From NCBI RefSeq assembly GCF_964355755.1, contig NC_092675.1, positions 4,374,312 through 4,438,311 of the forward strand: a DNA stretch of 64,000 nt, read 5' to 3'. Shown here piece by piece: positions 1 to 64,000 of this stretch. This stretch comes from Antedon mediterranea (Eukaryota > Echinodermata > Crinoidea > Comatulida > Antedonidae). A program made the position numbers and the translations under genes. The notes beneath the pieces are model-generated. The model was not told the DNA's origin, did no database searches, and was given only the letters and a program-made list of their open reading frames with translations. Each line of letters begins with the position of its first letter. Position 1 is the stretch's first letter.

Positions 1-39
1 GAGTGCCTACACTGTACAAGTCTTATATATTATATGCTT

Positions 40-173
40 TTAAGCTCTGTCTACACTATCAAACTAGTTTGACAAAAAAAGTGTGATGTCCTCAAATGGT
101 AGTGATATGCCCCAATATGGGCACATCACATTTTTTTGTCACACAAAGTTTGATAGTGTAGACAGAGCTTTAA
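40..173 (+). mobile_element. MITE family A, copy 1
   Basis: TTAA flanks both ends, followed by the TIR GCTCTGTCTACACTATCAAA and its complement. It lies in PTEN intron 2, 30 bases past the exon 2 donor. The inside holds GTGATRTGCCC-type sub-repeats common to the family. Confidence 0.85.
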
Positions 174-187
174 TTTAGATTAGTTTA

Positions 188-668
<481 letters not shown>

Positions 669-673
669 GGCCT

Positions 674-679
674 CTACAT
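674..679 (-). promoter_or_regulatory. Start-stop mini uORF just upstream of the PTEN start
   Basis: On the minus strand an ATG at 679-677 is followed directly by TAG, five bases before the PTEN ATG at 668. A plausible acceptor (TCTGATTAG, ending at 684) would put this start-stop pair in the 5' UTR. Start-stop elements can stall ribosomes and lower translation of the main frame; whether this one is in the mature mRNA is inference. Confidence 0.35.
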
Positions 680-784
680 GGACCTAATCAGATTACACAT
701 TGTTAACAATAAGAAACATTCATTTTTCATATATAGTGGAGCTGATGGTTATGTGCTTGGGGGTGGAACTGACACTTATTTTTG

Positions 785-937
785 TTAAGCTCTGTCAACT
801 CAACACTATCAAACTTTATGTGACAAAAAAATGTGATGTGCCCATATGGACATGATGATGTCATATCACTACCATATTTATGCATATATCACTATTATAT
901 TTGGGCACATCACACTTTTTTTGTCAAACTAGTTTAA
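785..937 (-). mobile_element. MITE family A, copy 2 (one end lost)
   Basis: Starts TTAAGCTCTGTCAACTCAAC and carries the family core (GTGATGTGCCCATATGGACA), but stops at CAAACTAGTTTA without the closing TIR. It lies upstream of PTEN coding exon 1. Confidence 0.75.
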
Positions 938-1241
938 TATGCACACGACAAGATTGTTAGTCCAGAGTGAATTTTAGTTGTAGTTTTTCACAAATGAAGA
1001 GCTAGCTTTGTTTGCCCAAAGTGGGTTTTATAAGACATAACCGGACAAATTCAATAATTTTAACATACTCAGACATTGAAAGGACAGTGACCCTTTAACA
1101 CCTTAAATGATAATGAAAGCTTAACTTAAACAAAACGTAAGTAAAAAATATTGAGCATTTCACTCTATTATAATAGACTACACCTGTAGACTATAACATA
1201 CTCTTTTGATTTCCTTTGATTTCATAGATCTTTATTTATCA

Positions 1242-1578
1242 TTAAGCCCTGTCTACACTATCAAACTAGTTTCAGGGAATAATTTCGCCAGTGTAGCATA
1301 GCAAAAAGCTATACAAAACCACCTTTTTGCTACACATTTCTGAAATTGTGTAGCAAAAAATACAATACAAAACTATGTTTCTTGACTAAAAAATCAGTTT
1401 GATTAGCAATTTTGGTAAACAAAATTTTCAAATGAAATTTTTCCCTGAGTTTGACAAAAAAAAGTGTGATCTGCCTAAATATGGTAGTAATATACCCAAA
1501 TATAGTAGTGATATGACATCATCATGTCCATATATGGGCACATAACATTTTTTTGTCACATAAAGTGACTGAGCTTTA
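1242..1578 (+). mobile_element. MITE family A, copy 3, split by another element
   Basis: The left part is 1242-1272 and the right part 1448-1578; a 175-bp CAGGGA-ended element sits between them. The right terminus has lost part of its TIR. Confidence 0.8.
1273..1447. mobile_element. CAGGGA-ended MITE (family C), copy 1, nested
   Basis: Begins CAGGGAATAATTTCG and ends GAAATTTTTCCCTG, so the termini are inverted repeats. It interrupts a family A MITE and is flanked by the 5-bp direct repeat AGTTT (1268-1272 and 1448-1452), restoring the uninterrupted host MITE when removed. CAGGG ends and a 5-bp duplication suggest a hAT-like mover, but no transposase is present. Confidence 0.85.
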
Positions 1579-1929
1579 CATAGCACTACAGTAGATGGAA
1601 TCAATGATAAATCAATGACATCTCCAAGCAAAAATTATTGCCCAATAAAAAGACAACCTAATACTAAATGTCAAATATAATTCTTAAATCATCTAAAAAT
1701 AATGCAATTGCAACTGATTAATTGACCAATGAGACTTATACAAATGAGACAGTACTGTACAATTTATGCTACAATTATATGATTATATGATATTTACTGT
1801 ATTAGAAAAACCTATTTTCATTACTTCATTTCAAATAATACCAAATAATACCACCATACAATTCAAGTTACAGTTTTATTAAATTAATTAATCATTCATA
1901 GTAATTAATATACTGTACAAATTAAAAAG

Positions 1930-2262
1930 TCAAATGGCCGAGCGGTTAAGGCAGGGGCGCTGTTTACCGTACCTAAAGAGCCAACAACATCGGCAAGGGT
2001 TCAAGGCCTCGCTCCTAGTTCTGGCGGTGGAACAAGTCTTCTCGGATAAGGATTATAAACCGTAGGTCCAGTGTACACAGTTATAACCTGTGTGAACTTT
2101 AAAGAACCCAGATCATTATTCGAGAAGAGTAGGGGGTTACCCCGGTAAACTGGTTTACATAATAGCCCTGTATCAGGAGGATTACCACCTATCTCATAGG
2201 ACAGTGATTAATTTACTATTGGTAATTCTTAGCCACATAGCCTAAAGACATAAAATAAATAA
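1930..2262 (+). mobile_element. tRNA-derived SINE (family 1)
   Basis: The head has a perfect Pol III A box, TGGCCGAGCGG, and a B-box-like GGTTCAAGGCC about 55 bases later, as in Leu/Ser-type tRNAs with a long variable arm. The body continues through a shared segment (TTCTCGGATAAGGATTATAA) and ends in ACATAAAATAAATAAA. A head-less reverse copy is at 51651-51861. It is a retroposon, not a functional tRNA gene: the arms do not fold cleanly. Confidence 0.8.
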
Positions 2263-2282
2263 AAAATAATGACTGTTTAGTG

Positions 2283-2377
2283 CCATGGTACAAATAATTT
2301 CATGAAGTAAAAGATGGGAAATTCTATGAGAATAGAATGTCATATTTCACCAAATAAAATTATTTGTACCATCGCAC
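2283..2377. repeat. Small TIR element, about 95 bp
   Basis: The ends read GCCATGGTACAAATAATTT and AAATTATTTGTACCATCGC, an inverted repeat of about 18 bp around 55 bases of AT-rich DNA. It looks like a mini-MITE. Confidence 0.5.
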
Positions 2378-2724
2378 AAATATAAAAATATTGTTGCCAT
2401 TGATCTGATCTTGTTGATGTGAAGGAGATCGGATCGTACACGCCGTCGACTCCGTTAACAGAACAGAGGGTGCTGCTACAGTATTAGATTTCATGCAGAT
2501 TTTTTTTTCTTTACATGAAAAAAGGTAATATTTCATGATCTTTAAATAATACATACTATTCTACGCCATGTAACCCACAAATCGTCCAATTTATATAGAT
2601 ACAGTCTAACTATAAGCCTTATCATCATAATCATATGATAAGACTTGAAAAATACCTTGAGTAATTGGCAAGTCTTGTTGATTGAATGGTTTGAAAATAA
2701 AATTAAAAAACAAAACAATGGAAG

Positions 2725-2880
2725 CTCAAAACAAAAGGCAAGCTAGACTAGGCCTAGCTAGTTTAGGCTAGTTAGCTAGCTAGCTAGGCCTTACCCTACA
2801 TATTATACTGCTAGCTAGGCCTAGCCTAGCTAGAGTTCTAGCCTACTAGGCGTAGTCTACTACTTAGTACTACTTTAGCT
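2725..2880. repeat. CTAG/TAGGCCTA-rich low-complexity tract
   Basis: Dense short palindromes (CTAG, GCTAGC, CTAGGCCTAG) repeat irregularly here. No coding frame. Confidence 0.5.
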
Positions 2881-3140
2881 CTATCAATTAGTAGGTCTAC
2901 TAGGCCTTTACGATCAAGGCAATCGATCTGCACCACCACCGGCTGAAGAACTCGGATACTAGGCCTAGTATTGGCCCCTAGGGCCTACTCTCAGTCTGGG
3001 TCTCACTGTGTGCTGAGCAGCCTGCCTCCCGTGCAGCAAGCCTAATCATTTCTGCTGTCAGATTAAGATCACACGCCGCTCACTCGGGCTGCAACTGTTC
3101 AACACTTTCAAGAGTATTTAAAGATTAAGGCCAAACCTAC

Positions 3141-3310
3141 CTTCAAAATAAACACGTTCGGATGTTTCAAATCAAAATAGTTATGTGGTAAAACAATTTT
3201 TACAAGGTGACAATAATAAACTATAGTAAAAATCGGGTGTTTTCATGTCCACCCCGGAAACTTTATTTATTCGCACTTGAACTTCCGCTCTAAAATGGCG
3301 ACGAAAATCA
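3141..3310 (-). promoter_or_regulatory. Possible PTEN 5' non-coding exon and promoter
   Basis: This stretch holds a YY1-like AAAATGGCG (3292-3300, plus strand) and, on the minus strand, a good donor GAAG/GTAGGT at 3141/3140. It could be the first untranslated exon of the PTEN homologue, with an intron running down to the acceptor near 684. This is inference from motif and position only. Confidence 0.22.
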
Positions 3311-4168
3311 TTCTAAAAATTGAATAAAAAAGTTCATAGCAAAGCTTCAAAAGCAATGATGAGAATGGTTTCAAATATGAAATTAATTAGTTGTTTTGAT
3401 ATTAAACTAACTAAAGTTCCATAGTCAGTTACTTACTACAGACAAATAAAGTAAACAAATTATTATCCTTTACGGAGCTAACCCCCACGTGAAAAATAGA
3501 CTAAACCAAAGATTGACTTTTCATGTTTTGACGTCACACATTATATCGATATTCAATTCTTTTATAAAATTATACTAATTTATTCATTTTTTTAACAATT
3601 ATTATATCATACTTAGTACCTAATATGATAGTATTTACTGTATAATGTAACATGTAATTTGATATGAGGAAATACAATAAAATAAAATAAATATCAATAA
3701 TCAAATCATGAATTTTCTGCACTTCTCTCGGTTGGAGCGGCTTTCCCTCCCATAATTAATATAATAAATACAACTTCACAATTTATATAGGCTAATCGCC
3801 GTTCCGCAACCTATGGGTCGCGAAAAAAAATTGGATGGGTCGCGAAATTGTTTCCGATACTGAAACTTTTATCAATTAGGCCTATACAATCTATGTGAAA
3901 TGTTCTCAGTTTTATTTTCAGATTACATTCTAAATCATTACATTTCCTTATGTTGACGTGCGGCGAGTCGGTAGCGTACACACATTTGGGAATCGACGAC
4001 GGGGTAGTTCGTTGTTAATATAGTGGGGAATCCCACTTTAGGACGTGGAATAACCTACCAACTGGTTCTACGACGCTATTTTTCTGTAGTTGCAAAGTAG
4101 TAGTGTGTAACTTGACTGAACTTCTGCGAACTTTGATGTACCGGCGGTGGGAACTTTTACGTAATAAT

Positions 4169-4200
4169 AGTCTGTTCTTATATAGCGCATATTATAAGCA
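4169..4200 (+). repeat. TATATAGCGC-type repeat fragment
   Basis: Short fragment (TTCTTATATAGCGCATATTA) of a motif that recurs at 38.3, 41.1, 51.9 and, reversed, 61.6 kb. Confidence 0.35.
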
Positions 4201-4705
4201 AGCTCTCGATGCGTAACAATGAACATTAGATAGAAAGAACAATATAAACAGGTCTATTCATCCCAAATTCATAGCGATGTTGTTCAGGCCTTTTTTATGG
4301 CTGTGAGCCCTTGACGTTAGCATTGAACGCAAATGTGTTTACCGGCGGAAAAAGTAGCTGGCTACGATTACTATAACGATAGTGATTATGTATGCATCAT
4401 GACTATGTATTAATATGACGGTAAAAATCGCAAAGATAGCTTACCCAGCCTATTTCCTAAATTAACTTAACTGTCTCAATAATGTTCAAAATAAAATAAA
4501 AACAATATTTTTTTCATTCAAAAAAAAAATTAAAAAATCCGCAGAGTTAAGAAAACAAGCTAGCGATTAGAGTATTCGTACATGCTGAGCATTACACGTT
4601 ACGCCATAAAGTATACATGACTGAGCAGCTGACAATAGTCTATACGTACTTCATATTATTACGTAATTCATCGTTACGTCATAAATATATTTATGACCGT
4701 CAAAG

Positions 4706-4738
4706 CAGGGAGTTGTAAAAATATTTTACAACTCCCTG
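4706..4738. mobile_element. 33-bp palindromic mini-element with 7-bp target duplication
   Basis: CAGGGAGTTGTAAAA, then ATA, then the exact complement TTTTACAACTCCCTG. It is flanked directly on both sides by GTCAAAG (4699-4705 and 4739-4745), as expected for an inserted element. Related copies are at 17582, 47074 and as half sites at 52159 and 52902. Confidence 0.7.
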
Positions 4739-4779
4739 GTCAAAGCTGGTATACTATTAACCTGTTTGTATCATCCAAG

Positions 4780-5036
4780 ATGACCGGTTGACTCCAGTCA
4801 GCTGAGCACCGTGTTAACAACACGGATGTCATGGGTTCAAACCCTATCTGGTCGTGTGGTGGAAAAGAGTTAAACTTTTTTCGAGGTACTGACGTGTTTG
4901 TGGTTCAGAGAATAATACGTCCCCGTTCCACCACACAGGCAACGACACGTTGTCTCTGCCACAGCATTGAGATCGTTTCCACGACATTACCAGATGTAGG
5001 GATCGCAATATGACATAGTATTACTGGGTCACTTTA
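4780..5036 (+). mobile_element. tRNA-like SINE (family 2) with Pol III B box
   Basis: The head folds roughly like a tRNA: a near-complementary acceptor (GACCGG / CTGGTC), an anticodon-like stem CCGTG-TTAACAA-CACGG and a B box GGTTCAAACCC. The D-arm region is long and irregular. About 180 further bases follow before an A-run. A retroposon is more likely than a working tRNA gene. Confidence 0.55.
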
Positions 5037-5088
5037 AAAAAAAACACTGAACCAAAAGTTAAAACTTTTGGTTCAGTGTTTTTTTTTA
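5033..5088. repeat. Long perfect hairpin
   Basis: AACACTGAACCAAAAGTT (5043-5060) and its exact complement (5063-5080) are separated by AA; the A- and T-runs outside extend the stem to about 56 bases. It follows the SINE directly. Confidence 0.7.
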
Positions 5089-7082
5089 TGTGGATTCGTA
5101 AATTTTATGCTTAGCGCCCTCAATTTTAAAAACACAAATACATGTCAGCAATTAGGAACAAAAATGTAGAACATTGTAAAGATGATGCCGATGTTTCTGT
5201 AAGATCAAATACGAAATGTTGGGTCGTGAAAATTCCCAAAATAGGATCATGAGGTCGCGGTCAAAAAAGGTTATAATAAATTAAAGTTTGTCTGTTCCTA
5301 TAAATATATTTTAGTTGATTGTTGCGGAAAAGGTAGTTTTATTTTATGTGGAGATGGTATTTAAAAAATAACCAAAAAGATAAACTTTATTGAACAAACG
5401 TTTTTGCGGCACCGTTCATATTACAAGTAACTAAAAAGAAAAAGAAAACCTGGAAGCTCTCTGAGCTTATTTGAGTTTTTCCAGATACAAGGCATTAACT
5501 ATTAATTTAATTCATATTTTGTTAACATATTTTGAATTTTGCTTTGTGTAAATAAATGAATGAATAATATAATCTTAGCGTTTTATAAACACATTTTAGA
5601 GAAAAAAACTATTTTGTGTTGCTTTTTTCTGATATTTGTAACGGTGTTACAATTTTAATGCAACGTGAACCTAAACCAGAGGCGGAATCAGAAACGAACC
5701 TTCATGTATGGTCTGTACTCTGTACTTACTTTTAGGCCACAATGATAACTTTTGCACACAAAAAAAAAACTCCTGGAGTTGGCATAAAATTCTAACTTTC
5801 GATAAAGCAAAAAGAGACAAACTTTGTAGATTTTGTAACTTATAACTGTTCATTATTATGCATGCATTTTAAATCATGGAGCATTTGTAAGAACATTATT
5901 TTTAATTAAAATGTCATCCATGTAAAATAAGTTTATAAATAAATAAATAAAAGAAACTTTTGAAAACTTCATACAACAATTGTAAAAGTAATTTTTGTTA
6001 TTTTATTTTTGAAAAGTTCCATTCATCTTTCTTTTCATATTTATTTGTGAATTATGTATAGAGGGCGCATGTCAATAATCCTGCTCAAGCCATATATTAT
6101 TATATGGCTCTGATCCTGCTGTGTGATGAATTGGGGTGGAATCAACTGTTCTTATTAAGTTTCTGGGTATTCTTTGTATATTAGTGAATTAATAATCTAT
6201 AAAACCATACAATACAAAACTAAAGAAATGTATACAATATATACAAATATACTAAATGGTTTTAAAATTGCATTATTGCTCATGAATGATATTGATATAT
6301 TCAAAGTATAGCTCAACCTTTCAGCCATAACTTCAATAAAAGTGGTGTACTGTACAAAATCAACCCACTTTATATTTCAGAAAATTTTAAACACCAACAA
6401 AACCTTGAAAATCTAAAAACAACAGTCTCTTGCATCTTCAATGGTGTCATTTTATTCCGAACGGAAATTCTGAAATGAAGTTTGGAGGCTATTATTCTGG
6501 TCATAATCCATACGCCACATTTACCGGTAATGACTTTTTAAACAAACAACGTAGTAAATATTTTGTGTAACGTAAATATAGTTTGAAATTAACGATTGAA
6601 GTCCTAAAAGTCCTAACTAAACTATATAGTACTGTACATATTCCGGGGTAGGCGTTACTCCAGGCTGAAGTGACCACATGACCCAAAATTCCAATAAACA
6701 AAAGTTCTAAATAGTCGCCGACAAAACGTAGGCTACTCACTAATCAATTAAGCAATTCTTTATCTGTACACACCATTCGCAAAAAAATATTTACCGTAGG
6801 AGAAGGATTGTTTTGGAAATTATAAATTGACAACAGCCAAAACGAAATATGTGTTTATATTGAACATGTCTTACAGACTGTATAGTACGTCTCATAGACT
6901 GTCTTCTCCCAGACGTGCTTTGGGGTTTGCGCATGCCCAGTCTAAGTTTCTAAATACACATTTTGTTCAGCCGTTATTAAATACAGTTTCCTAATGTTTC
7001 CGTCCTCTTGAATATAATTTGTTTAGTTTAGTTTAGATGGGCAAGTTTGGGCGGTGTGTGCCTTTTTAACCCCGTCTACAAC

Positions 7083-7112
7083 CATGGAGTAAAGAATATT
7101 CTTTACTCCATG
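7083..7112. repeat. Perfect 30-bp palindrome
   Basis: CATGGAGTAAAGAAT followed by its exact complement with no spacer. Flanks CTACAAC and CTACATA are similar (5 of 7), hinting at a worn 7-bp target duplication like those of the CAGGGAGTT palindromes. Confidence 0.6.
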
Positions 7113-8667
7113 CTACATACAACGAATCCAATAGGTTTTTAAACACGTGTTGGTGGTTTCAGAAATCAGGCTTGGTCGTCGGTTGGCAAACTATTGCAAT
7201 ATGTAATTACTAACAAATTAAAGAAGTGGAGAGTTATTTTCATTTTGTCCTGTTTGTATGTCAATGGCGGTTAATCGCTTAATTACAATAGGCTTATAAT
7301 CAAGATGATGCAAAGTTATAGATAACAAGAATATTTCTTACAAAAAACGCTGCTCGCTTATTGTTATTGCTAAGGTCAAGTCTGGGGGTCACTTCATCAC
7401 GCCTAGATACTTCAAGTATCCTATTACAAACAAAAATTTCAATGGACTGTTTTGATAATAATTCAATGATTATCTGACAGCGAATTATATCATGGGACTC
7501 ATAAATACCAGAATGCTTTGGGATTTGTCGTTAGACTCTTTTCTCAGCCGTTTTTGGATTCAACAGGTGGTACCAATAAATTATAGTGGAGTTTCCATTT
7601 TAACAAAAATGTCAAAGTGTAGTACTATAAAGCTGCTTGATTTCATCTAATGAATGAGTCATCTCGTGTGACGTAGCGGGCTAGAGCAGCAGCGTGAAAA
7701 TGTGCTGGAGGTTTTTCTAGAAAATAGAGGGCGACCTATAGGATTGAATATATTTGTGTCGGATTTCTCTTCATGGTTTGCAAAAATGCGCTGTAACCTC
7801 TTGGTTTTCAATAGCTAGTGCGCATTGAATGCATGTGCGACGCATTTTTCCACTGAACGAAGAGAGATATCTTCCAAGGTTTTAACACCTTTACCCCTAT
7901 AGATATTGCTTATTTTCTGATGAAAATTTGAATCTGTGTAGCTTATAGAGGTAGAATTTTCTGTGGAAAGGTAGGACATTGTTGAGAGTTGTGTGTACGT
8001 GACGTAAGGTGTTTTAATATCCGATATAGGAATGTAATCAATGCTTTTTCTCCCGCGTTTGCCCCATTTCACTTCCTATTTCATTTGAACGACGGTAAAC
8101 GATCGTCATGCAGTGAGAAAGACATGCTTTTTCCGGCGATGACGAATCTTTTTTGAGCTTAGAGCATTTTTTTTCTTTGTCCTAATAACAAATATATATA
8201 AAACGTACTTCATATAATCTGCACTTATAAAACATTTTACGGGTAGGTATTTTCATATTTTGTAACCAAATATTAGTTTTTGTTCACGGGTCACTTATTT
8301 ATATTATGAAAATAAAGTGTTAATTTTTTTTTACTGGCTCGGCCATCAACATTCCCATTCCATTGGAGTGGCTAGAAATTGTCGCCCAACACAAGAAACC
8401 ATCCAAATTAATTAAGATGAAAAGTAGAATGTGAAAATATAAATGCGTTTATTTTCTACATATTTGTATAAGTTCCTTTTAATGTTATTTGATGTTTTCA
8501 TTTTAAGAACAAGGAAATACATTTTATTTATTCAAACACTCTTCAGTGTTGGGAAATCCATTAATCAAATCAATGAATGTGGAATAATGCAATTAAAAAT
8601 ATTAAATATGACATCCAGATACTAGGCCTAAAATGAATTTATCTTATTATTTTTATTAGTTAGGCCA

Positions 8668-8700
8668 AGCTGATGAGAATACATTTTGATTCTCATCAGC
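8668..8700. repeat. Hairpin with 12-bp arms
   Basis: GCTGATGAGAAT and its exact complement surround an 8-base loop. No target duplication is evident. Confidence 0.45.
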
Positions 8701-9252
8701 ACCAACATGTTAGATTAGAATAGGTATTTTATTGCCAGGTTTAAATTTTAATAACTAATAATAATATCGCATTCAAAAACATGTCGCATCAACTCAAAGG
8801 TCAACAAGTCTTCAAGATTTTGTTTTGGTCTACAGTACAGCAAGTTTCATTTTGTGAAATTTATGAATATAATGTAGAATGAAAGTATCCCCATTGATTT
8901 TTATTGTCATTCGCTGTCAAAACATAGAAAAAAGATGACCTTTTTGATGGTGGTAGGGGAAGGGCCAAATTCACACTGGTGGATGACTGGACCCATGTAA
9001 TCTATTAAAAAAATAATTACAACTATGTAATAATTACTGTATACCGTGCATTCATAATCAACTGTACAATGTAAAATATTGCGGCGCCCAAAAGAGTAAG
9101 CAATTAGAACATGAATTTATGGACACTTAACAGTATAAATTTGTCGGTATGCTGGGATTGGTACTGTAATTCAAATTGCATATTATCAATTTTGATCATT
9201 TTCAATCATTTTTGTGTAATTTTTTTTTTCTAGTCTCCTCCAACAGGCGGTC

Positions 9253-12200
9253 ATGGTTATGGCTGATAATCCCTCTCCTCCACCTCAGTTACACAGTGCG
9301 GAGGTCGTGGGTCGTGAATTTGTTCGACAGTATTATACACTACTCAACGAAGCTCCGTTCTATTTGCATAGGTTAGTATAAAATTGTTTTTTCAATGTCA
9401 CTTCATAATGCTAAAAAACATGAGGGATTGCTACATTCCAGTGTCATGACATAGTGGAGGCAGAAGTAACGTAAAGCTTGTCATCACTATGCGTGATAGT
9501 GTCAGATGTGTTACAATGTCCAGCATGTAATCTCTTGGCACTGATCATCTTCACTCCAAACAATCATCAATAATGTGATCACAACAAAAAAAACATCATA
9601 CAAATTAATAAAAACAAGTCCCTCTCCTTTTTTTTCTTTTAAACACAATACAAAAAGTTGGTTTCAATATAAATTTTAGGAACAAATATTATGTTGGCTC
9701 TATACCACAGATCACATTGTATGAAAATGACTCATTTTGGGAATACCATGGCCAAAAAAATGTTATTACTAACACATTGTGATAGTGATACACATGACTA
9801 ATAGTAGGCCTGTCCAAATCTGTATCCAGATCATCTGTCAAATTGAATAATGTTATCTTATACAAAGAAAATGGATTGTTTTGTGAATCTGCTATTGTCT
9901 TGCACAACAAGCCATAATGGAACTAATTAATTACCTCCTTACTGAAAATCCACAATGAAGTGTTTCTTCCTATACATTTTCAATTGATAGTAATTTACAA
10001 TATAACATCTAGTTCTAATTTGTTATTATTTTCAAGCAGTTAGCTATTTTTAAGACTGAATTTAAAAACTCTATAGTTTAATAGACCATTTTGATTTATA
10101 TCATTACATGATATGAACTCTTTATATAACTGAAATTGTTATGCATGGCTTATGCAAATTGATTATACAAAAGATCATTTCTTGTAATTGACTACACATA
10201 ACTTGTGTTTAAATTGTTATTTTTTATATTATTACAAATTAAAGTTTCATAATGTATGGTATTTGTGCGCTTTGGTTTAAGTGTAATTTTACGGCTGGAA
10301 ATATTACTTTAAATACTAGCATTCAAAATTGTATTGTTCCAGCATCCAATTGTCATGGCTACTTGTCTACTCAGTAGGCGTATAACCAGGGTTCCTCTAT
10401 TCTGTAAATTGCATTGTTTCAGTGTATAACATTTGTAGACTAAGTTTAGATGATTAAAATGTTATCAATAGCCTGTCAGGATATCTGAAATATTGAGTAG
10501 CTTGGCAAGGAATGTTTTTTTTTATTCATTCAGTCCAAATATAACAAGCAATTTCAATACAAAACTAGACATGAAACTCGTCACTTTGACGAGTTAGTTA
10601 TCCGCTCGACAAACGCCACGTGCACGTCATACGTTAGAATATTGCACACAGAAAAATATTAAGGCATTATGACCTGAACTGAAGAATATGATATGTTGTT
10701 ATTTCTGTTATTTTGTGTCATATAGTATACACAGTACAATCTGTATACATATCACAAACAGTGTAAAATAGGTGAAATTACGGGACCGGTATTTTATTGT
10801 AATTTTTAACATCTTGACGGTTTCAAAATGAAATGCAAAAGTAGAAATTTCATAATAAAATTATCTCAGCAACAACATATTAACGTGTAGAAGAAATTTG
10901 AATACGTGAAATATTAATGCGTGCTCTTTTAAATGTAATGAAATATAACGCAAAAGATGAAAATACGACTTTTTTTATTTAACTGGCCATATGATGATGT
11001 CACAACATTCAATTGGCACAATTTTTACATGATTTTGTATCTACAATACAATAGCTTCCTGAAAACGTTTTAATCGTGATTATCACATTTTATTCTTACG
11101 AGCTATAACAGATTAAAATTTACTGTAAAGATGAAATTAATGACCAACGTAATTTAAATTTTTAGGCATGATGACGTTAAAAAAATTTTAAAAATTTTAA
11201 TTCATGCAAAAGTTGATTGACCTAGAATATATTAAAATCGGGGTGAAAATGGACAACGAATAAGTGGAGATGCGCTCTATTAAATGTGATGAGCTATGAC
11301 GAAAGAGACAAAAATCCTATATTTTATATTCGCGTGGCCATACGAGGACGTCACAATGTCCGGTTAGCCATATTGATTAATGATCCGATATCTACAACTC
11401 ATCACCTTCCAGAATATGTAAGTAAAAAAAAAATCTCCACATAGTTTAGAATCTATGATTGTTTAAAAAAAGGCATAATTTTGACGAATTTTTGAATTTT
11501 TTCTTTAAAAACACGCACAAATTGTATAATTCGACGTGCTCGTATGACGTAATTTTAAGTCTAAATTGTTTTAAAATTTGATAAAATTACTATAAAAGGC
11601 TGGAAAGACATAATTCACGCAAAAACAGATGTTTTTAGCGCTACGTGCGGACCACGCGCGTAAAATTGTTCGCGCGCGTGGGAATTTTTGACATGCTCAA
11701 AATGTCATGATCAGCGTAGAAAGTTGATTAGAAATTAATTTTGCGCATTTTAAATTTAAATGCGCGTGCGCGCGTAACTTCGTTTAAAAAATGCCATTTT
11801 TAGTGCACAAAAAGTTAGCGCAAGATATAAATTAAACTTTTGCTAAATTTCAACTTACATAGTTATATGGTTTTCAATCTATGTTGAATACGGGAAATTC
11901 ATAAAATCACGCGTAAGTCACGTTACGCATTTCTGACGTCATTCACAATAGTAGGTGCACAACTTCACGTGAATGCCCATATGTTGACAAAGTTATGAAA
12001 TGTTATGTTTACACATTTTTGATATAAGCGAGACACAAAAATAGAGGAGAAATGCGCGTGCGCGCGTAACGTCTTGTAAAACATGGCATTTTTAATCCAC
12101 AAAAAGTTTGCCCTTGATATGACTTAAATTTTCAGAAAGTGTCAAAATAAAATTATGCTTGGTTTTTAGCCTATGATCAATCATAAAAAATCATAAAATC

Positions 12201-15200
12201 GCACGTAAGTCACATTGCGCAACTCTGACGTCATTCAAAATAGGAGGTGCACAACTTCACGTAAATGCCCATATGTTGACAAAGTTATGAAATGTTATGT
12301 TTACAAGTTTTTGAGATACGCGAGACACAAAAATGGAGGAGAAAGAAAGAAGAATAATACTAGACATGAAACTCGTCACTTTGACGAGTTAGTTATCCGC
12401 ACCACGATAAACGCCACGTGCACGTCTTACGTTGGAATATTGCACACAGATAAAGATTATGGCATTATGACAAGAACTGAAGAATATGATATGCTGTTTG
12501 TTAGTGCTGAATTCTGTCAATTTCGTGTCATATAGTATATACATGCAAACAGTATAATCTGTATACATATTACATACAGTGTAGAATAGGTGAAATTACG
12601 GGACCCGCCATTTATTCCAATTTTTAACATGGCGACGGTATCAAAATGAAACACTTAGATAGCACTTTCAGAAGGAAATTATCTCAGGAACAACATATTA
12701 ACGTGTAGAAGAAATTTGAATACGTAAAATATTGATGCGCACCCTTTTAAATGTGATGAACTATTACGCAAAATATGAAAATACGACTTTTTTTATTCAA
12801 CTGGCCATATGATGACGTCACAACATCCGATTGGCAAAATGTTTACATGAATTCGTATCTACAATCCAATAGCTTCCATAAAACGTTTTAATCGTGATTA
12901 TCACATTTTATTCTTACGAGCTATTACAGATTAAAATTTACTGTAAAGATGAAATTAATGACCCACGTAATTAAAATTTTTAGGCATGATGACGTCATAA
13001 AAATTAAAATATTTTTATCTCATGCTAAAGAAAGTTGATTGACCTACACAATGTATAAATGTAGGAGAAAAAGGAATACAGATAAGCGTGATGCGCTCCA
13101 TTGAATGTGATGAGCAATAACGAAAGAGACAAAAATCCTATATTTTACATTCGTGTGGCCATACGATGACGTCACAATGTTTTTTTAGCCTTATCGATGC
13201 ATGATCCGATATCTGCAACTCATCAACTTCTAGATTTTGTAATAAAAATAAACGGTTCACGGTTTACTTTAGAAACTATGACTGTTTAAAAAAAGACATA
13301 ATTTTGACGATTTTTTAAGCTTTTTCATAAAAAACGCGCATGAAATGTTTAATTCAACGTGTTCGTATGGCGTTATTTAAATTGGAAAAGGTCTAAATTG
13401 TTTTCAAAATTACTAGGAAAGGCTTGAAAAATATGATTCAAGAGAAAAAAATATGTTTTTAACGCTACGTGCGCACCGCGTGCGTAAAAAATTGCGCGCC
13501 CGTGGGAATTTTTGACATGCTCAAAATGACAAGAAACGCATAAAAAGTTGATTAGAAATTAATTTTGCGCATTTTGAAATTTTAAATGCGCGTGCGCGCG
13601 TAACTTCTTGTGAAACATGCCATTTTTAATCCGTAGAAAGTTTGCCCCTGATATGACTTAAATTTTGTCAAAGTGTCAATACTAAATGACTTTTAGTTTT
13701 TAATCTATGATCAATCATTGAAATTCATAAAATTGCGCGTAAGTTACGTTGCGCAACTATGACGTCATTCAAAAATAGGAGGTGCACAACTTCACGTAAA
13801 TGCCCATATGTTGTCAAAGTTATGAAATGTTATGTTTACACATTTTAGAGAAACGCGATCCACAAAAAGGAAGGATGGAAAGAAGAATAATACAGAAAAA
13901 AACTGTTGATCTCATACAATAACAAGGAGTTATCCGCTTGGTATACCAAGCGGATAACTAACAATACACTAATAGAAACAGTTTCAGGGATCAACATTAA
14001 AGTAGAAAGATAACAACTCCTAAAAGCCAATTGTATCCTGCATTCCATTTTGATTAGTATTCGTAGAAACAATATGAATGTTTTAATGATATACTGCAAA
14101 GTACTATATTTTGCACATTTTGGAAATATCAATTTGTTTAAAAAGCATATCCTGAGAAAGAAATTACACAGTTAGCACAAAAATTTAAATTAACACAAAT
14201 AACATGGTCAACAAATACAATTACTGCAAGATGCATACAGTGCTACAATAGTTTAATTCCTCATTACTTACATTGACACTGGATGGAATATGACATGCAC
14301 ACAAACCAGGGGAAAAAAAACTTATCCAAGCCAATGTGTTTGTCATGGTAAAATTATTGTGTAGCCATTTTGAATTTACGTTACAGGCGATTATTGGAGA
14401 TACTGAATCGTATTCAATGTAGTTTACCTGGTTTTGCTTTGCTTGTCATCACCAGAAATGGCTTTTTTGTCTCTACTGTATACATACCCTCACCAAATGA
14501 TTGCGTCTCTTTCGAACAAACAGGCCTTTTTTTTTATTGAGATCCACTCTTTACTCTGTTCACTTTTGATTTTGATTATTAAGTGTATTCATGGTTTTAT
14601 GATACATTTGTTAATTTGTGCTGCTTGCCTTCACCTATTTATTAGTTTTTTCCCTCTAATGTGTATTGAAAAAATAATCTGATATGTTAGTGAATGTGGT
14701 TTCTTTTGGTTCTTACAGATTTTACAATAAAGATTCTTCATTTGTGCATGGTGGAGTTGATGCTCATGGCAACCCTGAGGAAGCAGTCATTGGGCAGGTC
14801 TGTATCTGTAGACTAATAAACAAACCAGTCTGAGGAATAGGCTGTTGTAGGCATATAAGTATAAGCTCATCAATGTTTATTAGAACTTAAAGGACAACTT
14901 TACCGAGACCACGTATTTAGGATGTACATATGATTTCAGAACAATTGTGAGATTTATGTAATTATAGTAAATCTCGCAATTGTTCTGAAAATCATATGTA
15001 CATCCCTCAATACGTTATCAAAATATGGTTCTCTGTAAAGTTGTCCATTAATTTTGTATTATACCTATGCTTGGATGGATGTTTCTTCACAATTTTAACT
15101 GATGTAAATATTTTTTTTCCATAGGCCATTCGTGAGAAAATAGAGCAGCTGGATTTTAGGGATTGCCACACCAAAATAAAACAGGTGGACAGCCATGCTA

Positions 15201-18200
15201 CTGTCGGTGATGGGGTTGTGGTTCAAGTAAGTGTATTGATTGCCCTTCAGGGACACTTTTAGTATACAAATAACGCACTAGTTGGAGGCGAGGCCTAGAC
15301 CTACCGAGGCAAGTACCACTCTGCTCGCGACCAAATCACTGCCTAGTCTAGCACTAGAAAAACAGTCGTGTACCAGAAACAATAAGATTATACAAGTGGT
15401 TTGTGTTTGTTTTTAAATGGGGCTGTGACACAGACGACTGGTTTGTACTTGTAAATTGTGCAGTGCCTAGCGTACAAATTTACATGCAGAGTGTTATGCT
15501 TTTTTTGCATGATAGTGAAAAAATAAAGAGCGCACACATGACTCATTTCAGCGCATCTGATTGGCTACATCCTTGAACCCATGTTAAAATGGATTATAAT
15601 AAACCAGTCATTTTCCTGATAACTATTTTTCTCAAACTCGGTAGTCATGTACTTGAATTTGACATGTTTTTATCCACAGGTTAGTGGAGAACTCTCTAAC
15701 AATGCTAAGCCGATGCGTCGCTTCATGCAGACATTTGTGCTAGCACCTCAAACCAAGAAAAACTACTTTGTCCGCAATGACATTTTCCGTTACCAAGATG
15801 AGGTATTCAATGATTCTGAAGACTCGGAGACAGAGAATGTTGAAGAGGTTCCTGCAAGTGAGTATTGTGCAAGAAATGAGCTAACAGTAGTTTTACTATT
15901 ATATATAGAATTAAGAATGCTCTTCCTATAGCCTGGCAGTAAGGGGCATAAGCCATCATAAGTAAACTTAAGCTATCCTGTAAGCTCTAAAAAATGTAAA
16001 TTTCATTGACTAGTAGTAGTAAACTATAGGCACTAGTTATCTTTTTAGTAAAGCTGATCATCGGGCCTTCTACAATACAAAACATGTACAGTACAAAAAT
16101 ACACTAGTAAAAATGGCACTAGTTCAGGGCTCGCAGAATCCTAAAATATTTGGTTGCCCTTCGGGCAAGTAGGTTTTAGATTTTGGTTGCCCTCATCATT
16201 TTTTACTTGCCCACTATTTTAACTTAATTTTAACGTTTTATACCGCGACTGCACCGCGAAAAAACGTCGGTGAAAAACGCCTATGCTTAATACACTGTGG
16301 TGTTTTTTTCGATGGATTTTAAGTAGTGAAAACAATTTTTCAAATTTTTTCAATTACACAGTGATGTAGGCCAATCTTTTAAGAACATTTTACAGTAATT
16401 TATTTTCTCATACGATCCTCCGTGCAAGAGTTGCGATTGTTTAATTAACATGGTGTCCTGAAATCCCTTTGAAAACGCTATGTTATTTCTGTTGGTTACG
16501 CTTCGTTGCACGGCATTGTTTGTCATCGATCGAAGATGTGTTCCGTTTCGTGAATGAACACGTGGGTTTACTTTGGGAGCAAAAACGTTTTGCTTTTATT
16601 GTGCAATGAAATTCCGAAATCAAGCTATTTTGCGATATTTAAAATGTAGTGGCCTAGACATGGCACCACAATTATTTAATAGATATATCTAAAATATTGC
16701 CTATAGAAATGTAGGCCTAGGCCTAAAAGTTTAAACAAAGTACTTATGAAGGTGATGAGCTAGTTGAAATCATAGAGAAGAAAAAAACAAACAAACATCA
16801 ACTGACGTCCGTCTACGTGACGTGTAACAATACGCATGCGTATAGCAAAAAACCTCACAGCAGCTGCCGTACGTAGAGCACATGGGTACGGTGTGTGGAG
16901 AGTGCGGGCTTGTGGAAGTTTACTTGTTGTTTCAGTAGAAGCTCGCACAGGTTGGATAAAAACAACCATCTGCTCGCACAAGTTGGTGATTGAAAACAAC
17001 ACAAGGGAACTGTGCCGAATTGTGGTGAAAACCACGTGCTCCGCCAAGCTGGAGTTTTTGAAAGTTCAACTCTCGGCGATACCCGAAGAAGTGTATTATT
17101 TTCAATGTTGATAATAAAAAATATACTGACGTAACTATTTAAGTATTCAATGTATTTATTAAATAAATTATTAGGCCTATTAAATTTATATTCTGTAATA
17201 TTTATAAAAAAAAAATGGTAGGCCTACTAGTACTTGCCTGTGTTAAAAACATCGGCCGCCGAATCCAACTCCCGGTGCCTATTTGGCACAGACAATTAGA
17301 ATTACGTATCTATTATAATTTAATAATATACTGTATTTTCAATACAACTGTACATTTGAACAATAATTACAGTAATTCAGCAAATTATTTATTACACACA
17401 AAATACATAACATGAATGTAATTAAACATAGGCCTAATCTACTATCTAGGCTGTCGCTGTAGGTCACATAATTAATACTAAGTAGTAGATTCAGATTTTA
17501 TTACCACCTTAAAATGATGTCGATATAATTGAGAAAAACAAAATCATACTAGCCCCTATTTTATTTGGTTTATAGTATAACTAGGGAGTTGTTAATTAGA
17601 AACTCCCTGGTATAACTTCAAATAAGTTAAAAGCCGAGAGTTCAACGCTTCCTATTTCGCGATCAATGGATGCCGCAAGAGACCGCGTGCTATATGACAG
17701 ACCTGGAAACTCTATACGGTACGCAACGACTTGATACGCCCGACCGCATAGAAACACATGTTTTGGCTCCTGGAGATAACGTTCCATACCACCGAATTCC
17801 GATCCATACATTTACTTAACAAACACTACACTGGTCTCGACGTCAAGAGAATTCGTTCGTGCGCGACTATTATTTTCATTGTTACATTATTTCACAACCC
17901 CTGTAAAACATCGTGGACATTTTCGGTGATTTTAAGAGGTTGCCCGTCGGAACATGACATGTTAAATTTTAGTTGCCCGACGTATTTATTTGGTTGCCGC
18001 GGGACGTCGGCAAGCGATTCTGCGAGCCCTGTAGTTAATACAACCTACATTACACCTTAGTAGCCAATTCTTTGGCTAGAAATTAATAGAAATCGAGCTA
18101 AATTGAAAATTTCTTTTTTAAAACTTAATTCTTTTTATTTACCCAGCATCGGAAGAAGAGACCGAGGATGCTGGCATGGCCCAGACCGCCGGGACTGTCC

Positions 18201-20935
18201 CTGAACCCATTCAGGATCCAGTGGTTACATCTTATTATGAACCACAACCAACGGTCAGGTATGTCTTAATCCAGTGTTCATTGAATTTTATTTTATTCAA
18301 TCGAAACCAACAGCGATAATTACCGCCATTAACAGTTTTGATACAAACAAAGCCAGGACTGTTTAAAGCACCTTGATTGGTCCTAACATTGATCAAGGGC
18401 TTCTCTCGTCCAGTGCCTACCTTGACCAGATTAAAGGCATGGGCCAATATGTCTGAGGCAGATACTAGATGCAGAGGCTGACATAAGAGTCAGCAATGCT
18501 GATTTCAAACAAAAGGGTCGGTAATTAACAGAGCATGATGATTTGAACAGCCTCATAGACCTAGGACACAAACACAGTCTTGGTGGGTGTTAATGAGAAG
18601 TTTCTAGGTCAGCAAACTTCAAATGAATAACTAAAGACACCAAATCAAAACCTTAACATAGGCATACAAGGATTGTTGATGTGTTAAATGGCCACTGATG
18701 GTTGCTTATTCAATAACTTATTAAATCCTATTATGTGCATGTTGCATATATAGTACAGATTACAATTTTTGTTTTGGTTAGTACAAAATATTTACCAGTA
18801 CTAATTTATTTTGTTTAGCAATGGGATTCCCCATATTGATAATTCTGATGTTACAGTAACAAAAGCAGAGGAAGAGGAAGTAGCCAGTGAACCATCCAGT
18901 TCTGGTGACCAGCCTCAAATCCAAGAGCCAGTGGCTGAGAACCATGTCCCTGAACCTGAAGATGAGCAGCCACTCGAGGAGAAGGTTGTAGAGACTGGAA
19001 CAAGAGCTCCGGTCTCGTGGGCTGAACGTGCCCGTGGTGGTGCCCCACCTGTGCACAACATTTCAGTCGTCAATCCAGTGCCTGCTAAATACCCTTCGGT
19101 AAATTCTAATTTATTTTTCTTGTACACATTTAAAAGCTACTTAATTTAACAGTTCAGTTCAGTCTCCTAACCCCTAATAGGGTTGACACCACTGCTGACT
19201 TTTGGACAACCTTCTTCATTGGTCTCTGTAGCTCGTTGTGAGTCAACAAAGGTCAAACCTGTCCATTCCTTGATGTTGTCTTCCCACCTCTTTCTCTGTG
19301 TGCCTCTCTTCCTCCCTCCTGGTACAGTACCTTGTAGGATGGTCTTGCCCAGCTCACTGGATCTTGTCTTGTCACTTGTCTGTTACAGTTACAGAATGAA
19401 AACTGGTGGCATATGTGTAAACAACTTGCTCTATAGATAGAACAAGTCTACAGCTACAGTTACCTGTGCACTTGTTCTAGAAAAACAAGTCTATAGGTAC
19501 AGTTACCTGTGCACTTGTTCTAGAAACAAGTCTACAGCTAGTTACCTGTGAACTTGGTCTAGAAAACAAGCTACAGTTACCTGTGCAATTGGTTCCTGCA
19601 TGTATGTTTGTTGGATTGCTCACTCCAATCATCAGTCTATTTTCTGCCCTTCAAAGTTTGTGCCCACGCCTGTGCCATATGCTGTTAATTCTGATGATTT
19701 TACAACCTTTTGTGTAATTAAGTGTATTTTATAAGTTAGTATGTATTTTATTTGTTGATAGCATAACCAACAGGCCTCGGCTCCAGCAAAACCAGAAGGT
19801 GGCCAGTCCTCAAGAAATGATCCGCTACCCCAGAGAGAGGTTCGTTCTAAAGATCGTGGCAGCCGTGGAAATGCCAGACGTTTCCCAGACAATCTACAAC
19901 TATTTGTGGGAAATCTGCCTCTTGATGTCGAGGAAGAAGAATTGAAGAGTTTCTTCAGCTGTAAGTGACGAAAAATCACTTCTACAAAATCACTTAACTA
20001 CAAAAGCACTAAAATGAATTCATTACAACATATAGGGTCATCTAGCTACATGCACCAATTTCATTAAAAAACATTTTGAATATATGAAACATTTAAGACA
20101 AAATAAAACCATTACAATTCTTGTTTGAAGGTTTTCATGTCGAAATCAAATTGATATAAAGTTTGCGGTACACCACGTATATTAGTGAATGAACATTCTC
20201 ACTTCTGAAGACAATCAAAGCATATTGATCGAAACGTCGAGAAACCCAACAGTTCTTTTCAGAACTATGGTGTACCGCAAACTTTATATCAAAATTACAA
20301 TTCTTATTGTATGCATAAGCAAAATCTAATTCTAAAATCAATGCTTATTATAAACATTAAATTTGCATTAGTATAATGGATTTATGTTTAATTTTGTGGC
20401 GAAATGTGAATGATTGACTATATTGAAACAATACATTATTTTGCAATAGCTTATGGTGTGGTGCTGGAGACGAGAATAAGTAAGAACACAATGGGAAGGA
20501 TACCTTACTTTGGATTTGTAGTCTTTGAGAACACACAGCCTGTACAAGATTTGTTGAAAATGGCCAAGCAGCAGGTACCTCCTATTTTGATTTTATTTGA
20601 TTTTGATTTTTGACGTATTTTGATTTAAAACGTTTCTCAATAATGGTTTCTTTTATCTCTTCACTTTTAACTTTACTTCAAAAACAATTCATCCTAAAAT
20701 TTGTAATTTGTTGAGTTTAATTTTGAATCTATTTTAGGAGCAAATCCTGTTCCGAGGAACTCATCGACTTAATGTTGAAGAAAAGAAGCCGAGAGGATCA
20801 GATTCACGCCCTCGTGGACGTGGTGGTAACGAACCTCGCTTTGGTGGACCTCCAAGAGGAGGCGCATCCGGTCGTGGTGGAGGCCGAGGAAGTGGCTCTG
20901 GAAAAAGTGGCCGCGGTTTCAATCCACAACGTTAG
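9253..20935 (+). CDS. G3BP: G3BP, stress-granule RNA-binding scaffold
   Basis: G3BP nucleates stress granules and binds RNA and FGDF-motif partners. Nine coding exons: 9253-9371, 14719-14797, 15125-15226, 15680-15857, 18147-18258, 18819-19098, 19762-19960, 20450-20574, 20738-20935; all joins keep frame, giving 463 aa (human G3BP1: 466). The NTF2-like domain spans about 17-147 ([17 protein letters not shown], then [11 protein letters not shown]); F23 and F41 match the aromatic pocket residues F15 and F33 of human G3BP1. An acidic Pro-rich middle follows, then SWAERARGG, an RRM at about 334-405 (RNP2 LFVGNL, RNP1 YFGFVVF) and a C-terminal RGG-rich tail from about 414. The first ATG (MVMADNPSP) is chosen by similarity to MVMEKPSP. 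An acceptor ending at 9233 implies an untranslated upstream exon. Confidence 0.95.
10564..13893. repeat. Two-unit tandem array (1.8 + 1.5 kb) in G3BP intron 1
   Basis: Unit 1 (10564-12358) and unit 2 (12359-13893) both begin ACTAGACATGAAACTCGTCA, which opens the hairpin AACTCGTCA-CTT-TGACGAGTT, and both end near AGAAGAATAATAC. Unit 1 carries a further internal duplication of about 293 bp (from about 11758 and about 12051), present once in unit 2. There is no long reading frame. Alternating GCGCGTGCGCGCG tracts and several TGACGTCA octamers recur. Confidence 0.8.
13929..13958. repeat. Perfect 30-bp palindrome at the array's right end
   Basis: GTTATCCGCTTGGTA followed directly by its complement. 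GTTATCCGC also occurs just inside each unit head, so this looks like a terminal structure of the tandem element. Confidence 0.7.
14887..15051. mobile_element. TTAA-flanked MITE, near-complete palindrome
   Basis: TTAA lies at both ends, with termini AGGACAACTTTAC and GTAAAGTTGTCCA. Long inner arms (ATGTACATATGATTTCAGAA and its near complement) make most of the element fold back on itself. TTAA targets are typical of piggyBac-type movers. In G3BP intron 2. Confidence 0.75.
16125..18031. mobile_element. 1.9-kb non-autonomous element, CAGGGCTCGCAGAATC TIRs, 5-bp target duplication
   Basis: The first 16 bases CAGGGCTCGCAGAATC recur inverted at the right end, and TAGTT flanks both sides (16120-16124, 18032-18036). 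Subterminal GTTGCC/GGGCAAC motifs are also mirrored. Open frames of at most about 100 codons show no transposase features. The ends and the 5-bp duplication suggest a hAT-like group. It fills most of G3BP intron 4 and itself hosts a palindromic mini-element at 17582. Confidence 0.8.
17582..17609. mobile_element. 28-bp palindromic mini-element with 7-bp target duplication, nested
   Basis: TAGGGAGTTGTTAATTAG continuing to AAACTCCCTG is a near-perfect palindrome, flanked on both sides by GTATAAC (17575-17581, 17610-17616). Same family as 4706-4738. Confidence 0.7.
19156..19380 (-). pseudogene. LINE ORF2 C-terminal fragment
   Basis: The minus strand reads [15 protein letters not shown], then [29 protein letters not shown] and a degenerate end. 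Short [14 protein letters not shown]-like blocks followed by RA.. are typical of the extreme C-terminus of non-LTR retrotransposon reverse-transcriptase proteins. No start, no catalytic domain; a dead fragment in G3BP intron 6. Confidence 0.6.
19441..19595. repeat. Minisatellite, about 42-bp unit, 3.5 copies
   Basis: Units contain AACAAGTCTACAGCTACAG, TTACCTGTGCACTTG and TTCTAGAAA with small differences. In G3BP intron 6. Confidence 0.7.
20151..20292. mobile_element. 142-bp element with 25-bp TIRs
   Basis: The ends are TTGATATAAAGTTTGCGGTA(CACCA) and its complement. ATTACAATTCTT occurs outside on both sides (20111-20122, 20295-20306), which may be a longer target duplication. The inside holds CTGAAGACAATCAAAG and GATCGAAACGTCG, discussed as a hammerhead-like motif. 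In G3BP intron 7. Confidence 0.65.
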
Positions 20936-22935
20936 TCTAATATGAATGAGGTGCTTGGTAGCCTATGTCACAAAGCATGGAAAACTAAAAAATAAAATCA
21001 AATAAATTAAATGACATTAATCAAACTCTTTAAAAAAAAACCGCACTCACGTGTTTTTTTTACAATGAAGAAAAGAAAAAAACTAATAAAATCATCAGGG
21101 CAGTGTGTGCACTTGCATAGAGGGAGCTTCGCAGTCATTGGTAACAGCTATTTTTCAGAAATTACTTGTTAATGTCACATAACGTTGTCGTTGGTTGCCA
21201 AGATGCGAATTCTTGCAACAAATCTGGTATTAGAGCAATTCCTGAGAATGTTGTTGTTTACTTTCTTTATTTGTTAGCCTTATTATTGACCTGTATTGGT
21301 TAATGTGTCGCTGTGGTTTCTGTCAATTTGCTACAAATATAAAATTAGAGATAAGTTAAGTTTATGGGTGGTAGAAATGCTATCAGTAATAAGTAAGTCT
21401 GCAACTATTGTACATAGTACAACTTTGTGTTTGCTTAACAGATCAAAAAGGGAAAACACCTAATAAATCCCTATTTATAGTACTTGAGCCTAATACTCTA
21501 TGTAATACCAGTAATGATTTACAAATTCTGACCCTATTAACAAGCTCATTAACAAAATGGTAATTTATGAAATAACAGTGATGGAGAATGCATTAAAAAT
21601 GTAGTTAATATATTAATGCAAGTTTGAAACTGACTCTTAATATATGGAACTTTTTGTGAATAATATGGAGATATCTATGGCTAGTTATTATTAGCATATG
21701 ATTAACGCTGGTTATTAACCATAGAAAACCATGTAAAAAATATGGCTATGACTATGTAATTTTTATACCCTTAATATGGCAATGTATCTTAATTCTAGTC
21801 CTTTGCCACTGTGAGGTCACGGGCTATATATTATACCAGTAAATGAATTAAAACAGATACAATGGCCATACAACTTTTTGTTTAATAGAAAATTCTTATT
21901 AATGTTTTTCGTTATAACTTTACCACTGGTGAAATAATGTTTGGGAAAAATCAAATATTTATTTCTACTGAAATACTTTAGTTACTTTTTTTATTATGTC
22001 AATTTTACCAGTTTGTAAAGATATACAATCATCATGTCAAAGGTCAGGAAGTTGTCCCACATCCAATAAAATAAAAAATAGAACATTTGTTTGGACTAGT
22101 TGTTGACTGTTCAGTACATAGATTACGCTTTATATATTATTGGGGCAATAATTTGTATACTTCTGGATTAAATAATGTTTTTTTGTGTGTGTATTACTTA
22201 AATATCTACATGTTCCACTTAAAAGTTGGACCAACTGGGATAACAATCAATTTCTTTTCAACGCTTAATTTTTCAAGTGAAAATTAATATTAATTTCAGC
22301 ATGAGCGTTTGCGCAAAAGGTTTAGCAGTTAAATAAATAGAACAATTTTTGTTTATGGTTTTTATAATAATATAGAAATATGGGCTCTTTTAACTGCCTT
22401 ATTCACTGTGTTTTATTGTGAAATACTGTAAGCTAGCCAAGCTAGGCTTCTATGAAATGCTATACTGTTAATCCTATGTCATTCACACAATGTGGGAATA
22501 ACGGTACGGTTGCGAGATATTTATTTTGTGAAATTCCCATCATATTTAGTATATCGTTAATTGTTTATTGATCACACATGTATTCTGTAACAGTAATAAC
22601 ATTGCTACAAACTCATCTAAAAAATAGCAGAAAACACTTTATGTATGTAATATATTATGTTCCCAAGATGTGGCTGTTGTAGGCGAGAGTGTTGCCATAA
22701 ATACCCTTGTTGTAGCGGGTGACTGCCTCTGTATTATTTTGGTTTTTTTGTCACAATGTGGAAAGTAAAATGTTTTAATAGTAACTTCTAAATTCTGTCC
22801 TCCATTTTGTTTTTTTCATTGTTATAATTTAGTTGATATTATTGATGGACTCGCTAGTCGAATGTCGTCACAACTGAAACTATAATTTGAAGACGTGAAA
22901 TTAATATAAAATAAATGAATTTGGTATTTCTACTG
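20936..22935 (+). other. Probable G3BP 3' UTR with candidate poly(A) signals
   Basis: No coding exon is visible after the G3BP stop. AATAAA occurs early (20991-20996) and again at 22910-22915, about 330 bases before the KRI1 start. A UTR of up to 2 kb is plausible but the true end cannot be read from sequence. Confidence 0.35.
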
Positions 22936-23243
22936 AAAGATTCTCGGCTTTATGAATATTTATGAAGTTTTTCTACTTTTGTTTATTGTGCTTAGTAATA
23001 GTATTTCCTTCTTTTTTTTAACTGTTTTTTTCCAGCAGTAGTAGATCCCAAAACCCTTTGGTCGCAATTGGAACGTATTCTATTCTAAGGATTTCAAATT
23101 TGACAATACCTGAATAAATTGTATGTACATCCTCACTATTTTGATTGTTCTCCTAGCTTAAACTGATTAGCCCCCTCTATTGGGTTGTTTTGATGGTTGG
23201 TTAAAAAAGTTAACACATGGTGGAATTGAAAACGTGATTGGTG

Positions 23244-31579
<8,336 letters not shown>

Positions 31580-31623
31580 TTTGCAAGATTAGCGAGTAAA
31601 CCGAACCGGCCTAATTTTATTTT

Positions 31624-31801
31624 ACATGAAATTATTGAAAATATAATTGATTCCTTATAAAGAACCAGCTTAGACTAATGTCAACCATTTTTGCATACCA
31701 ATCTGGTACATGAAATTATTGAAAATATTATTGATTCCTTATAAAGAACCAGCTTAGACTAATGTCAACCATTTTTGCATACCAATCTGGTACATGAAAT
31801 T
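31624..31801 (+). repeat. 84-bp tandem duplication in the KRI1 3' UTR
   Basis: Copies 31624-31707 and 31708-31791 start ACATGAAATTATTGAAAATA and differ at about one base; a third partial copy begins at 31792. An AATAAA at 31864-31869 follows and may be the KRI1 poly(A) signal. Confidence 0.8.
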
Positions 31802-31869
31802 AAACTCTGAAAATGATAGTTTCTGTATAGTATTATTAAACATAAGGTTTAATATTTTATATTAATAAA

Positions 31870-32618
31870 ATGATTAAATGTATTATTTTAAATGTGTCTA
31901 CATCCTTTCAGTTGCACAGAGTAATTTTAAAATTAAATTCAATATTTAATCTAAAGGTGTATACAGTATTTATTATTTATTTTTACAACAAAATGGTCAA
32001 GAATCTTAATGAATCAGAAACGATCTCCTATTGTAGGCTAATATTTATTTAATAGTAAATGCTTGACTTAACGATACGTTGTGTATCTACGGTACTAAGA
32101 ATGCAGTTAAGTACCTGCGTGTGAATCTATTTTGGTCACTTGATCTTGGTTGCTCTGGGAGATGCTCTCAATCCGGGTTCTAAACATGGCTACCAAATAC
32201 CTGTGTGCGAATCGTCGGGGCAGTGAAGAATAACATTACAAGAGAAACGCCTGTTCTAAGTTCATTTTTATTGTAAAGAAAGCTCAAAAGAACTTGAACA
32301 TTTGTGAACAACTAAATTAATATCTTATCTACCATTGAACAAGCTTTATCATGGTCTTAAAACAATTTGGTACGATTTTAACGCGATGGAAGGAACGCTA
32401 GTTAGGCCAGTCAGCTAGTCAGTCACTAGTCGACCGTGCCCGCAGAGAGTAAGCCGGCTGCTCGCTGGATTGCTAATTTGCTTGGATAACCTGCGGTTTG
32501 TTTTGGTTAACGATGGTAGGGAGTGACATACAATGTGTCTCCTCCCATCTTATGATCAGTGCCTGATAGGCTTTATATTTTAAGTAGGCCTACACCGAAC
32601 TTATATTAATTAAACAGT
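31870..32618. other. KRI1-ZFAND4 intergenic region
   Basis: No exon recognised. It must hold the ZFAND4 promoter and 5' UTR. A short frame starting AACATGGCTACC (32186-32191) encodes only about 15 codons and could be a uORF. TAAACAG/T just before the ZFAND4 ATG could be an acceptor. Confidence 0.4.
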
Positions 32619-35600
32619 ATGGATTATATAGACTATTCCGAGTATGCTGACTTGATGGAGTTATTTGTTGAAACTTTGACTGGAACTGTGTTTGAGTTGA
32701 GAGTTTCACCCTTCGAGACTGTTATTTCAGTGAAAGCCAAAATACAACGTCTTGAAGGTTTGTTTATAATATTAAAATGTGTATTTTGTTGTTATAGAGA
32801 CTTGATTGATTGCAATGCCATGTAACTACTGGCAATACAATCATTTTAAGTAGAGCCTAGGCTCTAGTAGTATAGATAAGAAAGGCTGGGTCTACATTTA
32901 TTAATTAATAAGTTTTATATCATACGTTTTTTAAGTGTCATAAAATTGTAAATACCTATGAAACATACCTTTTTTAGTAGGTTTTTTTCATGGCTTCTCA
33001 AAGTACAGTAATACAGTATTTATTATCATTATATACTAGGCCTATGTTTTAGTTTACCCTATACCGTCTATTCACATTAAATTTTCAAACATGAATTAAC
33101 TGAATTTGATTATTATTGATATTGATAATTTACATTGACTTTTTGATGATTTTTATTTTCTACTGATATAATAATATATTTGTTTATGAACTGGTTATTG
33201 TGCAGTTGTTATTCATTGACGATTTTTTTCTTTTTTCAATAAAATTGAGGTAGAAGTTATGAATTTTTTGTCATGCTTTTGAACAAGGCGCTTACAGTAG
33301 AATGTTTGAACTTTAAGACAAAAAATTGTTTTAGTGTTTGCATAAGAACTGCTGAACAGATTTGCTTTATTTCTTATTTTATTTACTACATGTGTAGGTA
33401 TACCTCTTAATCAGCAACACCTTATATGGAAATCAGTGGAACTTGAAGATGATTACTGTCTGCATGATTATGGGTAAGCTTATTTTCAATCAGATGTGTG
33501 TGAATTTTTGTGACATATTAACTTCCAATGTTAATCTATCAAATCTGATTTTCTTATTTTTTGTTGTAAAATAAGGGGCACATAATAATACTAAATACTT
33601 TATATACAAAAGTTTAATCTCATGTATTAAGTACAGTACAGTAGGCCTACTGTTATAATATATAGAAATTCTCCTGAATTTGAACATTTTGTATGGTACA
33701 ATACATTTTTATCTTTTGATTCTTTGAATGGATTTTATTTTATGGTACTTTTCTATTCTTTGTCAATGAATATAGTTCGTATTATAGCATGCAATAATGT
33801 GTATTTGTATACAAGAAGTACTTGGACTATGCCCTGTTAAAACAACCTCCCGGAGCTTTGCCATAGCAGTGCACCCCACAAAGAGACCTCCTTACACTGG
33901 TCAAATGTCACACAGATATGCCTGTTTACATGCCCAGGTGCAGCCTACTAATAGTGCAGAAGATTAGTTTTTAAACTGTACAACAAACAACCAATTGTTT
34001 TTGTAGTAGCTAGCATTGATTTAGTCCGGTCATTAATCTTAATTACTGAAAAGTACTTACTTAATTAGTTATCATATCTAGATACAGTAGCCTTGTTCCA
34101 TATACAGTACTGTAGTTATACTACAGTATTATGGTAAAGATTACTTTTATTCCAAGTGCAGCCATTAAATGCAACTAATAAACCCATGTAGATACTGTAC
34201 TATGGATAAAATAAGTTTAATATTTACTTATACATTACTGGTTACTTTGTTGGTTTAGAAGTATTTTTACAGTGTAATAAAATCATAACACAATTATAGT
34301 CGATCAAGGAATGCTGTGCCCGGAATAGAAACATTTTCTGAAAAGATCAGTTTGTTAGCCTTGACGTCGACAAACTTAGCATTTAACAACACAATTAACG
34401 TCTTGTTCCTCACTAACACACTTTAACCCCTTGCTGGTATTCGTATGTTGATAAACATACTTTCACTCTGTAGGTGGTATAACATGCAAAATTGATATTG
34501 AATATAACTATAGTACTAACTGTACTGCATATTTTTGCCATCCTATAGGACGAACAAAAATCATTAGAAAATCAGGGAATAACCTACTACCAGCCACGAT
34601 TTAATTAATATTATTATTAATATTTGTTTGATAATTTATCAACTATTCTGATTGTATTGTTTCAATCAATGTTTTGTTATTACAAGATAATTTTAGATAA
34701 ATCTTTCAAACTATTCCTTATAGGTGCATACTGTGGTGACTATTAGTAATTCGTAACAATTAGTGATTGTTGTAATGTATTTTACAGAATAAGTGGAGGA
34801 TGTACTTTAAAACTGGTTCTAGCAATGAGAGGTGGTCCTATCAATACAAGGAGAAGTAAGTTATTTTAGTGAAGGAGTTTGATACTGAAATCAAGTGACT
34901 TGTACACGAATGTATCATTTTATATAAACATTTCTCACAAATTTAGTGCTTACCTTATCCATTCCCAGGGTGGACACTCAGGCCTTGTCTTTTAAGGCGA
35001 GCGAGTGCGGTCACTCACATAACACACTCCTAAACCGCCCTTGAAGAGTGTGATTTACAACACGCTTAAATTTGGTAAACTTCTACACACCAAAATACAA
35101 ACAGCACACCTACAGCACCCCTGAATATATTGAGGAGTGCAATTTGTAGCACACCTATAATTTTCAAAAGACAAGGCCTGTGGACTCAAACAATTACAGT
35201 AGTATTGTAGTTATAAAAAATTATGCTGTTTTGTTTATCAACTAAATTGACCCATAAACCAACAAAAAACCACTAATGTTACAAAATACTTTTTAAGTAC
35301 CAATGGAAGATCCGGCTGTACGGGAAATGGCCGAGTACATGGAAGCCAACAAGGAAGAAATATGGGAACGAGTTCCTGGTAATAGACAAGTTACACTTTT
35401 AGTCTTCCGTGAAGGTGATCAACTCAATTTTTTCCGAGTCGTTGATCGTGGAGATGGCACATTGACTCCATTATCCGAGTCTTTAAGGTAATTTTCCTTT
35501 ACTTGATTCAATATAATTTAATTTTAAAAGTTGGCCATAGAAGGTAGTTCCATTTCTGTTTAATTATTAACTCTAATGAGATTGAGATGATTTTTATTTT

Positions 35601-38600
35601 ATTGATTTTTTTTATACTGAGGGACATCTTCAGTCAAAGAGGGCCCAGAGGGCCCAGTATCCAGACAAAGAAATATAAATAAAGTTAAAAAAATACAGGC
35701 AAAACACAAGAAAAAAAAACCCACAACACCTAACTATTAGCAGCATTCGTTACTCTTTTCAAATAGTTATTTATAGTCAAATCGATAATTTGCAAAGACA
35801 TAGATGAGGACCTTGCCTCAGGCTTAAGAACATAACTAATTCGTCCCCAGATTTCTCAGTAAAATACTGTATACTCTCTATACCAATGTAGGATACACCT
35901 CTTCACATGATATTTCAAATATTGACACATGATGTGTTGTTTTTATTTTAAAAGCGGAGCATCAATGTACAACATGGTTGATGACGAGGAGCAGGAGCCA
36001 GTGATTTCACAAGAAGCACTGAAAGAGAATGATGTGACAATGAATAAAATGAAGCTGTTAAGAGCTAAGATGGAAAACATGAGTATTTCTAGAAAAGTAA
36101 GTCATTAGATAAGATTTTTTTTTTTAATCATCATAATTACAGGATTCTAAAAAAAAAGATTGGTGTTAGAACCATTTAACTGTCATGATCCATTATTGCC
36201 TTTTTCGACTAGATCTAGCCCCTCCTCTATCCACGCAATCCGGAAAAAAAATCTTATTTTAAAAAGTGTATGACCTTGTAAACAAATTGTTCTATTATTC
36301 TATATTCATCCATTTATATATTTCACTTATATCAAAGCATTCAACCATCCATTGCGGTGAAGCTGTAAAGCATAGATCTGTTATTGATCTGTGGCAGGAT
36401 CCTTAATCAGTAGTAGATTATAAAAAGGCTGTTTGGGTTGGTGCAATACAGTAGATTCAATTTAAGCTTGGTTGGAAGCCTAAAGCTCTGTCTTCACTAT
36501 CAAACTAGTTTCACAAAAAAAAGTGTGACATGCCCAAATATGGTAGTGATATACCAAAATATGGTAGTGATATGCATCATGTCCATATATGGCACATCAC
36601 ATTTTTTTGTCACATAAAATTTGATAGTAGCGCTTTAAAATAGCATATATGATAGCAATACTATACATCAATTTACAGTTCTAGTAGTAATCATTTACTT
36701 TTTTATCCATATTTCAGAAACCTAAGGCACAACCAAGACCACCATCAGGAGGTCGGCCCAAAAGCAGTTTTCGTTGTCGCCATTCAGCCAGTAAAAAGAA
36801 GAAACCACATCCTGGTGTAAAACCTGCACCTATGTTTCCTCCATTAACTTTATCACAACCCATAAACGAACAGGTTGTGACTAGCAGCCGTACTCATGGT
36901 AGTTCGGACTCTATTGATGGCGCTAGTCATTCTCGAGCAGAGAAACAAACTAAATTAAATAGTCCTGGAACCTCTGCGAAAACATTAGACAATTTAAAAG
37001 ACGTTTGTCTGAAAAGGTCTTACACGAATCTTGGAACCCTGCCATCAAGTTCAAAACACGTTTTAGAGGACATTCGTCCAAACACTTCAATGACGTCAAA
37101 CGTAATAACTGCATCAAATGTAGATCATAAAAGCATGAGTGCAAAACGTGATTTTAGTACGTTAAAATCTTCTGATGCACGGATGGTAACAAATCTAGTG
37201 AACCAAGCGAGCAAGGAGGGTAAGATAAATAATATATTGTGCACAAAAGCAAGAGACACTCATACAAGTAAAGGTAGTGGTCATGGACGAGTGACTTCAG
37301 GTACTATTGCATTATCACGAACCATGAATAGTGCAGGAATCGGAAATACACGGAGGACGGAAAGAATTGCCACACCAGAAGCACGCAAATCATTAATTGT
37401 AAGTATCGTCATTTTAAAATCATAACTTGTTGTTAAGCTTGGTTCCACTAGAGACACAACACAGGATGTAACGCAACGTAAGTGAGTTGACCAATCACAA
37501 GCGATGGATTATTCGAACTGTCGCTTGTCATTGGTCAACACACTTGCGTTGCGTTTACGTCCTTGCGTTGCGTCCTAGTGGAAACCAAGCTTTAGTGATA
37601 TAATTGTTATGTTTACAGAAATTCTGGATGAAATGATGAGATATTTCAATAAAAATGTTCTTAGTTAAAGGAATTATTTGGTTATTTTTTTTCACTTTCT
37701 TTTTCTTCAGTCTGCCCACAGTATACGGCATCGATTAAACAGTCGTGATGGTCGAATAGGTACTGGTAAGTTTTTCAAAACACAATTAAAAAACAATAAT
37801 TTTAAAAATTTTAATTTATATCATTAAAAAGTTTGAAGGAATTATCAAAGTGTCATTTAAATTAATTGTAGGTAACAGAAGTTTATGGAAATTTAAAAAA
37901 AAAATAATGTCACGAACCGTCAGAAATCATAAATGCAAAAATAAAAAAGATTTCCACACATAATTTTAAACTTACTGTAATTAAGACAGATCTTATGAAA
38001 CAGTATGCAAGAGATAAAATGTTCTATTTTGATTATGCTTAGTTTCTCCAATTCATCGATTACCACCGGTATCTAAGCCAGCCCTGACATCCAACAAGAA
38101 AAAGTCAAGTAAAAGGTGCTTTCTATGTAACAAAAAAACAGGTCTTGCTTCTAGTTATAAATGCAGGTAAGAACAAGCTTATTGTCTACATATCTATCTG
38201 TATCTATCATTGTATTTTATCTGTAATTGTTTCTATGATGCTGAAATAATCAATCTGTCTCCAGTGACTAAAGTGGGCCTCCATTTTTAAGTAGCTAACT
38301 TTGCCTTCATTAATAATAATAATAATATCCTGGATTTATATAGCGCCTAATGTTGTGAAACCTCTAAGCGCTTAACATTATTACCCCAGTTAAGTTAGTA
38401 CCTCAAGTTGCTTATAATTTGCTTGCTTGTTATTTATTTTGATTTGAAAGCATTTCTCATCCAGTAATTGGCAATTGAATTTGCAGACATAAGAACATAG
38501 GCTCTACCCACTTTTGCCTTTTCTTTAATCTCCTTTTTTCTTATTTTATCAATTCTAGATGTGGCCGAAACTTCTGTGCCACGCATCGATATGCTGAGGT

Positions 38601-38694
38601 TCATAGTTGTGGTTACGATTACAAAAGTGAAGGACGTAAACTATTAGAACAAAGCAATCCTATGGTTAGCGCCCCCAAGTTACCCAAGATATAA
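32619..38694 (+). CDS. ZFAND4: ZFAND4, ubiquitin-like and AN1 zinc-finger protein
   Basis: ZFAND4 (ANUBL1) pairs an N-terminal ubiquitin-like domain with a C-terminal AN1 zinc finger; its exact cellular role is poorly known. Nine coding exons: 32619-32757, 33398-33473, 34788-34855, 35298-35487, 35955-36096, 36718-37398, 37711-37765, 38043-38166, 38559-38694; all phases fit, giving 536 aa, shorter than human (about 730). The UBL starts at about 13 (MELFVETLTGTVFELRVSPF) and ends LKLVLAMRGGPINTRR. The conserved block QLNFFRVVDRGDGTLTPLSE follows, then NKMKLLRAKMENMSISRKPK and a Ser/Thr-rich disordered exon 6. AN1 ligands are all present: C476, C479, C491, C493, C498, H501, H507, C509. The end APKLPKI is as in vertebrates. 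The disordered middle accounts for the shorter length. Confidence 0.95.
34980..35179. mobile_element. 200-bp MITE with AGGCCTTGTCTTTTAA TIRs
   Basis: Left AGGCCTTGTCTTTTAAGGCG, right TTTTCAAAAGACAAGGCCT. Flanks GGACACTC and GTGGACTC are similar (6 of 8), which may be a worn 8-bp duplication. ZFAND4 intron 3. Confidence 0.65.
36481..36637 (+). mobile_element. MITE family A, copy 8
   Basis: TAAAGCTCTGTCTTCACTAT to TTTGATAGTAGCGCTTTA; right TIR partly lost. ZFAND4 intron 5. Confidence 0.8.
37434..37594. mobile_element. MITE family B, copy in ZFAND4 intron 6
   Basis: Begins TAAGCTTGGTTCCACTAG and ends CTAGTGGAAACCAAGCTTTA; the arms GTAACGCAACG and CACTTGCGTTGCGTTTACG fold back almost the whole length. 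Confidence 0.75.
38305..38400 (+). repeat. TATATAGCGCC repeat with (AAT)n
   Basis: TAATAATAATATCCTGGATT then TATATAGCGCC and GTGAAACCTCTAAGCGCTTA. A shorter copy is at 41139. ZFAND4 intron 8. Confidence 0.55.
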
Positions 38695-39163
38695 TAACCA
38701 AGCGAGGGCAGTATAAAATGTTTGAAGCTGCTCAGACTTATTCATCATTCTGCAAGATTATAGAATTTAATTATTTATATTTTTTATGAATTACTGGTTT
38801 AGCATTCAACTAATGCAAATTGATATTTAAAAACCTGCTTGTTAATATTGCTGCAAATGCTAATGTTGTCTAATTGTGTAAAATTAAATCTTATACAAAT
38901 ACTGATTTTTTATCATTATGTACTTTTTACAAACTTTTTTCTTTCAATTTTAAATACTCTTCAAAGATCACATATATCAAATAATTTATATGAATAATTT
39001 AATTTTTACCTATTTAATTGATTATTTAATTCACTTTCTGATAACCATTGTTTTAATTTCTAGAAAATATATTATTATCTTTAGAAGATAAATTAACAAC
39101 AGTACTGTACAGTACAATATAGCAACATTTTATTCTTCTTTTTTTTTTTATTTTTTTTTTTTT

Positions 39164-39310
39164 GTCACATTAAGTTTGATGATTTCCCGGTTTACATTCT
39201 GGTTTTGTGAACAAATTCCATAAAGATACTTGTAAAAGAGATTTTCTTAAAAATACACATTCATTAATTTGTGTAATAGAATAATTAGGAGAAACAATTG
39301 TCATGAGTAG
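39164..39310 (+). repeat. Segmental duplication, copy 1 (partner 39981-40129)
   Basis: Starts inside the end of a family A MITE (GTCACATTAAGTTTGAT) and continues GAACAAATTCCATAAAGATA to AACAATTGTCATGAGTAG. The same run recurs at 39981-40129 with about 10 percent change. Confidence 0.75.
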
Positions 39311-39854
39311 TATATTAGTACTGTCTGCCCTTAAAATTATGCATGCATTCTTACAAATATATCATGAAATGATATTTTTTAATTGATAATTCCATTTTAA
39401 TCAAAAACTTTATTGTATTTCTTATATAATAATTAGTTTTTTAAAATTAATTTTTATTGAGGTTACTATTTACAATTGAATTGTATTTTAACATTTTAAA
39501 TGTACTTTCAAATTCAGGTATATATTGGGGTCTTAAAAAACAAATCTCCACCACTGGAGTAAATGGAAAGTCCCTATGCACTCTGTTCATATTAAGAATA
39601 TGAATGCTATTCTTTAACACTATAATTGTTTGTCATGTTTTTCTCTGGCCACTGGACTGAATTCATGCTTGGTGTGGACGTAGCCTTAATAACTATAATA
39701 ATCATGGAGAAATTGGGTTATATAATCATGTGTGTGTAATATTACATCGTCATTTACTTTCTAATTATGTATCCAATAGGATAACAGGTGGTGCTTATTT
39801 GTTAAATCTTCCAATGTTTACATTGATTAAACGTTCCGCCATTGTACTAAAACG

Positions 39855-40013
39855 TAAATCTCTACACTATCAAACTTTATGTGACAAAAAAGTGTGATGT
39901 ACCCAAATATGGTAGTGATATGGTTAAATATGATAGTGATATAAAATCATCATGTCTATATGGACACATTACATTTTTTTGTCACATTAAGTTTGATAGT
40001 GTAAGATGTTTTA
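39855..40013 (+). mobile_element. MITE family A, copy 9
   Basis: TAAATCTCTACACTATCAAA to AAGTTTGATAGTGTAAGA; its right end is shared with the duplicated segment. Confidence 0.75.
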
Positions 40014-40129
40014 CATTTTGGGTTTGTGAACAAATTCCATAAAGATACTTGTAAAAGAGATTTTCTTTATAATGCACATTCATTGATTTGTGTAATGAAA
40101 TAATTAGGAGAAACAATTGTCATGAGTAG
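39981..40129 (+). repeat. Segmental duplication, copy 2
   Basis: Partner of 39164-39310, about 820 bases downstream; followed by an ATTCA microsatellite (40131-40150). Confidence 0.75.
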
Positions 40130-41138
40130 TTCAATTCAATTCAATTCAAATTAACATTTATTTCTTCCTTCAAGAAAATGAGGTAAACATAATTAATTCC
40201 AGTAAAATTTATAACAAGGCAATTGATAACAAAGTATATATATATACTCACAAATGTCCTCATCTTTATCGTTTGAAAATTAATTAATTGGATATTCAGT
40301 AATAAATCACTGGGCAGTTTAGAGTTTCTTCTATGCCAGAATTTTTAAAATATACTAATCCAAGGGCAAATTACTGAAAAAATGACAATGCTGTGGGTAT
40401 CAGTGGCTGGATCTCAATAGAGATACAAAAAAAAAGAAGAAAAAAGCTAAATCAAAACGATAAAGTAAAACAGCCAGAAAAATTAGCAGAGCTAATATTA
40501 TATATACTAGTCCAATGGACGGGCACCATCTTATAGTGATTTTAAGGTTCGGGAATTTAGAAGACAGTACAGTATAAATAGTAAAATGCAGTATACACAA
40601 ATCTATAAATGGATGTATAGTATTTGGTATTATTATTCTTCTTTCAGTGTCTATTTTGTGTTAATTCTAAAAGCAATCAATTTTAAATACAAATGTGCAG
40701 AGTCATCGCAAATAATATTAGTGGTCACTGTAAAATGAATGTTTGAAAAACATGCAGTCACAAAAAAAACAGATCGTTGATTAATTTTTAATATACATCA
40801 TCCGTATCGTTGTTCGTTGTGTAAATATATTAAAATAATAGACGATTATTATTGTATTATTTATATTATTGTGTCAGTTATTTTTCGTCCTCATTTGGTA
40901 TATAGAACATAATCCTGTATTTCATAGTTGTCTGGTAAATTGTCATGTTTTGTAAAAGCTTCCAAAGTATGTTAATATCATTCCCGACTGGAGAACAGTG
41001 ACAGTTGAATCTGTATGAATGTCTTGATATGTGGTCTAATGGACGGGCACCATGATAAATTAAGTGCATACATTTCTAGAAATGGATATGTGTGTATGGC
41101 GCGTCATGAGTGCGCAGAATATTATCAATATTATAATA

Positions 41139-41192
41139 TCCTGGATTTATAAAGCGTTTTATGTTGTGAAACCTCTCCAAGCAGTGATCATA
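41139..41192 (+). repeat. Repeat fragment like 38305-38400
   Basis: AATATCCTGGATTTATAAAG then TTTTATGTTGTGAAACCTCT matches the intron 8 repeat. Confidence 0.5.
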
Positions 41193-41357
41193 CAATAGAA
41201 ACTGAGGGGGAAAAACTAAACCCAAACCGAAGTATGGTCTAAATTGAACCCTTGTGAGCACCAGTTGTGGCTCAGTCATCCCGGACTCGAGCGCCTTCTA
41301 CGGTTGTTTTTAGTCATAGAATAAAGTATTAAAATAAAGCTGTAACGGTAGTTTGCG

Positions 41358-41598
41358 TAAAGCGTGGTTCCCACTAGCGACTCAACGCAAGAACGTAACG
41401 GCAACGCAAGTGAATTGTCAATTGACCAATCACAAGCGATGGCTTATTCGCTTGTGATTGCTAACTGTCTATAACTTCGCTTGTCATTGGTTAAAACGCT
41501 TGCGTTGCATTTACGTCCTTGCGTTACGTTCTAAAGCGTGGTTCCCACTAGCGACGCAACGCAAGGACGTAACGCAACGCAAGTGAATTGACCAATCG
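41358..41598. mobile_element. MITE family B, one full and one truncated copy end to end
   Basis: The full copy (41358-41532) opens TAAAGCGTGGTTCCCACTAG and ends TGCGTTACGTTCTAA. A second copy restarts at 41532 with the same 20 bases and breaks off at ACCAATCG near 41598. The join suggests one copy inserted in the terminus of another. Confidence 0.7.
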
Positions 41599-42524
41599 AG
41601 GGTGCAGGTAAACCCTTCCTGGCTCCCCAAATAATACCAATGGTCGTAGCTGTAGGTTCGACGCCCATGCCTTTGATTTATTAGGCACACAAATGTAACG
41701 GCCACTGCCTATATTTTAAGAAATGTGTTGTAAAAGAAGGGTTGTTTATTTTCATGACTTTATATTAATAGGTGGTATCCTATTCATTGACATTTTATGT
41801 CTAACAACATTTTAATAAAACTATAACTTGTAAAAATTGTTCACATTTTACCATTTTAAGACTTTTTCACCTCTTTCTTGTAACGTCATGAATATTCATC
41901 AGACAAAATTTGCGTATGCGTATTTAATCGTTAAAATACACTAATCACAAAAGTGTTGTTTTTTTTCTACTGTTATGATAGCCCTCCAATTATAGACCAT
42001 ATACTGTGTCGTTATAGGTCCTATATTTACAATTTAGAAAGAAAGAAAGATTAATTTAGGACCCATGTATTATATAGAGCCTACAACCGTATCAATTCAA
42101 TGAAAAATCTGTTGCGCAACACATGCAGCATGCAGTATAGTCAAAAATTTATTTACGAGATAAACTCGAGCGCACTTTTGCTGGTACAACTATTAAATGT
42201 GATGCAATGGTTAATAATGTTTGATCACTGTACGTCTTGCTAAACATGACTCATTCATACTATGTTGAGTCCTTATTGATTTATATTGATCAAACATAGA
42301 TATTTAATTTACTGGACACCTGTATTTGTTGGCGTAACTAAACATATCTCTTGTTTCTCATTTACACAAAATGATAATTTTAGAATTAAAAACAAAATAT
42401 TATTAGTGATTTCATTAAGGCTCAATATCTATTTTACTTAGTTAATCTATTAGTTTAAAATGTGCAATTTGTATGCTTTATTATTTAGAGGTACATTACC
42501 GTACAATATCCAATATTTATTAAT

Positions 42525-43160
42525 GGTATATCAGTTGAGTTTGTAGAAGAATTTAAATTCTTGGGTATTTATATTTCAAATGATCTGAAGTGGCATATTA
42601 ACACACGTAACATTATTAGAAAGGCCCAAAGAAGAATCTACTTCCTACGTAGACTTAAATCATTTTTGGTATAAACTCTGAAATAATGTCGTCCTTCTAT
42701 AGGTCAGTTATAGAGAGTGTAATAACGTATTCTTTAATGGTATGGTTCGGTAGCGCTACCGAAAATGAAAAGCGTGACCTAAATAGAATAGTAAAGACCG
42801 CATCGCGTATAATTGGATCTACACAACTGCCTTTGGAGAACATATTTTCGGATCGTCTTCTGAAAAAGGCAGTGGCTATCAAAGATGATTTCATCCGGCC
42901 TCTAGTATGTTCCAGTTGATGCGCAGCGGTCGGCGATTTCGTTCTATTAAGGCCAATAAGGCACGATTTACAAATAGTTTCTTTCCAGGATCTATTAGAG
43001 CCTTGAACATCATGTAGACACTTTTTTTTTGTAATGTTTTTGTTTTTGAGTTCGTGTTGTGTCCGTTGGATATTGTGCTCCGCCAACAGAGCAAACAGAA
43101 TTTCTATGTTTTTCATAAAACAAATGATAATAAATGATACTTGACTTGACTTGACTTGAC
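42525..43160 (+). pseudogene. Non-LTR retrotransposon 3' end (RT C-terminus), frameshifted
   Basis: The first frame reads EFVEEFKFLGIYISNDLKWH and RKAQRRIYFLRRLKSF. A frameshift near 42670 leads to EIMSSFYRSVIESVITYSLM, VWFGSATENEKRDLNRIV and LLKKAVAIKDDFIRP. A further shift gives SGRRFRSIKANKARFTNSFF. This order is typical of the reverse-transcriptase C-terminus of L2/Rex/CR1-like LINEs, and the element ends in a (TTGAC)n tail. It is truncated at the 5' side, so no catalytic YADD is present. Confidence 0.8.
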
Positions 43161-43377
43161 CGTATTGACGTTCACAATTGTGTTGTGAACTTTGACTTTA
43201 GTAAAGATGACGTAAGTTACTTTTATAAAATATCATCAATAATACAAAGTCAAACTCGACGCGTACATACGACAAAAGGTACCGTATAGTATGCTGTCAG
43301 CGGCGTTTAAATAACCCGTCTCTTTTTTTTACATGCTCCTCTTATGACTATTCTGACTATATTTTTTAAGTAAAGTA

Positions 43378-43480
43378 AGTAAAAAAAAAGAGAGAGATGA
43401 GAGAGAGAGAAAAGGTAAAGGGAAGAAAAGAAGAAAAAAGAAGAGAAAGAAAAGTTAAAGGAGAAGCAAGGGAAAGAGGA
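43378..43480 (+). repeat. Purine-rich GA tract
   Basis: About 100 bases almost purely A and G (AGAGAGATGAGAGAGAGAGA and similar). No gene. Confidence 0.7.
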
Positions 43481-44369
43481 AAATAATAATTATAAATAAG
43501 AGAGTCAGTTTCTCTCTGTAAAATAATAAATAAATATAATAATACCACACAATCAAATACTGTAGAGCTAGCAAAACAGAGTTGAAGGAGCAGAGTCTTA
43601 CATCTGAAGTTGGCTCCTAATACGAAGAAGAAGAAGATGTAGATTGGTTAAAGTAGAACCACTTTGGTCACTTTGATGATATGAATTGGCGCAATTATGA
43701 TCAACACTAATATTCAGGGGACATCCCTATCAAGAAGAGAACACTTTGAAGAGAATGCTTTGGTCTTCTCTTGTGTTTTGAATATTATATAAAGTACTTT
43801 CACTATTAAGAAGCTTTATGCTTGTAATGACTTTCTCAACCTGTACAGTTTGCATTGTCTCTATAGACCTAGTGTACGTTGTGTATCGTATTAAAGCTTT
43901 CCTCTATCACGGCCCGATGCAAACTATGCCTTTTAAGTGAACTTCTCATCCTTGTAGACTCTATTAAACATGTTTCTCGCTTATTTCTGCTATATATTTT
44001 GTTTAAAATAGGAATTCTAAATTCTTCATTTTTAAAATAGTTTACAATAATAGTCAGCTTGCAAAAGCAAATATGAATATCAGGCTAATAAAATGTTAGT
44101 GTTTATTGATTTTTGGCAGATGCATTTTTTATAATAAGCGTGCAGATTTAGTTTAACATACATTTGAAAAAGTCATATTAAGTCTTATGCATTGTTTTGT
44201 TTTTGTACTGTTATGTGAATCGTATTCCACTTTTACACGCAAGCTGGCACAATGACGATTACGCGCATCATTGGATGGCGCGCGTACGATACCACCGGCA
44301 CCGGTGGTACGGGCGTTATGAACCTCGACACCCGCAGAGGTCTGGTTCTTGAACTGCAGGAGCCCGCCT

Positions 44370-45600
44370 GCGATTTTTTTTTTCGTACATAAGTTGGGGA
44401 CCCCCTCATGAAACGTCACAAAATAAACATGAATAATTCATCAGTTAAATTTTCTTGTTCCGTGTGCACCCAAGCGTATAGCAACAAGAAGTGATTACAC
44501 AAGTGCGGTACGATTCTAGGCCTATCTCCGCTGTTGAAGAATAGCGGCGTTTTGTGTGGATTGTCGAAATAATCGGCCTTTAGTTTATGGTGTTTTTAAT
44601 ATAATTTATTACTAAAGAATTACGTGTTAAAATTATAGTTTCTATTAATACTATTAGGCCTAATTATTAGTCTCTAAACCCATGTCTATTCTAGTAGTAG
44701 CTGTGTGGATGTGTGTGACGTGTGTGTGTGTTAGGTATGACCAAAGATAGTTACACTATCTTTGGTAATAGTTACACTATCTTTGGTATGACACAATCCG
44801 AGTAATAAGTCAGCAAAAACAATAAACATTACACAAAAATACATTTTTTATTCTCGTGGGTCAAATCTTCCCATCTCATGTGTTCATATACGCGCATTTT
44901 TAAAGTTCCTTTGAGTACATTGTTTGATAATTGATAGCAGAATTAAAAAAATACAGTACACAAATTATACACATTCTTTATTCTTGTGGGTCTAAGCTTT
45001 CTTTGGGCTATGTCCAAGAACGCTTGGGTGCACACGGAACAACAACTGCGATACGATTCTTTCTACAATAATAGGCCTAGGATTCTAGGTCAATTCACGT
45101 GATTGCCTTCGCGCACTCTTCTTCACACACACGTCCACTATGCAAAATGTGTCGAGGCTAATCGACAGCTAGGCAAAACATTAAACTAAGTAGTAATTGG
45201 ACGTACATAGCCCAAAGACACAAGTCACACACACCGTACCCACACAGCTACTACTAGAATATACAGGGATTTAGAGACTAGTAATTAGGCCTAATAGTAT
45301 CAATAAAACCTATAATTTTAACACGTAATTCTTTAGTAATCAACTATATTAAAAACACCATAAACTAAAGGCTGATTATTTCGACAATCCGCACAAAACT
45401 CCGCTATTCTATTATGAAATCGCACGCGGCAACCACAGCGGAGATAGGCCTAGAATCGTACCGCACTTGTGTAATCACTTCTTGTTGCTATACGCTTTGG
45501 GTGCACACGGAACAAGAAAATTTAACTGATGAATTATTCATGTTTATTTTGTGACGTTTCATGATGGGGTCCCCAACTTATGTACGAAAAAAAAAATCGC
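44370..45600. mobile_element. 1.23-kb foldback element with 9-bp target duplication (Mutator-like)
   Basis: Arms of about 370 and 400 bp are inverted copies (GCGATTTTTTTTTTCGTACA at each outer end, then AAGTTGGGGACCCC). AGCCCGCCT flanks both sides exactly (44361-44369, 45601-45609). Long TIRs plus a 9-bp duplication are Mutator-like traits. The roughly 440-base centre repeats part of the arm (45020-45040) and has ACACTATCTTTGGT in tandem. No transposase. Confidence 0.82.
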
Positions 45601-45641
45601 AGCCCGCCTACCCTCTAGTCTAATGCAATGCAACCCTATAC

Positions 45642-45976
45642 TTTAAAGATGTATTGTCCCCCAAAACACGAAAAGGAAGATTTAAATCAGACTTTGAGGT
45701 TATTTTGTAGTTTTAATAAAATTAATCACTTCCGTAGAAAAGAAAACGAAAAAACCCCAATGTTTTCACTTATAAAATAACATAATAAATGGTTAAATTC
45801 AACCAAAAAGTCCATTGGCTGGCAGCCTTGCTTTAAATTACATTTACGTCAGGTAAATACATTTTTTTAGATCTATTTTTTAGTAAAAGTGGATAACTAT
45901 TATGTGACATTAAAATGTTATATTCGACAAAAAAAAATGTAAAAATTACTGTTCAGGGGGACAATATATCTTTAAA
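45642..45976. mobile_element. 335-bp MITE, TTTAAA flanks
   Basis: Left TTTAAAGATGTATTGTCCCC, right GGGGGACAATATATCTTTAAA, an inverted repeat around 300 AT-rich bases. TTAA or TA target site. It lies 33 bases from the foldback element. Confidence 0.7.
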
Positions 45977-46121
45977 TATGGATTTTGGAAATGATATCAA
46001 ATCCGTCGAGAAATTCATTATTTTATTTTAACATGAGTGTAACATGCGGCGCAGTCTCGCACACCGACCGTCAGGGAGAACTTTACTGTAGTTTAATTCC
46101 TATGTCAGCATGGTGTGTAGT

Positions 46122-46188
46122 ATGACGAAACGGAAAATCCATGCTTCCGAGAATTATATTGAACAGGAAAAAGTACATAATGTATACG
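46122..46188 (+). CDS. Possible first coding exon of a Trm9-like tRNA methyltransferase gene
   Basis: The frame reads MTKRKIHASENYIEQEKVHN then VY, and stops at a good donor (G/GTAAGC after 46188) in phase 1. IEQEKVHNVY resembles the N-terminal LEKQHVHNVY of TRMT9B and the EYVHKVY of yeast Trm9, wobble-uridine tRNA methyltransferases. An in-frame ATG upstream (46110) is an alternative start; a short uORF (46104) precedes it. I could not find a second exon with the expected PHFS..PWP and SAM-binding GCGNGKY motifs in the window. It may be a stray or duplicated exon, a gene with a long intron, or chance. Confidence 0.3.
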
Positions 46189-47073
46189 GTAAGCATGCGT
46201 GTAAAAATGTACTTTTAATCCATTCCGTGGTTTAACAACCTTAACATGTTGTGCCTATAGGCCTACATACCGTTTTTTTTTAACATTTACGAGAGATTGT
46301 TAAGCATGAAGAAACCCATGATGATATAAGAATGGAACTATATAACATTAGTAATTTTATAACTCCATGGTATAATAAGTAAGTTTTAAAAGAAAGCGGA
46401 CTAGAGGTCACGTACCTACTTATGACGGTCTTTTTTTATTTGCTAATAATCCATGCATTTATTTTTCTCATTCATTGAATGTGCTTAACCAAACAGTCGA
46501 ATCTTTTATTATAGTGTACAGAGGTAGGTCGCGAACAAAGCCGATATGATTAAGTTGTATATACACATACACTATACAACCAGTCGAAATACAATACAGT
46601 TTTATTTAACTGCTTCTCTAAACCTTCGGATTTCTTTTGATACTCGTTCGTTACGTCACGGTTCGGTCTCGTGGTTTTGTCGTGGTGAATCTTCTTTCGG
46701 TTTCAAGTACTCCATTGGCTCTCGGTGACGATTGTGAGATAGCAGCTCCAGTTTTTACTATTAAACTAAGGATTTACATTGTATATGGTAAGTTTCCTGA
46801 TTATATAGGTTTACACTTAATATTTCAGTTAACAAAACGTGGATTATAATAATGGAGTCTCTGTTATGTAGGCCTATACTGAGATATTTAGTGAGTCTCT
46901 TAAACATTGAATTTTGAACACCACGATTCCCATCCATTATACACAGGGCCTACCTAGCTACATTTCCGAAAATATATAAAAACAAATCTTGGATTTTTCT
47001 TTCATTTTAATATTGATTGTTTGAATTATAATTGTTATTATTGCAAAAAAAAAATGTATTTCAGCATTAGGCC

Positions 47074-47105
47074 CAGGGAGTTGTTAATTAACAACTCGAT
47101 CCCTG
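47074..47105. mobile_element. CAGGGAGTTGTTAATTAACA palindrome, third copy
   Basis: Palindromic core with a two-base GA insertion in the right arm; flanks show no clear duplication. Confidence 0.5.
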
Positions 47106-47863
47106 GGTCTATAGGCCTACTGAGCTCTGGGATTTCTGAGCTGTATATGGGTTTGAGTCTCGGAGGCCTATTTTGTATTCTTTTCTTCAATTGACTAGTT
47201 TCTTGAAATTAGATTATTTGAGTAGTAATTGGTATCCTATATCAAAAGCCTGAAATGTTTATTTAAAACAGTAATTATAGTAGATGCTTATAAACGTAGT
47301 GAAATATATTGATTATCAACGGAGGACATCCGTTGGTTTGTATACCATGTGTGTGTATTAATTTTTAGATAATAATTGTGTAAAATAATACACGTTATGA
47401 CTATAATTGTACTCAAATGAAAAAATGTCGTGTCAACAATGACACCACCAAATATACAGATCAAAAACTCTTTTGTATCATGATAGGCTCTGGGCAAAGA
47501 CAGGCCTACCAATAGGCGGATGCCGGTCCGCCACACTGATGTACCACAAACCAATTATTATTATATTAACTTTTCCTTGGTAACAAATGTAGAGAATCAA
47601 GACTAATGAAAAAAATACATTACCCTTTAAAACGTGGAGTAGGCCTATAATTAGTGTTTATATGATAAGCTCATACGGTATATTTTATCGTATGAACGCC
47701 ACACCCTGACGTCACAAACAATCATGGTTCTTTCATATTTCATTATTTATAACATAATGTATTTTCAAGCGGTATGACGTTTCTTCAAATTAAAGATTTA
47801 TGGCTAAATAAAAAATGTTTCAGAATGATTATAATCATTGAGTCTATTCCACTTATTTGGGCT

Positions 47864-48010
47864 ATACAGCTCTGTCTACACTATCAACAGAAAAATGTGA
47901 TGTGCCCATATATGGACATGATGATGTCATATCACTACCATATTCGGACATATCACTGCCATATTTGGGCACATTACACTTTTTTTGTCAATAGTGTAGA
48001 CAGAGCTTTA
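47864..48010 (-). mobile_element. MITE family A, copy 10
   Basis: CAGCTCTGTCTACACTATCA to TAGTGTAGACAGAGCTTTA; slightly shortened inside the TIRs. Confidence 0.8.
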
Positions 48011-50431
48011 GAAACGGGTTGGTTCATGCGCAATGTTGGAAATAGCGTTAAAATTAACGTTTACGTGCTCCCGCGAAACCTGCCTTATAGGCCTATTTCA
48101 TATTTCACACGATAAATTTGCCTATAGGCCTAATATTACGGTGATAAAAGGCTTAATTCGCGCTAATTTACATTATCATTCATAGTCGTATTTGAACACG
48201 ATCTCAACAATTCCTATGCAAATATAATACAATTCATACATTGTGCGTGACTCAGGATTCTTAACACAAAATTATTAAACAAACTTGAAGTAGGCCTAAA
48301 ATAACAATAGATCAGTAAATAACATAATATATTGGATTTATCAGGCGACCATGCACGAGTATAATGATTTGAATATATCGCGCCATTTTTACAAACATTT
48401 GTCCATTCGTCGCTTTCTGATTATATTTCGTCATCAGTACAACTCCTTCACTCCTAACTAATAACTCATATTATTATAATTAAAATTCAACTTACAGGTA
48501 AGTATCGTTTAATTTTCAATTATAGGTATACCAAAGATATACAATCTTTGCGTATACGTATTGCGCGCTGATGCGTGCGTATATCGAATAGTTGATCGAG
48601 ACGCAACGAATCATGCGATTCGATTGTCTCTAATTCGATATTCGGAACACATCCTCCTCGCCCTCCTCCGCGCGCGCCGATGGATATAATTTATTTTTAT
48701 TTTATAATTTTATAATAATCTAAATTACTATTCCGAAATCAACCGGATTGATTGTTGTAAGTAGACCTACTTTAGTATTGTAGAGGCCGCTGGTAAGTAT
48801 CAAAAAATTAACTGTCAGTTCGCCTGTATAATACAGTGTTTTTATTTAGCTCAGTTTACGACCGCTAGCTAGCCTATAGGCGCGACCCAGCCATTAATTT
48901 AAGTTATTGAACAACATTCCCGAAAAGAGTTTATTTTTTACATTTTGTACTAGCGGTTGCAAATACACTTTGGTTAGGCCTTAGGCCTACTGTTTTGTAG
49001 TATTTTGTATTGCGTAATGGTTCGCGTTGAGTTTGAATTCACTCAACCGCATCAATCAATAATTAGATTTCCGTATTATCGTAATAGATTATGAAACGCC
49101 ATTCCTGCAAAATAAATGTCGACATTTTCAAATACGTTTACGTCATATTAGGCATGTGTTGTTTAATAATGGAAGAGACTGTCGGAAGATAAAGTAAGAT
49201 AACTGATAACTGGTCGATCCAATGTCGTGTCGTCTGGAGTCTTGAATTGCCTAATGTTTTTGACTATTTTTATAATTCAACCGTTGGCACTTTTTGCCTC
49301 TCATACATTGGCAAATATCTTTTTGTCTGAGTACGATATCCATGTCACATTTAGAAACATCGCGGTGTATTATTTCATGTTTCCGATGGATTTTATGTTA
49401 TGTTTATTATAAATATTAGTTCGTCACAAAACAACAGAGGTAAGTACGCTCATATTTGGTCTTATTTAGATTTTAAAATGTTTATTACAGTATTTGGAAG
49501 AATTTAAAATGTGTAGGCCACTCTATTTGTATCGCCGTCCAGTCTAAATAATCCGAGTGTTCTTGCATATTAATGACCAATGTTGTTATGTAGTATATTT
49601 CTATATTTGTTCGTCAATATTTACTGCGAGTGACCAGTATCTGAAGAAAATATAAAAGAGAAACGCCTTTAATTGTTAATTTGTAATTCATTTTAAATGT
49701 GGAAAGATATTGGCTGATATAAAGCCTAGGTTCACTATAAAAAGGTTTCTGCTTCGGTTGACTAGTCTGATAGAATTCTGAGCGCGTCATCATAGTACAC
49801 TTGACAAACACTATTTCATTAGCCTACGCTTATTGTGATGTCGTTTGCTAACAACAAAAAAATACTGTTTCAAGAATGCCATTAATACAACAGTATAGAT
49901 TAAAGACATTTTTGTCTTATATATTGGAACAAAGAAAATTTAAAATTATTATAGCCTACACAGGCCGATTTTGTCGTTAAGTGCGTGTACTGTTTATTGA
50001 AAATAATATCAATTCAACACTGTCGGAAATCTTGAAATGTTTGATGTATTTCCGTATTTGAAATTACCTATAGGCTAGACGGTTGTGAACGAGGATTAGC
50101 AGGTGTGAGTGAGAACATTAAAGAGGCGATGAGTTTGAGATTGGCGGTTGATGGATGGGTCGGGAGGGTGACACCGGCCTACACCACAGTGATACATCCA
50201 TACACTATTTATTGAAATTTAAAAAAAAGAAAGATAGGCCTAATGTATTTTGAACTGTAGGCCTATATTGATTTTAATTTTATGTAGAAGTTCTTCTGGG
50301 GCCCATACATTTATGTTATGGTGACTCTGTTGCTTTTGGAGTCCCAGGACATGACGACAATGTCGAAATGAAATAAAATACTTTTTATTTGGTAGAAAAA
50401 TGTGAGATTGCATATCGGACGAATACCTTTT

Positions 50432-50468
50432 TTTTATAACCACCAAGCCACAACTCCACTCCTTCGAC
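50432..50468 (-). mobile_element. SINE family 3 fragment
   Basis: TATAACCACCAAGCCACAAC then TCCACTCC is the head region in reverse. Confidence 0.5.
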
Positions 50469-51393
50469 CAATGATAGACTAAAATTAGCATATTCACGAT
50501 CTAATATATGTACAATCATGAACATCCTTTAGTTTAGTGATCGTTTCTGTGACGTTGTGAGGAATAAAGCAACATACCTTATGTCATTATTGACATTAAA
50601 TATTATACATCTCAACCCAATGTGGTGGGGGGGGGGGGGATGAGGGGTGTTCGTTGTCACATTACTTATGTACATATTAGGCCATCTTAAGGTGTTAAAA
50701 CAATGTGTACTGGACGGCAGAGGTTCAGTATTTATGAGGTAGGCCTAGTATAAGGTCGAGTCAATATGAACCAACCAATTTCAGTTCGTTATTCAGTGTA
50801 CAAAATACAAGATATGCATATTTATTATTATACAACAAAAAAGGAGCTAGCATCTGTTTAACTAATTTTCCGGCTGCATGCTATAATACAACAAATTTAG
50901 TTTATGTTACAATTCACCACCTGAAAAATAAGTCTAAAGGAAGCCTGTGTGCCTGTCCAGACAACCCCCTCCCGCATTGATCACATCCCCTGCACATTTC
51001 TGTAGGCTAATTACCGTAGGCCTCACTACATAATGTCTATTTTGAATCCTGATCAATGGGGTAATATTGACCCGGCCGTCGTTGAATATTCAACGATATT
51101 TATCGATTGAATATCGATCCCCTCTGCTCCGTTAAACACTTTTACATCTGGTAAACAGTGTGCCCCATTTTATAAACATTTTATCAAACAGTAACTAATA
51201 ATATAATAATTATTGACATTTGGTTACTTGTTTACATTGACTACGGTAACATATATTTAAACAGCTTTCTTGGATTTCATAATATCTATTGCAGTATGTG
51301 AAAATGAATTTTCAGAAAATGGATGGCACACACTGTTTTTTTTTTAAATAAAATAAACAAAAATTATGATATAATTTATAGTATTGATATTTA

Positions 51394-51573
51394 GGGGGAA
51401 ATGTCGGCAGTGTAGCATAGCAAAAAGCTATAGGCCTACAAAACAACCTTACTGCTATAACACATTTCTAAAATTCTGTAGCAAAAAATATAATACAAAA
51501 CTATGTTTCTCGACTCAAAAATCAGTTTGATTAGCATTGCTAAACAAAATTTTAAAATAAAAATTATCCCTGA
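51394..51573. mobile_element. CAGGGA-ended MITE (family C), copy 2
   Basis: Same interior as 1273-1447 (CAGTGTAGCATAGCAAAAAG, ATGTTTCTCGACTCAAAAAT). Ends TAGGGGGAAATG and AATTATCCCTG; ATATT flanks both sides, again a 5-bp duplication. Confidence 0.75.
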
Positions 51574-51650
51574 TATTAGATATAATGTGTGTAGTTTAAA
51601 ACTGTATCATTTATTTTCTTAATTTATAATATATATATTTTTTTTATTTT

Positions 51651-51861
51651 ATGTCTTTAGGCAATGTGGCCAAGGATTACCGATAGTAATGAATCGCTGT
51701 CCTATCAGATAGGTAGTAGTTCCCTGACACAGGGGCTATTTTGAACTAGTTCACCGGAGTAACCCCACTCTTCTCCTCGAATAATAAGGGTTCTTTAAAG
51801 TGCACACGGGTTATAACTGTGTACACTGGACCTACGGTTTATAGTCCTTATCCGAGAAGAC
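51651..51861 (-). mobile_element. SINE family 1, reverse copy without tRNA head
   Basis: Reverse complement of the body at about 2038-2260: GGTAGTAGTTCCCTGACACA, CCTTATCCGAGAAGAC. 5'-truncated, as usual for retroposition. A (TAA)n and TATAGCGC repeat follow at 51866-51935. Confidence 0.75.
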
Positions 51862-52158
51862 TATTATAATAATAATAATAATAAGATTTTTATAGCGCAC
51901 ATACCACTCCAGAGTGCTCAAGGCGCATTTAAAAATAAAAAAGAAATAATCAATTTATTATTTCTATTATAGAACGATTAAGAAGAGTATAAAGACGTTT
52001 AGTTGTAGCTTTCACACAAAATTAGATTTTGTATGTGACGAATTGCAGCACTTTATCTCAAGTCTGGTCTAGGCTATCTATCTATAATAACGTTACAATC
52101 ATTTGATTACATTTACATCAGTGATGGTCGTCATTGAGTTGACTAGTATTGATTTAAC

Positions 52159-52916
52159 CAGGGAGTTGTTATTTAACTTTACAAGATACACGGTCTGCCT
52201 TGGCTGGAATAAGAAAACAGTATTTCAAACAAAAGAATTTGAATTACTTATCTCTTAAACAGCATTCATGAATATGATAATGTCACATGTAGTTCTTGAG
52301 TCAGTAGAAACAAAGAAGGTTTAAGAATATTTATACTGCTTTAGATAACAATAATACGGTATAACCATGAGTATAACCGATTCTCGTACGGTATCATGTC
52401 TAGCGCGACAATAAACAACGTACCGTATCATGTCTGCTGACGGCAACATGATCATACGATGGCACACTTTAGTAACTTTCCTCTAAATAATCTATCATAC
52501 TACCACGGGACTAAGACTGCTGTTAATCGGGTATAACATAGTGTTTTCTTTTCCCAAATGGTTATACTGTATTATAAATGATTTTAAAAAGTGTTCGTAA
52601 TATTGGTGGTTTAGGCCTAAAGATTCAGACTTCACACTGACTCGGTCCGGTGACCGGAGAAAAAGCACTACGTTTTTCGATCACGCACGTACGTTTCGTG
52701 ATACGGAATCCGGAATCAGAAAAAGTAATAGAGAACATGCTTTTAATAAGTTGAACTATATGGACCTTTAAATTTATGTCCATGGTTGAACCAAGCATTC
52801 AGTTGAAAAATAAATTGCTAGGCTTAATAGCTTAATTATGATTCTTTGTGTAGAAATAAGTCTAATTAAGCTTAATAACAATATCCGTACTGTTAAGTAT
52901 TAATTAAAACTCCCTG
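52159..52916. repeat. Two CAGGGAGTT half sites facing each other 758 bp apart
   Basis: Left CAGGGAGTTGTTATTTAAC, right ATTAATTAAAACTCCCTG. They could be the termini of the longer parent of the palindromic mini-elements, but I see no matching 7-bp flank, so separate relics are equally possible. Confidence 0.35.
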
Positions 52917-53396
52917 GAAGTGACGTATTCTTGTGAATACTGAAGTGTTTTATCCTTGCTTTAATTATAATAGCTTCTGAAATTAACTGATACAGATATT
53001 TTCATATTAAACATGCAGTAGCTGACATTGGCCTACGCATTGTTGGCGGTGGGTTCATTATATGGACGTTTATATTACGACAGAGGTCATGCGCAGAGAA
53101 TGACGTTTATAGGTCTGTTAACAATTATTTACCGGGTGGTGTTGTAATAATTCGTATTCAATCTCTATTATGTTCTCTATACCTGCAGCTAAACGACACA
53201 GTACATACAAGCCAATTGCATTGAGAGCTTCAACGTTCATGGTTGTGAATTCGCAAGTTTAGCGGCATCAAATAACGTCTCACAATAATCGTAAGGAATC
53301 AACCGATCATCAATTATATATATATATATCAGAATATTTATTTTTGTATCGAAAATAAGAAAGGACACAACAGTGGGCTTTGACAAATAAATCAAC

Positions 53397-56300
53397 ATGG
53401 TTTCTACGAGGCAGTCACGGGATTGTATCTTTAACAGACTACCAGTGCTTGTAATCGTATTATTGTTTTCGTATGGTGAGTTGGAAAATGTTTTATTTCT
53501 GAATATCTTGGTATTTGGTGCGATGATCCCTTTTGCTGCTTGGACGCAGCGCAACGACGTAACACAACGCATTGCGATTTTCAATAATAATTACTTGCGT
53601 TGCGTTGCGTATACAATAATACAACGTATAATTCTATCGTGCATATATTGTGAACGGTGATAAATACGTTTCTGTGGGCTACGTTATCTGTATAAGTTCC
53701 ACATGCGTTATTTATACGTCCAACTCTTTAAAAAGTGGGAAAATGATTCCCATTTAAAAACTGTTTTCCGCCCAGTAAAATGTTATCAGTAATATTGTCA
53801 TTCGGCCTTTTAGGTCTACTATGATTTTTCACTCATAATTGTTTTTTATTTGTAGGTGTTTCATCGATTTCTGCCCAGACAACGAAGGAAACCACACCAA
53901 CTGAATTGATGATAACTGATTCACCATCGCCAATGATAGCAACGACTGCTGCAGTTACCTCTGACGAAAAAACAACAAATGAAGAAACGACAGTGGCCGC
54001 TACCTCAGGGGTTGCTACCACCAAAACAAAGGTAACATCTGCACCTGTATCTGGCGGTTCACAAAAAAAGGTATCAGTTACCCCTCTCATCGGTGTTGGT
54101 TCGACAAACACACCTTCGGACGCAATTGGCACAATATCTAGGGCACCTAACACACCATCTGGCGTACCTTCTAACGCAGACGTGTCTAAAGTAGCATCCA
54201 CTGACGCAACAACTGTTCCTGCTACACAACAAGACGTACGAACCTCTGATACGCCTCCCACGGAAGATGCCGCTCAAGCAACTACTTCTAATTCCACTGA
54301 TACATCCACCGATACTACTGATGCCTCCATAGATGTAACTACTAATGCAACCATAGATGTAACTACCAATGCAACCTTAGATGTAACTACAAATGCAACC
54401 ATAGGTGTAACTACTGATGCAACCACTGATTCACCTACGACGCTTCTCATAACAGAAGTCGACCAAGCAGGTAATGGTACAATTAAGCGTGGTTCTCACT
54501 AGCGACGCAACGCAAGGACGTAACGCAACGCAAGTGAATTGACCAATCACAAGCGATGGCTTATTCGCTTGTGATTGCTAACTGTCTATAACTTCGCTTG
54601 TCATTGGTTAAAACGCTTGCGTTGCGTTTACGTCCTTGCGTTACGTTCTAGTGGGAACCAAGCTTTATTGCCTAAACAACTCCGTTATTAAATGGTAGTG
54701 ACTCCTCTAACCATACAGGTACCGACGTGACACCCAACTCAACTACCATTCAATCTACCACAAATGCTCCAACCAAAGCACCATCTGCACCAGCGAAATT
54801 ACCATCTGTAACGCCAGGCAAAACAACAGCATCTTTAAGTGGATCAACAAAGAACAAAAATACAGATGTAAACTCTAATGAGGTCTCATCGGGAGGAAGT
54901 GGATCGGCAGGACTTGTAGTTGGTATCTGTTTTGCGCTTATTTTTGTAGCATTTGCCGTTGGAACGTTCCTTTATATCAGGCGGTAAGAGCAGTCAGATA
55001 CTGTATAAAGCTCTATCTACTTCACTATCAACCTTTATTCGACAAAACAATGTGATGTGCCCGTATATGGACATGACGATGTCATATCACTACCATATTT
55101 GGGCACATCACTGCCATATTTGGGCACATCACACTTTTTTGTCAAACTAGTTTGATAGTGTAGACAGAGCTTTATACACCTTTCTTCATTTTAACTATTA
55201 TTAGGTTTAATCAAGGTAATCTAATTAACAAATTCCGAGCTCTGAAAACCAAAGGGTTTGTGGCTGTGGCACGATAAGTTTGTCCCTACTGATGTAAATA
55301 CTACATTAATGGTTTTTGTCGCGGCCAGAGATAGGAAGAACCTGTGAGCACCTATCTTGGCAAGGTGAGCTCAGTATCCTGTTGTTAGATTGCCTTGGTT
55401 TAATCAACATAAATATAACGGTTATATTCTCTACACACTAACCATTTTTTCACGATTTTTATTCCGTCACCGGACCGTGATATAAGTTCAATATGAACAA
55501 GGCTATCAAGCCAAATTGGTATGAACGGAACTAAATGATCAAGATAGATCAGAACAATGACATCTTAATCTTCAGCAACTTCATTAATGGTAGTCTAAAC
55601 GTAGGCCTATGTTTTTTTCCTAAGCAGACGACGATATGCAAATAACTATGGACGGCTAGATGAAGACAGAGACGCCAGCTGGTCAGCCTTCTCACGGAAT
55701 CCTATCTACAAAACGGACGTAAGTTTCGTAAGTTACAACATTTAGGTTTGACTTTAAATGTCGGCACATAGTGACTCCTGTGTTTCGTTAGTTACCCTCG
55801 TGGAAAGAACCTGTTTAAGTTGTGTTTACACAATGTTGTAAGTATGTGCGTGAAGTTTTTTTTCCCCGCATGAACAGCGTTATCGGTTTAAATTATGATC
55901 TATGTACATTACTTTAATCTTATTTTTTACTTAGCATGATGGCAATACTTTCATTAGTAATTGTTGTTTCCCTTTACAATGTCATTTTAAAGTAAAGCAC
56001 TGACGACGACGAAAGCCATCCTGGCGGCAAACGTCACAAAGGTTTATGACGACTTATGACGACTTCCGTAGTGGTGTGGTGATTCAGGTTGATATTAATG
56101 ATTGATCGACAGTGATTTGATTAAGAAATGTGTTATTAGACAACATTTAACTGTTTGAAGATGATTGGCGATGATAATGTTTTACCATACATATTAGTAT
56201 TATATCACATCTCCCATGCTTTTCACATTGTAGGCCTACTTGTATGTGATATAATAATTTATTTTGTATATATATTTAGGATTATCAACAGCTGTGAAAA

Positions 56301-56592
56301 GATCCGATCTTTGTTGACTTTCTGTACATCATAATTATATACTCAGTGTGCTGTTCGAAAGAATTGGTATATCGTACCCGTCGAGGGTAAGCCTACAATA
56401 CAACTGACATCGTTAGCATGATGACTAACTACGTGGAATATGGATGGCGACAATTACAATAATGATACATTTTGTTGTTTGCTGTTCTTTCGCTTTTCCA
56501 TTACTTAAAAACAGCTCCGTGAAACGGAACTAGTGCAGGTGCTGCTGAAAGCTACCTTAAATACATTTGAAAACGATTTTAGCGTTATATAA
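53397..56592 (+). CDS. Mucin-like type I membrane protein with signalling tail
   Basis: Family not recognised. Five exons in frame: 53397-53475, 53856-54470, 54719-54983, 55628-55718, 56515-56592; 375 aa. A signal peptide (LPVLVIVLLFSYG, cleavage near SISAQ) leads to an ectodomain dominated by Thr/Ser/Pro/Ala without cysteines, as in O-glycosylated mucins. Four tandem 24-bp repeats (54332-54427) encode DVTTNATI-type octamers with N-glycosylation sites. One membrane span (about 295-318, AGLVVGICFALIFVAFAVG) is followed by IRRRR and a tail holding YGRL (YxxPhi, 327-330), NPIY (NPxY, 344-347) and a C-terminal SVI fitting class I PDZ ligands. Exon 3 read-through would stop just after the membrane (TAA 54985). 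The last exon is chosen for its pyrimidine-rich acceptor and phase. AATAAA at 56917 is a poly(A) candidate. Confidence 0.75.
53538..53611. mobile_element. MITE family B remnant in intron 1 of the mucin-like gene
   Basis: GCTTGGACGCAGCGCAACGA and TTACTTGCGTTGCGTTGCG are diverged family B arms. Confidence 0.45.
54483..54667. mobile_element. MITE family B, full copy in intron 2 of the mucin-like gene
   Basis: TTAAGCGTGGTTCTCACTAG to CTAGTGGGAACCAAGCTTTA, nearly identical to 41358-41532, filling most of a 248-base intron. Confidence 0.8.
55006..55174 (-). mobile_element. MITE family A, copy 11
   Basis: TAAAGCTCTATCTACTTCAC to TAGTGTAGACAGAGCTTTA. Starts 23 bases after the exon 3 donor of the mucin-like gene. 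Confidence 0.85.
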
Positions 56593-57168
56593 TGCTAGTA
56601 GTCACAACCTTTAACTTTGTCACAAAAACTTTGTCACAAAAATGTTTAAAAGAAATAGTTTCGCCATCTGAAATGCCAAAGCTATTTCTTCACTTGGCAA
56701 CACTTAACCATGTATTTTTTGGTGTATAACAAGTATGGTGTAATGTAGGTCTAATTAATAAGCAAAATAGTGATAAGAATTTAACTTTTCTTGTTTTTAT
56801 AATTAACACAAAAACATTTTCTGCAATTCTTGTTTAACTTTTCATTTGTAGCAAAGCAGATGTCCTGATACTGATTCTGCCGTTTTATAGATAGATACAT
56901 ACTGTGTAGTTTAAGAAATAAATGTCATCGTCGAGTTATAAACATACGACAGTCTGAATCTCGTTGGGACTGCTATTAACATTTAGGAATAAATAAATAA
57001 GGTTTAATTACTAACTAACCTAACTTAAAACTGAGGGTGAAAAGTTGCAGCTGTTCGCAGGGCTTTCATAATTCGGCGTATGGTACACTCAGTAATTCTG
57101 AAACATGACTTCTAGTGAAAAGCATGTGAAATAAAACTATACTTGTGGCAAGTCTAATCTTTTGTCTC

Positions 57169-57290
57169 TTAAGCTCTGTCTACATGATCAAACTAGTTAA
57201 AAAAGTGTGATGTGTCCAAATAAGGTAGTGTTATGTCCAAATATAGGCACATCACATTTTTGTCACATGAAGTTTGATAGTGTAGCTTTA
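57169..57290 (+). mobile_element. MITE family A, copy 12 (internally shortened)
   Basis: TTAAGCTCTGTCTACATGAT to GAAGTTTGATAGTGTAGCTT; only about 120 bases. Confidence 0.75.
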
Positions 57291-59224
57291 TGCTTTGCTT
57301 CATATTTAATATTAGACGCAGGCACTGATAGTTGTTATTTATTTATTGAAAATATATTGCTTTTAGGTTAAGGTTCTATCTTTCAAAACGTTGAAAAAGA
57401 GAGCTATTTAAGAATGTTGCAATTTGATTTAAACTGCTGTGTTTGTATATTATATTCATTTATGATTTTGTTTAGGTCGATATTTTGTTTAGGTCGATAT
57501 TTTTCTATATATAAACACATATGTATAGAGAGACAGAGAGTACGTTTTCTGCATGTATTTTTATGAGAGTTTTAGGAGAAACAAACAAATTATTTTTCTA
57601 GCGAATGTGATGAGTAAAGTCACTTGACAGTAGGGGCCTATTTAGCCTACTATGTTGTTATCCCTGGACAATATTGCACAAATGTTTTATTGTTGAAACT
57701 TTGTGTTATAGATCCGTACCATTGTAACCCGTCAGTTTATTGTAGACTCTGTATTTTGTTTAGCGACAATTTAACAAAATTTGTATTGTAAATTTGTACC
57801 CGGTATGGGTTGTGTTGAAAATTAAAATCGGTCTTAGCTCTCACATTAGAAAAGGTTGACATCGTTACAACATTACTCACATATGCCTAATAGATGGTTA
57901 CAAAATTGGCTGGTGAAGGTCATTATTATTGTTTAGCGGTCTCTATTTCTAAAATTAAAATTGCTCATTTGCTGCAGATTATGGATTTAACAGGCCTCTT
58001 TGCCTACTTTTCATAAATTTAAATGAATGTGTAATTGATAGGCTAACAAATTCACGATACACAATTTCAATCACTACTGTATCTTAATTTAGAAGTAGGC
58101 CTAGCCTAGTTGTTCGTGGGATTAGGCAACAAATGCACATTGTTAGAAATAGTTATATAAGTATTTTTGTACGATGTTATTCCTCGTGTAAAACCGCAGT
58201 AAGCCTAGTACTAAAGTAGTAATTCGTCCAACTTGTATAATAGCAGTAAATAAACACTTGATTTCATCAAAACAACTCATAATTGATATTTTTTTTACTT
58301 ATAAGTAATATCAATTGAACGTAACTCAATAAAAATAGGGCCTTTTGGCCTACATAAATTTGGAATCATTGTATAATTTATCCGATCTCAGAGCTGTATC
58401 TCTATATACGACAGTATCACGGGAATATTCGGTTACAGCATCCTGTAGTAGCACATGTGGTGCCGTATCATGTAAGGTTAGGTAAGGGTTAGGTCTAAGA
58501 TACTAGCGATATATGTAAAACACACGTGACGCTGTATTGGGTATTTTACTATGATACTGAAGAAATCAAGACATTGTAGGCCTACCGAGAATCGGGTGGT
58601 ATATTTGTATATAAGTAATAAGCAATAAGATATAAAAACGTAATCTTTATTAACGTACAAATTAGCATTGGTTGATAACATTACTGCCTGCCAATAAAGC
58701 AGACAAATAAAAAAATTGTCTTGTAGATCGTCGAGGTTGTGTGTCCGCTATGTCAAATTTAAGACTAAAGAGATAACTGTAGCCATCTATAGGATACCTT
58801 TTTATTGGAGCCTTGTAAATCATCACATTTAGAATGTGCAAATTTTATGCTGAAAATGCTGAATAAATAGTAGATTAAGTTATTTGAAATTCTCATATTG
58901 TGTTTACACAGTTGAAAAAAAATTGAATAAATTCGCTTAAAAATATAAAACAATTTCCTTGTATTTTGTTTTCTGCACACAAACACATTGAAGACATAAA
59001 TAACTGCTACTAAAATGGTATTACAGTATTCATAATATTGAAGGAAACCACTAGAAATCGATGGATAGGGCCGGGAGGGGAAGAGGACATGAAATGATGA
59101 GAGAGGTGGGCAAAGTTTAATGATATTTTTACCTTGGTAATACAAAATGTTTGCTGCCACCTCTCGCAACGGCCAACAAGAGTATTTAACACATGTAATA
59201 CTATCAATAAATGTTTAATAATAT

Positions 59225-59720
59225 ATTTTATAGTAATGATGATGATTATGTCATGCGGCTAGATAATGATGAATGATGTTGATAGTGATAACAAAGATAA
59301 TAATTATGATCCAAAACATGATGATGATTACGCGTGACGTCACTTGTAAAGCTTAAAGACCGAATTTCGAGTTTAGGCAGCCAGGTGGTGATGATGATGC
59401 AAATTGCCTATTGTGTGGACAATAACAAAAAATGATGATAACAATGTTATGTATAGTGTTGATTTGACAATTGACAATTTCAAATAATTAATGAAGGTAT
59501 ATGGTGATGATATAATCTATATCAAATGCCGTTGATAGATGATCAGAACATGGAGGATGTGCAATTAATGATGCCGACTATGATAGGCTGATGATTGATG
59601 AATCACCATGAAGACGACAAAAAGATGAATAGTATATTTATATGACGAGTAACAGTGATTATGATAGTGATAACGATGTTGATGAGGGTGATAATGATGA
59701 TGATATAGGAGTCTGATATG
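59225..59720 (+). repeat. Imperfect (GAT)n / (GATAAT)n microsatellite region
   Basis: ATGATGATGATTATG, GATGATGATTACG and similar runs recur over nearly 500 bases. Confidence 0.6.
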
Positions 59721-61552
59721 ATGTCAATTTTTGTCACTTGTCATGATAGACGGTGACAAAAATCTTGTAACATTGTGTTATTCCGCCCTCTATGTTACAA
59801 AATGCAAATTTGTTGTGGTTTTGAGTTTTGATTGTCAAGTGCAAAAAAATGGTATTAAATAGTCAAACTTCTCTTGCCGTTTTCGAGGTTTTCATGTCGA
59901 ATCGAGTGTGAAAATAAATACCAACTATTGGAATAATGGCTTTTTAAATGTATGGAAGTACTGAATTAATGAGGTGAGTATACCATCAGATTCATCACTG
60001 TTTTTTATATTTAAAACTAAATATTTAACAGATTTTTTGAAGTTCAGGTGGAGTTCTAACTTGGCCTTCTCGTCTGCTAAGTTTGTACACCTCTACCACC
60101 TGACAGTTCTGAAAGATGAAACCAGCCTTGTTAGGAAACGGGAGTTCATTGTAGGCCTAGGCCCATGCTATGGTTCATCAATGTACAAGTGTTTCGTTGA
60201 AAGCGAACTATCAAAGAAGATTGTGTAAACAATAATGTCAGACTGGTACTAACTAAGTAAGGCTAAGCCCTAGCTAGTAGTACTAAAGCCTAACTGTTTA
60301 TGAAATACAATTCTCTCAAGATAGTCTGCTTTTAGTTTTAAATATTTAAAAAAAAGGAATTAAATACAGTTATAATTTTGACAATTTATTAGTCATTTAT
60401 ATTGTTGTGCCATCTCGGAAACCTTCCCAGAATGTTTTAACTTTGTCTTTAATATATCAGCATCAGTGAAATTAAATGTTTTTCTTTTTTTCTGTACTTC
60501 TGTGCACTATATATTTAATGTGCTATATTTATGCGCCATATTTATATAATTAAGTCACGGAGTAACTAATTTAGTGACTTTAATAAGCTTGTTTTGTGTA
60601 ATGGTTATGTAACACATTAGAACACACCTCCTTGTCGTTTTTAAACGATTAATACAGAATCATGTAACACAGAATCAATCAATTAAAATTGGTTGATTTT
60701 GTGTTGTTTTTTTCTCACGTTTTCAACAATTGACTGTACTATATTGCACGCAAGTTTTTTGTAGAAAATTTTACAATGTCGTAGGCCTGAATAGTGTAGG
60801 ACTGGAAACCCACCTGTAGAGTGCGACATCTGAAACTGCTTTGTTCCCCCAGACAAAATATGAGCACCCCTCCTCTCCTCTTTTACAACCCAGTACACAG
60901 GCAAGATACAGAATGAAAGTCAAATACTCCTGTAATAGGTTAATGATCTAGGTCATTTTACTGGACATCTGACCAAACTCAACATAAGGAATATCTCTCA
61001 AGACAAAAATGGGCTTACAATGAGTGTCTAGAGAAGAGATACAAATAGGAAAATATTAATTAAATCATCATAAATAAATATACAGTATATTTCTAAGGGT
61101 TAATTTATTATAAGTATTTATTAAATTAAATGAATTATTCATACTACTTTGACAATCCAATGATTGTCAAGTTAAAGTGGCTGTTTGATTGACAAGTATT
61201 CAATGGTTTATTGGATTAGACTAGACAATGGCTTATGTACACATACGCAGAGGATTAAAGGATAGTGAAATTACTGTTAATTAAATTAATTCAATTGACC
61301 TAGATAAGTTTGTCCATTCCATGGGATATTTCTCAGAAAAAAATGGTGCCACTGTCGTTATAAAAAAAGAGACAAAGTGTGGCAGATGACCATGGCATTG
61401 AATATTTCATTATCTAAATTTTTATTTTATTAAGCTTTTAAAACGATTCAATGTCAAGTTTGCACTCAAGGTTATATACTTTCCTCTTAACTTTACTTTT
61501 TCCTTTTTTTAAAGGTTTAAAAATATAACTTTAATAACACAAGTTATTTTTT

Positions 61553-61620
61553 ATTGTCGAGCGCATAGAGACATCGCTTATTTGCGCTATAAGTATATAA
61601 ATCTATCTATTATTATTATA
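61553..61620 (-). repeat. GCGCTATAAG repeat with (ATT)n
   Basis: TTGTCGAGCGCATAGAGAC to TTTGCGCTATAAGTATATAA then ATTATTATTA; reverse form of the TATAGCGC repeat family. Confidence 0.45.
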
Positions 61621-62396
61621 TTATTGATTTTTTATACTAAAAAAAATGGGGGGAAAATGTAACAAAAGAGATACAACATGCATGTGTTGACATACAAACC
61701 GACATTGTAACCAATTATAAATTATAAATTATTATTACTTTTTTTTTTTTTTTTTTTAATTTCATCATATAATACATTACAAAGGATAAAATCATAATAA
61801 AATAAAAAAATTAAAATTAAAATCACAAAAACAAAAACAACAAAGATATCCATCTAATAAATTAAATAACGGTTCATAAAAATTATTCTAATCTTTAATA
61901 ATTTCATATTTGATTTATAAATGCTTTTAATTGTATCCATTTTGTATTAAAAAGTATTATTACTTATGATATGCTCATATTTAATTTTGTAGATTATTTT
62001 TGTCATGCTCATGGGAGACCAACAAAACTAAAACTTTATAATCAGTTTCTAGTGAGTAAAAGAAAGCAAATCAATGAGCTGCATTGTTTTCAATTCAGAG
62101 GTTTGCTAGGAATTATAGTTTACTCATATGACAAGGTCAAACAATCTACACCCCACTGGTAACACTGCATCCTTTCCTATACTCAATACCTGTGCAGTTG
62201 TCCGTTAGACCACCATATTACACGTCATTCTTACGTCAAACTGTTCTTCGGTTACCAATTCTTAGAAAAAGACATCGTCAGAATTATAATCAATTGTTTT
62301 CATTTAGAATTAAGTGCAGATTTTGATTTCTTTTTAGGAATATTACAATGAAGGAATTATTAAAACCTCCAGTTATTTGCCCTTATATTATTTGTT

Positions 62397-62559
62397 TTAA
62401 GTTCTGTCTATCGAACTTTATGTGACAAAAAAATGTGATGTGCCCATATATGGACATGATGATGCCACATCACTACCATATTTAGGCACATCACTACCAT
62501 TTTTTAGCACATCATACTTTGTTTTGTCATACTAGTTTGATAGTGTAGACAGAGTTTAA
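62397..62559 (-). mobile_element. MITE family A, copy 13
   Basis: TTAAGTTCTGTCTATCGAAC to TAGTGTAGACAGAGTTTAA, TTAA at both ends. Confidence 0.85.
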
Positions 62560-62660
62560 CAAAGTTTTATGATATTTGCTCTCTGAGAAGTCACAAGTTT
62601 GAACTTTTTAATATATCTTTTTAACTCATTTTTTGAGAATATACAGTACCGTATATTTTG

Positions 62661-63402
62661 GTGTATAAGTCACACTTTTGACATGCAAATTTGACCTCTA
62701 AATTAAGGGTGCGTCTTATACACCGAACATAAATGCCTCACCACACAGATTGTACATATCGTCACCTCGTTGGCTAGGCCTGAGTAGGCTAGGCCTAGCT
62801 ACAGTGTACTAACGTAACGGAAACCTGCTTCTGCCTAGTTTTCAAGGCATTTTAGCGTGATGTTATACTAAATATGATGAAAGGATTTGTTCATTATGGA
62901 GCTGTTTTAGGCACTCCGATAAAATTTCATTTGTAAACGTTTACGATTGGAATAGTATTTATTTTTATACGCACGATCGCCGACCGCCGTACCCTCAGCG
63001 CAAGCCTTCTTGGCAGCCACATGGTGTACGGTATTCGACTAGTATATTCTCCAGGTGATTATAGCATGGACCTAGCATACACACTTCTCCGATACATAGA
63101 TACTAATCGAATACGATTGTCCGTGAAAACGTGCGCCCTCTCGAAATGATCGATGTCGAGCGAAGCTAGCCCACACACGTGCGTGTTACACACACGGTCA
63201 TGCACTCGATGTTGCGGGTGCAAAACTCATGAATAACAAGTTAGAAACAACTTGTTGAGGCTGGGCGCGGCCGAGCCTAGGTAAGAAAAAACCTAAATAA
63301 AGTACGCCGTTGTAGATATAACAAAATACATTATTACAATAATATTGATTACAATTTAAAAAAACATTGTTTTGATGAAATATAAAGTGCGTCTTATACT
63401 TT
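62661..63402. mobile_element. Possible TIR element with GTATAAGTCACACTTT ends
   Basis: Left GTATAAGTCACACTTT, right AAAGTGCGTCTTATAC, an inverted pair 740 bases apart; a further GCGTCTTATACACC sits inside at 62711. The interior is CpG-bearing and non-coding. Boundaries and type are uncertain. Confidence 0.4.
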
Positions 63403-64000
63403 TTTATTTTTTATTTTTTTAAATTTTATTTTAAGTACAATAAGTGGTCAAAAGGTCCAAGTTCACATTCTGATGAATCATTTTAATGGATAATTGTCTG
63501 AACAGTTTACAGTTGTGACATCTTTATTACATAAAACTGCTAGTGGATCTGCTGCCCCAGACAAAACAGCCACTCTTCCAGAGTGTACTGTCCTCATAAG
63601 ATATTATTGTCTGTTGATGTCATGCATCTACGATCCATCCCAATCCATCCTAACTCGTGTTCTTGATAAACCTGTCAAATAGAAAGTGAAATCAATTGAA
63701 ATAGTTGAAAATAAAAAAAACCCAGAATATTAGCACACCTGAAGAGATCAGTAACCCATGGTATAAATATTAAAGTCATCTATCTTGTAATCTGAAATAT
63801 ATTTAATATAATTGATATAGTTATGACAGCACTTCAGTTCATTGACATGCCAATCCTCTGTAGTTTATTTTTTCTCATCATATTTGCCAGTTTAGTTTAA
63901 AGGTGTCATCCAAGAATTTCATTTCGAACATTGTATCACTCTGTCAACTCATTTTGATGGAAGGACAAGCACACGATTATGGCTTGCCTTACTGTAATCG

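Follow-up and report, generated by a model that had tools for sequence, protein, structure and literature searches.

The short palindromes that lie between 7-bp direct repeats in the window, a 64-kb stretch of the Antedon mediterranea genome, are very probably excision footprints of a P-superfamily transposon, each one marking a place where the host rejoined the two ends left behind by the element. In the mechanism we propose, the transposase would nick one strand at the end of the element and the other strand within the terminal inverted repeat (TIR), about 18 nt in from that end, and each flank would keep the element's first 18 nt as a 3' overhang. As the element ends are inverted repeats, both overhangs would have the same sequence, and the host would join them through short self-complementary overlaps (mostly TA), directly, or with a short and sometimes templated filler. 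This would yield a palindrome no longer than about 36 bp, apart from any filler, positioned exactly between the original 7-bp duplications. We infer the staggered cut itself, the repair pathway that acted, and the present immobility of the scars from the sequence.

Within the window, the near-palindromes at 4706-4738 and 17582-17609 sit exactly between 7-bp direct repeats (GTCAAAG and GTATAAC, respectively), as the preliminary description had stated (Table 1). The third copy that it placed at 47074 is indeed a palindrome of the same kind, but it has no 7-bp duplication: matching 7-mers were sought in the flanks of 47074-47105, and none were found. Its two half sites fared differently. The one at 52159 turned out better than described, as an insertion with one arm only, between perfect 7-bp repeats (ATTTAAC / CAGGGAGTTGTT / ATTTAAC), but the right half-site at 52906 has no duplication. 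The core motif CAGGGAGTTGT occurs seven times in the window with at most one mismatch, against 0.69 expected, and none of 100 shuffles reached seven. The termini of the scar-like palindrome at 44742..44785 resemble the termini found where a transposase-bearing group has its edge (L026, L027, L030, and L034).

Table 1. Putative excision scars, their duplications, and similar palindromes in the window
Feature	Position	Strand	Detail
Scar of a different family, CATGGAGGTA...TACCTCCATA	482..506	.	between 8-bp repeats CATAATCC; 596 relatives genome-wide
Left 7-bp target-site duplication GTCAAAG	4699..4705	.	
AAAATA-subfamily excision scar, 33 bp	4706..4738	.	TIR arm 15 nt + filler 1 nt + TIR arm 17 nt
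Right 7-bp duplication GTCAAAG	4739..4745	.	
Left 7-bp duplication GTATAAC	17575..17581	.	
Excision scar, 28 bp	17582..17609	.	arms TAGGGAGTTGTTAATTAGA + AACTCCCTG; first base C mutated to T; third arm subtype, TTAATTAGA
Right 7-bp duplication GTATAAC	17610..17616	.	
Scar-like palindrome CAAAGATAGT...ACTATCTTTG, repeated internal block	44742..44785	.	between 7-bp repeats GTATGAC
Palindrome of the same kind, TTAATTA subtype, 3-nt insert in right arm	47074..47105	.	old or rearranged scar
Left 7-bp duplication ATTTAAC	52152..52158	.	
One-armed scar CAGGGAGTTGTT	52159..52170	+	12 nt of one TIR; second arm entirely gone
Right 7-bp duplication ATTTAAC	52171..52177	.	
Possible right half-arm AAAACTCCCTG, uncertain	52906..52916	-	duplication sought, none found

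In the genome-wide search that the preliminary description had proposed (354 Mb in 18 contigs), the CAGGGAGTT palindrome was present in 480 exact copies when both 11-nt arms were required and in 783 when both 9-nt arms were required, against no copies in either setting for the pattern read backwards. Flanking sequence was read for samples of these scars, and in nearly every case it showed a 7-bp target duplication. The tally of duplication lengths, likewise proposed there, gave exactly 7 bp in 47 of 49 distinct scars and 8 bp in the other two (an automatic collection that required perfect repeats), and the consensus of the duplication in these 49, near GTTWAAC, is itself palindromic. Insertion is confirmed because empty sites exist: two scars (L095 and L103) lie within a high-copy repeat whose unoccupied copies are present in the window, and an unoccupied copy of the sequence around a third (L056) is found at window positions 61550-61615. 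The duplications, the common unit, the differing targets, and these empty sites together bear out the claim of an insertion signature. The repeat that hosts L095 and L103 elsewhere in the genome, TGTCTACACTATCAAACT...TGTGACAAAAAAGTGTGATGTGCCCA, occurs in both orientations at many places in the window (e.g., 25900-30700 and 39860-40000).

Some scars have also been multiplied by duplication, as with L004 and L005, which are copies of one scar. The copies of one 20-mer clustered at C1:9.6-10.9 Mb probably stem from a single scar by duplication as well, and a tandem array at C3:297727-298559 repeats one 38-bp scar at a spacing of 45 bp (in some cases 61 bp), the 45 bp being the scar plus 7 bp.

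A search for larger elements with the same termini, also suggested earlier, was successful. With the 17-nt end CAGGGAGTTGTTATTAG as the query, paired ends lying 2533-2554 bp apart revealed 2.5-kb elements that are about 98-99% identical, carry the inverted ends CAGGGAGTTGTTATTAGATGGAGTAAC, and are flanked by 7-bp duplications (CTCTGAC, TCCTGAC, and ATCAAAC). One 4-kb copy (L076, 4014 bp, C3:16178933-16183146) has both flanks in common with the 2.5-kb elements and holds extra coding pieces in mid-element. The earlier suggestion that the palindromes are two fused TIRs is borne out. The preliminary description had also considered that all copies might derive from one larger element retaining the same flanks; this is nearly what is found, but each scar is a separate excision event, apart from a few duplicated copies. 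Nearly all copies of the parents themselves carry two inherited scars of 14 bp and 29 bp (e.g., at 1103 and 1908 in L077), and the copy at C1:15412606 differs at the 14-bp scar. For the AAAATA subfamily, no full-length parent was found among the 100 places listed.

The parents have TIRs of at least 28 bp, and these are consistently trimmed to about 18 nt or fewer in the scars, with the 7-bp duplication left intact. Among 170 genomic matches to the 17-nt end, 21 reach 23 nt and about 149 (exact TTATTAG ends) stop earlier, which shows that a family can persist mainly as scars. Only one of the 21 longer ends belongs to a scar (C1:31763999), and the rest either are unpaired or terminate larger elements. 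Among the first 50 matches read, the arm length was 17 nt in 8, 18 nt in 24, 19 nt in 10, 20-22 nt in none, and 23 nt in 1, the remaining 7 being full-length ends (at least 28 nt); 42 of these 43 scars keep at most the outer 17-19 nt per end, and the 23-nt scar is the single longer case. The share of 19-nt arms (10 of the 34 that reach at least 18 nt) equals the rate at which the next base would match by chance. Arms of the AAAATA subfamily are similarly distributed (17 nt in 14, 18 nt in 38, and 19 nt in 14), and here the 19th base may be a real templated base. Because TIR retention stops at about 18 nt even though the TIR extends to at least 28 bp, the palindromes are best read as P-type excision footprints.

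The way in which the arms are joined is consistent with this reading. After removal of one duplicate, direct joining of two arms of at most 18 nt accounts for 36 of 49 scars, and half of these (18/36) fall in the TA-overlap classes, against an expected fraction of about 0.19 under a simple null in which joining is random and uniform (P=3e-5). The junctions seen most often are the ones that two identical 18-nt 3' overhangs would give on annealing at the self-complementary TA. The remaining scars contain short fillers, some of them apparently templated by the neighbouring arm (e.g., in L085 and L063). One arm has been lost entirely in a few scars, including the one at 52159, and at L106 and L110 the loss of an arm runs into the duplication. 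The scars accordingly combine the features of excision footprints: an intact duplication around both TIR remnants, microhomology joins with filler, and a sharp, staggered-cut-like limit to the TIR, although this limit lies at 18 nt, one above that of Drosophila. Several points speak against the footprint reading: (i) the cut would be at 18 rather than 17 nt, (ii) the scar at C1:31763999 keeps 23 nt, (iii) some identical scars recur and a few have been multiplied by duplication, (iv) neither an intact transposase with these termini nor, among the 100 places listed, a full-length AAAATA parent was found, and (v) a single 36-mer recurs in the CATAGAG family (see below).

Similar scars are not confined to the CAGGG type. 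When short palindromes enclosed by 7-8-bp repeats were sought in an unbiased scan, 88 matches emerged, against 27 in the control; many of the 88 are CAGGG scars and others are simple repeats, and the scan uncovered further scars starting with CATGGAGG, CATAGAG, and CAAAGAT. Genome-wide, palindromes of the CATGGAGG type occupy 596 places and those of the CATAGAG type 386. The arms of both look limited to about 18 nt, like those of CAGGG, as judged from the scars. All four scar families start with CANRG, which we take to be the P terminal consensus. At L003 (1501-1613), three scars of the CAGGG, CATGGAGG, and CATGGAG types stand in series with the same 7-mer, GTCAAAC, separating each; apparently, three elements used one target in turn.

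One 36-bp CATAGAG palindrome, CATAGAGATATTATAGTGAACTATAATATCTCTATG, accounts for 13 of the 44 listed places of its family; it may represent a lossless 18+18 join or have another origin. It is also present in an array at C1:19904699-19905164, which has a 43-bp period (36 + 7) and shows the palindrome centre in both orientations. It is quite unlikely that this 36-mer is itself re-cut and re-inserted by the transposase while the palindromes of the other families stay plain scars; if true, CATAGAGATATTATAGTGAACTATAATATCTCTATG would be an extremely small transposing DNA unit. We consider it very improbable that the palindromes in general are mobile, as ultra-short MITEs of 22-45 bp moved in trans by the transposase with 7-bp duplications. 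Such movement would suit the perfect duplications at many sites, the recurring interiors (one 24-mer at 9 of 50 places, as well as the CATAGAG 36-mer), and the CATAGAG array. However, the interiors are highly diverse (32 distinct at 50 CAGGG places and 29 at 50 CATGGAGG places), the recurrent CAGGG interiors are mostly those predicted by TA annealing of 18-nt ends, and the interior almost never has TIR sequence past about 18 nt though 28 bp exist. In addition, one-armed products (such as 52159 and L106) lack the second end that transposition would need, and, if the Drosophila P element is a guide, over 100 bp would be required at each end (stated in PMC1562414). The earlier suggestion of a mobile palindrome in its own right is therefore not supported, given the larger parents and the stop at about 18 nt, and neither is a MITE identity, as the interiors are diverse and junction-like, with no conserved unit spreading.

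Internal deletion, in which gap repair from the sister chromatid is abortive and an early stop leaves fused TIRs, is an extremely unlikely origin for the palindromes. Drosophila P excision often gives partial synthesis plus end joining (PMC2895639), and such repair could account for the 23-nt scar and some of the templated fillers, but it predicts variable lengths beyond the cleavage point and almost none are seen at 20-28 nt; the sharp 18-nt limit speaks against such repair being the main route. The readings as chance palindromes or as a motif with a structural or regulatory role have no specific support and are refuted, with virtually no probability left to them, by the 783 copies against none in the reversed control, the flanking duplications, and the empty sites in multicopy repeats.

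The transposase evidence agrees with the footprint reading, apart from the missing autonomous parent (see below): the parents carry remnants of a P-type RNase H transposase, and they have a palindromic target and a 7-8-bp duplication. The 4-kb copy contains PF21789 (the TNP-like RNase H C-terminal domain; E=1.7e-8), and relatives of this domain in the genome adjoin matches to PF21787 (RNase H N-terminal). Two long PF21787 frames also match PF12017, the frame of one relative matches the P transposase structure PDB 6p5a (E=3e-9), and the 2.5-kb element has an N-terminal segment homologous to the long PF21787 frames (E 1e-11 to 1e-6). A THAP domain was sought at the N-terminus, where the relatives tested and the 2.5-kb element match zf-AD instead, an assignment (ZAD-like) that is tentative, with scores under the Pfam zf-AD cut-off. 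Because of this N-terminus, we use the term "P-like lineage" and place it by its catalytic domain. The search turned up no intact transposase with these exact termini, and the 4-kb copy has pieces only. All PF21787 loci were checked and lack CAGGGAGTTGT ends within 1.5 kb, so that they did not yield the exact autonomous parent; when the same loci were scanned for TIRs plus duplications, a single plausible P-like element emerged (407 bp, CATGGAGGAAATATA, in L033). A hAT origin was rejected despite the CAGGG start, as the 7-bp duplications, the 18-nt footprint, and the P-type transposase do not fit the features of hAT elements.

Among known systems, the P transposase makes its cut 17 bp into a 31-bp TIR, and 3' extensions of 17 nt remain (PMC7776569). 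Drosophila P excision junctions are palindromes that lie between 8-bp duplications and have two arms, each no longer than 17 nt; AT and TA are their commonest short overlaps, and templated insertions occur (PMC2895639). The Antedon scars share with the Drosophila P{wa} footprints their inverted TIR arms, intact duplications, AT/TA overlaps, templated filler, and occasional arm loss. They differ in having arms of up to 18 nt and a 7-bp duplication, and they comprise hundreds of natural scars rather than laboratory junctions. Galileo, also of the P superfamily, makes 7-bp duplications at the palindromic target GTANTAC (PMC4168063). P-type RNase H domains and a palindromic AT-rich target of 7-8 bp are common to P, Galileo, 1360, zebrafish Pdre2/THAP9, and the Antedon lineage, while the TIR is at least 28 bp in the Antedon parents compared with 31 in P and 13 in Pdre2. 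Unlike P and Galileo, which have THAP, the Antedon relatives tested have a zf-AD-like N-terminus, and this lineage further differs in its second, convergent gene and in scar arms of 18 rather than 17 nt. The P-MITEs of Anopheles gambiae (PMC1562414) resemble the 2.5-kb parents in being non-autonomous with termini common to autonomous elements; however, they are genuine elements, which the palindromes described here are not, and they have 8-bp duplications and as much as about 100 bp of P sequence at each end.

P-type excision footprints have so far been known from laboratory flies, and here they form a genome-wide archive in one genome. No paper describing genome-wide natural P footprints was found in the literature searched, coverage of which was incomplete. 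The three families together give approximately 1,760 matches, among them some duplicated copies, and would constitute a natural record of germ-line end-joining outcomes. The mechanism (P-type excision with end joining) is known, but its abundance and the lineage behind it are unusual; this variant is marked by the predicted 18-nt cut, the 7-bp duplications, the ZAD-like N-terminus, and the convergent second gene. For a P lineage that is uncharacterised, the scars predict a staggered cut of 18 nt and give the target preference from sequence alone. They also caution against annotating short palindromes as MITEs when these lie between direct repeats.

A two-gene layout was observed at L076 and at its relatives at C5:14.66 Mb, C5:16.16 Mb, C3:12.88 Mb, and C11:13.87 Mb, in which a frame with zf-AD-like and P-type RNase H parts is accompanied by a convergent frame on the opposite strand with a conserved YVAGY segment. 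In its layout, the convergent arrangement is reminiscent of convergent RAG1-like/RAG2-like genes. L076 and the 2.5-kb elements also carry a PHD-like segment on the second strand near the far end.
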